The notes beneath the pieces are model-generated. The model saw only the letters and a program-made list of their open reading frames with translations, was not told the DNA's origin and searched no databases. A stretch of DNA of 64,000 bases from the NCBI GenBank assembly GCA_033182465.1, contig CP137327.1, forward strand, positions 806,001 to 870,000, in the 5' to 3' direction. This DNA is from Sanghuangporus weigelae. Its lineage: Eukaryota > Basidiomycota > Agaricomycetes > Hymenochaetales > Hymenochaetaceae. Position numbers and translations under genes: made by a program. Of the stretch, positions 1-64,000 are shown piece after piece (within the stretch, counting starts at the first letter, position 1; the number at the start of each line of letters is the position of its first letter).

Positions 1-17
1 ACCTCAACTTTCGTCAA

Positions 18-3000
18 ATGGCAACAGTCACTGGAGATGGCCCGATAGCACTTCAGCAGGTAAAGTACATCGTCGCGATTCTCATGGGATACAATCGTAA
101 TGGAACAGTAGACAGGAAAAAGAGACGCTCTAAAAGCGATAGAGAAAAGGTGCCAGCAACGTTGGGAGAACGAGCATTTGTTCGAAACCAATCCCCCTAC
201 GCCTGAAGAAATTTCTCAGCTTTCCCCTGCCGAGATAAAAGGGAAATTTCCGAAATGGTTTGGAAACTTCCCGTATCCTTATATGAACGGATCACTTCAC
301 CTTGGCCATGCGTTCACGATATCGAAGATCGAGTTTGGGGCTGGATACCAGCGATTGCTTGGAAAACGCGCATTGTTTCCTCATGGCTTCCATTGTACGG
401 GGATGCCCATCAAGGTCAGCAGATCCTCGATAAAATGTCTATTCTGTAAATATGAACATGCGTTTGCTTAGGCTGCTTCGGATAAAATCATCCGCGAGAT
501 CGAATTGTTTGGACCCGATTTTGAAGGGTACAAGGAACCCGAAGATGAAGGGGCTTCTGTTTCTCCTGCGCATGTAAACAATGCGATTTCTCCTCCAGAT
601 AAAGCGAAGAAAGGAAAAGTGGCAGCGAAAGCGACTGGCCATACGTATCAATTCCAGATCATGGAATCGATCGGCGTACCATGCTCAGAAGTGAAGAAGT
701 TCGCAGACCCTCAGTATTGGCTGAAGTACTTCCCCCCCATCGCAATGGAAGATCAGAAAGCACTTGGAACTCGTATTGACTGGCGCCGTTCATTCATCAC
801 TACAGATGCGAATCCGTACTACGATGCTTTCGTCCGTTGGCAGACAAACAAACTCTACAAACAAAACAAAGTAAAATTTGGTGAGCGATATACTGTTTAC
901 TCTCCGAAAGACGGTCAGCCATGTATGGACCACGATCGATCTGAGGGAGAGGCTCTCGGTCCCCAAGAATACACTGCGGTGAAGATGGAAGTCGTCGAGT
1001 GGTCGGAGAGCGCTAAGGGCTTGCTCGAACCCAACACTAGTGGACGGAAGATATTCTTGGTGGCGGCGACCTTGCGTCCAGAGACCATGTACGGTCAGAC
1101 GAATTGCTTCGTTGGCACGTCAATTAAATATGGCTTATATGCGGGCAAGAACAACGAAGCCTACGTATGCACATATCGAGCCGCGCGCAATATGGCGTTC
1201 CAAGGGATTACGGAGACTGCAGGACAAGTAAACCAGCTTGCAGAGATTGATGGTAGCCTTCTTGTCGGAACAAAGGTCAAGGCAGCCTTTTCAGTCAATC
1301 CTGAGGTGTACGTGCTTCCCATGGAAAATGTGTTGGCAACCAAGGTATTGGTTATCTTCAGTTGCTTCGATATCTGATCTGACCACTTTGCAGGGCACAG
1401 GAGTAGTCACTTCCGTGCCTTCTGATTCGCCGGATGACTACGCCACGCTTGCGGATCTTAAGAAGAAACCCGAATTCTATAAGATTAAACCGGAGTGGTG
1501 TGCACTTGACCCAGTTCCGGTCCTCTCGACTCCAACGTTCGGTGATCTCACCGCTCCTGTCCTCGTAAAAAAGCTCAAGATCAACTCGCAAAAAGATGTC
1601 AAGCAACTTGCGGAGGCGAAAGAGATTGCATACAAGGAAGGCTTCTATAGCGGGACAATGCTTGTGGGCGAGTTCAAAGGACTGAGCGTGCAAGAGGCGA
1701 AGCCACGTGTTCGGGACGCGATGATCAATGCAGGCCTCGCATTCGCTTATGCTGAGCCTGAAGGATTCATCCTTTCGCGCAGTGGTGATGAGTGTGTGAT
1801 TGCGCTCATGGATCAATGGTACCTCGACTATGGCGAGCCAACTTGGAAAGCTCAGGCTGAGAAGTACGTGCAGTTTCCAATCTATCTAAGCCGTATTCTC
1901 AACTTTGTTCTTGTAAGGCTACTTGCAAGGATGAATACCTACAGCGTAGAGACCCGCAATAACTTCGAGGGGACCCTCGGTTGGCTCAACAAGTGGGCTT
2001 GCGCTCGCACTTACGGTCTCGGCACTAAACTTCCTTGGGATCATAACTTCATGGTTGAGAGCTTGAGTGACTCGACCATTTACATGTGCTACTACACTAT
2101 CGCTCATCTCCTCCAGGGTAAGACATTTGACACATTGTTGACTGATTTCACTCACCGTACACTAGGGCACTGGAACGGGAGTATACCAGGTCCACTGGGC
2201 ATTACTCCGGAGCAAATGACAGACGAGGTTTTCGAATACATCTTTTGCGATGGCCCTTGGCCCTCTGACGCGCTTATTCCCAAAGAAAAGGCAGACGCCA
2301 TGAAACACGAGTTCAACTACTTCTACCCGATAGATATCCGGTCCTCTGGAAAGGATCTCATACCTAACCATCTTACCTTTGCAATATATGTCCACGCTGC
2401 CATCTTCCCAGAGGACAAGTGGCCACTCAGCATGCGCACGAATGGCCACTTAATGCTCAACGGGAAGAAAATGTCCAAGAGCACGGGCAACTCCCTCACC
2501 CTCCGTGAAGCAGTAGAAAAATTCGGCGCAGATGCGACGAGGCTCGCCCTTGCTGATGCAGGTGACAGCATTGAAGATGCCAACTTTGATGAGAAAAATG
2601 CGAATGCTAACATTTTGCGTCTGCATACCCTCATTGACTGGTGCGAGGTAAGGAAGCTAGTCATCCAGTTCTTTTTACCTCTAATTCACTGCCTTGCAGG
2701 AGATGATCCGGGAACAGGGGAAGTTGCGTCAAGATAGAATATATCACGATACTGTCTTCGAGAACGAGATCAACGAGCTGATTGCCCAGACGCAGGCTCA
2801 TTATGAGGCGTACGAGAATTTTGTTTTTGAGAACTTTTCAAATTCTCACGTTTCTCCCAGGACGAACTACAAGGATGCACTGAAGTACGGATTCTTCGAA
2901 ATGCAGATGGCTCGCGATTGGTACCGTGAAGTGACTTCGGACTTGGGCATGAACGCAGACCTCGTGAAGTACTGGATACGAGCATCTGTCTTGCTCATTG

Positions 3001-3697
3001 CACCAATTGCACCCCATTTTGCCGAGCACATTTGGACTACGCTGCTCGGTGAGTCTGATACCGTGCAGCGCGCTCGATGGCCTACTCCATCAGCTCCAGT
3101 CGACGCAGCCGTACTCGAAGTTGGGCAGTACATGCGTGGCACGCTCAAAACGATGCGCGACTCGGAGATATCGATGCTCAAAAAGCTCAGCAAGTCCAAA
3201 GCTGCACCTTATGATCCGAAGAAACCCAAGAGCGCTCGTATATACGTCGCAACTCGTTTCCCAGAATGGCAGAACCGCGTCGTTGCTATTGTACAGGAAG
3301 CTTACGATGCTGAGAAGGATAAGGTTGACGACGTGAAGATCCGAGAATTGCTCCAGGCTCAGGGCTTGATCAAGGACAAACGGGCCATGCCTTTCGCTCA
3401 ACTTTTCAAAGTTTGTACCACTCTTATTGTATTGAAGCAGGAATTGACTCATGGACTTCACTCTAGAAACGAATCGCTCAGTTCGGTGCGAAGACAGCTT
3501 TCCAGCGATCTCTTCCGTTCTCGGAGGCCAAAGTCCTCAGCGAACTTCTCCCTTACCTCAAGAAATCACTTAATCTGGTAGACGCGGAAGTCCTCATGGT
3601 TGACGATGCTCTTCAGAGAGACGATCCTGGCTTTTCGAAAGCCATTGTTGAGCAGGCAGAACCAGGTAGTCCGGCATTCGAGTTCCGTAATGTATAG
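18..3697 (+). CDS. Leucyl-tRNA synthetase, cytosolic
   Basis: Class Ia synthetase that charges tRNA-Leu with leucine in the cytosol. I read nine exons: 18-59, 112-414, 472-1344, 1394-1872, 1930-2117, 2166-2647, 2700-2809, 2861-3410 and 3467-3697, giving about 1,085 residues, the usual size for eukaryotic LeuRS. The HIGH-type motif reads HLGH (residues ~77-80, after FPYPYMNGS). The editing (CP1) domain carries the ATLRPETMYGQTN signature in exon 3, and KMSKS lies at residues ~730-734. The anticodon-binding region continues through RDWYREVT to a C-terminus ending in FEFRNV. The ATG at 18 is chosen because exons 1 and 2 join in phase (MATVTG...TGKRDAL) and match the family N-terminus. Four of the eight introns have lengths divisible by three. 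Identification is firm; exact splice sites are inferred from consensus and family alignment from memory. Confidence 0.95.
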
Positions 3698-3884
3698 ATT
3701 AGACGAGAGGTGGTAGTCATTAAATACTTGGTCTTAGATCTTCGATGTAGAATCTGTAATGGCGCGCAGGGGTTAGTTCTGATGACAAAGAAACGCGATC
3801 TGTCACATCATGGTAACAAAGCACAGACCTGCTGGTCACACTCTTGCTCTGCAAACTCAACCATCATCAGTCCCCAGTCAAATC

Positions 3885-4942
3885 ATGCCAGGACCACGCA
3901 ATACGAAGAAGGCAAAGAAACAACCAAGCGGAAGAGAAAAGAAACGGTCACAGAGAAATGTTTTAAAGGATATCGAGCAGAATACGATACCGGTAGGGAA
4001 CGACAAAGGCACTGAGAACGTTGACGATTCTTCCACGGATGCAGACATGAAGGACGCAATAAGTGACACAGATGGAGCTTTATTGCATCAGTTTGGAAAG
4101 GAGGAATACGTGCTGGAGAACGGGCAATTTGGTAGTCAACCTACAGTTTCTCCTAGCAATCCGTTCATTGTCGATCCCGGAAATGGTCCTCGCGTAAGGA
4201 ACATGGATGCATTCCTTTCGTCCTTTTTCTGCCCACCAGTATCAGTCGGCAATGATGAATGCATGATGTTTTCACGAGAGGAGTTTGTATCGGTGCTTGA
4301 AAGCGTCCTGCCCAGGGAAGTTGCTCTGGTAAGCATCCAAGTAATGGTTTCGGCGTCATCGGGCCGCTTATTCATGCAATTCCTTAGATTGCGTGGTACA
4401 ATAAGACAAGGATTTTTGAACGCATCTGTCCGGCTTGTCAACGCATCTACCGCCTCGGGGATACACTCATTGATCCTATTAGCGATGAGCTTATTAACAC
4501 CAACGACCGACGAACGCCGCCGCATGTTCTCAGGGAACAACAACTGAGTGGCTTCTGTATGTCCATCTTTATGTTGTCATCCGTAGGTCTCCTGACCTTT
4601 TTGACAGGCTCTTTCCCTTGTTTTTTCCTCGCATCATATTCATCACATCCATATGCTGCAGAAGTCGCTCAAGGAACCTGGGGTTTGCGTTCAGATGAAC
4701 TTAGTCCCCAAGTTCGTTCTCTGCTGGATGCCACAGACCCGAGAACTGCTTCGATTCTACGATATGGCCTGGCGGCATGCACGCCCTCATTACTCGAAGG
4801 GACAGAGAGTATTTCTAACGACCAGGGTCTTGGTAGAGTTCTACGATTGACGCGCAAGAAGGATCTAGGCTTCGGAGAGGTGCTGGAGGCGCTGGCATGG
4901 TACGAGACGGAAGGAGCAAACAATCAAACGGCTTTGCAATGA
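3885..4942 (+). CDS. Agaricomycete protein of unknown function with a CPAC motif
   Basis: Three exons (3885-4328, 4388-4556, 4608-4942) give about 315 residues. The first ~70 residues are basic and disordered (MPGPRNTKKAKK...), a nuclear-type head. The core contains NPFIVDPGNGPRV and then IAWYNKTRIFERICPACQR, a single CxxC that may bind metal only as half a site. A short segment, SGFCSFPCFFLASYS, follows, and the end is acidic and helical (TRKKDLGFGEVLEAL). I recall similar uncharacterised proteins in mushroom-forming fungi but assign no function. The start at 3885 is preferred to an upstream in-frame ATG at 3810 because the basic MPGPRN opening looks native. It lies 187 bp after the LeuRS stop in the same orientation. 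Splice junctions keep phase and use standard GT-AG ends. Confidence 0.7.
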
Positions 4943-6137
4943 AGGCGGCAAACAGAATCGCTCTGGACACCGTCGGTAATCTCGGCACTGCCAAAGAATA
5001 TGCGTGTGAAGCAAGGTGTCTATATTCGCCCGACGGCGTCACGCCAAAAGAGCGTCTGTCGGGATAGTCGGTTTTTTCCATTTTTAGAACGCCGCTTGAT
5101 TCCATGCCCTGACCAGCCTCCGGACCTTATAGTATTAGTTACGGCGGCTTGATTTCTCGTCGGCACAATGAACGGCTCTTCTTCAACGTGGCGTAATGAT
5201 GGTTGGTATCCTGCTCGATCTGAGTGCCTAGAAACGCGGGAAAGGAATCTGATATTCATTCGGCACGTCGCGGGCGTGAGAGTGATACGCTAATAACCAA
5301 TGGTGTCCTTCACTCGGGTATTGCGAGTAACCATGCGTCGGACATCCTCTATCAGTTTACCTTTGCGTTGCGTTCATCCCACATAACTCACATTCACTCG
5401 ATCTTGCGAGTCTCTCGCACCTTCCACTCCAACTCTTTTGCGAATAAGGTCTGATATACTAAGACACAGATTCTGGGCGCCCACAGAGTACCAAACGCGT
5501 ATACGACGGTTGGCAAGTGCAGATCAGGACGTTATACCTCAGGCGTAAGCTTTCATCTGGGTTCAGAAGCAAGGCACGGTCTTCCGGTAACTCGGCATAC
5601 GCAACTCCTTTGACATCGAAATTGCCGCATGAGCGATTTCAGCCGACCTGTAAACATCGCCAAATGCAGTAGCTTCGGCACAAACTACCTAGACAAACAA
5701 TCCGCTGTACTTTTCGCGACTGAAAATGATACGTCAGATCCTGGAGCCTGAAGATTCCTAAATATCATTTCGACAGATTCTCACATCGTTTAGGCGCAAG
5801 TACTATTGATCCTTCCGCCTCCTGAGAGCAATTGTAGACAATCCGTCTCTTTGACACACTACTGCAAAGCAAATGATCGTCCGGCCATTCTCTAACTCTT
5901 ACCTGAGAAGGCTAAGGGATCCAATGGTCGTGGCTGCAAATATGAATGCTGAATTAGGTATGTCGATCTTCTTTACTTCACCTGTCATCGTAACTAATGT
6001 TTGGACATCTGCCTAGAATGCCTTCCGGGTTACACTCTGGAATCTACTCTCCCCCAGAGTCTCATCCTTCGGTCGTGCATGTGCCCATCGAGAAACGGAT
6101 GACTATGCCGAGCATTTTTCCGTAGATGCTGAGCCTG
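4943..6137. other. Intergenic stretch, no gene seen
   Basis: About 1.2 kb. Short open frames occur on both strands but have neither codable motifs nor plausible splice partners. No repeat or RNA gene was recognised. Confidence 0.5.
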
Positions 6138-6247
6138 TATAAAATGAAGAGCCCGTCACCTCCCTGTAGACCATCCAGCTTCTCTTATTCACCTTTCACC
6201 TTTCACCTTTCTCTCAAATTCGCTTTCTTTCGCGACCTGGTGTCGTT
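6138..6247 (+). promoter_or_regulatory. TATA box and shared leader motif, secreted-family member 1
   Basis: TATAAAA at 6138-6144 is followed by a pyrimidine-rich tract that contains a triplicated CACCTTT, then GACCTGGTGTCGTT at 6234-6247, about 70 bp before the ATG. The same pair recurs upstream of the four paralogues. A position downstream of the expected start of transcription suggests a 5'-UTR element; that is inference. Confidence 0.6.
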
Positions 6248-6315
6248 TGTTTTTAAAACTCACCAAAACTCCATTTCCATTCCTTACTTTATCTGTATCC
6301 GACAAGCCTAACACC

Positions 6316-7509
6316 ATGTTTACAAAGTCGCTCATCTCTACCCTCATCCTCCTGGTTTTCTCGTCTCCGGCACTCGCCGCGCCCAGCTTCGGGAGCTGCT
6401 CGACGCCTCAGATAAAGTTCGCAGCCGGTCTCGATGGCAGGAAGGAAACGTCATTCCAAGCTACTGACCTGAGTATGTTTCTATTCTTGGCCAGAAGAAA
6501 TAATTCATTATAACATTTCCTTGTTCCATCAGAATCCTTCAACCACGGGTCGACGGACGACATCGATGCCATTGCGAACTTCATCTGTCAGCAGCTTCAG
6601 ACGAGCTGCAGAGCCAACAGCGATGCAGTTAACTCGTGCAAGTCTGCGGTCAGCGCGGCCGACAAGGCTGCAACCGGCACGGGAGCCCAAGCCGACGCAT
6701 TCAACGCAGCGTTTGGCGCCAAGACGAACTTTGCCGCTGTCGCTCAAGTCAACGCAAACGGCCAGACAATAAACTCCGGCTCTAAATCCGGCTCAGGGAC
6801 GCAGGACCCACAGTCCGATCTGAGTAGGTTTCTTGACTGAGACATATTGTGCTATCTGTTGACTCAAGTTTCAATCTTAGCTCTTAACCCGGCTGTAATT
6901 GCCACCGGGTTCGCTTTGGACGGGCAACAGGTCCCAACAGCGGGCCAAGTTCCGTCTTTGACATCGACGAACAACTTCATCAACTTCTGCTTGACTGTCA
7001 ACAAGCCCATTACGAACGGCCAGCAGATCAAGACTGGCTCATGTAACCCTGCGCCGATAGGTGTCATCGCTGCGACGACGAATATGCCATCGTCGAAGTT
7101 CCAGTTCCCGAAGAACGGTGATAGGATCAAAGCAAACCAAGCGTTCACGATTAAGATGGCGATTAAGCACATCCAGACCGGTAACTTCGTCAACGCGCAG
7201 AGCAACTACTATAGTGCTCCTCAGCAAGTGAACGGACAGGGCGACATCATCGGTCACTCGCACGTCGTTGTTGAGCAAATCAGCAGCGTGGACCAGACTA
7301 GCTTGACAGACCCGAACAAATTCGCGTTCTTCAAGGGCATTAACGGTGCAGCGGTCAACGGTGTCGTCACTGCCGATGTTACGGATGGTCTTCCGAAGGG
7401 TTCCTACCGTCTGGCTTCCATCAACTCAGCTGCAAACCACCAGCCTGTCGTTGTCGCGGTTGCCCAGCACGGTTCGCTCGACGACATGGTCTACTTCACC
7501 GTAATCTAA
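6316..7509 (+). CDS. Secreted protein, LNPAVIATGF family, member 1 (two-domain form)
   Basis: Three exons (6316-6472, 6533-6823, 6881-7509) give about 358 residues. A signal peptide is clear: MFTKS, a hydrophobic run, then SSPALA|AP. The next ~120 residues form a separate Cys-containing module seen in other basidiomycete secreted proteins (LDGRKETSFQ...FNHGSTDD...FICQQLQTSC). Exon 3 encodes the family domain: LNPAVIATGF, TNNFINFCLTVNKPITNGQQIK, GSCNPAPIGVIA, IIGHSHVVVE, NHQPVVVAVAQHGSLDDMVYFTV. Members of this family are often labelled 'ribosomal protein S17' in fungal databases; the signal peptide and sequence make that unlikely. The function is unknown, and an extracellular or wall location is expected. 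This is the only one of the five copies with the middle exon. The ATG at 6316 is chosen because it immediately precedes the signal peptide. Confidence 0.85.
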
Positions 7510-8378
7510 GTTCGTCGGTCCTCCCGATGAGACAAGCGGGTGGTTCTCTCTTGTGCCAATGTTTCCTTAAATTCGTTTACTTTACTTGGTGTTAGGTTCC
7601 TCTCTCCCTGTCGGTACATAACTGCCTCGATGGCAGACTGCACAATTACGATTTTATGTTTATAGAAAACTAATGTCTATCTCCGTTTCTGTTGTATGTG
7701 ATAATTCAGCTGTATTATTTGAAGGATGTGAGAAGGTCTCTACGCCGCCACTTCAGCGACCACGGCAAGTCGCTTTCCCCATAAGTATTCGAATTCCCAG
7801 TGTCCAAAGCAGAAGATACCATGACAAGACAAACTGGCAGAATATGGGAAACAATGCACGTTAGACGATGGCATGACCGAGATGACCGTTGTCGCCCGCC
7901 CGTATCTAACGGAACAGTTGACGACACAAAGACAGTAGCAGTTTGTTACCTTGCCACCAACACCTTAAAAGGATTCTTGCCGGTCAGCTCATGTCTTCGG
8001 TGATTGCCGATTCTCCGACATCAATCTTACCCATCTCTCTTGCCCATGCTAGTGTGGCCGGCGTTCTCTTTCTACTATCTCAGCATGAAACATTCCTTGA
8101 CTTTGTCATGCACTTTGCAATGGTGTAGATGCATTATACCATGGCCGCAGTACTTCCACGACTCGATCTAGATTATTTAATCGCAGATCAGCCTCAGCCG
8201 GAAAGCCTTTGCAAAAGATTTGGTCCGGAAAAAGCTCTTACAATGAGCGCATCTTGCCGTTGCTTGACCTTTCAGCGCTGAGGAAAATGACATCACCATT
8301 CCTTCGGCAAACTCGAGCTCTGGTTGGTTATGTGGCCGTAGTCATTTCCCATAGACAGGAAAGGATGTGGAGCACGGT
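7510..8378. other. Intergenic stretch, no gene seen
   Basis: 3' flank of member 1 and distal promoter of member 2. The few short open frames have no recognisable motif. Confidence 0.5.
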
Positions 8379-8470
8379 CATAAAAGGCCTGTGTCTCCAC
8401 CACCTTCTCCTCATCCCGCTGCATTCCCAACAGACTCTCCGTTTTATCTTCGGCCTGGCGCTGGATTCGT
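8379..8470 (+). promoter_or_regulatory. TATA-like box and leader motif, secreted-family member 2
   Basis: CATAAAA at 8379-8385 and CGGCCTGGCGCTGGATTCGT at 8451-8470, about 80 bp before the ATG. This is the most diverged copy of the shared leader motif, and its spacing from the TATA box is the shortest (~72 bp). Confidence 0.45.
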
Positions 8471-8551
8471 CACTTTATTAACTTATTACTCATTCCGCTC
8501 CTTTGTTTTTCATACTTCACTGTAGTATTCGGCCACAACATATTTTCCGAC

Positions 8552-9335
8552 ATGCTCTCAAAGTTCGCATTTGTTGGGCTCACTCTGCTCACCGTGACTG
8601 CGTCCTCCGCTCTGGGCGCCTCTTCCACAGATGACCAACAGTCGGCTACCAGTATGTAAAATATTTTCATATATAATTTTTGCTATTCACCATATATATC
8701 GCATAGCTCTTAACCCGGCTGTTATTGCCACTGGATTTGCTCAGGATGGCCAGCAGGACCCTACTGAAGGGCAGGTTCCGTCTTTGACGTCGACGAACAA
8801 TTTTATCAACTTCTGCTTGACCGTCAACAAGCCCATTACGAACGGGCAGCAGATTCAGGCTGGATCATGCAACCCAGCACCCATGGGTGTCATTGCCGCG
8901 AGGACGAACATGCCATCGGCGAAGTTCGTCTTCCCCAAGAACAACGACACGATCCCCGCGAACCAGGCATTCACGATCCAGATGGCAATCAATCACCTCC
9001 AGACGGGCAACTTCGTCAACGCGGCGACTAATTACTTCAGTGCACCGCAGCAAGTAAATTCGGGAGGAGACATCATCGGGCACTCTCACGTTGTAGTCGA
9101 CTTCCTGGACAGCCTCGATCAGACGAAACCAACTAACCCCGGGACCTTCGCATTTTTCAAAGGTCTGAATGCGCCAGCAGACAACGGCATACTCACTGCA
9201 GACGTTGATAAGGGCCTTCCAGCGGGCGTCTATCGCCTGGCATCAATCAATTCTGCTGCGAATCACCAGCCTGTTCTCGTCGCTGTCGCTCAGCATGGTT
9301 CACTCGATGACATGGTCTACTTCACAGTCGAGTAG
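8552..9335 (+). CDS. Secreted protein, LNPAVIATGF family, member 2 (minimal form)
   Basis: Two exons (8552-8651, 8707-9335) give about 242 residues. Exon 1 encodes little more than a signal peptide (MLSKFAFVGLTLLTVTASSA|LGA) and the short linker SSTDDQQSAT. Exon 2 is the complete family domain, from LNPAVIATGFAQDGQQ to DDMVYFTVE, with the conserved blocks NNFINFCLTV, GSCNPAPMGVIA, IIGHSHVVVD and NHQPVLVAVAQHG. The intron is phase 1 and splits the Thr codon before LNPAV, as in all paralogues. This is the smallest member, which shows that the S/T-rich heads of the other copies are dispensable additions. It is predicted to be secreted; function unknown. Confidence 0.87.
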
Positions 9336-10503
9336 TTAGGTGAAGGAAACACTTCCTCTTTGCGTGCTACATCGCAGTCAGTCGACCTCCTTCCGTAATT
9401 TAGAATTTATTTGCATGATTGTGTCTGTCGTTATCGTCGGTTCAGTTACGAGACTTCTCCGAGGGATACTAGCACTACAGTTTTCTCATTAACTGGTATC
9501 CCTTATACCTCTTGTATATGTTTAGTTCTTTGGGGCATTTGCTATAATACTAGTTGACTTCTCGTTCGAAGGATACTCTGTGAGACTCTCAGTTTGCCCG
9601 GTTGTAAAGGCCAAAAGATAACGATGTAATAATTCATTGAGATCCGATACCTATCTCATCATTCGAACTCCAGAGCCTCCTTCGAGCCGCACATGTCAAA
9701 AGTTGATATTCTATAAGCATTTTCCGTGTTATTGTCCTTTTGAGGCTGCCCCTATGTCAGGACATACATCATGTAATCGAGTGCTACTGTAAAGTGATGT
9801 GCCTTGAGCAAAGAACATTAAAGTAGAGAGTTAAATAGAAATGTCAATGGATACTTTAAGTCGACTATTCAGGAGTTGAATAGCGTTGCCGTATGTTGGA
9901 ATCTATAAGCTTTATTTCAAAGATCCCGAGAATCATCAGTTCCAAGTCGACGGATTCCGAGTCTGGCATGTGCACCTCGCTCTTGAAAAATGGACGTCTT
10001 ATTGGGTGCAACCTATATGATGGCTGAAAGGCCTCTTGACGAATGCGAAATAGTTATAGAGCTGATTGATACCATGATATCTTAAGGATGTTGCCTTGGA
10101 TATCAACGGAAAACATACGTCGGTGCGCATTTCTTCTCATCTGCGCGGCTGATGCCGTGATTGCCGATCACTATAATGCTTGACGAAGTTATTTGGCCTC
10201 GAACACTTCATCGCCTTCACTTCCTACCTTCACGACCACCAATTAGTGCACTGGTTCGTTGGCTCGACCCTTGTATGCGAGTATTATTTATGGCACGACA
10301 AACTTGAGTTCTACTGCTAAAGTCTCCTCGGGCTTGCGTGGTTCGAGAGAAAATCCAAGTATAACCACAAAACAAATGCATCTTGAACGCCGTCAATTGT
10401 CTCTGTGATATCGCTTCGCCCGCCGACGCATCGATGTGTCCGTTTCGCATCTATTCCTGACGTTGCGCGTTGATTGAAGATGCTCATATTCACAATGCGT
10501 CGG
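9336..10503. other. Intergenic stretch, no gene seen
   Basis: About 1.2 kb, AT-rich and full of stops on both strands. No repeat or RNA gene recognised. Confidence 0.5.
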
Positions 10504-10609
10504 TATAAAACGTCTGCTTCTAGTAGACTTACCGCCAACAATTTATGCCTAGTGTCTGCACTTTTTCTTCTTTGTTCTTGTCCTTCCTGCATTACGGCCC
10601 GGTGTCGTT
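10504..10609 (+). promoter_or_regulatory. TATA box and shared leader motif, secreted-family member 3
   Basis: TATAAAA at 10504-10510 and CGGCCCGGTGTCGTT at 10595-10609, with a T/C-rich tract between. The motif ends 79 bp before the ATG. Confidence 0.6.
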
Positions 10610-10688
10610 TTCTTCCATATTAGCTTGACGTTGACGTTGACCATCCATCCACTTACATTTCCGTCCAAATCCAGTACTTTGTTACATC

Positions 10689-11587
10689 ATGATCCTTCCA
10701 TCTACGTTGAATACTGGACTAGTCCTGCTTACGCTTTCCGCGACTAGTGCGTTCGCTGCACCAGCAACTTCAAGCGTTGCTGCTTCTGCCCCCATTGCAA
10801 GCGCTACCGCTGTGAGCTCCTCCGTGGTTTCCGCCAACGCAAGCACTGTGACTGCTACAACAGCCACAGGATCATCCACTGCCGGTGATGAACAATCTGC
10901 TACCAGTAGGCATATGTGGTGTTCAGTTGGTTTGCTAAGGCTGACGCATTATGATCAGCTCTGGATCCAGCTGTTATTGCCACTGGTTTTGCGCAGGACG
11001 GCCAGCAGAATGCGACCGAAGGACAAGTTCCATCCTTAACGTCAACAAACAACTTCATCAACTTCTGCTTGACCGTCAACAAGCCCATCACGAACGGCCA
11101 GCAGATTCGGGCAGGATCATGCAACCCAGCACCGATGGGAGTCATTGCCGCAAGGACCAATATGCCGTCGTCGAAGTTTGTCTTCCCGAAGAATGGGGAC
11201 ACGATCAAGGCAAATTCGCCATTCACCGTCCAGATGGCTGTCAACAACCTCGAGACAGGCAACTTTGCGAATGAGGAAACCAACTACCTCGCAGCTCCGC
11301 AGCAGGTAAACGCACAAGGAAACATTATCGGACACTCGAGGTTTGTGATCGAGCAGTTGGACAGTCTTGACCAAACGACGCCGACAGATCCGAACCGGTT
11401 TACATTCAACAAAGGTATCAGCGCGCCGGCAGTCAACGGCGTACTCTCCGCAAATATTACCACAGGTATTCCTGCTGGATTCTACCGTCTGACTTCATTC
11501 AACTCAGCGGCGAACCAACAGCCAGCTCTTGTCGCAGTCGCTCAGCACGGCTCTCTCGATGACACGGTTTATTTCACTGTCGAATAA
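10689..11587 (+). CDS. Secreted protein, LNPAVIATGF family, member 3
   Basis: Two exons (10689-10905, 10959-11587) give about 281 residues. The signal peptide (MILPSTLNTGLVLLTLSATSAFA|AP) is followed by a ~45-residue Ser/Thr/Ala linker that ends GDEQSAT, a likely O-glycosylated stalk. Exon 2 encodes the family domain with LDPAVIATGFAQDG in place of LNPAV, and with TNNFINFCLTV, GSCNPAPMGVIAARTN and DDTVYFTVE. Several positions differ from the other members (IIGHSRFVIE instead of IIGHSHVV), so this copy is the most diverged in the 'GHSHV' block. The 3' neighbour is an F-box gene on the opposite strand. Predicted secreted; function unknown. Confidence 0.86.
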
Positions 11588-12126
11588 ATTGCAAGGCTGT
11601 CAGTACGTCAATATTTGTACCCACCGTCTTCAAGCGCATTTGCGATGCGCATAGCGAGTATTTTATTCTTTCGGCATCTTTGAATTGGTTCCATGATTGT
11701 TGTTATTAGGGCTATAATAATATGTTAAAGCAGTAATGCGACACGCGAAGTTATCATGTTTCCCGCAATAAGCTGACGTGTTGATAGACGGACAATCCCC
11801 GACTCTCCTCCATGGATCACAAGCACTGCCTACAAGTTATATCGTCACATAGGCTAGCCACGGTTATCACTAAAAAAAGATTCAAAGCGTAATGATATAC
11901 TTCTTGAAAAAACAAGACCGATACGAAGAAGTTTCAATGGAATCTAGGGACCGCAATACTGAAAGAACAATTCTCGTTTCGTAGAAGGAAAAGGAAAGTC
12001 ATTCATCTGTGTCAACTCCGTGGCTAAGTTTCCTGTCAGCGATCAAGTCGAAAACACCCCCAAAATATGACGACGTACTAAGTTGTCATATGAATTGCTC
12101 TCTGTACTTGACGTTTTTATTCGACC
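11588..12126. other. Convergent intergenic stretch
   Basis: Space between the stops of the secreted gene (plus) and the F-box gene (minus). Presumably holds both 3' UTRs; nothing else seen. Confidence 0.5.
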
Positions 12127-14748
12127 TTAAGTACTCCATATAGAATTCCTGCGAAGTTCATGTGAAGGGTAAATGAAGTCTAGATCGTGCGTAGCAATGG
12201 TGCCGTCCGATTTGAGTTTATGGGCTTCATACGGTGGGTGGTCTCGGTTATCTCGTATCTCCTCGGAGACGTGTTTAACCTGCGCAAGGCCACCAGATAG
12301 TACGGTGTCAGCCTCAACAGTGCCACAAGAACAGATATAAAAATTAAGCATACCAGTTCCTCCCACGTCAGACGTACTCGCAGTATAGGATCGCACTGTA
12401 GACACACAAATGATGCTCCCAGATACTGCATATATCTCATGCTCATGTCATCCGGAAAGCCCATTGAAGAAAGTAATGCGTCTGCTGTCTGAACGACCAG
12501 TCGCTCGACCTGATATTCAGCTGACTTCCACGACGGAAGCCATCGCGAGCACATGTACTCCTCGCGACAAGACAGTATCTCGGAGAAGGTTATCATGACC
12601 CGAGGATTAAGATTAGTACCGAAGAACGCATTACCACCCCACACCACGTCCGTATCTACGGTCGAATCGATTTCAAGAGATTCCCATATAGCCGGATCTC
12701 TGTACGCGAACTCGTCTGGCTGCTCCTGAGCCGAGAGCAATAATTTCGCGCAACCAAACTCAACTTTCCGAGCGTGGATAGCCAGTAACTCTGGAAGCTC
12801 GTTTTCGATCTTTTGCCAGCGTTCCTCGGTTATTTTCACCCTACAGTCATCCTCCTCAATCATATCCAACACCATCGGTATTTCATATAGATCACGAATG
12901 CAAAGTGGCATATCATACCGGTTCCACGAAAAGTGCTGGCGCGTGTAATTTCCGTATAGCCGCAACAGTTCGTTTTCGCGCTCGAAGCGATCCTTGGCAG
13001 TGGCTCTCTTTCGGCCAATTTCCCGTCGACTTCGAAGCACTTGTTCAAGTTCTGGACGTACGCTATTCCAAGCTGCCAAATAACGCCTGTAAGACGCCGT
13101 CATACTTGAAATACGATTTAACGTACTTCTCTCTGTCATTTCTTTCGGCTGGTTAACAATATCCCGCCAGGACCAATAGGCACTCTCGTCGTCAATCCAC
13201 CAGTCCCCTTCTTCTGCGGCTTTGATTTCCTCATACAAATAACCGAGAGAATGAAGTCGGTCTGCTATCCTTTATATCTCGTTAGGATCCCCGAAATGCA
13301 TGAAGAATGAATGCTTACTGACTGTTTATATCGGTTCTTCCTTGTTTCTGCGTCTGCCATTTTTTGCGCCAAGATTTTCCAAACAGTAATACGCTTCTCA
13401 TGCTAATAATAACTGTCCGTGTGCATAGAATCCATGCTAAGAACTATATTACATACCTGCATAATCTCTTCGACGAAATGATGTTGCTTCTCCATGATAC
13501 TTTTCCGCTCTACTGAACCAGGCTCTGTTTTCAAGTAGGCCGAAACAACTCGGACAAAGTCGACTTCAAGAAAGCGCCGGGAAGTTATCTTTGAGAGTAC
13601 TTCATCGGATATCGCATCCCATTCTGTCACTTCATAGACTGTCAACTATGATTTCGTCCAGGAGAGTGATTTGACAACACGTACTTTTGCTCCATGGTAG
13701 TAATGTATATATTTTCTTCAAGTTACTTATTTCGATGCCAAAATATGAGCGAGACATTTTTCTACCAGAACGGACACTGAAGAGCCATATCAGGAGAGTA
13801 GTGGTCCGAGAGTCGATGGAATCACACTGACTTCAATTTGATACAGCGCTGACACAGGCGAATAAGCAATGAATCGATGACATTCTCCGCTTTGCGGTAG
13901 CCACATGCCTTGAAGAGGATGGCGTTATTGACGATGCACACGAACATGTCTTGATTCTTACCTGGCAAGTCTTTTCGAAGTACAAACTCGCATATTGAGG
14001 TTCGTTGAGGTTAGAAGGACATGGAGGCATTTGCATTCCATTCTCGCACGTAATCCAGACGTGTCTCGAGGATCTTGACATGAAAACGCCGTATAAGGAA
14101 CGACTCGTCCGCGACAAATAGAGCAGGTCGAGGGGCATGAGTTTCGATGCGATCTGTTGTTTTTCCGAGAATGATCAAGCAGATCGAAATCGACTAATGC
14201 GTCAAATACCTCGTATAATACATCTATAGGTAGGGACATCATTAGCGAAAGCTTGCCCACATCGTCCTTATTTATACGAGTCCTTCGATTCTTGACAGGA
14301 GCAGTACAGTCCGAGAACGTCGGCCAGTCCTTTGTCCTTGGACCAGATAGGAGGAAGCGTACTCGGCCTTTCTTCTCCGTTAAGACTGCAAGTACCTGGT
14401 CAGTCTGCTGTTTGATTTCTTTCAGGATACCAGAATTTCTTACTTTTTATAACCTCGTCGATCGAGGGAGAGCCTGCATCCGTCCCATTGTCAACATCCT
14501 TCACGTCCGGAACTGTAGTATTGGAATCCTCATGACCACCAGACGTGCCCTTTGAGTTGTATCTGGCACTTTTCTTGGTCCGTTTCTTCGGTCTCACAAC
14601 CTCCGCGTCGTTTTCGTCTCCACTTTCCGCTAGATTCCTACGCTTAGGCTCCGGGAGACTCCCTCTACCGAAGGCAGCATCAGCAAAACGTCCTGTAGGT
14701 GAAGAAATAGGCAGATGTATCGTACGTAGAGGACCTAGTCACAACCAT
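12127..14748 (-). CDS. F-box protein, array copy 1 (apparently intact)
   Basis: Probable substrate receptor for an SCF ubiquitin ligase. Reading on the minus strand, a basic disordered head (RRNLAESGDEND, PKKRTKKSARY) leads to LTEKKGRVRFLLSGP and then the F-box (KLSLMMSLPIDVLYE|IASKLMPLDLLYLSRTSRSLYGVFM). Next comes the usual agaricomycete region: VWITCENGMQMPPCP, NEPQYASLYFEKTCQ|ACGYRK, RLCQRCIKLK, FLEVDFVRVVSAYLK, IADRLHSLGY. The long C-terminal part has MGFPDDMSMRYMQYLGASFVCLQCDP and WEELV|KHVSEEIRD. About nine introns restore one frame; the last is 12280-12353. The protein ends at SIWST, about 50 residues earlier than copies 2 and 3, whose tails run to a Cys-rich stretch and HGIY. The 5' end is uncertain: the ATG at 14748 matches copy 2, but the first junction is not resolved. 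Confidence 0.75.
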
Positions 14749-15319
14749 CGAGAGAATATGCTGTCGAAAATGGTTATGGAACTGAACTGTGAACAGAAAT
14801 CAAGGTTGCGTTGCGCAACACGGGCACGTGTTCAAGTCACGTTCGCATTTCAAAACAGAGAATCCTAAGTAAACGAATAGTTCTAGTTCTCGGTGCAGTA
14901 GTTGATTTATGTGATGATATCTTAGCTTTGCCTGCTATCGGAAAAGATACCTATGGTGCGCTCGCATTAATGGTCAAATTCGAGACCGTACTTCCAAATG
15001 CTGTTCATAAGTTACGAATAAGTTGGGACACCCTCAACGCAGAGAACCCTTGAAATTGATCGATTATTGGACTAGATTTGTGATGTTGATTTGTGGATAG
15101 AAAGGCTTTCAACACTTATCCCGCATTAATGGTGGGGTTGACTGTATGCAAGCAAGGAAAAGATTACTTCAGGACCAGTAATATGTACACCGAGAAGACA
15201 TATGAACAGTCCGGAAGCTCATAGAGTTTTGCTGGCATACGCGAGGCCATCTGGGATGCTTTGGACTTACAATACTTTGAAAATAGCATCCAAGGACTGA
15301 GCGATAGAAATGGAGATTC
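14749..15319. other. Intergenic stretch, no gene seen
   Basis: Upstream flank of F-box copy 1. A short open frame at 14811-15053 has no start context, splice partner or recognisable motif. Confidence 0.5.
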
Positions 15320-15850
15320 TCATTTAGCAGAAAGGTTGGGAAACATGTCATCATCGTAGATCCCATGACTTGTTTTCTAAGTGTCAGTAAGCAACTCTAG
15401 GCCATTTCGTAGGATATAATGACTCACTGGGTTCGCATGTGCGAACAAAGTCCCTTTTCATACTTAATATGTTTGTGTATGCGTTGCTTCAGGCATACTC
15501 TGCAGTAATCATCATACAAGCGGTCGAATATCGAGACAGATGGCTTAGTGAGGCCAGGTCCATGTGCAGCAATAGGGCCATCTGAGGCGCGCTTATGCGT
15601 TTCAAAAAGGGGCATGTCGCATGATTGAGGATATTGATGATAGTCTCGAGGCAACGTGACCAACCTAGGACCATCAGTCAGAAAAACCCTGTCGCAGATG
15701 AATTTCGAGAATTCTGACTTACCAGTTCCTGCCAAGTTCGGTGAACTTGTAGTATTGGATCCCACTGTAGACATACAAAAGTCGATCCCAAGGACTCCAT
15801 GCATGCGATAGTCGCATCATCCCTAAAGCCCAGAGAAGATAGCTTTCAAA
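15320..15850 (-). pseudogene. F-box array copy 3, 5'-truncated remnant
   Basis: Only the last exons of an F-box paralogue remain. The remnant starts near SSLGFRDDATIACMESLG and continues with STFVCLQWDPIL and WQEL at an intron donor. The next exon reads DYHQYPQSCDMPLFETHK, then ASDGPIAAHGP and YCRVCLKQR to CSHMRTQ. A last short exon encodes SHGIYDDDMFPNLSAK and ends at 15320-15322. Everything upstream, including the F-box, is missing. A Cys of the CLQCDP block is Trp here. It aligns in order with copy 2, so it is the 3' end of a duplicated gene and not an independent gene. Confidence 0.75.
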
Positions 15851-16114
15851 CTACGTACCGCATTGAACTTCAAGTGTAAGATCGGAGTTCCTCAATGAGA
15901 AAAACATTGAAGCTTTTCGTGTTGGTCATCTGCCTCTAGAACAATTCTGGTGGTTTCCGCAGTACTAGTGCATAGAGAAAGAACTATATGGCAAGAAATA
16001 CAAGAGAAGACATTCGTGGCGGTTCGGGTGCTCACGAAATATCTGAGTCACCCTACAGTTCCCTTGCTTTATTATTCAATCCAGAGACCACAAAATCGAA
16101 ATGACAATTCTCGT

Positions 16115-18902
16115 TTAGTAGAATGGATCGGAAACTTGCTGGTAATCGTAGATCCCATGGCTTATATTCTAGTCGTTAGTAAGCAAGTCAAGCCCATTTT
16201 CAGAATACAAACACGTACTGGGTTCTCATGTGAGAATAAAGCCCTATTTTATTCTCGAGATGTTTGTATATATCCTGCTTCGAACATAATTCGCAGGACT
16301 CCTTATGTAGGGTACCTAATAGTGTGATAGATGGCTTAACGAGGTCGGGATCATGCGCAGCTATAGGGTGATCTGAAACGAGCTTGTGAGTTTCAAGTAG
16401 AGGAATATCGCATGACTGAGGATATCGTCGGTAATCTCGTATTTCACAAGCGACATGCCTAACCTAAGGTTATCAGGTTGAATAATTTCATCGTAGTCAT
16501 TTCACGCGTTCAGACTTACCAATTCGTCCCAAGTTAGAGGATTTCGTAACATTGGATCGCACTGTAGACACACAAAAGTCGATCCCAAGGATTCCATATG
16601 CGACATTGTAGTATCATTCGGAAAACCCAATGAAGACCGCAACGCATCGGCCGTATGGAAGTCTAACCGATTTCCACGGAGGATACAACCACGTTCTGAG
16701 CATGTTAGTTCGGCGCCGAGACAGAATCTGGGCAAAAGTCTCCATGTCGTACGGAGCTGCAGGATGACTGAAAAAAGCATTGCACCTCCAGACTGTACCG
16801 ATGTCGACGGTCGAATCGATTTCAGAGGTTTTCCATTCTTCCTCATCTATACGCGCAATCCCGTCTGAATGCTCCTGCGCCGAGCGCAGCAGATTCGCAC
16901 AGTCGTATTTTATCTTCCGAGAGTGCAGGAACGCTATCATCGGAAGCTCGTTCTCGATTTTCTGCCAGTGTTCCTTAGTTATTTCCACAGTACAATCGTC
17001 TCTTTCGATCATGTCTGACACCAGCGGTACTGCATACAGATCGACAAGGCAAAGAGGAGCTTGGTAGACCGAATACGACATTTGCTGTTCTACATAGTCT
17101 TTGTAGAAAGCGAGTAGTTCGGATTCGCGTTTGCAACGATCTTGTTCAATGATTTGTTCGCGGTCATACTCCCGTTTGCTTTGGAGTAGAGCTTCGAGCT
17201 TTGGGCGAATGTTATTCCAAACTGCGGGTAAAGGAAGGAAAGATTAGAAAACGTTGAAACATAAAGGACGGCTTTAGTGACTTACTTCTGTCCGTTAGTT
17301 CTCTCGGCTGGCAAACAAGCTTCAGCCATGACTCTCGGGAAACGTGATCACCGTTCCAAGATCTCATTGATCCAATCTCCTCATATGGGTACCCGAGAGA
17401 ATAGAGTCGGTCCGCAATCCTGTACATTTCGTTAGAACTCTGTGAGACGCTAGGGAGTGAACGACCAACTGTTCCCGGCGTCTAGCCTTTATTTCTTCGT
17501 CTGCGAGTTTGTGCGCCCACGTGTGAGCAGCTCGCCAAGCGACTATGTGATGCACATGCTAGTTGTACAATATGCTGATGAGCACATTTAAACCAATCTT
17601 AGAGGCTAAGATATTAACCTTTGCCATTTCCTCGACAAATCGACGTTGCTTCTCCAAAAATAAAATACGCTCTTCCGAGTCAGCATCCATCTTCAGATAG
17701 GTCGAAGCAGCTCGGACAAAATCGACTTCGAGGAAGTGTGGCTGCGTCTTTCCTCGATCTATAATTTGAAGTGTGTCCGTCACGCTCACTAATTTGAAAG
17801 CTTAACCGCGATAAAAAGAGTAAGAATGGCGCGAAACCATACTTTCTCTGAATGGTAGTAGCGAGTATAATACATTAAGGCCAGTGAGTTGAGGTCCAAA
17901 ATATATGCGGACCATTTCTTTGCCTGAACGGACGCTGTAAATATATGAGAATACAGTTGATGAGATTCATAGAGTCATACGGACTTCCACTTGATGCACC
18001 GTTTGCACAATCGAACGAACAATGTATCCATAACGCTCTCCACCCTGCGATGGCCGCATGCCTTTAAGCAATGTGTTATTCGACATTTACATGAACGTGA
18101 CTGAATTCTTGCCTGGCAAGTCTTTTCGAAGCGAAGACTGGCGTACTGAGGCTCGTTGAGGTTAGGAGGGCAGGGCGGCATCTGAATAGCATTCTGGCAA
18201 GCAATCCAAGTTGGCCTCGATGATTTCGACATGAGAACGTTGTAAAATGAACGATTCGACCGTGACAAATAAAGCAGGTCGAGAGGCATAAGATAAGTTG
18301 CAATCTATTGTTTTTAGAGAATGATTAAATATAGCAGACTGATTAATGTTCCAAATACCTCGTGTATCACATCTATGGGCAGAGACATCATGAGCGAGAG
18401 CTTTCCTATCTCGCCCTTGTTCATGCGGCCTTTTCTGTTTACGACGGGACTAGTTGAGTCTGAGAACGTCGACCAACTCTTTGTTCTTGGACCAGACAGA
18501 AGGAAGCGCACCCGGCCCTTCTTCTCGGTCAAGGCTACGAATTATCGATCAGTCAACACGTGCTTCCTTTCAACTACCAGAATCCCGCACTTTTTATGAT
18601 CTCGTCCGGCAAGGGAGGGATCGCGTCCACCGTATTGTCAACATCCTCCTCATTCAGAATTGCGGTGTTGTGTCGCTCATGCCCGCCAGACTTTCCCTTT
18701 GAACCGCTCTTAATGACACTTTTCTTGGTCCGTTTCTTTGGTCTCTCCTCCTGATCTTCATCTTCGTCGTCGCATTCTTCACTTTCTGCTAGATTACTTT
18801 GTTTGGGCGTAGGAAGGTTTCCCCTAGAGTTGGCGGCGTTAGCAGAAAGCCCTTCGGAAAAGTGACAGAGGTACCGCACGTCGAAGATCTAGTGGCAACC
18901 AT
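16115..18902 (-). pseudogene. F-box array copy 2, frameshifted
   Basis: Full-length paralogue of copy 1 with the same exon order: acidic/basic head (ECDDEDEDQEERPKKRTKK), F-box (KLSLMMSLPIDVIHE|IATYLMPLDLLYLSR), FEKTCQ|ACGHRR, VRSGKEMVRIYFG, FLEVDFVRAASTYLK, REQ|IADRLYSLGYPYEE, and the tail HVACEIRDYRRYPQSC to HMRTQ and SHGIYDYQQ. The large C-terminal exon breaks at about 16,660: after YPPWKS the frame changes, and compared with copy 1 some 20 bp are missing before TADAL. The frame then resumes with LGFPNDTTMSHMESLGSTF. I therefore call it a pseudogene, although a shortened F-box protein could still be made. One intron (donor near 18,112) starts with GC. The start is uncertain, as in copy 1. 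Confidence 0.7.
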
Positions 18903-19929
18903 CTCGGTTTTTACTTCAATTCAAATGTCGAGATTCTCCCGCAACAACGGTCGTCGAAGTGAACGATAGAGATCAATGTGGCTTGGCGCTTAATCGGCGA
19001 AGTTACGCGTGTTTATGACTATTTGTTACTACCAAATCGAGTCATTGGAGGCACGTGCTCAAGTCACGTTAGTCGCGCTTGACCCAACAACTATGCTTCT
19101 TGCCTTCTCGTTAGAAACTGACCTTCGTGGTGGGCGGTGCGAGGGAGGATCCTTATTCTTTTGGTGCAGAAGCCAATCTAGGATGCATCTCACGTACGTG
19201 CACGCGCCGTAGGTTGCTCTGACGGAGATAAATGGAGGCGTGTGCCAACTCTCCTGAGGTCTCGCTCCTCAGAGCACCAGAATCATTGAAATTTGACGCG
19301 TAATCAAGACGTTCAGCTCGCATGATTTGAAGCGAGTCCAGGCGATGCAATCGATATCACGTTGCCTCAGATACGGATGACATCAATTCACATTCGCATA
19401 GTATATGGACTCTGCGTCGCTGACTGGCTGGATCGTTCCTGCGGCCTGTGTATTCTGGGGATTTCAACAGGTCTGGCCACAATAGCCGCTCGTGTTGGCG
19501 GTGATGATTGTCTGGCGGAGGGTCCAACGAACGGTGCTTTCTCACACATTCTGAATCTTTTTTGCCTCGCGCTCGCCACTTGCGCTAATATCGCTCTAGC
19601 CTTCTCAATCTCGACTCTGGATGGCACACCTCGACTGTTCGTTCCTAAAATGACACACTGTCCGCACTATGGCGACGGATGTTATAAATAACTGGCGACT
19701 GAAATCTGTCTAAAAATAAATGACACCCATGCAGATCAGTGTGTGTTGCTCTTTCGCACGCATGTGGGCCTGAAAAAGATGGGTTCCTGCGATCAGCAAC
19801 CACTCGTAGCGGCTGCTCTCTCTGTTGGTCTCTGATGCGTCTGTTCGCCGTGTCAAATTACTGCGATCGGAACACCTGCTCTCGAGACCGGATCTAACGA
19901 GATGCCGTCGTTCATCTTTTTCAAGAAGT
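18903..19929. other. Intergenic stretch, no gene seen
   Basis: About 1 kb between the divergently placed F-box copy and secreted member 4. Open frames of 60-110 codons occur on both strands (for example 19362-19691), but none has recognisable domains. Confidence 0.5.
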
Positions 19930-20040
19930 TATAAAAGCTCTATTCTCCTTGCCCATCTCATCCCACTTCGTCTTTTCCTCTTTTCCGTTCGACTGCTTCT
20001 CTATCCTCTTCCTTACCCTCCGCTCGCGGCCTGGTGCTCG
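19930..20040 (+). promoter_or_regulatory. TATA box and shared leader motif, secreted-family member 4
   Basis: TATAAAA at 19930-19936, a CT-rich tract, and CGGCCTGGTGCTCG at 20027-20040, about 90 bp before the ATG. Confidence 0.6.
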
Positions 20041-20129
20041 CTTTTTGCTTTCCTTTTATTTGACCGTTTACGCTCGTTACAAACTTAACTCCAAGATCTC
20101 TGAAGAGAGGAAGGAACTAGTTTCCAAAC

Positions 20130-21356
20130 ATGTTCTCGAAACAGCTTTTCTCCACCCTCACTTTGCTTGTGTTCGTGGCATCTTCTGTCCTTGCCGCTCC
20201 TCCTCTCTCATGCCCTGCAGCGTCGACCGTAACAGTCGTCGCTTCAAGCGCGGCTGCCTCAAACATTGCTGTTAGCAGCTCCGCTGTAATCTCTTCTGCC
20301 GCGGCCAGTGCTACCTCTACTTCTTCCAGCAAGGGCGGCAAAGGAAATAAAGAAGGCAAGGATGGAAAGGACAAAGACGGCAAAGGAAGAGGTGGCAAAA
20401 ACAAAGGCGGCGATAGCAGTGCTTCTTCCAGCGCGGCTGTATCTTCGACCGATTCTATTTTTGTTTCGGCTTCAGCGACTGATTCTATCGCCGCTTCGGC
20501 CACGGGGGTCTCTTCCTCTGCTGCAAGTGCAAGTGCCTCTCTAGTTGTCGGTGGTGGTGACAAGGGCGTTGGCGGCTCTAGTCTGGCAAGCTCCGTTATC
20601 GCAAGTGCGACAGCATCTGCATCGTCGGGAGCTGCTTCGGGCTCTGCTACTGATGATCAGCAGGCTGCCACGAGTACGTTGAACTAAATTTTCATGAGAC
20701 AATTCAACTGACTTCTGGTCTTTTCAGCTCTCAACCCAGCTGTCATCGCTACTGGATTCGCGTCGGATGGACAACAAGTCCCTACGGAGGGCCAGGTCCC
20801 CTCTCTGACATCGACGAACAACTTCATCAACTTCTGCTTGACCGTCAACAAGCCCATCACGAACGGCCAGCAGATCAAGACTGGTTCATGTAACCCCGCA
20901 CCAATGGGTGTCATTGCTGCTACGACGAACATGCCATCGTCGAAGTTCCAGTTCCCGAAGAACAACGACACTATTCCCGCGAACCAGGCATTCACAATCA
21001 AGATGGCGATCAACAACATCGAGACGGGCAATTTCGTCAATGCGAACAGCAACTACTACAGTGCACCACAGCAGGTGAACGCGCAGGGCAACATCATCGG
21101 ACACTCGCACGTTGTCATCGAGCTCCTCGACAGCCTGAGCCAGACGACCGTAACGGACCCGAGCAAGTTCGCGTTCTTCAAGGGTATCAACGGAGCTGCC
21201 GTTAACGGTGTCGTCACCGCGGACGTCGCAGCTGGTCTTCCTGCCGGCGCGTACCGTATGGCTTCGATCAACGCTGCTGCGAACCACCAGCCTGTGCTTG
21301 TTGCTGTTGCTCAGCATGGTTCGCTCGACGACATGGTCTATTTCACCGTCCAGTAA
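20130..21356 (+). CDS. Secreted protein, LNPAVIATGF family, member 4 (Lys/Gly-rich stalk)
   Basis: Two exons (20130-20673, 20728-21356) give about 390 residues. The signal peptide (MFSKQLFSTLTLLVFVASSVLA|AP) leads to a ~155-residue stalk. The stalk has a Ser/Ala-rich part, then a charged block of K, G, D and E (GGKGNKEGKDGKDKDGKG, residues ~68-94), then another Ser/Ala-rich part ending DDQQAAT. Exon 2 is the standard family domain, LNPAVIATGFASDGQQ through DDMVYFTVQ, with GSCNPAPMGVIA and IIGHSHVVIE intact. The domain is close to members 1 and 5. A long open frame on the other strand (20117-20563) is the mirror of the biased stalk and is not a gene. Predicted secreted or wall-associated; function unknown. 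Confidence 0.86.
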
Positions 21357-22347
21357 ATGCAGATCTGTCTTGCGGCGAGCTTTGAAAGTGTGCCGTGCGT
21401 CGAGTATTTTGGTTCCTTTGACCGTCTCTCTTCGTCGTTCTTGTATCTGTTTTTCCCGCATGACTGGTTTGCATTGATTTTTTGATGTTCGTTCTCGGTC
21501 CTTTCAGTACTGGGTTACTGTTATTTTGTTGTTGTTCGTCACGAATCCAATATCTCCTGCATTGTCCAATAGCAACATACCAGAAATCTCAATTTTAACA
21601 ATGTGCAATAGCCAATGAGGCATTTACCGAACAACGTTATGCAGCTCCGTTTTCGACTTGTGTCCTCTTGGCAACGAACCCGATGAGTACTGCCGATCAC
21701 GCTGATCATTCTTTTCTCCCATCAATTTAGATCGGAAGAACCTTTGACCTGTCCTTGCCGACAATCTCCAGGCACATTATTTCTCCTTATTCTTGGTTAC
21801 ATGGATTTTTACTTTATCATTGGACCTGACTTGAACCTGTTGGGCGCCTTCTCGCAATTCATTTCATTCCCCAATCGGGGACAAGGTGCCATAAAACAGA
21901 ATCAACGTTTTATTCGATCCTGGATGGGTCATTAAAAATGGAAGAGGCGATATCTGTGGTTTTGTCGCCCTTGTCAACGGCGGCGACCGAACCTCGGCAT
22001 GTTGTTGAAGCCGTTTCCGGATTGAAACTAGGCTTATCGTCTCACGGATCAATCAAGAGGCTTGTTGGAAACCGGAGACTCATGCTGGATAGCTTCCTCA
22101 GACAAATGCCGACTACGGGTCACACTAGGTCGCACTCGAGTCGTCGTGCTCGGAGCGGAAAATGGTTGCTTCTTCGTTTACGCCGCGTATGCCAATTGGT
22201 CGTCCTTGTCATTTCGTACGGTGAAATTAGTCAGGAAAGGAAAGAATAAGGAACACGCGGCTTGTTGCTTGCCGATTTTATCGATTCGGAGTACACATCC
22301 AGACCTGGCTGGCTACGGCAAGAATTGCGCATGAGATGCTCAGTACT
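21357..22347. other. Intergenic stretch, no gene seen
   Basis: About 1 kb between members 4 and 5. Short open frames only, with no motif or repeat. Confidence 0.5.
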
Positions 22348-22461
22348 TATAAAGTACTTATACCGGCCTGGGACTCCGCCATCACAAGATCCCCTTCATC
22401 TCTTTCTTTCCCTCCCTCCATCTTCCTCTGTCGCCTCTGTGCTTCACGGCCTGGTGTCGTT
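22348..22461 (+). promoter_or_regulatory. TATA box and shared leader motif, secreted-family member 5
   Basis: TATAAA at 22348-22353, a strong CT-rich tract, and CGGCCTGGTGTCGTT at 22447-22461. The leader to the ATG is longer here (~175 bp) than in the other copies, but the TATA-to-motif spacing (~99 bp) is kept. Confidence 0.6.
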
Positions 22462-22635
22462 CCCTCCCTCCGAGCTTGCTCGATATTCATTCTTTTCCCT
22501 GCACATTCTTTTGCATCGTCCGACGCACGCCAAGCCGAACGAGCTTTGACCAGGAACACATTTCGCTTGCATTTCGCACATTTGAGAAGGATTTGAATTT
22601 TTATTTCGGGAAAAGACAGGAACATTTTAGAAAAG

Positions 22636-23913
22636 ATGTTCTCCAAGACGCTTTTTGTCGCTCTTAGCTTGTTCTCTATCGCCGCCCCGCCTGTTCTTGG
22701 CGTTCCATGCACTTCGGTCGTAACCGTAACCGCTGGCGCCAGCTCGACTGACGTCGCCGCTACTAGCGCTGCTGCTTCAACCTCGGTGTCCGTCCCTGCC
22801 GCCATCTCGACATCGCGCGGATCAAAAGGCTCATCTGGTTCTAACAATAACAATAACAATAACAATAACAATGGTTCCGATAGCTCGTTGACGACCAGCG
22901 CTCGCAATAATGCCGCGACGACGACGAGTTCAGCTGCTTCCTCCAGCTCGACGTCAAGCGGTGGTCGCGGCGGCAATGATAATGGCAATGGCAATGGCAA
23001 TGGAAGGGGCAACGGAAACGGAAACGGCAATGACAATGGAAATGGCAATGATGATACCGATACCACTACAACTGCGTCGAACGGGAATAATGCCGCTGAG
23101 ACTACGACCAGCGCGGCGGACGCTACTTCTACAACTGCTACAGCTACCTCCGGTACCGGTAATGGCAACGACAACGGAAACGGAAACAGCTCTGATTCTA
23201 CTGATAGCGAACAGAGCGCTACCAGTATGTTATTCTCGATTAAAAACCACCTATTTTACTGATACAATCGTCGTACCTTTACAGCCCTTAACTCGGCTGT
23301 CATTGCCACTGGCTTCGCTTCGGACGGCCAAGAAGTCCCTACGGAAGGCCAAGTTGCCTCGTTGACCTCTACCAATAACTTCATCAACTTCTGCTTGACT
23401 GTGAACAAACCCATTACGAACGGCCAGCAGATCAAGACCGGCTCATGTAACCCCGCGCCGATAGGTGTCATCGCTGCTACGACGAACATGCCGTCGTCGA
23501 AGTTCCAATTCCCGAAGAACGGCGATACGGTCCAGGCCAACCAGGCGTTTACGATCCAAATGGCGATCAACAACATCGAGACGGGCAATTTCGTCAACGC
23601 TCAGAGTAACTACTACAGCGCACCTCAACAAGTGAATGCGCAGGGCAACATCATCGGACACTCGCACGTCGTCATCGAGCAGCTTGACAGCTTGGACCAG
23701 ACTACTGTCACAGACCCGAGCAAGTTTGCGTTCTTCAAGGGCATCAACGGTGCTGCCGTTAACGGCGTCGTTACTGCGGACGTCGCAGACGGACTCCCAG
23801 CAGGCGTATATCGTATGGCGTCCATCAACTCTGCGGCAAACCACCAGCCTGTGCTCGTCGCTGTCGCTCAGCACGGCTCGCTCGACGATATGGTCTACTT
23901 CACTGTGGAGTAA
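22636..23913 (+). CDS. Secreted protein, LNPAVIATGF family, member 5 (Asn/Gly repeat stalk)
   Basis: Two exons (22636-23224, 23285-23913) give about 405 residues. The signal peptide (MFSKTLFVALSLFSIAAPPVLG|VP) is followed by the longest stalk of the family. The stalk combines Ser/Thr-rich parts, a run of about ten Asn coded by alternating AAC and AAT, and an NGNGNG-type region (residues ~115-140, echoed near 175) with occasional Arg and Asp. It ends DSEQSAT. Exon 2 is the family domain (LNSAVIATGFASDGQE to DDMVYFTVE). The Asn tract and the GGNGNN units are built on short DNA repeats, so length variation between strains is likely. The long minus-strand frame over exon 1 is a mirror of the repeat composition. 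Function unknown. Confidence 0.86.
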
Positions 23914-24543
23914 ACGTCCAAAAACTTCGTTGGCGTGTAATGTTTCGCCGATATGTCCATATTTCTATAGTCTCTCGCGCACGTAACTTATTCGCTATTG
24001 TTGATCATGAGCGTTTCGGCATTTATTCACTCATCGTCCATACCCGCTGTAGTATACCTTTCTTGCATACTCTTGTCGTCTTTTCTCTTTCTATTCATTA
24101 ACCTTCTCGTCTCTTCTCGTTTGAACGAGTGCATGCATTCTGTTATTCTGGTCGGAGTTCTTCTCTTTGGATACGCTTTGTTTGACTTGGCTTTCACTGT
24201 CAGCGTTTAGGGGAGTTTCTTGTGATTGTATCACCCTATATTCTTTCTACCCTGAGGGTGGAGCTGATGTACGTAGTCGTACCGCTTTATTTCATGCATC
24301 AGTTCAGTTTGAAAGGATATGCGAAGAAGACAATGTTTATCATGCCGTATCGAACTCGATTATATCGTACAAAGGTAGACAAAAGAAATGCATAGCATTA
24401 TGTATCGGTAGACAAGAGTCGACCCGATGTCAGTTGAAATTACCGACGATGGGAGCTAAAGGCCCAGGGACAGAATCAGTAATGTTTTCTCTAAGCTTTC
24501 GATGTTGTGAACCCACCTACGGCCGAACAGAATGAATTGCATA
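23914..24543. other. Intergenic stretch, no gene seen
   Basis: Convergent space between secreted member 5 (plus) and the first membrane-protein gene (minus). No supported gene. Confidence 0.5.
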
Positions 24544-26162
24544 CTAATCTCCGAGGGCCCATGAGTATTGGATAGAACGCTGGCTCTCGTCTACGGTATA
24601 CGTCCTGAACTGCGGATCACTGGCGTTGGACGTAAGCCTGAAAGTTTCTGCTTTCCTTTCGGCAACTTTCTTTAGATGCACCAGGATACGACTACCCTGG
24701 ATGGATAGGACTGGAGCTGCACCGACAAAGAAAAGAATAATGGCTGGAGCGGATTGATCTTGTTTTGGCCGTGCGTTTGTCACAATGTTTGTGATGCTGC
24801 AAAATATGATACTTATCATGTCCAAAGTCAGAGATTACGCACACGGCAGGGGCAATAAGCTCACAGGATAAAATAGATGGCTTGGTCGAAAATGAGTACT
24901 TTCACAAGCCTCAGTCCTTGAAAGCCTAGAGTTTTTCGCACACGTGTCGCCTTGTATAGAGCCAAGCCCATCAAAATGGAATTATACACCAGAGAAACAG
25001 ACCTGAGAAAATGTGACCCAGATATTCAGGACATTCCGTAAAATAAAACGCACCAGAAAAGAATCCACCACATTACGGGATGCTCTTTGGCATCACATGC
25101 CGTTTTGTCCTCAAGAACAGTATATGAAAAATCTGGTAACAACTAATCAGTATATTGCGTCTGAGAATAACACTTACCAACTTCTTGATTTCCACAGTCC
25201 ATTGATTATGCTGATCAATGTGACGGCAGCGTTGAAAAGGTATAGTAATTGAATACACCGGATAACTCCCTTATATCGGGACTCTGAGAAGTTTTTTTTT
25301 CTAAGTCAAATTCTACTCCTGCGCTTGCTTGGTGCTGACCAAAAGAATACAATGCTCGAACTTTTAGATACAGTATGACTGTTATTATTTTCGCGGTGTC
25401 AAAAGGGCATACTGCACAAGAATGAAGTATACTTACAATCCATGCAAAGGATGATGATCCAGTCTGTAACAGGGTTTCAGAGAAAGTTATCAAAGTGAAC
25501 ATGTGGAAGCATACCCAATATACTCTCGCTCCAAGCATAGATGCTGCCTGACATTTACCTCAGTTATCACGGAGTAACATAACAGATGTCGTATCAGACA
25601 TCTTCGATCAAAGTTACGCGTGAGTCGAGGCCACGAAGAACATGCAGAAAGGCTACAAACTTGAATCCAAGCGAATCTTCTAAATAAAGTCTCTTAGCTT
25701 ATGATAGCATGACCATGATGAATGCTTACGAATTGCCAAAATACTTCTTATTGCCGCGACATATCGTATCTACAGCAAGTCAAAAAATGTTGAAAGTTCG
25801 GGATAGGCTGCTACCAATAAGAAGCTCGAATTTATCGGATTCAGTGACAATTTCTTTTGGGAATTGGGCTTTCAGATTACGTTCTATCTGAAGGTGAGCT
25901 CGTAATCACTTACCCAGAAGTATTGAACCTGAATAGTAACATTTAGTCAAAACGTCTGAAGGCAGAGGTTACGTTGGTCTTGCCTCGTCATCCAGTGTGG
26001 TCACTAATCAAGCATAGTTAAGTATATAAGAGCTGCAATGCTCTAATAGAGAACAGTAGCTCAACTGATATCATATATCACCAGTGCAGAGACTGACACT
26101 GAACCCCAGAGTTGAAGCTGTAAACGGGCTAAAAATGATATTTTTTCGTTGATAGTGTCCAT
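24544..26162 (-). CDS. DUF6533-like seven-helix membrane protein, copy A
   Basis: Multi-exon membrane protein of the fungal DUF6533 type, expected in the plasma membrane with about seven helices; biochemical role unknown. Reading on the minus strand: MDTINEKISF and a first helix ending SALVIYDI, then TTLDDE|VQYFW (the DUF6533 signature). Next come DWIIILCMD, LYLKVRALYSF, RYKGVIRCIQLLYLFNAAVTL, AKEHPVMWWILFW|SVSLVYNS and LYKATRVRKTLGFQG. The last helices are KVLIFDQAIYFIL and IIFCSITNIVTN, and the tail is GSRILVHLKKVAER, FRTYTVDES, WALGD. All junctions I traced keep phase. The intron after TTLDDE starts with GC (high end 25983). The start at 26162 is chosen from alignment with copies B-D. The exon between the second and third helices is the least certain. 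Confidence 0.75.
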
Positions 26163-27157
26163 GTCCCGAATTGATACAGGCTTTCGAAGTAGAACCAGAG
26201 TGCTTTCCTTAGATCAAAGAAAAGTCACGAGAGGGAGTGCTCGTACATAGACGCGGGGCGTTTATATATCTTGCGATCAAGAAAAGCAGCCGCGATGATG
26301 CACTGACCGAAGCGCGAATCGTGAAGATGGCGTGGTCATGCACAGCCATTGCCACAACAGAAGCTCGCATCTTGATGTCAGAGATGGCCCGGGACTATCA
26401 GCCGAGAAGAGCGGAGCAGAACGACATACAATGATATGGGCACTGTGAGATGCCGAATGAGCTTTAAAGGTAAGGGAGTCATTTTACGGAGGTATACATC
26501 AGATCTTTCTTCCAATCATGATACATCCTCATCAACGAATAGGCAGGAGGGGTCAAAGAGTTGATTCGACTGTCGGAAAGGAGATATCAATTTACCGATA
26601 CAATATAAGAGCCGTCACTCACGAACAGAAGCTTATGTGCTTGATTATCATAGTATCATAGTATCAAAGATCCACCGACGAGGGCTCACTTGAAAGATAT
26701 TTGAGAAGGCAGAGAAGGTCTGTTCCTCAGAGAAATTAAGTCCGAATACCTTGTGCTGGAGTCAACTGCAACCATTGAACCAAGCTATGACGTGTTTCAT
26801 CCTTCTTGAAGATTGCACTAGCAGATTAGCACTGCATTGTATCCGGCAAGATTTTGTAACCGCAGGGGTACAAAATGTCCAAGACCATATTAATACGATG
26901 TAGGGATGGTCATTTAGGCAAGCCTGTGCATTTCTTGAATCACGGATGAGCAGGAAGGATACTCACTCGCGTTTCTTGAGTAGGATAGTCTGCAGGAAAG
27001 GGCAACAAGAAAGCCTGGCTTGAAGCGGAGACTCCCATCACGCTGAGGATACATCGATCAAGATTTTCCTCTCGGACGTTTAGTGTGACCGTGACCAAGC
27101 TTTATTGGACGCAATCCAATCCTGGATCAGAGTTCAAACAAGAAAGTGGATAGTGCG
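26163..27157. other. Intergenic stretch between membrane-protein copies A and B
   Basis: About 1 kb. One short open frame on the plus strand (26237-26434) has no support, and a small direct repeat (CATAGTAT, two units) lies near 26,650. No gene seen. Confidence 0.45.
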
Positions 27158-28793
27158 TCAACCTTCTAACGATGAATATTGAGCGGAACGTGCAAACTCG
27201 TCTAAGCTATATGTTCTAAACTCCGCTTCAGTGACGTTCGACGAAATCCTGAGGCTTGCTCCCGCTTCGGGTCTCCATTCCGCGACTTTCTTCAGGCGAA
27301 TCAACATGCGGCTTCCCTGGAGGGAAAGAATATCTGCTCCTCCTAAGACATAGAGGACGAAGAGGAACGCAGATTGGTCCCGTAAGGGCTTCGCGTTTGC
27401 TATGATATTTGCGGTGCTGCAAGCCATCATACTAGTCTCTGGTTAAATATGTTGCCGTTGGGAAAATTCAGTAACTCACTCACAGTAAGAAATAGATGGC
27501 TTGGTCAAATACGAGTAGTTTCACGAGTTCTATCCCGCGAAAACCTAGCGACTTTCGGATGTGGCATGCCTTGTATACAGCGAGATACATTAGGACAGAA
27601 TCGTATATTAGAGGCCCAGACCTTGAAATAGCTCAGGTATGTGTACGTGTAACACGGATATAACCCACCAAAAAAGACACCATAATCCTATTGGCGTCTC
27701 ACTGACATCACAGAAGGTGACGCCGCCGAAAAGAGTGTTGGCGAAAGCTACCAGATCGTTAACTAAATACGGGCGTCTTGAGATCAAAGCAACTGACCTC
27801 CTGCCTTCAAGATTGACGCAATTAGCCCGCATAGAGTAATTGCAGCATTCAAGAGATATAAGGCTTTGATGGATCTAACGACTCTTTTGTAATGAGTCTC
27901 TGTATTACGGTTCTATCAATTTATTTCTTGAGTTGCGACCCGTGAACAAAAGCTCACCAAAAGAGTACAATGCTCGGACTCTCAAGTAAAATATATCTAA
28001 GTCCAATGCAAATAAGGCGTTAGTTGATCAAATACAAGAGAAAGTCACCAACAGTCCATGCAAAGGATGATTATCCAATCTAGAATCAAGATGGGAAAAA
28101 GAACCAAAATCATTGGTAGATGAGCGCACCGCAAATACTCGTGGTCCACGAGAATAGGTTGCCTGCCAACTATTTCAGTAATCACACAAGTACGCAACAA
28201 TCGCCATCTCATACACCTTCAATGTAAGTGTTGTTAGACCCTAACCGGGATAAACGAACATGAAACGTACATGAATCCATCCACTGAGAGCGTACCCACT
28301 GGCTGAATAAATTGAGCCGATGTTCCATACATCCAAGACAGGGTGCGTACAGTAGATTGCCATGATACTTCTCGCCACAGCAATGTACCGAATCTGAAAG
28401 AAAATCAGGCCATGCAACTGTAAGGAGAGGTGTTTTACATTACCGAAAAGAAGCTCAAATTGATCAGGCTGAACGGTTTGGTCTGTATAGTAAAGTCGCC
28501 GGTTAGATCATTCCATTCTACGTCAAAACTTGATGCCAATCCACTCGCCCAAAAGTAGGTAACCTGATGAACGTCAGGTAGTCAATCAAGAGCTTTCCGG
28601 TGATCTCAGCGTGATTATCTCACTTCATCGTCCAACGTGATGACTTCAATGCTGTAAGTACCGCGATGGCTCGATCAAGATTACCAATGACTCAACTGAT
28701 GTCGTATATTAGCAAGGCCGACACTCCTACAGAACTCCAAAAGAGAAGGCGTAAGCTGGACAACAGCGACACTGGATCTCTGACTGGATCCAT
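27158..28793 (-). CDS. DUF6533-like seven-helix membrane protein, copy B
   Basis: Tandem paralogue of copy A. The first exon reads MDPVRDPVSLLSSLRL and then FWSSVGVSALLIYDI. The signature follows after an intron as IITLDDE|VTYFWASG, here with a GT donor. Later exons read SGPLIYDSVLMYLAVYK, ACHIRKSLGFRG, LVKLLVFDQAIYFLL, CSTANIIANA and VLGGADILSLQGSRMLIRLKK. The tail is FRTYSLDEFARSAQYS, ending SLEG. Helix number and order match DUF6533 proteins of agaricomycetes, many of which occur in large arrays; no substrate or ligand is known. I did not trace every middle junction, but no break was found in the exons read. Confidence 0.75.
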
Positions 28794-29523
28794 CTTCTAA
28801 CTTGATATCAACACTAGACGCGTTGACGAGGTCGAGGAAAGATGTATGAACGGCAAAAAGACTACACCCGAAGAATGATATATTTATTGTCGATAAGAAT
28901 AGTCCTACATCATTCACACGTTTCAGGTTTTGAGCTACCACAAAGCGCTGGCTGCACATGGTCCTTGCACAGCTTCCAAAAATCGGATCTTGACTCAGCG
29001 GATGTTGTGGAAACGGCGATGATGCGAGCTATGGGTCCAGCGGAGTAAAAAGAGAAGACCATCTGCCAATATCCGACATTCATCAACTATTCAGCAGGTG
29101 CTGAAGTAGAAAAGATTGCATTGCTGACTGCGTAGCAGCAGAAGAGTCGTCGTGTTCAAGACGAGACGAGAGTTGCACGTTGATAGTCCATCCATGCTGG
29201 GACGGAGCTGATGTAAACTTTTCCCACACTCAATCTCCCTTTGATTTTTGTTGATCACAATTTCTTCTACCTCTACTATATTGGCCAAAGCAACATGCAA
29301 CGACTCGACCGCGGAAAATGAGCAAATGAATGGGCCTGTGACGAAGTACCCTCTGAGTAAATGATGGGCATTTAATCGATACGAAAACCTTCAAGAGGTT
29401 ATTGAGAACTTGAAGTGTAGGAATTAGGCGAGGATAAGTATATTATCTCGGTGAGCGTATGACTGACTTACTTGAGATAATCTCGGTGTCGGCAAGAACG
29501 TAATTCAGATCCATGATTGATGC
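28794..29523. other. Intergenic stretch between membrane-protein copies B and C
   Basis: About 0.7 kb holding the promoter of copy B. Short open frames only. Confidence 0.45.
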
Positions 29524-31182
29524 CTAGTCGCCCAATGCCCAAGAATATTGAACGGAACGCGTATTTTCATCTATGCCATATGTTCTGAACTCCGGATCAC
29601 TAACGTCGGAGGAAAGCCCGAAACTAGCTTCTTCTGTTCTCCTTCCTGCAACCTGCTTCAAACGTATAAGCATTCGACTTCCGAGCAGGGAGAGAAGTCC
29701 CGCTCCGCCAATAACTTGAAGTGCAAAGAGGAACGCCGGAAGATTCTGTAGTGGGCCTACATTGGTCACAATATTTGCAATGCTGCAAACTATGACGCTT
29801 GGATATTCTTGTTGCTCAGGAGCGATACAACACCTCGGTCAGGAAAAAACGACTTACGAGGCGAAATATAAGGCTTGGTCGATTATTAACACTTTTACGA
29901 GCTTCAACCCTCGGAATCCCAAAGATTTTCGAATGTGCGCTGCTTCATATAGAGCCAGAACCAATAAGATAGAGCCATACGCTAGTGGAGCAGACCTAGC
30001 GGAGGTTAAATATTTACGTATCTCAAACGAAAGGAACTTACCAGAATATGCTCCTCAAACTTACTTGAACTTTTCCGGAAGTATAATCGCAGTACCTCAT
30101 GTTATGGAAGATAACATGAATAAAGCCTAGACGTCATGGTCAGTAGATTCCTCATGCAGTCATTTCCACTGACCTCCCGTCTTCAGCAAAGAAGCGATCA
30201 GGCTGCCTACACCGACAGAAACATTTATAAAGTATAAAATCTGGAGGCCTAGTACGACGCTCCTATACCGAGTCTCTGTGTCCCATTTGTAAGAATGCTC
30301 AATAACGGATTTCGTCTGAGACCCACCAAAAGAGTATAACGCTCGGACCCTCAGGTACAGTATATCTATACGGTCCCAGTTGAGTATGTCCACGCGGCCA
30401 GGATACAGGAATGAAAATCACCGACAGTCTATACAAGCTATGATGGCCCAATCTACTCTTGTGTGATCAAAAAGGGAGTTCTGGATTGAGAATAAAAAGG
30501 CTCGTACCGATGATACTCGCACTCCAAAGAGCGGATTTGCCTGGAATTTGGATTAGTAACCCGTTGGAAAAACGACGGTTGCCATGACGTACACCTGAGC
30601 GATATGCATAGTAAGTATCGGAGCCGTGATGTGAGAAGTACACGGAAGAAAATCACAAGAATTTATGCGCCGAGAGTGTGCTTACTAGTGTGATTTGCTG
30701 AGCTCGCGCCAAATGTCCTTGGCTGGATACTCACAATAAGTATTGGCAATATTTCGTATCACCGCGGTGTACCGCATCTAAATGCGTCATCAGAACAAGC
30801 AACTTTAATCTCTAGTTAATCGTTACCATGAAGAAGATGAGGTGGATTAAGCTCAAGCGCGAACCCTTTGAATAGGAAGCATTTATTAGAAAGCAAAGTC
30901 TGAAAGGCTGATACTGGCTCACTCACCCAAAAGTACTCAACCTGAGCAATACCTGATAAATGAGAAACTGTACCTCTGGGCGCAGATCAAAGCACAAATC
31001 GATCGCACCTCTTCGTCCATTGTTATGACTATATACGTAAGCACGTTTAAGTATGGGCTCTGCAAGTCGATTAGGTAAAACTAACTGATATCGTATACTA
31101 GCAATACAGTCACTCCGAAAGAACACCAGCATTGAAGCCGTAGGCTAGATACCAATGAAACTGGGTTCTTTATTAGATCCAT
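29524..31182 (-). CDS. DUF6533-like seven-helix membrane protein, copy C
   Basis: Third minus-strand paralogue. The first exon begins MDLIKNPVSLVSSLRLQC and ends in a helix with VTVLLVYDI. The signature is VITMDEE|VEYFW, with a GT donor. Then follow SAPLAYGSILLVLALYEA, RKSLGFRGLKLVKVLIIDQA, CSIANIVTNV, VIGGAGLLSLLGSRMLIRLK and a tail with FRTYGIDENTRSVQYS ending WALGD. Its C-terminus is closest to copy A. Like its neighbours it has many ~50-bp introns. The product should be an integral membrane protein of about 300 residues. Exact ends of the middle exons are not resolved. Confidence 0.73.
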
Positions 31183-31927
31183 AGCCCAGAACGAAAGTGA
31201 GTCTGGACGGAAGGAGTCTGGACCGAGCTGCCCCGACGGTTAAGGTAAATCTCACAAGACAAAGAAAGGAGGTTGCAGCGGACAACAAACGCAGTAGTGC
31301 GCCGCGGTTATTTATTGCAGTTACAATAGCACTCTCACGCTTCACTGATTGTGATGGACTGCAGAGCCATAGGTGAGAGAGTCGCGCAGACAGCTCTTGA
31401 CAATAGCGTTTTGATGCGCTGAGAAAATGACGGAGTATAATGGAACTCAGATCAGATGGATCTTTGAGAAAGTGAAAGCAAATTTCACTCTATGCCGTGT
31501 AAGGCGCACCGAGAGTTTGGTCTTGATTGTCCTCTGTGAAAGATTATTCAGCAGCAATGGCCAATTTGAAAGTCAATGCAGACTATGGGCAAGGGATCTG
31601 CTTGAGAAACGCACATGGGTGTCGAAAGAGCAACACTCTGCTTCCAGATCGAGAATCAAGCGTTAATCAGAGTCCTGTAGTGCTAGCCGTGAAACCCGCA
31701 GCAACGACATACATCTAGTGCATTGAAATTCCTTTAGAATAGAACGATGAAGATGGTAAATATAGTTGGCTTGGGGACAACGAGGAAGTGCAACAGGTTA
31801 CCAGGAGATCTGGGATAACGATGGATAACAACAAGAGTCGGTTGACGAGCGCATATATTTTTATTCACTTAATTCGTTGAGGATATCTGTACTCTGGACT
31901 CGAAAGCACGACACGGAAAACTACGCA
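31183..31927. other. Intergenic stretch between membrane-protein copies C and D
   Basis: About 0.75 kb with no supported gene; open frames of 60-80 codons lack motifs. Confidence 0.45.
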
Positions 31928-33536
31928 CTAGCCTCCCAACGCCGATGGATATCGTATAGAATATGAGTTCTCGTGTGCAGTGTAGACTCTGAATCCCGGA
32001 TTAGTGACGTTCGTCGTAATCCCGCAGCTTGTCCCTGTTTTCGATCTCCTCTCCGCGACTTTTTTCAAGTGGATCAACATGTGACTCCCCTGCAAATAGA
32101 GAAGTTGTACTCCGGCTAGAATATTCAGGATGAAAGTGAGACTGGAATGCCCCTGTGCTGGGCACAAATTTGTCACGATGTTCGCAACACTGCAAATTAT
32201 GACCCTAACATTCCGTCAGATGTATCGTGTGGATGAAGGAAGGGGAGCTCACAGAAGAAAATATATAGACTGGTCAACGATGACGGCTTTTACGAGATTG
32301 ACTCCTTGGAAACCCAGAGATGATCGGAGACTCGCTGCCTTGTAAAAGGCCAGGCCCATCAAGATCGAATTATACGCCAGAGGAGCAGACCTAAACATAA
32401 ATCAAGTACATATAAAGTCAGAAGTAGCAGTACATACCAGTAAAGACATCTCAGTCCTACAAGAAGCTTCCTGGAATCGCAGAATGCCGACCCGTTGGGA
32501 ACTGCATGAGGAAAGACTGAATTGCAATATCAGTGAAAGATCATGTCTGTCGAGACCAGTACAACTAGCCTCCTTCCCCGATCTGTACAGCGATGAGGCT
32601 ACCTAGTGTGATAATGACATTGAGCAGGTATAAGACTTGAGTGCACAGGACGACTCTCGAGTATCGGGTCTCTATCAGAGAAGTTCCAATGAGCTCTGCC
32701 AGTTGATTCTTCACCTAGGACTGACCTAAGGAATATAACGCCCGGACTCGTAAATATAGAATATCTGATGTTATCAAATCGTATCAGTCAATTTTGGATC
32801 TACAAAAATCACTGACAGTCGACGCAAAGGACTGTTGCCCAGTCTAAAATCATCTTGTAAGAAACATGTGTCAGCTAGTAGTGCAAAGACGCACCCAAAA
32901 TACTCGTGATCCAAAGGAAAGCATTGCCTAATGTTTGTTTCAGTCGTTACTGTACTGAACAGAGTTTACTGGATCGTACACCTTTATTGCAGGACAGTAT
33001 CGAAACGTTCAGCAATACAAAACAAGCGTGTAGCCGAGACGTACGTGAGTAGGTTAGCCGACACGGGAGTCTCTAGAGAACGTCGCTAAGTCGAGTCCGA
33101 GCAGCTTCAGATAGACTAGACACTCACGGGAAATGGCCATGACGCTTCTTATTATTGCAATGTTTCTCATCTAGTGCAGTGTCAGACAATCATAATTTTG
33201 ACTGTATGGATAATTACAATGAAGAACGTGATATTTATCGAGCTTAATGGCGTTGCCTGCGAAAGGATTAAACAGCTGTAGCAAGGAGGCTGCAAATTTG
33301 ATGGACTTACCCAGAAATATTCTATCTGAGCAAGGTGGATTAGCTACAATGATTTCCATGAGCCACAAAGCACACATCATCCAACGTGATAACTAGACAC
33401 GAATGTGTCAGTTCAGGACAATGATGCCAATGATGCGAAGAACTCAACAAATGTCGTATATTAGCAATGCAGATATCGCTACTTGACTCCATGATTCAGT
33501 ATTCAGATTGGACTCCAGCGACACTAAAGCTATCAT
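31928..33536 (-). CDS. DUF6533-like seven-helix membrane protein, copy D
   Basis: Fourth and rightmost minus-strand paralogue, and the most diverged. The first exon reads MIALVSLESNLNTESWSQ, then VAISALLIYDI. The signature is shortened to ITLDD|IEYFW, one acidic residue less than in the other copies. Later exons give APLAYNSILMGLAFYKAASL, SLGFQGVNLVKAVIVDQSIYFLL, VIICSVANIVTN and VQLLYLQGSHMLIHLKK. The tail is FRVYTAHENSYSIRYP ending ALGG. The exons I read are open and join in phase, so I keep it as a gene. The divergence could mean relaxed selection. Middle exons were not all traced. Confidence 0.66.
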
Positions 33537-34334
33537 TAGAAGTGCATATCAGTTGACATAAACGCTGGACATACTGATTAATAAAGTCCCTTCCTAATTA
33601 AATGGTGGCCAAGGGAAGTAGCAAGCTGGACGGCTGGGGCGCGAAGATGAAGAGACACGGGACTTGCTGTCAACTTGATCGTTGCTGCATTTATACAACA
33701 GCCTAAGCTACTGTGCGCACACTCCCATGATTGCCTGAGTGGCATAAATCGGATCACAACGATTGGAGTACGTACAGTTACAGATACGAGCCTAGATGAT
33801 CGGGACTTCGCCACACATGAGCGGAAAGACTAGAGTACGGCAACATCCAACGACCTGATAACCGCGCTCGAAAGAGCAAATTTTCTGGTAAAGTTTATCA
33901 GAGTTGGTTTCATTTCACAATACAAAGCTGTCAGGCGTTCCGTAAGAGTATGCGGTAGAAAGAGAGCATTTGCTCGAGCGCCAGAGTTTGGTTGATAGAT
34001 GCAAAAAAGAACAAGAAGTGCCAAAGCCGACGTTCCCGCATCGTTCAAGAATCAGCACTAGCAGACGTCGGAGTAAAAAATGCATTTGATTGCACGTCGG
34101 TAGTAGTCACCTGTAGTCACGACTATCAGGAAGCAGGAAGTAATCCGTGGTTTGTTACGTAATATTATATAATGGCCTCAGCTGACTCTTGAGCAGCTAC
34201 CGTGATGCGCCATTTGCCACTACTCAGAACTGTTCGTCAACGATGACGACGGTGAGGAGCAGGCGTTGGTATTTATTGGCGTTTTGTTCTCGACAGAGGT
34301 GCCATTTTTCTCCGTGAATCCGTTCTGATCGAAA
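33537..34334. other. Divergent intergenic stretch
   Basis: About 0.8 kb between the starts of membrane copy D (minus) and the SMP gene (plus). Candidate open frames (33578-33814, 33830-34048) have no motif. Confidence 0.45.
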
Positions 34335-35352
34335 ATGAACAACAGCGACAAAATCTCTGTCGCTGCAGCGTCAGATGCGGCGCGTTTCGCAAAGTCGGCA
34401 ATCCAATTTTGTTCCTTAAGTCTGGCACTTATTGTATCGCTTTGAGCAGTTATGATCGTAGCGAGCAGCCGGTAAATCAGGAAGCCGCTCACTCAACCGC
34501 CGCGTAAGACGCAGCCCGACTTGCCTCAACAGGAGAAGCGACTCAACATCTGCACACAACACCCTCCGTCAATCTCTCAGGAATAACTCATTCTGAAGCG
34601 CGTATCATCACATCTGAGGAGCACAGAGCACTAGGATACAGACCACCTCAGGGCTTACTGGCGGCGGTAGCTCAATCGGCCACTGCTCATCACGCACAGG
34701 AAGATCCAGAAGGTGCAAGTGAGCACGGCTCGCAGAGGACCAGCACGCTGAAAGAGGCTGCGAGAATGGATGCAGCCCGGATTGCTACTGAGAAAGGCGA
34801 GGCTGTTGGTGCGTTATCAACTGTGGGCCTTGATGAGATCTCGAAGGAGGAGGCCGCCAGATTGCAGAGTGCTGAACATAAGATGTAAGTCTCCGCTCAA
34901 TCACATTTCTTAATCTCTCAGATATAATCTCATCTCGTCTTGCCCTTCAACTCGTGTTGTCTCTTACTGTGGTCCTTTCTCTGCCTTTGAAATGATAGCT
35001 TGGGTTACCGACCCCCACCTGGCTCGCTCGCTTCGCAAGCTCAATCCGCCGACGACCGCAAAATGACCAACCAAAATCGTATCAACGGCGAAGGTCCGGG
35101 CGGGATCAATCTCAACTCCATGACACAATCAGATGCTTGTCGTCTGATGAGCGAAGAGCACAGGAGGTTTGTACAATGTATCATCTCATCTGACGTTCAC
35201 TCTCATCTCGATCTACTTTATGATATCAATAACGGAAATTGTGTGTTGCCGCTGTGATGTTGATCGAAACTCATTATAGACTTGGATGCCGTCCTCCGGT
35301 TGATTCTCTTGCTGCACAAGCACAGTCGGCAGTCAGTGCTCGATCTGACTGA
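34335..35352 (+). pseudogene. SMP (seed maturation protein / LEA-type) repeat gene with an in-frame stop
   Basis: Three related units of SMP character (Pfam SMP, a LEA-protein repeat known from plants and some fungi) lie in order: ITHSEARIITSEEHRALGYRP + LLAAVAQSA, then ISKEEAARLQSAEHK|ILGYRPP + LASQAQSA, then MTQSDACRLMSEEHRR|LGCRPP + LAAQAQSA. Linkers carry DAARLASTGEA and MDAARIATEKGEA. Introns 34394-34449, 34885-34998 and 35167-35279 join the exons in phase, and the last two each interrupt a repeat at the same place (before LGYRPP / LGCRPP). The proposed first exon, from ATG 34335 (MNNSDKISVAAASDAARF), reads into TAA at 34505-34507, inside what should be ...STAA-DAARLA. So the gene is broken in this assembly, or the 5' structure differs and translation begins later. 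SMP proteins are linked to desiccation tolerance in plants; a role here is inference. Confidence 0.6.
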
Positions 35353-35935
35353 TTTCTCCGCCTGTCATCAAGATGACTTGTAATTGTTGGTTTGAATATT
35401 CCACTTCGTGTTTGTAACCATAGAGTCGTCACCAAAGAACTTGTATTATTAGTCTAGTCAAATAATGTTAATAGCTTATCAAAATTCATGATGAACAGGA
35501 GCTTTCTTTTGTCTCTTTTCAGAGTTCCATTTATATAACAATTCGTACAAATACACATGAAGAATTCCATGAAAAATGAAAATTTTTACCACGATATTAG
35601 AAGTAAAGGAAACCACAGCCACGATTACGACCTCCACACAGAAAAGAGATTTAAACGAAGATTCCTAGGAGCACCAGTCCCACAATATACTCATCTACCG
35701 TATAAGCGGGTATGAGAGGACAGGAAAATTATAAATGGATAGGATTGGATGAGACAAGGAGAAGGTTCGAAAAAGTCAGTGATTCGGCGGATTAAAAAAG
35801 GCACATCCAGGTGAGAGGAAAGAAGAAAGAGGGAAAAAGTCGCAAATAGGCGGACAGAAAAGGCCAAATCAAGGAAAATTGGAAAAGGAAGAACTACCTC
35901 ACGTAAGAAATTCAGTGGGCAACACATCCGGGCGT
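35353..35935. other. Convergent intergenic stretch
   Basis: Space between the SMP gene and the kelch gene stops; AT-rich, presumably 3' UTRs. No other feature seen. Confidence 0.5.
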
Positions 35936-38083
35936 TCAATCGACATTAATCTGGAAGCCAGTAACCTGGCTCAGATATGCTGAGCTCGCAAGGTCAAGCA
36001 TATAGACATCATCATGTGCGGTGCGACCGTCGTATCCACCAAAGGCCCATAAGCGCCCGTCTGCGAGAGCAGCGGCGTGGTAGCCTCGTGGACTTGGCGG
36101 GATCCCGCGTGTATGCCGGGGTTCGTACTGGAGTGAGACTGTATAACGTTTTATTAAGACTATTGTTCGGGAACTTAAGGGCAGATTACGAACCAAGGTT
36201 GAAGAGGAGTAATTCGTTTGTGTATTGAGTACCGTCATGACCGCCCATTATGAAGAGATAGGATCCAATCTGAGTCGCTGTGTGCGCAAGACGACGATAC
36301 AGTCGATCTGTATGAACCATGCTCCAGTGCCAAGTATCTGCACATGAACCAATAAATCATCCAACCGACTTAATCCACAAACCAAAACAAAATCACCTAA
36401 ATCGAGACAAAATATATCCGCAAACGTTTGGCGACCATCACTTCCACCAACGACGACCATGACATTACCCACTAGGTTTGCAGTGTGGTAGCCTCGAGGA
36501 GACGGCTTTGTGCCCACCGTGCGCTGCTTCACCCAACGCATTCGTTCATAAGGAACACACACGTCTAGAACCCATACATCATTCAGAGCCATAGCCCCAT
36601 TACCGCCGCCGAAGACAATCAACCGGTTCTTGTGCAAGACGGTAGTATGCGCCCGCCGGGGACGTGGAAGCGTTTCGTCTACGATACTATTGTTGGCTGC
36701 TGGAGGGGGTGCTGAAGCAAGGTTTTGTTCAATGGATTCCGGGGTGGCTGCAGAAGGCGAGTCCGTGCCGCTGGAAAGTGTATGCCCGTGCGCTACGGTG
36801 CTTGTCTGGTTCGAGGAAGAAGAGGAGAACGGGACATGCGTCCATCGTCTTGCAGCTGTATCAAGGATGTACAGGGAATTATAATACATATTTCCCTGTC
36901 CACCTCCGAATACGAAAAGCCTGCGATCTACAAGCGTCGCTGTATGAGCACGACATGGAGGCGGGACATCTCCATTTGTTTCTGGCATCGTACACTCCAT
37001 CGTCTCGACATCAAGACACAAGACATCTCGCCAGAATTCTTTGTCGTCGCAGCCACCGAACATCCAAATTGTTGTATTGTCCACAACGGTCGCACTATGG
37101 CTCCGCATCTTGTGCGTCGGCAGGGCACCCCAGACGGGCGCGCGAGACCAATACATCAGCGTTGGAGGTGCAGGCTCAGTATCGTGCAGGAGCATGCGAA
37201 GTATCCTGGCTTCCGCGTCGTCTTCGTCTGTAGTATCTCTGTTCTCCGTCCGTGACCGTCCCAGTGCCTTGCCAGCGGTCTTCTCCTTCTCACGCGTGCG
37301 AGAGGGCTCTTTTGAAGCTCCAGAAGGACGCTGAGCAGATGCCGGGGAAGTCTTGCGCGGCGGATTGACGTTTGAGTTGGTTGTCACACTAAGTACGGAC
37401 GAGCCTCCAATCGTCCTGCTCGAGTTTTTATGGGTCAACGAACGGTCTCTAGATTGCTGTGGTTGGCCATGTGTGCCATTGGTCGTCGGCGAGCCAACTG
37501 CAGATGATGCAATGGCCGAAGCAGGAGAGCCGCTACTCGCGCTGTTCTGAACCGCCGACGACATCGTGCTTCCATCGATGCTGTCAGGTGTGCGCTGCAA
37601 GTTGTGTCCAGACATCTGCGGAATGTTCGGCACCAGCTCCGAGGATGCTGCCTGAGTGTTTACACTTAGAAAACGGGCAGAGGAACCAGACCGCGAACGT
37701 GATCCTGAGTTCGACGCCATTGGTGCAACAGTTGCAGTAGCGGCGCTCGAGGACGACATATCGCGCAGACTACGGTAAGAGCGAGTAGACGCGATCCTCG
37801 GGTTCTGAAACAAGAATGAAGTTGACTGTCGTTAACACCGACGAAAGAGCAATCACCGCAAGGAGAATTCCAAGAAAGAAGGATCTGATGAATGCTTGGA
37901 AGGCAATGTACTTACCTCGTTGGAACCAGTCGACCGCGTGGTCGACGAGGATGCGTTGATCGTTGTCGACCGGGCGCGCGCTGTGGCCGACGACGCCGAC
38001 GAGGAAGGTGGCAAAGGCGCGGCTGGCTTTGCGGAGAGCAATGTAGAAGAGGAAGGGATGCGTCTCTGATTGTGTACCTGCAT
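35936..38083 (-). CDS. Kelch-repeat protein (Tea1-like N-terminal half type)
   Basis: Four exons on the minus strand (37916-38083, 36397-37804, 36194-36337, 35936-36138) give about 640 residues. Residues 1-~225 are low-complexity Ser/Thr/Pro (SSSAATATVAPMASNSGS, SRTREKEKTAGKALGRSR). The rest is a kelch beta-propeller of about six blades, each with GG followed by an aromatic/Asp pattern: HSATVVDNTTIWMFGGCDD, HTATLVDRRLFVFGGGQG, HTTVLHKNRLIVFGGGNG, YHTANLVGNVMVVVGGSDG, HTATQIGSYLFIMGGHDG and YHAAALADGRLWAFGGYDG. A Ser/Thr-rich insert separates the second and third blades. Kelch propellers of this type in fungi include cell-end markers such as Tea1, but no coiled-coil tail is present, so that role is not claimed. 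The start at 38083 (MQVHNQRRIP) is the first ATG that stays open to the first donor. Upstream exons cannot be excluded. Confidence 0.87.
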
Positions 38084-38786
38084 ATTATTGGAATAAATGC
38101 AAATGTAAATGGGGGTCCAGTAGCAATATCCTTGTTTCTGATCTGACCGACATCCCGTCCCTTTTCTCACGCAAAACATCCCATCTCCCGCCTCGCATCG
38201 TCGACATAAAGTTTATCGTGTCTGCAATTTATTTTGCGCATTTTTGTCTCATTTTCTTCAGTAGAATATCAACAAATAAAATTTCTTTCAAAATAACGAT
38301 GAAAAGGTATTTGAGGATTTGAGTAGTCACGTGGTAGGCAACTGTCTACCACAACGAAACGATCACTTCAGCTTCTGGCGTCAATCTCATCTCTGTGTGG
38401 ATATTCCGCATTTCGCAGAAGTTGGACCCACGAAGGTCTATTTCAATAAATCATTCATCATGGTTACCTACAGCAGTCATTGCTATGTTCTGCAGGCAAA
38501 CAGATCCAACGGCACCGTACCTGCCTTTTGAATGACTGCTCTGTCGGTCAAGGCCATGAACTTGCTTTTCCGGAGGGCTGAAACCTGGTAACGCACTGGA
38601 CGCCTTGTCTGGTATCGTCAATAATCGGTGCTTCCTTCTACGATCGAGCTGCTAAGGCTAAGGATCTGATGTTGATCACGTCCCGTATACCGTTGTCTAA
38701 AGCAACGTTCTCCTATAACAGTCGATGACGGACCACACCGAGTTGGCTCTGCTGTCCTTCCTCACAGAACTCCTATCCACGCAACT
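38084..38786. other. Divergent intergenic stretch
   Basis: About 0.7 kb between the kelch gene and membrane copy E. The part near 38,340-38,400 (GCGTCAATCTC-like context) resembles the region 41,090-41,190 upstream of copy F, so it belongs to the duplicated promoter block of the plus-strand array. Confidence 0.5.
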
Positions 38787-40551
38787 ATGGTATCCTCAGG
38801 TTTTCTACGAAGCTTGGATAGCCTGTCTAACCTACATCTTCGGACAACCGAGGGCAACTTGGACTTAACGAAAGAGCTTATCTCACAGAATCAAGCTCTT
38901 CGATGTGGTCAATTTGCAGTTCTGGCATTGATGGTGTACGACATCGGTTGAGTCTCTCATGAAGTAGGAATAAATGTGTGGCTAACGTCCCAGCAGTTAC
39001 ATCAATGGACAAGGAGGCAATTACTCGTGCTTTGTTTTCAGAGAAATTACTAAAAAAATTCTCGAATTTCTGTTCCTATCAACACGGACAGATAAACTAC
39101 TTTTGGGTGCGTACGTCGAGATCAGCTCGGGCCACAATATATAGATCACATCCATCAACTCATTCGTCATTTAAACTAGACCTTATCCTTAAGTCCCGTG
39201 AATCTGGTTTTCATTTTGGTATGTCGTCAAATGCTGGACAGGTCATATGCGTTTCTCTTGTTCACCCGTTTGTTAAGGTCCGCTACACTGCAGTATTCAG
39301 AACGGCTTTATGGATCTTGAGTGAGTGCCAGCCTGATCAACTTGCAGAACTGGAACCATAAGATTGTTAGCATCGAGTCTGGATGTTTCAAACACGATGT
39401 GAGTTGCACGTTTACGAAGTTGCTAGCAAAGGACTGACGTCTTTGTCATTCGTAAAGATGTAAGTGATTCTTCCCAGCCGCATAGTCCAACGACGCTTAG
39501 CAATGATCAAGGCAGTCTCACGTTCTGGGGACTTAACCTATCCGGTAGGGTCAATAAAACAACAGCTAACCCCTTATATTTCTGACTTTGGACACAGATT
39601 GGCTGATATTAATATGCATTGATTGTGGGTGAACATCAATTTACTGCAGAAGAATATTTTTGCTGATATGATTCTACCTAGACGCACTGTACCTTCGTGT
39701 TCGGGCATTATATTTCCTGCGTAAGCCTTTTCAAAACGGGTATATCCACTACTTACGCTCGAGATCAATTAACGACGAGATCAGGGGCCAGAGACAAGAA
39801 GATAGCCAGGTGTGCTTTGGTTATGTTCATAATCGAAGCCGTCGTGACGTTGGGCATTGTATTACACGAGTCCATCACATATCATTGTGGGTGAATGAAT
39901 ATGAATACTACCTGGTATCGCTCAACCTGCTAACGTCGCACAAGTAACCACGTCAGAGGTGTCAGGGTTTAGTTACTGCAAACCAGTACAACCACGTCCC
40001 AGATCGGAATCACTCTTGTTGTGGTAAGAAATTGCCCTTCATGAAGACAGATTGAGAGCTCATCTTCATGAGAAGGACTCTTATACTGTCCTATCAAATC
40101 ATACTAGGAATACTTTCCGTTCTCAAGGCCGTACGTCTTCATAGCACGTTAGGGCAGCGCGGTATCCGTCTCGTGAAAGTGATAGTACAAAGCCAACTGG
40201 CCTATATTGCATTGTAAGGTACAACTTGTGTATCTAGCTATGCTTACTGACAACATATTTCCTAGCATATTGATGTATGCTATTTTCAACCTTGTCGGGT
40301 TACTTGATGAGAAGGCGGTCACAAATATTTCAGTTAATGTCCTCACTCGTATCGCAGGAAACGCAGGAATGCTCTCCCTTGTTGGGAGCCGTATGCTGAT
40401 ACGATTGAAGCAAGCTGCGGAACAAAATCCCCGAGAAGGAGGGAGTCTCAGAATTCCGACGCACGCTAGCACCGACGTCTTCCGCACGATTAGCACAAGG
40501 CCCGAGAGTGTCCCCGGTCAGTCGCAAGTATGTGATCCTTCTGTAGCTTGA
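38787..40551 (+). CDS. DUF6533-like seven-helix membrane protein, copy E
   Basis: First gene of the plus-strand array. Exon 1 starts MVSSGFLRSLDSLSNLH and ends in a helix with CGQFAVLALMVYDI. The signature is VTSMDKE|INYFW, and the intron after DKE begins with GC (39017-39091). Later exons read DWLILICID, ALYLRVRALYFL, KKIARCALVMFIIEA, TLILSYQIILGILSVLKAVR and IRLVKVIVQSQLAYIAL. The last exon reads YAIFNLVGLLDE, MLSLVGSRMLIRLKQAAEQ and THASTDVFRTISTRPE. This C-terminal tail defines a subfamily different from the minus-strand copies A-D. The exons read show no break. The role of DUF6533 proteins is unknown. A ~125-bp block shared with the other plus copies follows the stop. Confidence 0.74.
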
Positions 40552-40685
40552 CATTCTTCTAATTCAAACCTATGACCCATAAGGACACGGTGCAACGCAC
40601 ATCTGAGCACGGGGACTGATTGTCGGAGGAACTATAGTCCTTATATACTATCACCCGCTTACCTACGGAGTACGGATACCCGCAT

Positions 40686-40809
40686 CTTTTGGAGTCTGCA
40701 GTTTTGTCGTGCATGATAGATTTGTTCGTGTTATTTATTGCTCCTATATATACACTTGTGTTTGTAGAGCGCCTGCTTCTCATTACACCGAACGAAGTAT
40801 CGATATATG
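40686..40809 (+). repeat. Duplicated 3' block after membrane copy E
   Basis: Shared with 43457-43586, 46754-46880 and 47555-47680. Hallmarks are CTTTTGGAGTCTGCAG, GTGCATGATAGAT, TTATTTATTGCTCCTAT and CATTAC(A/G)CC(G/C)AACGAAGTAT. It marks the right part of the tandem duplication unit and includes the likely 3' UTR. Confidence 0.7.
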
Positions 40810-41572
40810 TCAAATTGATACGCTAACTTGAAGGGAGGGCGGTGTAAAGATACCGAAAGCGAGCAAATCCATCCGTGCCCCAGTAATATCCTTGTTTCTG
40901 ATCTGCTGATCGTCTTCCCGTCCCTTTCTACTTGTTTCGCAAAATCGACAAGAAGTCCCTTGTAATGCCAGCCTATCGCGGACAATTGATTCAGCAAATT
41001 ATGAACAATCGGTTTTTCTTTTTAGTGGTCCTGGTGAAGGCAAGTATTAGTGAATGTAAGGGTGACTTTTATGGGTGACAGTCACGTGCCAGACAACGTC
41101 AGTCGTTTGTCTGTCTTTACACTATGACAAAGGCTTCAAGAAACCATCAGTTCAGCGTCTGGCGTCAACCTCATTCTTTGAACATCTTCGCATTCATCGT
41201 GAAACAAAGAGAAGACGAATTAACAAGGATCGATCAGCCATCACGGTAACCCGGTGATCCCAAGGTTGCTTGCCTCCTGGACTCGGACAAACAGTTGCAA
41301 CGGAACCATACCTGCCTTTCTACGGGATCTTCTTCGAATTGAATGATTGTTCAACTATGCTTTCTCCGGAGAGCTGAGACCGGATGACCTCGTTTGAGAT
41401 ACGGCATCATCAGCGGCCGTTGGCTACTAGTACGGTCGAGGCTAAGGAAATGATGTTGATCATGCTCCGACTAGCGTTGTTGTCTGAAGCAATATTACCC
41501 TATGATACTGTCAAGAAACCATGCCCAGTCGATTCTATTGACCTCCCTTTCCAAATGTCTCCCCCTGCGGCT
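40810..41572. other. Intergenic stretch between membrane copies E and F
   Basis: Promoter of copy F. It contains a stretch similar to the promoter of copy E (around CAGCGTCTGGCGTCAACCTC). No gene. Confidence 0.5.
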
Positions 41573-43341
41573 ATGGCTTCCTCGGGTTTTCTACGAAGTT
41601 TGACTGCACTACCTAACCTGCATCCTCGGTCCGAGGACAATCTAGATTCAGTGAAAGCACTAATCTCGGAAACTCAAGTCCTTCAATGTAGTCAATTTGC
41701 AGTTCTAGCATTACTGGTATATGACATCAGTTGAGTCCTTCACGAAGTCTCGTTGAGTGTGTTGCTGACGTTTTAAAGTCATTTCGATCGACAAAGAGGC
41801 AATGTTCATTCTGCATATCCTGGGAGTTTACTGACGTTGCCTCGGATTTCTATCCTGTGGATATAAACAGATAATTTACTTTTGGGTGCGTTAATTCAGA
41901 TGAACATGAACAATGACATGTGTCAAGTATCTAAACCACAATTTGAACCAGACCACGTTCTTCAGCCCGACGAATCTGGCTTTCTTTTTGGTACGTCATC
42001 GTGTAACTGGATAGGTCATGTGCATTTGCTCTGTTTTAATTGGTTTTAAAGGTTCGGTGGGTTTCAGTATTCGGAACGTCTTTGTCGATCCTGTGTGAGT
42101 GCATCCTGCCCCGATCAATTTACCCCAGAGTTAGAATCGTAGTTTGTCAGCACTGAGTCTGGGTGTTTCAAACACGATGCGAGTAACACTTTCACATGGT
42201 TGACAGCAAAGGACTGACGTCTTTTCCGCATCCGTGCAGCTGTAAGTGAATATGTCCAGTTGCATGGTTCAATGACGCCGAGTAGCGATAAAGGCATTAT
42301 TGCGTCCTGGGGACTCAATTTATCCAGTAAGGTCAATAAAGCATGACCAACCGTTATTGTCCTGACACATTGAGTTCAGATTGGCTGATATTTGTATGCA
42401 TTGATTGTGGGTGAACGTTACATTTCTGTGGTGCAGCATTGACATCTGACTTTCTTCATCTAGATGCATTGTACCTTCGCATGCAGGCATTATATTCCCT
42501 AGGTGAGATTCTTCAAACACACCGCTCGAACTCATGTGCGACGCTTGATTCATTGTTCACTCGTTGAGCAGAATCCAGGGACAAAAAAATAGCTAGCTAC
42601 GCTTTGATTCTATTCGTTATTGAAGTGGCCGTGACATTCGGCATTACTCTGCACGAGGTCATCACACAACACGGTGGGTGAATAATCATGAGTACTGTAT
42701 CGATCGGCTTGCTGACATCAGGTAAGCTATCGCGGTACAGGAGTCAGGATTTAGTTACTGTGGCTTACTACAAACACCGGGTGCAGTAGAATCGGCATTG
42801 TTGTGGTATGTTGCCTTTCGTCAAGCAGACCCTCAGCTCAATGTCATTATAGGACTCTAGTACTGTCATATCAGCTCATAGTAGCGTCACTCTGCGTCCT
42901 AAAGGCCGTACATCTCCATCGCACATTAGGACCGCGTGGTGTTAGCCTTGTGAGAGTTATTGTACAAAACCAACTTACATACGTTGCAATGTAATGGGTT
43001 GCCTTGTGTACTTGGACATCCTTACTGACGATGACTTTCCTAGCATGTTACTTTTCAGCGTCTTGGACTTGCTCTGGTTATATGTGAAGGACGGAGATAC
43101 ACCTATGTTCATTTCTATCCTTTTCCATATCTCCGGCAGTACAGGAATCCTCTCCTTAGCCGGGAGCCGCATGCTGATTCAGTTGAAGCAAGTTGCGGAA
43201 CAAAACCCCAGAGAAGGAGGGAGTCTCAGACTTCCGACGCACGCTAGTACCGACGTCTTCCGCACAATTGGCACGGGGCACGAGAGCATCCCTGGCCATT
43301 CACAGGTACGTTGTCTTTTCTGCACCTTGATATTGCTCTAA
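41573..43341 (+). CDS. DUF6533-like seven-helix membrane protein, copy F
   Basis: Close paralogue of copy E. The first exon reads MASSGFLRSLTALPNLHP to CSQFAVLALLVYDI. The signature is IISIDKE|IIYFW, again with a GC-AG intron (donor 41799). Then come DWLIFVCID, ALYLRMQALYSL, SYQLIVASLCVLKAVHLH, VRVIVQNQLTYVAM and VLDLLWLYVKDGD. The end is SIGILSLAG-like (GILSLAGSRMLIQLKQVAEQ) with tail THASTDVFRTIGTGHESIPG. The protein ends a few residues after SQ by reading past a possible GT donor, so a further exon cannot be excluded; the same is true of copies E and G. An in-frame ATG upstream at 41384 is ignored because it lacks homology to the other copies. Confidence 0.73.
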
Positions 43342-43456
43342 TTCAAAGCCTGTGAATTTCAAGGACCAGGCATAGCGTTCGTCCGAGTACGAAAACTGAC
43401 CTGGGGCGTTGACATTTACTCACTACGTAGTCTGTTTTCTTACGGATAACCCAAGC

Positions 43457-43586
43457 CTTTTTGGAGTCTATCGTTTGGTTGTGCATGTTAGATATTGTTC
43501 GCGTTATTTATTGCTCCTATATGTACCCTCCTGCTTATCTTGCGTCTGTTTCTCATTACGCCCAACGAAGTATTGACATATATGCG
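43457..43586 (+). repeat. Duplicated 3' block after membrane copy F
   Basis: Same block as after copies E, G and H: TTTTTGGAGTCTATCG, GTGCATGTTAGAT, TTATTTATTGCTCCTAT, TCATTACGCCCAACGAAGTA. It continues into GCGAAAGAAATGCCCCTT, which is also found after copy G. Confidence 0.7.
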
Positions 43587-44265
43587 AAAGAAATGCCCCT
43601 TCAGGAGGTGCGCGTCTAAAGTGGAAAGCGAGCAAACCCAGATTGTGCTTATTCCTTGAATTCAGAGGTTATGATGGGTCCTATGGCACTACTCCCAGAG
43701 GCGGGGTTATTACTCGCCTGCCGCGGCTCACGAGGGATGAACAAGGTCAGCTTCACTAGGACGACGGAGGATAACTCTCGCGTTGGAGCTATAGCTCCGA
43801 CATCCGCCTCAGTCGCGATCGAATCAGTTTCAAGCAATGATTTACCAAAATGCACGATGATCTGTCTCGAAATAGTCCATCACCGGCACTTGAATATTAC
43901 AAGGTTGCTTGCACAGCTCTGGATAATCAGCTTCGACGTCTCTTTGCCGGTCGATCTCTGGTACTGCGGCCGAAGCCTAACCACTTCACAGTGGGGCTCT
44001 GTTATATCATGCGCGACCGTGTATCTTGAGATTCTAGAGAATCAAAATCAGAAAACTTAATGGTGACCTCCTTTGATTCCGGTGTCGTCAAATCCGTCAC
44101 TGGCATCTGCTTCTTCGATTGAGGTGAAGGAAGGGATCAGACATTTATCATGTTACGAATGCAATGCCCCGTTGTCTAAAGAACTGTTCCCCCTATAAAA
44201 TCGTCCGAGGGACCACACCGAGTGGCTTCTAATGATCTCCCTTTCTGATAATCCTCCACGCGACC
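43587..44265. other. Intergenic stretch between membrane copies F and G
   Basis: Two overlapping open frames on opposite strands (43649-43855 minus, 43656-44060 plus) have no recognisable motif or splice partner. Part is the promoter of copy G, with CCGAGGGACCACACCGAGT similar to the sequence just before copy E. Confidence 0.45.
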
Positions 44266-46651
44266 ATGGCTGCACCAAGCTCTATTCTGACTGCCCTATC
44301 TAAGTTGCATTCTCGAGCCACGGAGGGCGATGTAGACATGGCGAAAGAGCTTGTCTCGCAGACTCGAGTTCTTCAATGTGGTCAGTTTGCAGTCCTGGCA
44401 TTAATGGTATACGACATTAGTTGAGTCTCGCACGAAATCGGAAGAACTGTATTACTGACGTTTCAATAGTTATTACGATGGACAAGGAGGCAATTGTTCC
44501 TTCTACATATTCTTGGAAAGTACTAACTTCGCTTCGGACTTCCCCACCTATCAACACAGATAGATTATTTTTGGGTGAATACCTTTGGATCAATCTATGC
44601 CAACATATGCGTAGAGTATTCTATTCATTATTCGACTTGGACCACGCCTTTCAGTCCCATCAATCTGGTCTTCCTCTTGGTAAGTCATAACGTGCTGAAC
44701 GGATCACATATACTTACTCTATTGATCTGGGTGTTACTGTAAGATTCGCTACTCTGCGGTATTCACGAGGTCCATATCGATCTTGCGTAGGCAACAGTCT
44801 GCTCAACTTCCAAACTGGACTCTGAAGTTTGCTAGCATTGAGCATGGATGTTTCGAGTACGATGTAAGTAATTTATTTCCATGGACGGTAGTAAAGGACT
44901 AAATTTCTGTCTGCATCAACGAAGATGTAAGTGAATTTATTTTCTGCACAGCTCAATGACGTCGAGTAAAGATCAAGGCAGGTTTACGCACTGGGGAGTT
45001 AATCTATCCAGTAATATCAACAAAACAATAGCTGACTTATTGCTTCTAACTTCGTGTTTAGATTGTCTAGTTGTGATATGCATTGAGTGTAAGCAGATGT
45101 TATATGCCTGCAAGGCAAATACTTGTGACTAGGGCTCCGCAGCGTATCGTATATAGCGTATACGATACGGCGTATACGCTATACGCGCGTATGCGTATCA
45201 GCTCAAGCAACTGGATTATACGCCCGTATGCGTATAATATTTTGGAAATTTTGGCGTATACGGCGTATACGTGCGTATATTTTTGGGCCTGAAAACAGTA
45301 AGAAATCTCGCACTTGAATGAGAAATTTGCCTCTTTGCTTCGAAATTAGACATAACTCACCGAAATCTTTGTTGGGTGTGTGGTCACGGTCTCTAGTACA
45401 CGTCCAGCATAATATTTAGAGTTGTCTCGCTTATAATGCAAAAATTACATAATTTCATACTCCCTTATCTGACAGAATTCTGGCAGAACCTCGTCATTTG
45501 TGCACAAAAATTAGTATTTGTATTAGGTGTCTCACCTTAAGGAACGCAATGAAAGTATTTTCTAGGCACAAACACGACGTGCAATGGTCAGAATGTTGTG
45601 TTGTTGGTGTGGACCCGTATATGCCGTATACGCCGTATATATACGCGCGTATCCGTATCTCAGTTCAAAATCAAATATACGCTCGTATTTTATACGAGCG
45701 TATGCGTATATGCCTAAAATTATACGCGCGTATCGTATACGATACGCGCGGAGCCCTACTTGTGACCGGTTCTATTCCATCTAGATGCGTTGTTTCTTCG
45801 AGTCAGGGCATTATATTCCCTAGGTGAGCTTCTGCACACGGGGTATGCACACTGCTCAAATTTATAACCGATTGTTTACTCCATCAGAGGCCAAGGACAA
45901 GAAAATAGCCCGCTACGCTATGATTCTGTTCGTGATTGAAGCTGCCGCGACGTTTGGTATTGTAATGCACGAGACCATAATGCTTGAAGGTGGGTGAATA
46001 ATTATAGACACTGTCGGGTATCGATCGGCGTGCTGACTCTGACAACATGCAAGCCATCGCCAAGGGGATAGCAGGATTTAGTTACTGTGCACCAGGAACA
46101 CCGAGTAAAGTAGAATGGTCCTTCCTGTGGTAAGAAGTTATTCTTTTTAAAGGCAGTCCAAGGTCTCGATGCCATGATAGGATTATAGTGTTGTCGTATC
46201 AAATCATGATGACATCGCTCTGCGTCTACAAGGCCACACGTCTGCACCGGACATTAGGATTGCGTGGCGTTCACTTGGTCAAAGTGGTAGTACGAAACCA
46301 ACTGACCTACCTCTCCATGTAACAGATCATCTCATAGACTTTATGGTGCATACTGACGAAAGGATTCCTAGTATAATTATCTGTAGTATCTTCAACTTGA
46401 TTGGTGAATTCGACCTAAACCTACCTGCCGTAGGCCAGGCCTTTTACCTTACAATAGGCAGCAAATCTGTTCTTTCGCTAGTCGGCAGCCGGATGCTGAT
46501 TCATCTGAAACAAGCTGCAGAAGAAACTCCTGGAGAAGGAGGAAGCCTCAGACTTCCGGCGCACCCTAGCACCGACGTCTTCCGCACGATTAGCACAAGG
46601 CCCGAGAGTGTCCCCGGTCAATCACAGGTACGTAGTCCTTCTGGATCTTGA
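44266..46651 (+). CDS. DUF6533-like seven-helix membrane protein, copy G (MITE in an intron)
   Basis: Third plus-strand paralogue. Exon 1 reads MAAPSSILTALSKLHS to CGQFAVLALMVYDI. The signature is ITMDKE|IDYFW with a GC-AG intron (44490-44559). Then come DCLVVICIE, ALFLRVRALYSL, KKIARYAMILFVIEA, SYQIMMTSLCVYKATRLH, VKVVVRNQLTYLSM and IFNLIGEFD. The end is SVLSLVGSRMLIHLKQAAEE with tail STDVFRTISTRPESVPG. The intron before ALFLRV spans 45089-45784 (696 bp), against 57 bp in copy F; the excess is a DNA-transposon relic. The flanking exons are open, so splicing may still work. Function unknown, as for the family. Confidence 0.72.
45130..45758. mobile_element. hAT-like MITE (non-autonomous DNA transposon)
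   Basis: A 629-bp element with terminal inverted repeats: left TAGGGCTCCGCAGCGTATCG, right end the complement of TAGGGCTCCGCGCGTATCG. It is flanked by the 8-bp target duplication CTTGTGAC (45122-45129 and 45759-45766). An 8-bp duplication and TAGGG termini are typical of the hAT superfamily. Both subterminal zones are packed with GTATAC and CGTATACG palindromes, which could be transposase-binding repeats. It has no transposase gene. It sits wholly inside an intron of membrane copy G, absent from the same intron in copies E and F, so it arrived after those copies separated. Confidence 0.88.
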
Positions 46652-46753
46652 CATACTTCCGATTCAAACTTATGACCCATAAGGACAGCTAATCGAGGAA
46701 CGATGGCCCTTATATACTATCAGCCGCTTACCTACGGAATACGGATATCCACG

Positions 46754-46880
46754 TCTTTTGGAGTCTGCAGTTTTGTCGTGCATGATAGATTTAGCTCGTG
46801 TTATTTATTGCTCCTATTTATACCCTTCTGCTTGAAGAGCGTCTGTCCGTCATTACGTCCAACGAAGTATTGATATATAT
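46754..46880 (+). repeat. Duplicated 3' block after membrane copy G
   Basis: Same block as after E, F and H (CTTTTGGAGTCTGCAG, GTGCATGATAGAT, TTATTTATTGCTCCTAT, CCAACGAAGTATTGATATAT). It runs directly into GCGAAAGAAATGCCCCTTTA, where truncated copy H begins. Confidence 0.7.
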
Positions 46881-46895
46881 GCGAAAGAAATGCCC

Positions 46896-47433
46896 CTTTA
46901 CGTCCTTGATGTGGTAAGAAGTCGACCTTCTCAAAGACAGTCAAGGACTCAATGCCATGATAGGGCTGTGGTACTGTTGTATCAAATCATAGCAGCAACG
47001 CTCTCCGTCCTCAAGGCCGTACGTCTTCATCGAACCCTAGGACTGCGGGAGGCCCGTCTTATGAGAGTGATAGCACGAGATCAATTGACCTATGCCTCAA
47101 TGTAATGAATCGTCTCATTGATTAAGACTGTGCTTATTGACGAAGTTTCCCAGCATACTTATCTGCGGCATCTTCAACCTGGTCGATGCACTTGATCTAA
47201 GCTCACCGGCTCCGGTTCAAGTCCTTTATTGCACTATAGGCAACACTTCTATTCTTTCGCTGGTCGGCGGTCGCATGTTGATTAATCTGAAGCAAGCTGC
47301 AGAAGAAACTCCTGGAGAAGGAGGGAGCCCCATACTTCCGACGCACCCTAGCACCGATGTCTTCCGCACGATCAGCACCAGTCGCGAGAGCGTTCTCGGT
47401 CAGTCACATTTACGTGGTCCTTCTGCACCCTGA
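46896..47433 (+). pseudogene. DUF6533-like membrane protein, copy H, 5'-truncated
   Basis: Only the 3' end of a paralogue is present. It begins at the end of the exon before TTGATGTG|GTAAGAAG, followed by the exon reading LLYQIIAATLSVLKAVRLH, TLGLREARLMRVIARDQLTY. The last exon reads ICGIFNLVDALDL, SILSLVGGRMLINLKQAAEE and THPSTDVFRTISTSRE. The first five or so helices, the signature and the start codon are missing. The joint lies at about 46,896-46,906, directly after the 3' block of copy G, so the truncation arose with the duplication itself. The remaining exons are still open, which suggests a recent event. Confidence 0.8.
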
Positions 47434-47554
47434 TCCTCCGCTAACTCAAAGCCTGTGACCTTATAGGACTCGGCGCAGCCCACGCCTGAACGCGCGAACT
47501 GATTATCAGGATGATCCTTATTAGTTATCTTACCGTTTTCCTTCCGATACCCAG

Positions 47555-47680
47555 GTCTTCTGGAGTCTGACGTTTTGATCTGCGTGTTAGATATTATTCG
47601 CGTTGTTTATTGCTCCTATGTATACCCTTCTGCCTGCGGAGCGTCCGTTTCTCATTACGCCCGACGTAGCATCGATATTT
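47555..47680 (+). repeat. Duplicated 3' block after membrane copy H
   Basis: Fourth copy of the block (CTTCTGGAGTCTGACG, GCGTGTTAGATATTATTCGCG, TTGCTCCTATGTATACCC, CATTACGCCCGACGTAGCAT). It is somewhat more diverged than the other three. Confidence 0.65.
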
Positions 47681-47894
47681 GCGGAGTGTGCATCTTTACG
47701 GGCGAGCGGGTCTAAGGATATGGAAAGCGAACAAATCCGAGCCGTGTTAATTCACTGGGATCGCAGCTTATGACGTATCCCGCTTCAGCACTCCTGCTGC
47801 TAGGTCAGCTTGACTAAGACGATATCTCGCACCAAGGAGCAATGGTGCCGACTCCGAAACTGAACGTCCTATCCTGGACTGAACCATGGACCAT

Positions 47895-49439
47895 TCAGGG
47901 TGGGATAGTGACAGTCGGATCTCGCGTCTCGAGATAGTCGATAATTCCGGCATAAGAGCATAACGAATTGAAATACGTTCGCTCGTGTCGCGAGAGTTGA
48001 GACTCCAGCATGAACAACCTGTTCCAATGATTCAAATTCTCATTTTTGGGACGAGATTATAAGGAAATCTTACAGATGCCTGTGGAAGAGCGGGAAGAGT
48101 AAGCCATACCCTGTCGAGATGTGTACGAAGTTCTTCGCAGGCGATCGGCTTTTTGAAATCAAAATCTCGGACTGGGCGGGAACGTACCTTTATGGCTTCA
48201 TGCGGTGTAACCTCGAAATCCGAGAATAGCGCCTATATGCATACATGTTCTTCATTAGTCTCAATCCACAAGAAAGATGAGCAAACGCCAACCGGATTAG
48301 CGAGTAACCCTCTCGCGCTCATCACACCGTCCGCCTGCGTCTCCTTTCGAATCTTCCTTACTTCGTTCATGTCCCACGCGTCGCCATTGGCAACAACTGG
48401 GACAGAGCCTCTCGCCGCGGAAACGGCGAAAGATATTGAAGAGAGCGACACGGGCTGAGTCGATGCCTGGAAGCGCGTGCGTCCGTGGACTGTTATGTGT
48501 GAGACGCCTGCGTGGATTGCTATTATTTCTTTATATTAGAATCCAGTCGTAGGATTAGTTGACGGGACTCGAGTACCAGTCTGAATGAGTCGCTCCGTTA
48601 TTCTGTATGAGAGAAGAGTTACGCATACATAAGCTCTTCGTTTGGTCGATCAAAAAATTATTTATCAACTTACTTCAAGTCCAGATCGACTCTTATTTTG
48701 ATAGAAACAGGAAAAGAAGACTCGACGCGATTCTTCGCAGCGCGAATCATATCCGCGATTTTGTCCGGATGTCGCAAGAGCCAGCATCCAATCTGTTCGT
48801 GGTAGGCCCATGATTGAGGACAGCCTGCAAATTCCAAGATCTCAGCTCTATTGTCAGTCTTATATTCAAAAGAAAGGGATGCTTGATACTTGCCGCAATT
48901 TAGGTCGACGCCGTCGACGTGCGGTCGTATCAGTTCGACTGCATCGGCGAAATGCTCAGGTTCGCTGGCAGCGAACTGCGCGATCAGCGCGCCTCGAACT
49001 CGTCTTCGTCTCGTCTCTTGCACACAGAGTTCTTCGGGCGCTTCGTCTAACTGCACAAGCCTCGACGAAGATGCTCTCTTCTCTTCTAATGTGAAATGTC
49101 CCCTCTCTAAAGACGAAGTTGAGAAATCTGTCAATCTTGCATTTGCGGAGCGAGAGAATTCTGCGGCTAGGATCATCGGTGTATGTGTTATGTGGCAATT
49201 GTACAAAGATACTAAGTGTCTGAATGGTACTGGAATGAATTAGTTGGGTGAGGATTTTGAATTTGTATTCTTTCTGAGGCGAAGTACGCAACGTTTGCTG
49301 TAACGAACCATGGGTGCTAAATTCACGAAAAAATGTCAGGGAAAAAAGAAAAGCACTGAGAAAAGTGATACTTACCCGCAACTTTTATATCTTCATAATC
49401 TCTGAGCATTTCATCTGGAGATACAATAAATTCATCCAT
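47895..49439 (-). CDS. tRNA-dihydrouridine synthase, Dus4 type
   Basis: FMN enzyme that reduces uridine to dihydrouridine in the D-loop of tRNAs. Reading on the minus strand: MDEFIVSPDEMLRDYEDIKVA|APMVRYSK|LPFRHLV gives the FMN-binding opening. Then HITHTPMILAAEFS, ERGHFTLEEK, ALIAQFAASEPEHFADAVEL, VDGVDLNCG|CPQSWAYHEQIGCWLL (catalytic Cys within CPQ), FPVSIKIRVDLDLK, AIHAGVSHITVHGRTRFQAS, GSVPVVANGDAWDMNEV and DGVMSARGLLANP. The end is GYGLLFPLFHRHL|LFMLES, YAGIIDYLETRDPTV. About eight introns restore one frame from ATG 49439 to the stop at 47895-47897. The intron 48825-48893 begins with GC and splits the Gly codon next to the active-site Cys. The size and motif order fit Dus4 rather than Dus1-3. 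It shares a 233-bp divergent promoter with the next gene. Confidence 0.9.
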
Positions 49440-49672
49440 TTCTACAATGTTACTCCTGTGAAGATTTGTCGGTCGGTTGGTATTGGTTTGAAAGCCAAGA
49501 AAAGCTGTGCCAACTCTGCGCTCATCAAACGGGATTTTATAATATTCAATTCAGCTCAAGTCACTCGCATCAAAGCGCATGAACTAGGCGATGCGACATC
49601 TCAGGCACTAGCTAAGCCCTCCTTCAACCCGTCCCCCATCCTCCTCGTTCTCGTCTCTCTGTTGGGCGGAGC
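49440..49672. promoter_or_regulatory. Short divergent promoter between the Dus4 gene and the membrane-protein gene
   Basis: Only 233 bp separate the two start codons, so both genes must be driven from this stretch or from inside each other's leader. No clear TATA box is seen. CT-rich runs (CCCGTCCCCCATCCTCCTCG) lie just before the plus-strand ATG. Confidence 0.5.
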
Positions 49673-50352
49673 ATGTCGAACAATACGAGCTATGACAAGG
49701 CGCTCTTGGACGAAGCGCCCGAAGTGACCCCGCAGCAACGACAGGTGCGTGAATCTGCTTAATTTTGATGGCTGATAGAGATTTACTTCTACTTCAATGT
49801 TTCTAGAGATTCTACGATGCGGACCTTCTCAACGACGACAGACAGCGCGATGGGGGTGCTTTACCCGCCGGGGCAGCCGCGCCGATAGGAGCGCGCTCAG
49901 ATACAGACCTCGAAGCTGGCGTCGTACATGGCACGCGGTCAAAAGAATACACGCAGCTCCCTCCTTCCTCCACCGCCATTCGATCCTCAACGAAAACCCC
50001 ATGGTACAAGTCGCGCATGGGGATCATCGGACTCGTCATACTCGCCATTGTCATCATCGGCGCGGTCGTAGGCGGTGCAGTCGGCGGGACGGTCGGGAAG
50101 GACGACGACAATAATAGTGATCATTCTGTGTCGACGGTGCCGCCTGTAATATCCCCTACCTCGTCGAGTGCCGAACAAGGATCTGGGACGGCGCCTATCG
50201 CTTCACCTTCGCCTACGCCGACGACTGCGACACAGGAAGCTCCTATCGGTTCTGGTACGACTTCACCTGAAGCGACTCCTACGCCTGATCCAGGACAGCA
50301 GGGCGTGTCTGATGCTGTAGCCGTATCGGACGACACACAAACCGCCGTATAG
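49673..50352 (+). CDS. Small single-pass membrane protein of unknown function
   Basis: Two exons (49673-49744, 49807-50352) give 205 residues. An acidic N-terminal half of ~90 residues (MSNNTSYDKALLDEAPEV, SDTDLEAGVVHG) ends in a positive flank, TPWYKSR. One hydrophobic, Gly-rich helix follows (MGIIGLVILAIVIIGAVVGG, residues ~95-120). The C-terminal ~85 residues are Ser/Thr/Pro-rich (PTSSSAEQGS, ASPSPTPTT). There is no signal peptide, and the positive flank precedes the helix, so a cytosolic N-terminus and a lumenal or outer, probably O-glycosylated, tail is likely. This layout is common in uncharacterised agaricomycete proteins. No enzyme motif is visible. Confidence 0.7.
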
Positions 50353-50835
50353 GTTTGGGCCCTAGTACAGGGTTCCCGAAGGTTGGTTTGTAGTCTGTAT
50401 GCGTATCATGCTCGTGTTCATGTCCATGCGGAGGAAGTTATTGGAATCACAAATGATATCTTTCACTATCTACATAGTAGCCACAAAGTAATTTCTACTT
50501 ATTTTCTTTTTGTATGCTCGCTTGGATTCAAGTTGGAATATGTTATCTGTACGGGCCAATGGATTTCTGTACCTTCATTTCGAACTCGACACTGGATTGA
50601 AGTCACCGTCCGCCAAGCACGGATAAGTGAAAATCGAAATCGAGAGACATCAGTTTTTATATTGTACAATACACGAGTATTCTATCGTCCCAGGAGCGAT
50701 AACAAATAATTTTCGTCAAGAGAAGTGATTCTTTACTTTCTGCCGTTCGGTCCATTCCACTCGTTATTCTTACTTAGTTTCCAGATTACAAATCTCATTT
50801 CATCAAGCATCGAATCGCACCGAAACTCTTCAAAC
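50353..50835. other. Convergent intergenic stretch
   Basis: About 0.5 kb of 3' flanks. An open frame at 50383-50709 has no supported motif. Confidence 0.5.
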
Positions 50836-53112
50836 CTACGAACCACCGGCATTCGAATCCCTCCGCCTACGAAATGAACCAGGTGTTCTCGGACTCGCAA
50901 GACTGAAGCGCCGGAACAGGACTGCCGCACCGGACTCGAGTTGAGCACGCGTTCGAGGTCTTTTCTCTTCCTGAGATTGCGATGTTAGTAGACCCGACTG
51001 AAGCGCAGTCGCTGCTCCAGGCTTCCCGGCGGATTTGGGCGGTTCCGTCGCTTGCTGCTCAGCTGATTTAAGACTGGAGTTGGAGGTCCCGGAGAGGTGA
51101 GATAGTCTACGAATGAAACTGAATCTTCCACTCGTTCGTCTCGTTTCCGGATGTCCTGGCCTTTGATTCTTTGTTTCCTTTGGAACAGCCAGTGGTCTTG
51201 AGCGGAAAGTCGAATGTCGGAAACCGAGTGGACGTACTGTGCTCGATCGTCCTCGTTTCACAAGAACGTTCCTCTTCCTCGCGCTACTCGACGTCGCAGT
51301 CGTGTCGTGTCGAGGACGCTCGCTCTTCTCTAGCTCTTCCTTCGCAGAAGCCGCAGATCGTTGCGTGGTAGGTCGAGTACTTTGCGATTGCGACTGCTTC
51401 CTACTAGCAGATGCAAAGCCAAAAGCGGCACCGCCAACGCTAGAGACCCTCCGTCGCGTCGTGGTGACCAATCTTCGCAAGGTCGAGAAGGGTGTTGGAG
51501 ATGACTTTGCTTGCACGTCCCCAGTGGGGAAGTAAACGCGATGATTGTTGTCATTGGCATCGCGTTCATTCTCAATCGTCTCATCAAGATTCTCTCTCCC
51601 TTCTCCATCATCTGAATCTGGCGCAGAGTAAATCACCATACCACCACCAAAGTAATCATGGACATGATCACTATCCGCAAAGTTAGGCGATAAGTACATT
51701 TCCGATGAGGTGCGAGAATCTGGTACGACACCAAATACCGAACTATTACTCGAGTTCGCATTCGCACGAGTGGATCTCTCGGACCTGGCATAGTCTTCCA
51801 TGGCGATATTTGTATCGGTGAATTCCCTAGGGTGATGTGTATGAATATGATCATGGTCCGACGGGGTTTCACTGTTCACGTTATTGCTTCCGCGTCGAGA
51901 TTCGGAACGGAAGTAGAACGAGAGGTCTCGTCCGTCATCACCGTTGTCAGACACAGAATCGGCGCCGATAGCATCGTCGCCTTGAAGTGGGCGCACATAA
52001 TGCTTCTTATGCCCGCATGTGCACTGGGAGCCTGAGGCGAAGCCAAAGCCATGCTTCGAGCTGGAAGAGACGTGACTGCAGCTCTTTTCATCAATGCCTG
52101 AGCTGGAAAATGTCGATGAGTGGCAATCCGGAATGAATGAATCGTCGAAGGTATGCTCGATATTTGCGAGCCGTTCGTCTTTCTCCAGCGACCATCCATT
52201 ATCCGTCAAAGCATCGGAATCGTCTTCTGTGGGATTTGTAGACACGGTCGCCGATTCAACTTCGTCGATACCGTCATCGCTCGTCCCAGATTTCAAAGAG
52301 TTGGGCTTCTCCTCCGCTTCACCTTCAAGTGGAAGGCGCCACAATGACGGACTCTGAGGAGACCCTTGCACTTGATTGTGCAGTCCAGCGAGATGATTCA
52401 GAACCGAAGAGCGTTCGCGAGTGGCGGAATCAGCGACCATAGTCTGGAGCCTCGAGAAGCTGAATGTCGAAAGGACTCTCTGCTCCTGTTGTTGATGCCG
52501 TGCTTCAGAATTCGACTTCCCCAACAGTTGCTGTGCCCGAGGGTCCAGAGGAGGAAGATGCGTCGCAGGAGGAAGATGCGGAGGGGTGAAAGAGACGAAC
52601 AAACTGGATTGGTTCGGCGATGGCACAAAAGGCCGAGAACCGTGGGCGCTGATGATTTCAGGCGATGGTGCCCGCCGAACATTAAGATTAGAATTACTCG
52701 CTTCTTCTTCAGTGCTTTGTGCAGGTAGAACGGCGGAGTCGATGACGCGGATCCGAGAAGCAGTTGGAGTACGATCGACACTGATATTTGATTTAGAGTC
52801 AGCATCAGGCTCGTCATGTCTTCCGCCGACCCGAACGATGACTTCGTCTTTGAGAGCATCTTTCTCCCAGTGCGGGTACGTCTGCCTTTTGATCACCATA
52901 TACGCAAGTGATGGAGTCGCGAGGATGAGAGGGAGTGAGGAAGAGCTGTCATTAGTGTGAGAGTACCAGTCTTCATAGAGTTCATCATACTGCTCGTTGT
53001 CCCCTTCCAATTCGACAAAACTACGAGTAGAGGGCATTGTAACCCCAGCGGTAAAGCCCAATGGACGTCTGGAATACTTCCTAACGCCAGTAACGGCGCG
53101 GAAGGAAGTCAT
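50836..53112 (-). CDS. Large disordered protein of unknown function
   Basis: One uninterrupted 758-codon frame, notable in a window where most genes have many introns. The N-terminal ~100 residues may be ordered (YDELYEDWYSHTNDSSS, LILATPSLAYMVIKRQ, WEKDALKDEVIVRVGGRH). The rest is low-complexity: Ser/Asp/Glu-rich in the middle, then Ser/Arg-rich at the end (TLRRLVTTTRRRVSS, RRTSGRFSFIRRLSHLSG, RRFSLASPRTPGSFRRRR). The C-terminal RRxS-type sites resemble basophilic kinase targets. A small Cys/His patch, CTCGHKKHY, lies near residue 360. No known domain was recognised. Reality as a gene rests on length, on codon use without stops over 2.3 kb, and on a good ATG; a 5' non-coding exon is possible. 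Confidence 0.75.
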   Translation of the reverse strand: MTSFRAVTGVRKYSRRPLGFTAGVTMPSTRSFVELEGDNEQYDELYEDWYSHTNDSSSSLPLILATPSLAYMVIKRQTYPHWEKDALKDEVIVRVGGRHDEPDADSKSNISVDRTPTASRIRVIDSAVLPAQSTEEEASNSNLNVRRAPSPEIISAHGSRPFVPSPNQSSLFVSFTPPHLPPATHLPPLDPRAQQLLGKSNSEARHQQQEQRVLSTFSFSRLQTMVADSATRERSSVLNHLAGLHNQVQGSPQSPSLWRLPLEGEAEEKPNSLKSGTSDDGIDEVESATVSTNPTEDDSDALTDNGWSLEKDERLANIEHTFDDSFIPDCHSSTFSSSGIDEKSCSHVSSSSKHGFGFASGSQCTCGHKKHYVRPLQGDDAIGADSVSDNGDDGRDLSFYFRSESRRGSNNVNSETPSDHDHIHTHHPREFTDTNIAMEDYARSERSTRANANSSNSSVFGVVPDSRTSSEMYLSPNFADSDHVHDYFGGGMVIYSAPDSDDGEGRENLDETIENERDANDNNHRVYFPTGDVQAKSSPTPFSTLRRLVTTTRRRVSSVGGAAFGFASASRKQSQSQSTRPTTQRSAASAKEELEKSERPRHDTTATSSSARKRNVLVKRGRSSTVRPLGFRHSTFRSRPLAVPKETKNQRPGHPETRRTSGRFSFIRRLSHLSGTSNSSLKSAEQQATEPPKSAGKPGAATALQSGLLTSQSQEEKRPRTRAQLESGAAVLFRRFSLASPRTPGSFRRRRDSNAGGS

Positions 53113-55622
53113 ATAAGCTTGCTTTGCACATCTGTGACGTATCCGAATTGCAGCTTCTTACCTTCAAAATGCAAATGTACAGAAGTTGCAAAGTTCTCGG
53201 TGACAGAGTGGCAGGCGGGAAGGAGACAAGAAGGTAAAACAGACAGACAGGAAACTGTGAGCGTCTCAGGAAGCGAGAGTCAGTTGGCATTGATATAGAC
53301 GCTCGAGAGAACGCATTGACCGAGTCTAAAAGAAATAGCTAATCGTCCAAGCCACGAAGATGACTATGTGGCCCAGTACCTTTGACCAAAGCATATGAAT
53401 GACCTCTGGCGGGCCTCGCCATCCGTACGCGTAGGCTCTGCCGCGTCTGCATCGACTCAAGATGGTTGATCTAAGAGCACAAGGTATAGAGTCGTGTGAC
53501 AAGGCCTGTTGCCATCTTGTCAAAGAACAAAGCGAGCCCTTCTAAGACCCCGGACTCGCGGCGTTAGTTTGACTATACATTGGAAGCACCAATCAAGCAT
53601 GTTTAATCGATGAGAAAAAAATAAAAAGCTGAGACAACTGTGACTGTACGGCTGATTTCAACTTGAGGCTGCCAATAATGGTGGTCGCAGGTCAAGGATG
53701 GAACGGGATGTAGAAACTGGGCCATGCGTCAAGACTTAGGAGCACGTGATCAAAAGACCACTGCAGCAATTTAAGTTTAAAATAGCACAAGTCAAAAGTT
53801 CGCAGACAAGTATCACTGCCAGTGCTAGTCAAAGATACTGACAGAAACAGTGACATTAATGACAGAAATAAGGTTGATAACTCGGGTGGCTTGGTGACAG
53901 AACAAGGTGTTCACCCGAAATACATGCTTGCTGATGTGATGTTCTGCTCGCGGTCACGTTCTATAGAGACTGTTTCATTCTGACTCATCTGAGTATATCG
54001 ACGGTGAACAGTCACCAGAGAATCTCTCAAGATCTTCGTATCTTGTGCTGGGAGAAGCTGTATGAAATTTCCCATTTCCACCGCTGCAAAGAATAAACGG
54101 GTTTTGACAACGTCTCCACATTCTGCGATGCCGGATGGTCACGATCTGTGACGGTCACATTTGCTTATGGCCAGGGTAATCATCAACAAACACAATATCA
54201 AGTGAACCCTCACATCGATTAGTGACTCCTGGACTCTGCTACTTCAAACAAATTTGTCCGTGTTAGTCGACGGCTCGCCCAATTCTCACAAATAACGGCT
54301 ATCATGTACAGAAATAGGTTGCTTGGGCTGGCTAAAGGGAACTGTTCGAGAGGGAGATACAGAGGAGTTCCCACTCCTTCAAGAAGAACTTCGCGTACTT
54401 CTGCGTCGCGAAGGGGTGCAAAACCTCTCAGGCAAACAGGGTAATGATACATGGCTTTCTGGTATACCTCATACTCTTTCAAGGTGCTGTTATGGCATGG
54501 GAATTGCAGGAATTATGTAGAAAGCCGAAAGGTGCTGGCAGGTAACTGAACAGCGTTGGAAAATGGACAGTGAGTTTGATAGCATGTTTTCTTACGTGGA
54601 AAGAAGTTCTTCGGGCGGGGAACAGAGGCCAGAACGCTAGATAGTCACCGTTCGTGTTCTGCAAACCACTATTTAGGAACGCTGAGTAAGTCCTGTCGTC
54701 TTTATCATGGGAACGACAGAGCACTCATGAATAGTACATATATTACAGAAGGTCTAATCGAACCCGAGGTTGGTGCTCCACTTGCCGTCTTGCAAGGATG
54801 TCCATTCAAGGGAAACTCACGAATCTTTTCTGATAATGACAACCCAATGGTCTGGAAAAGGTGATACTTTTTCGTCTTCAATACCATGCCGTTCTTCATA
54901 TTCGATTTTCGACGGCCGATGAATCAGTTGAGCTTAGAACTCAGAAACAGACTGACATTCTGCCCTCGTGTACGATATGGACTTCGGAGATCCGGAATTG
55001 TCGCGGGACGCATAACCCTGTGCACTCCGTGCACTTCTCTATCTGTCCCCTTCATCCAAAATATTGGATTTTCACTTGTATTTATCCACCTTTCAGAACC
55101 TTACCAGAGTCATAGGTAATCCACGAGCTACAATTGGTTGATGACTTTACGAATAAATCAAATATCTTTTGATATCGTTCTCTGCAAAAGTACTCAGACC
55201 CTCTTGCTACGGGATATCCTCACGACTTAGGGTGCATTGTGAACAAAACGTCGCGCGCGAAAATTGTTGCCTTCTACATGATCACTGAGAGCAATTCACT
55301 ATAAAGGCTATGACGATTATTAGTACCTAGAAACATAGTATTGTTTCAAAATACATACCGAAAACATGAACTGGGTCGGGCTTTCTTGCTCCGGCACATC
55401 GTTGTAGTCGTGAGCTGTGAACTTGAAGCCACTAACGCAGCGCAGCGCAAATCCTTTCCTTATTGGGCGTGACTTCAGGCGGCATCAATGAGCGGTAGGC
55501 GGCGGTGCCGCTAGATCAGGCAGGAGACATTGTCTCTCTCTCTCTCTCCCCCTCCCTCTTCTACCGCATCCACGAGCGAGACGACAGGTGAAGGTCTTTC
55601 GAGAGGTACACTCAGTATATCA
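53113..55622. other. 2.5-kb stretch without a supported gene
   Basis: Longest empty interval of the window. Several short open frames (for example 54219-54482 minus, 54479-54899 minus, 54861-55119 plus) might be exons of a fast-evolving minus-strand gene, but I could not join them in phase. A CT dinucleotide run (TCTCTCTCTCTC) lies at 55,530-55,550, just before the next gene. Confidence 0.4.
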
Positions 55623-58600
55623 ATGGGCTGTTGCGGAGAATCGTTGAACAAGTACGACGATAAACAGAATCTCAACGTGCAGAATAATGTATATCCGACA
55701 AATCAGCAACCATCGCCTCATCCTGGCGCTCTTTATCACGAAAAGCAGCAGTTTCAACCGCCGAGCATACCTTCACCTCCTCCAGCTCAACAATTTGGAG
55801 GTCAAATTGCGGTGAACGGATCAGGATTCCTACAACAACCATGGCAGCAGCAGATGCCTCCAAGTTCTTCTCCGCCTCTACCGTCTTCTCCTGGTGCTTT
55901 CAACCCATATCAACTATCTACTTCCCCATCTCCACCTCCTGCATCTGCTCAGTTCTCAGGTACAACGTTGAATGGTATGGCTCAAAGTGGCTCGTTCCAA
56001 GCCGGATCTCGATATTCGTCGGTCATGATGATGACTTCTAGGGTCGAAGGAAGTGTGAAGTCGTCGAACGCGGGGCCTGCAATAGACGAAGGAAAGATGT
56101 CAGTCTCAATTGATTTCGGTGCGTAGATCCTATCTTCAGACATTTTGTTTCTACTGACATTGTCTTTCCATGATCTTCAAGGTACCACATTCTCTGGCGT
56201 GGTAAATATTCTTTTGCGACATAATTGTTGTTCATATACTAAAATTAGAGAACAGGCATATGGCTCTTCCCGAATAGAACAGGGCAAAGTACAGCAAATT
56301 CTTCGGTGGCCTGGTTCTTTCGAAACATTCCGCAAAATACCCACATGTCTGTTGTACGATGAAAGTGGGCGCGTCCTTGCGTGGGGATTGGAGGCTAAGA
56401 ATGCCAGCCCCATGCCAGGTACTGTGCGATGCGAATGGTGAGTGCATGTTGCGACTCGTACGTAGCGCGGAGCTCAAAACATTCTTAGGTTCAAGCTCTT
56501 CCTTGAACCGCGCGCTTTGCGGGAAGGTCATATTGACCCTCGTCTTCCAAATCTCCCGGTATATCTGCTTTAATCAATTGTAATCGTGTGTGCCAATTGA
56601 CTGTATTTTTCAGCCCGGCAAGAAAGCTATTGACTTAATTATCGACTTTCTTTCGTGTATGTGGGAATATGCGAAAGAAGAGATAACCCGAACAATTGGT
56701 GCCGTCGCGGACTTGGGTATGAAGCTTCTATTGCATTACGGAGAACTACTTATCGTCTGACAATCGGATTCTGCCTTATCTAGACTCTGCCGATGTATGG
56801 CTGACTGTTCCTGCTGCATGGGACGCCAAGGGCTGTGAACTTATGCGGGAGGCGGCTCTTTCGGCAGGACTAGTGCAGCAATTCTCGGCAACAGACAGGA
56901 ATTGGGAAGACAGGCTGCATATTATCACGTATGCGATGCACTAAATCGTGATGTCTTACGCCCCTTACTATTGTGTAACTTTTATTTAGCGAACCCGAGG
57001 CGGCTGCTGTTCATTGTGCTCATCTAACAAACCTTCACCGCTTGAAGCCGAGCCAGAACTTCATGATCTGTGATGCCGGCGGTGGAACTGTCGTACGTGC
57101 CAAAATTACCATAATTCTGAGTTCTATGAGTGTTCTTGCTCACAGTTGGGGCTTCGTGCCGATAGGATTTAGCAGTATACAAAATTATCGGTGAACTAGC
57201 GAACCTTGAAATCGCGGAGGTCTGCGCTCGCTCAGGTGCTAATTGCGGGTCGCTATTTTTGGACTTGCGATTCCGCGAGCTTGTGAGAACATTGCTTGCC
57301 GACCATCCTGCCCATTTGGATCCTGCGTCACTAGCTTATTTCATGCACGCGTTCAGTGAGACGGACAAAATGTCATACATGGGTGAGAGCGACGACAGTG
57401 AGTGACATTTCCCTCAGAATGGATGGCAATTTACTCATTACCATTTGGTCCCGATTTGTTCGCATTACTCAATTTAGACAATATGTTCCATTTCACCTGT
57501 TTTAACGTAGATGACCCCGATGACCCAAGTGTCGGTCTTATAAATGGGGAGCTCGCCATCCCAGGGAATCTTCTTCGAAGAGAGGTCTTTGATCCTGTTG
57601 TTGAACAGGTGTGCAATCACTTGAGCATATCGATATTGTATATTGTACATTAATGTGATCCAGGCGCTTGACCTTTTGGAAGAGCAATTGCGTCGTGTGG
57701 ACCAGCGTATAGACGCTCTCTTGCTCGTGGGAGGTTTTTCCGGAAGTGAATATCTTTTCAAGCGCGTAGAGGTGAGATTTCCTTGCTAATGTCACATGCC
57801 GAACTACTCCATCGATACTATTTTAAATACAATCCTGTTCTCGGATTCAGTTGATTGACGGTGTCTTTACTTATTTATAGACTCAGTTTAGCTCTCGAAT
57901 AAAAGTGATCGCTCGGCCATCGGATGCCGACACTGCGACTTGTCGAGGGGCTGCGCAATATGGGTTAGCACGAAGGCCGCTGGTCTCTAGCGTCATTGCT
58001 CCGCGGTCATATATCATGAAGGTAAGTTGATCAGTATTCTTGACTTCGGATAGCTCTCAAATGTATGGTCCTTTCGCACACCACGCTTCCACCCTTGCAC
58101 TCTGCGATCCGTGGTTTTCGGCGCACTGTTGTTATAAACTGTTGTAAACACCGTCACTCAACAGGTCAAACTTCCAGCGGAGCCGGAAGATTGGCAGAAA
58201 CGTCCTGCGTACATAAAAGTTAATAACGCTGGTGTCAACATCTGCGAGAACAGGTACGCAGCTGATTTACCTCACCCTGAGAATAATGCTGAACCTTTTT
58301 TGAATGCTTGTCCGCGCACTTGTACATAAATATCACGTTTTGGGAACTTTCTCTAGACTGCAGTACCTCGTTACCAAGGGCGCGATTCTTCGCAAAGGGT
58401 AAGAAAGTCATGCGGTCTCGCTTCTATTACTCTGTTCCGCAGGAGACTGAGACCGTCTTCTCACAGGCAACGCGTGCAGACGAAGTTCTGGTAAGTAGAG
58501 GCTATAATTCAATGCGGTCGTTTTTCCCCGAATGATAGGAATCTTAATTATTGGATCTAACTCCTCCGTCTTCTGCATACCTTTCCGTCCGCAGCAAATT

Positions 58601-59201
58601 CTCGCAAAATGCACAGGGTGAGTCGGGCATCCCATGTAGTCTCAACTTTGCCCCGAAACAGAAATATCTTACGCTTGTTCACTTGTTGGTCCTCTCAATA
58701 CGATCGTTTTGGCTTCCTGATCATCGATCAACTCCTCTAAACGTTTATTTTTGCGGCCGTCATTCCACGTGGCGAAGATCGGCTCTTTGTCGCCATTTTA
58801 TATACCTCCGATTCGGACAAAATAATGAGGTATACTGACGAGGTGTGTAGGAGGAACAGTTCCCTTCGTTCTATTTCTGACCGATATCAGGGAGAAACCG
58901 TGGAACTATGCAAATGGACCGTAGACCTGGGGAATTTGCCGTCGTTCCAGCAGCAAAGCGCCATGATGCAGAGCGGCTTCTATACTGGTACGTGTTTTCG
59001 TGATCCCGACTCCGTACGAAGCAGACGGACTAAATTTTCCGACCACGCTTTCGGTACACTATGCCTCATTGTTTCTGACAAACACAAATTTTCCGAATAG
59101 AATTCGAGCTCGGCTTAGAACTCGACAGTGCGGAGGTCCGAGGCATTCTCATTCATGAGGGCGAAGAATGTGGACGAGTTGTATTTGATTTTCTCAACTA
59201 A
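55623..59201 (+). CDS. Hsp70-superfamily ATPase (HSPA12-like) with MGCC N-terminus
   Basis: Actin-like ATPase of the fungal Hsp70/HSPA12-like group; role in the cell unknown. The N-terminus MGCCGESLNK fits dual acylation (Gly2 myristate, Cys3/Cys4 palmitate). A ~150-residue Pro/Gln/Ser-rich region follows. The ATPase core starts at SVSIDFG|TTFSGV|AYGSSR (phosphate-1 loop). It continues PTCLLYDESGRVLAWG, DVWLTVPAAWDAKGCELM, ITEPEAAAVHCAH, ICDAGGGTV|DLAVYKI (phosphate-2), CGSLFLDLRF, RIDALLLVGGFSGSEYLF (adenosine motif) and RGAAQYGLARR. A short C-terminal beta region ends FELGLELDSAEVRG and VVFDFLN, without a substrate-binding lid. I count about 14 short introns; the one near 58,620-58,760 is not resolved. 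The start at 55623 is preferred over an in-frame ATG at 55530 because of MGCC. Confidence 0.85.
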
Positions 59202-60645
59202 CGTATTTGAAGGCCCGTTATGGTTTATGAATTGTACGGCCTACAGTTCGCGAGATATCTAGTGTAAACTCACTATGCGAATATTTGGACTATCTTAGCT
59301 CGGGTAGACTATTTGTTGGTTTGGATTCTTTCGTTCCATTAGGCTGTTCATCCTTCCTGTTTTTCTCCTTTTGTTGAATTGTAGTCGGATGAGAAACATA
59401 GGAATCCCGCGTGGGAAGTGTACCGGCCACGTTCCGAACCTGATGTATGGGTATCGGTCAAGCTGAACCTGTCACTGCTCCTCGTGCGTGTGACTCACTG
59501 AAGTGAGCTGCACATATCTTGTGGCACCGGTGCTCCTCTTGTTGGTCGGAATGGACATAAGCCAAGATTGTTATGGAGTCGGCAGGTGCCGTGCAGTACT
59601 CCGTACACTGACGAAATCAGAAGGAAATTTTCAGGTTCATCCACTTGCAGTGGTATCACTATCTGGGTGCCTACTTCAGCCGTTGCCATACCATTATAAT
59701 GGATACGATAGACGTGATGATTTAGAAGACTGCATATGGTCCGAATAAACCGATTTCTGAGGGCCGATAGTGCTTGCGAGAAACTTGTCGCCGTTCAGAG
59801 CTAACTGTACGGCTAGACGGACGTTTCCGAGCCTTGAGGGGCTCAGGAATTCGCATGGATCCTTCGTATTCATATGCAATGACCCCTTATCTCCTTCATT
59901 CCAGGGATCAAACTCGAGCTTGACGGATGTCTGCGAGAATGTGGAAGACTCCGTCGCGGAGACACCACCAATGTAATAAACAAGGTTCTCGAAGCTTCAG
60001 GCTTTCGCCAGGAGGCATCGCAGTCTTTATGATGATGATACAAACGACTATGCTCTGTGGTGCTATGGTCACGACATATCTATCGGGCTAACTATTTGCG
60101 ATACGAGACCAGAGAAATCAGAGAAGGCTACCTTTCTGCCCGAGGCTTTGCCACATGCTGGAGAAAAAATCGTATCTTCGATAAAGATAGGGCTCTTTCT
60201 ATACAGTATTCGTAAGTTCACGACAAGATTAGGGCATAATTCACACTATATTGATGTCGATTAGATTTCGGACCAGGGCAACGACTGGCAACGATCGACG
60301 ACGGCATGGTGGCTGAGCCGCGTGTGCTTAGCCATCCAAAGAGAAAAAAATTAATTCATTTCCAGGTTCGTTGCTTCGGACTCTCTCTTGCCTCGATCGG
60401 TAGCTTTAATGATCACCTCATCTTCTCTCATCTTCCAATGTCTCACAGAGGGATTCCAGCTCCCGGATTGCGGCGGGCGGATTCAGAGGAGCTCGAATCG
60501 TTCTCTGGCTGTGCGGAGTCTCGGAAGAAACGGTAGATTCCGAAAATGCTTGGGGGTCCTGACTGACCACCTCGCCCGGTTCAAAATTTATACTTAAATC
60601 CCTCGCTCGAAATCCCATGTATCTTCAAAATTCGTTCCCTTCGCC
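59202..60645. other. Intergenic stretch, no gene seen
   Basis: About 1.4 kb between the Hsp70-like gene and the lactone oxidase gene. Short open frames on both strands without motifs; no tRNA or repeat recognised. Confidence 0.5.
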
Positions 60646-62338
60646 ATGTATTGCGAGGAACTGCCTGCGTCCACTCCGCTCACTGCGTTATCGACGCCAA
60701 GACTGTATAATCTCTTGCAACCGATAACGGTTCCCTCTCAATCCTCGCGTTCGCGCTTTACGAACTGGGGCCGCACCTTCACCTGTAAACCTCTCGCCAT
60801 CTTCGAGCCTGAAACCGAAGACCAATGTGCTCTAGTCCTCGAGCTAGCAAGGCGCGAAGGTCGTCGAGTGAGGTTCGCCGGTATAGGTCATAGTCCGAGC
60901 GACCTGGCCTGCACGCGCGAATATATGCTTCGTACTACGAAGCTTAACAAAGTCCTCGAGGTAGGATTCGTAATAAGTGCAAGTTCCGCATCGTCTAATC
61001 TCGCTCAATTCAAACCTCAGGTGAACACGGAGAAGAACTACGTGGTCGTCCAGGGTGGGATCATCCTTAACGCGCTCCACGAGAGCCTAGCCGCGCATAA
61101 CTTAGCTATGTCCAACCTTGGGTCCATTTCGGACCAAACTTTGGGCGGCATCGTCAGTACAGCTACGCACGGAACAGGCCTCACCTTCGGTATAATATCT
61201 ACTATGGTGCTTGAACTCAAACTCATGCTCGCCGATGGCACGCAAGTCACGTGCTCTGAATCTTACCGACCCGATCTTTTCAAAGCAACGCTCTGTGGTC
61301 TCGGCGCCACGGGTCTCATCCTTGCCATTAAGCTTCAGGCTGAACCAGCCTTCCGTCTGCGTGACGAGCAGGACACCGTGAGCTTCGATACGTTCATCGA
61401 GACCTTTGATACCTTAGTGAGTTCCGGAGAGCACACACGTTTTTGGTGGTTTGTGCAAAATGGTTCTGTTCGCACGAGTGTATGCAACAGAACCCAAGAA
61501 GTCAGTTCCCTTATGCCGTTTACTCAGAGTACAGAATTCGCTAACCTTGTTCTAGGGTCCGAAACCTGCAGGAAGTTGGCTATGGAATACCTTTTTTGGA
61601 TATCATATTGTCCAGTTCCTTTTGTTCTTGGGTCGTTACTGGCTCAGAATTAACACTTGGACTGGAATGTTTGCGGAGTGGCTCATGCAAGGAAAGACTG
61701 TAAACATTAATCATTCTCATAAAGTCTTTAACGTGGATTGTCGAGTAAGTCCCCGTTATCACCAGCTTGTGAATAATAGACTGACTATAATTGTAGTACC
61801 CACAATATACGACCGAATGGGCAATACCTCTTGAGAATGCACGAAGATGCCTTCAAGAGCTTCGAGCTTGGGTCGATAATGAATATGCTGATCCAAGAGG
61901 GATACGTCCCCATTTCCCCATCGAAATTCGCTTCACCGACTCAGATGACATCTGGTTGAGCCCCAGTTATGGGCAACGCATGTGTTGGATAGGACTCATC
62001 CAGTTTAAGTGCGTCACTTTCCTCATCTGAGGTTGCGCTAAGTGCTAACATTGTGACTCTTCTTTTCTAGGCCTTATGGATTCAACGTGCCATATCGCCG
62101 CTTCTTTGGCGCCTTCGAACGAATCGCAGCCCAGCTCGGTGGTAAACCGCATTGGGCGAAAACGCACACGCTCCGTCCCGCGGAGTTGGCAGCCCTGTAT
62201 CCCAAGTTTCTCGACTTCGTGAAAGTGCTGGAAGATGTTGATCCCTCGGGTCTATTTCGGAGTGAATACATTCGCCGTCATGTATTCGGAGATCTGGGTG
62301 AAGATGTACATGGACGCGCCTTTAAACCAGTGCATTGA
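60646..62338 (+). CDS. D-arabinono-1,4-lactone oxidase
   Basis: FAD enzyme that makes D-erythroascorbate from D-arabinono-1,4-lactone, an antioxidant step placed in the mitochondrial outer membrane in yeast. Five exons (60646-60960, 61021-61500, 61556-61744, 61797-62008, 62071-62338) give 487 residues. The FAD domain of the vanillyl-alcohol-oxidase fold is present: FTNWGRTFTCKP, RRVRFAGIGHSPSD (His ~82 is the expected covalent FAD site), VQGGIILNALHESLA, NLGSISDQTLGGIVSTATHGTG. The C-terminal ALO domain has HTRFWWF, SWLWNTFFGYHIVQFLLFLG, THWAIP-like TTEWAIPLEN, PHFPIEIRFTDSDDIWLSP, GGKPHWAKTH (HWAK ~426) and FRSEYIRRHVFGDL. The first intron (60 bp) has no in-frame stop. The start is the first ATG before the conserved opening. 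Single copy; no cluster partners nearby. Confidence 0.93.
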
Positions 62339-62936
62339 ATACAGCTGTCCGTTATCACGTAAACAAAGTCGGAAGAAAATAAAAAACGATACCCTGCAAT
62401 TGGTTCTGTAACCTTTCTCTCGGCCCGTCCGATTTTGCTTTTGATACCCTCGTTGCACGCCCTTTGTTGATGCAATGACGTCGCTTTTTAAATAAATGTT
62501 AAAGTTTATGCTTCTTTCCGGTACTTTTGTTCGCTTATGTCCGTTCCCAGAAGATTTAGCCCAGTTATATGTTTTGAGGGCTATACCCTTCGGTACCTTA
62601 AGGTCTGGAACGAACTTCCAGAGCAATTTTCTGCAAAGATGAAAAATCGGCGAGATGCCGCGCAAAACTCCGCGTCCATCGATAAACGTCAAGACGAAGG
62701 CATTCGCTCACAGGCGTAAGCTCAAGCTCCCATTCTTATCTTTTCGTCGCACCTATATATCTTCTTCTTGGACCGGCACCTCGGGATGATCTAAGCTTCT
62801 TGTGATTGTCTGATTGCGCTTGTTTCTGATTTTCGATTAATCTAGTACAATCATATTTCATGAATGCCGTGATGTGGCTTCCTACTCTTGGACACTGAAA
62901 CTGTGTACCCCAGAAGAAAATTATGCAAGTCTACGA
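62339..62936. other. Convergent intergenic stretch
   Basis: About 0.6 kb between two converging stops, presumably 3' UTRs. Minus-strand open frames here (62252-62692) are shadows. Confidence 0.5.
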
Positions 62937-63983
62937 TTACAGTCCGAGTTGTGCGCAGATTGACGCTCTAACTAGTTGGACGTACTCCTGGGAAGTTATG
63001 AATAAGAGCAGTCGACGACCGTGTAATAATCCCGTAAAATTCTTACAGGGTAATTATCGCGATATAGCTTGCAGCAATCTATGTTTGCTCCACTCTCTAG
63101 ATTGGGCTCTGAGTTGGCATGGAAAAGCAACAAGGTTCGTCGGGACAGCCGAATATGTTGTAAGCACCAGAATGATGGATGCGATGGGATGTACAGAAAC
63201 AGTTACCTGCAAGCATAGAGACCACGCTCAGAATGACTTTCTCGACGCTCTGGACAGGGCTCCATCGCTCCGAAGCCTGCTCATAATGCGTGGGATCATC
63301 TCCCGGGGCATGCAGAATAGATATGCACACCGTTCCATCGGGGTAAACTAATACGGAATGTAAATCAACGACGGGAGAGAATGAGAAGTCTGGGACATTG
63401 CCGAGAATCATGAGGCACCTACCATTAGGATGGAACAGCGGCGGTTCGAATTTCATTTTGAAGGGAGATAAAGGGTAGTCATCGGGCTTCCATCGCAAGA
63501 ACATCAATAAACCAAGAAACGTTAAGGATTCAAGAATCAATCAGGATTTATCCTAACCCGTTTACACTGTAACTGCTCACGAAGGTTAATTTTGCGGCGA
63601 ATACGCCGCCTTCCTAATGACTTTGTATAAGAAGCAGCCTTTTTCAACATGCAGAAGAGACGTACAAATGGTGTATCCTTGGGACCACAGATAAGCGCTT
63701 CCCATGTAAAGAGATCATCCTCGGATACTGGGCCTTTTGACCACAAACCCAAAATAGACCGAGAAACGGCTCATAAACACATGAGACAGAGTAACTGGAG
63801 AATCTAGGGTGCTTACCAGCAGTGAACATGCCATCAGGAGAACCTGGTACAGAGAAATGAGAACTTCTTAGTTCGTTCAAGACCCACAGGGAAGAGAAAC
63901 TACCCACCATTCGCTGTCAGTTGTTTATACTCAGTCATGAGTCGTCTCAGCGCAGTCGATTTGCTCCCATTCCGCGATGCCAT
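62937..63983 (-). CDS. Ubiquitin-conjugating enzyme E2, Ubc7/UBE2G2 type
   Basis: E2 that passes ubiquitin to ER-associated degradation ligases in the Ubc7 group. Reading on the minus strand, eight exons give 173 residues: [153 protein letters not shown]. The catalytic Cys is ~97, and the acidic [11 protein letters not shown] insertion after it is the mark of the Ubc7/Cdc34 class. Exons of 27 nt (63817-63843) and 33 nt ([11 protein letters not shown]) are unusually small. The last two residues-rich exons are short, and the C-terminus lacks a membrane anchor, as expected for Ubc7. ATG 63983 and stop 62937-62939 are firm. Confidence 0.92.
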
Positions 63984-64000
63984 AATGCCGGGCAGTATTC

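Follow-up and report, generated by a model that had tools for sequence, protein, structure and literature searches.

Organization of the gene cluster

The window, a stretch of 64,000 nucleotides from Sanghuangporus weigelae, corresponds to positions 806001-870000 of contig C10, in a genome of 33,870,148 bases that is distributed among 13 contigs, including C1 with 4,491,666 bases. It contains five genes on the + strand, denoted here m1 to m5 (Table 1). According to splice sites predicted from the sequence, m1 consists of three exons and each of the other four genes of two. All five last exons span 629 nt, are preceded by an AG acceptor and complete a Thr codon that is split after its first base; the encoded sequence then starts with LNPAV or a variant of it, namely, LDPAV in m3 and LNSAV in m5. 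In the 10 pairwise comparisons, the last exons align without a single gap, with 71-84% nucleotide and 73-93% amino acid identity. The preliminary description of this region, in which the common length and the shared split codon were first pointed out, is borne out in this respect by the gap-free alignment and the common intron phase, at the level of predicted splice sites.

Table 1. Features of the m1-m5 cluster (positions in the window)
Gene	Feature	Positions	Strand	Remarks
m1	gene	6316..7509	+	
m1	upstream motif	6233..6247	+	1 mismatch to CGGCCTGGTGTCGTT
m1	exon 1: signal peptide and start of Cys-rich module	6316..6472	+	open frame, GT donor at 6473
m1	exon 2: remaining Cys-rich module and linker	6533..6823	+	291 nt, flanked by phase-1 introns
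m1	last exon: conserved domain	6881..7509	+	629 nt
m2	gene	8552..9335	+	
m2	exon 1: signal peptide and ~11 residues	8552..8651	+	
m2	last exon	8707..9335	+	629 nt
m3	gene	10689..11587	+	
m3	upstream motif	10595..10609	+	1 mismatch to CGGCCTGGTGTCGTT
m3	exon 1: signal peptide and S/T/A-rich linker	10689..10905	+	
m3	last exon	10959..11587	+	629 nt; H127R and H186Q vs six other members
m4	gene	20130..21356	+	
m4	exon 1: signal peptide and S/T/A-rich linker, including K/G/D-rich stretch	20130..20673	+	
m4	last exon	20728..21356	+	629 nt
m5	gene	22636..23913	+	
m5	upstream motif	22447..22461	+	0 mismatches to CGGCCTGGTGTCGTT
m5	exon 1: signal peptide and S/T linker, including N/G-rich hexamer repeats	22636..23224	+	
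m5	hexamer array	22842-22872		
m5	hexamer array	22972-23050		
m5	last exon	23285..23913	+	629 nt

Additional members of the family

A protein search of the same genome identifies, at E 1 or less, at least 8 stretches that represent at least 7 genes. The two members outside the cluster, m6 and m7, both map to contig C1, and the translations of all seven members begin with a hydrophobic N-terminus, which is taken here as a putative signal peptide. In m6, the intron is absent at the joint between the head and the domain (T|LDP), and the domain is flanked on either side by N/G-rich arms; the exon that encodes it comprises 870 nt in the preferred gene model, or 852 nt if an alternative donor is used, and is followed by another exon. 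The m7 gene consists of five exons and encodes a Cys-containing head, with the domain spread over three exons that are separated by introns following SCN and MVY. With the m7 introns excluded, the domain aligns without gaps over 207-208 positions in all seven members. Given that m6 and m7 lack the T|LNPAV intron, the invariant exon length of 629 nt characterizes the C10 cluster, whereas the invariant length of the domain characterizes the family. Variation of the last exon was among the outcomes that the preliminary description named as refuting its interpretation; this outcome is observed in part, albeit among the paralogs of one genome rather than in related genomes.

A nucleotide tree groups m1 with m5 (support 0.914) and m2 with m3 (0.932), and separates m1, m4 and m5 from the rest (0.946). 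The placement of m6 and m7 in this tree has a support of 0.266, and most groupings in the protein tree are poorly supported.

The conserved domain

The dN values among m1-m6 range from 0.039 to 0.184. A finite dS (0.71-2.43) is obtained for 14 of the 21 pairs of the seven members, with omega of 0.042-0.168, and dS is saturated in the remaining seven, including all six pairs with m7. The domain is clearly subject to purifying selection, with the proviso that the omega values are merely rough at such dS. Recent gene conversion is not required to explain the constant length and is rejected in view of the same dS values and the saturated pairs.

The motifs conserved in the domain include HSHVV, NHQPV and QHGSLDD. 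Two histidines, H125 and H196, are retained in all seven members; the substitutions H127R and H186Q occur only in m3. Altogether, the other six members are invariant in 118 columns, of which 17 are altered in m3, and 16 of these 17 are located after residue 80; the respective counts for m7 are 25 of 126 columns and 9 after residue 80 (Fisher p 2.7e-4 for m3 vs m7, with the boundary chosen post hoc). Because the reading frame of m3 is intact, we read this pattern as a putative changed site rather than decay. The motifs around H125, H127, H186 and H196 appear to be the best candidate for a binding or metal site, which would be altered in m3.

The domain, the length of which is conserved to the residue in seven paralogs, is yet unnamed in the libraries searched. 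Neither m4 nor m2 at full length matches any Pfam family at E 1, and for m4, there is none up to E 10; a search of NCBIfam with full-length m4 yields 0 families up to E 1, and comparison of the domain and its profile with PDB sequences yields no match at E 10. Scans with short exact peptides, an approach that could miss distant relatives, detected 234 pattern stretches in viral contigs and 588 in bacterial and archaeal contigs, with 0 confirmed in either set. A search of plasmids gave no match. Such proteins are presumably encountered under the misleading name "ribosomal protein S17". The identity is in name only, considering the results for m4 and the predicted secretion, and the published passages on "ribosomal protein S17" that were consulted refer to 40S proteins. 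No paper on the domain family was found in the literature, and six short peptides from the domain were likewise without a match. The Snowball protein (PMC10949477), which is a seven-helix membrane protein, is a different protein.

Structure prediction for the domain, which the preliminary description had proposed as a check, was performed in two AlphaFold2 runs with the domains of the five window genes, both of which produced poor models (pLDDT 37.6 and 43.5) that lend no support to the suggested rigid fold. With the better model, a Foldseek search of the PDB reveals nothing at or below E 0.001, and we treat the highest-ranking entries, TapA and Ig-like chains, as meaningless.

The conserved His, Asp and Asn residues in the three motifs are compatible with the alternative that the domain is a secreted enzyme and has no binding or structural role. 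However, no Pfam or NCBIfam match is found among the members tested, and m3 has lost two of the four histidines while its frame is intact, and we consider enzymatic activity improbable. More generally, the m3 variant, together with the head of m7 described below, provides concrete handles on function, and m3 makes the putative histidine site testable.

First exons of the cluster genes

The first exons had been described as unrelated. Comparison of the signal peptides gives scores of 25-65 within the cluster (10 pairs), compared to 11-32 against five other signal peptides of the genome (25 pairs) that were picked from the sequences already retrieved, and m1-m5 are the best-scoring among all 252 groups of five, although one outside pair, m2 with a gene from contig C7 (score 32), tops the two lowest pairs within the cluster. 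When the signal peptides are aligned with gaps, no more than 24 of 500 shuffles reach the observed score in each of the 10 m1-m5 pairs, whereas the pairs of m7 with the cluster are not separated from the shuffles. In an in-register test of the signal-peptide DNA, just 5 of the 10 pairs are separated from codon shuffles (42 of 2000 or fewer).

At the opposite end, exon 1 terminates with [DG][DS][QE]Q[SA]AT in four of the five genes (m2-m5) and with DPQSDL in m1. The match between the last 31 exon-1 nucleotides of m1 and m4 beats 99.5% of the other in-frame head windows; against m3 and m5, the match of m1 is weak, with 11% and 19% of the windows, respectively, being equally good, and the m2 head is too short for this control. 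In addition, the heads of m4 and m5 can be aligned from residue 20 to residue 60, with a score that is attained by 14 of 500 shuffles. As judged from these alignments, the differences among the first exons of m1-m5 are confined to the middle, which is occupied by a low-complexity linker or, in m1, by the Cys module. The S+T content of the linkers is 20-45%. The m5 linker includes two hexamer arrays (Table 1) and the m6 tail contains a 30-nt array, which indicates that the linkers grew by repeats in these genes; no tandem array is detected in the K/G/D stretch of m4.

Similarity between signal peptides tracks similarity between domains (rho 0.60, with 4 of 120 permutations reaching this value for five genes only). 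Such a trend would run counter to the discordance between the exon trees that the preliminary description predicted for exon swapping, but the test is small and there is one minor disagreement: the signal peptides join m1 with m4, and the domain tree joins m1 with m5.

The upstream motif

The 15-mer CGGCCTGGTGTCGTT or a close variant is present upstream of m1, m3 and m5 (Table 1), and a copy with 2 mismatches is found upstream of m7. In these four genes, the motif precedes the ATG by 69-189 nt and follows a TATA-like site at a distance of ~90-100 nt. Upstream of m2, m4 and m6, a form with 5 mismatches occurs at the matching place, which is at the chance level, considering that an equally good match is present in 24% of 400-nt stretches drawn at random from the window. 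Genome-wide, the pattern with one free base and at most 1 mismatch has 15 sites, compared to 10 for the reversed control; the sites upstream of m1, m3, m5 and m7 account for 4 of the 15. When only the window is considered and up to 3 mismatches are allowed, the count, 3 vs 1.18 expected, is unremarkable, with 12 of 100 shuffles reaching 3. All three sites in the window precede genes of the cluster.

The common signal peptides, the residues preceding the junction, and the motif upstream of m1, m3 and m5 contradict the notion of unrelated first exons. As expected under tandem duplication, similarity extends across the intron and is detected at the beginning as well as at the end of exon 1, being the weakest at the pre-junction end of m1.

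Cysteine-rich modules and alternative scenarios

The Cys module of m1 has two counterparts, arranged in tandem in one gene on contig C7, with 53% and 57% identity. The m1 module and the C7 units share the position of an internal phase-1 intron; the second intron of the C7 units is absent from m1. The 5' edge of the m1 module lies within the signal-peptide exon rather than at an intron, so that the module was not brought in as a clean exon on the 5' side.

The head of m7 shows weak similarity to the chitin-binding carbohydrate-binding module family CBM19 (PF03427) over profile positions 14-57 of 61, with an E-value of 0.0016 and a score of 18.8 bits, which is below the Pfam gathering cut-off of 20.1. 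The head module of m7 recurs on C1, C4 and C11, and no match to CBM19 is found for these copies. On C1 and C11, a second Cys module adjoins the m7-type head module on the same strand, and each such pair of modules may form one protein. Weak traces of the second Cys module are found also in the C7 gene (E 0.0092, and two short pieces at 2e-4 and 0.002). At least four secreted modules thus seem to occur in various combinations in this genome, brought together by a route other than the T|LNPAV intron.

The preliminary description presented the family as a rigid domain displayed on evolvable stalks, with the intron as the swap point. A conserved C-terminal domain of constant length and a variable N-terminal part are indeed observed; the role attributed to the intron is not supported, because similarity continues upstream into exon 1, the signal peptide and, in three of the five genes, the upstream region. 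Nor does the joint always coincide with an intron: m6 and m7 carry other heads and have no intron at the head-domain joint, so that exchange at this intron is not the general rule.

Exon swapping, whereby unrelated exons encoding a signal peptide and a stalk were joined to one conserved last exon at the phase-1 T|LNPAV intron, would account for the identical intron phase in all five cluster genes, for the phase-1 introns flanking m1 exon 2 along with the occurrence of its module, including the position of the internal intron, on C7, and for the recurrence of modules in different combinations in the genome. Nevertheless, we regard this scenario as very unlikely given that the signal peptides and the pre-junction residues are common to the cluster, that signal-peptide and domain similarity are correlated, that m6 and m7 have other heads without this intron, and that the m1 module begins within the signal-peptide exon. 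A gap-free last exon can mimic exon swapping where whole-gene duplication combined with a changing linker suffices.

Another possibility is that the combination of the Cys module with the domain seen in m1 is ancestral, so that m2-m5 are reduced forms from which the module was lost. The m1 signal peptide belongs with those of the cluster and is closest to that of m4 (score 65), and one Cys is retained near the start of the linker in m4 and in m5. The module is, however, missing in m6 and m7, and in the domain tree, m1 branches with m5 rather than at the base, which makes an ancestral m1 architecture rather unlikely.

Evolution and predicted function of the family

Taken together, the evidence makes it highly probable that m1-m5 are tandem whole-gene duplicates of a single gene for a secreted protein. 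The ancestral protein would have consisted of a signal peptide, an N-terminal linker or module of variable makeup, and the C-terminal domain of 208 residues. Following the duplications, the domain was presumably held by purifying selection, with no codon gained or lost, and the middle of exon 1 would have changed in length and content in place, including the growth of repeats in m5. The Cys module of m1 might have been gained or else kept from the ancestor and lost in the other members of the cluster; the T|LNPAV intron would simply have been inherited within the cluster.

A role in the cell wall or the extracellular matrix is tentatively suggested by three features, namely, the signal peptides, the linkers rich in S and T and, in m7, the CBM19-like head. 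Under this hypothesis, the head would determine how and where the protein is held, via the CBM19-like module in m7, O-glycosylatable linkers, and charged or N/G-rich stretches, and the domain would bind one common ligand in the hyphal wall or the extracellular matrix. The complete explanation, that is, duplication with divergence of the heads in place together with a wall or matrix role, is the one that we moderately favor. A more specific and frankly speculative possibility is that the family represents an undescribed extracellular ligand-binding domain, with a wall polymer or a metal bound around the four histidines, which is combined with interchangeable wall-targeting heads in a system of at least four recombining modules, m3 being a natural loss-of-site paralog. 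The history of m1-m5 itself appears to be fairly ordinary gene-family evolution around a domain of no assigned function.

Comparison with known systems

The likeness to CBM19 (PF03427) is limited to the head of m7, where it falls below the cut-off, and m1-m5 are without this module. Fungal cell-wall and adhesin-type proteins, such as the yeast flocculins, possess S/T-rich linkers that vary by repeats. The proteins described here differ from these in that the linker is N-terminal to the domain, no GPI signal is apparent by eye, and there is no family match; the two groups are alike in being secreted, as predicted for the present family, and in combining a conserved folded part with a low-complexity linker that varies by repeats.

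Modules found in two heads of this family of predicted secreted proteins also occur at other loci of the same genome. The Cys-rich module of m1 is present twice in tandem, alongside S/T linkers, in L025, and the CBM19-like module of m7 is shared with L047 and L048, which have an identical module order.

Among the family members compared, m3 alone lacks two of the four otherwise conserved histidine residues of the C-terminal domain, and 16 of the 17 changes unique to m3 are located after residue 80.

Features within and outside the m1-m7 family
Feature	Location	Strand	Remarks
L047	C1:1597586-1598617	-	unnamed Cys module + CBM19-like module
L048	C11:1684969-1685998	+	unnamed Cys module + CBM19-like module
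L025	C7	-	predicted secreted, multi-module
m3 conserved domain	window 10961-11584		divergent at otherwise conserved His
Longer gene, copy	window 12127-14738	-	between m3 and m4; open frames
Longer gene, copy	window 15424-18888	-	between m3 and m4; open frames
15-nt upstream motif, exact copy	G000:C2:2830453		outside family
15-nt upstream motif, exact copy	G000:C3:1792899		outside family

The two copies of the longer gene share stretches of 71-77% identity; a 138-nt piece of it is present as a third copy. This is a putative F-box-type gene, a kind that is expanded in Agaricomycetes.
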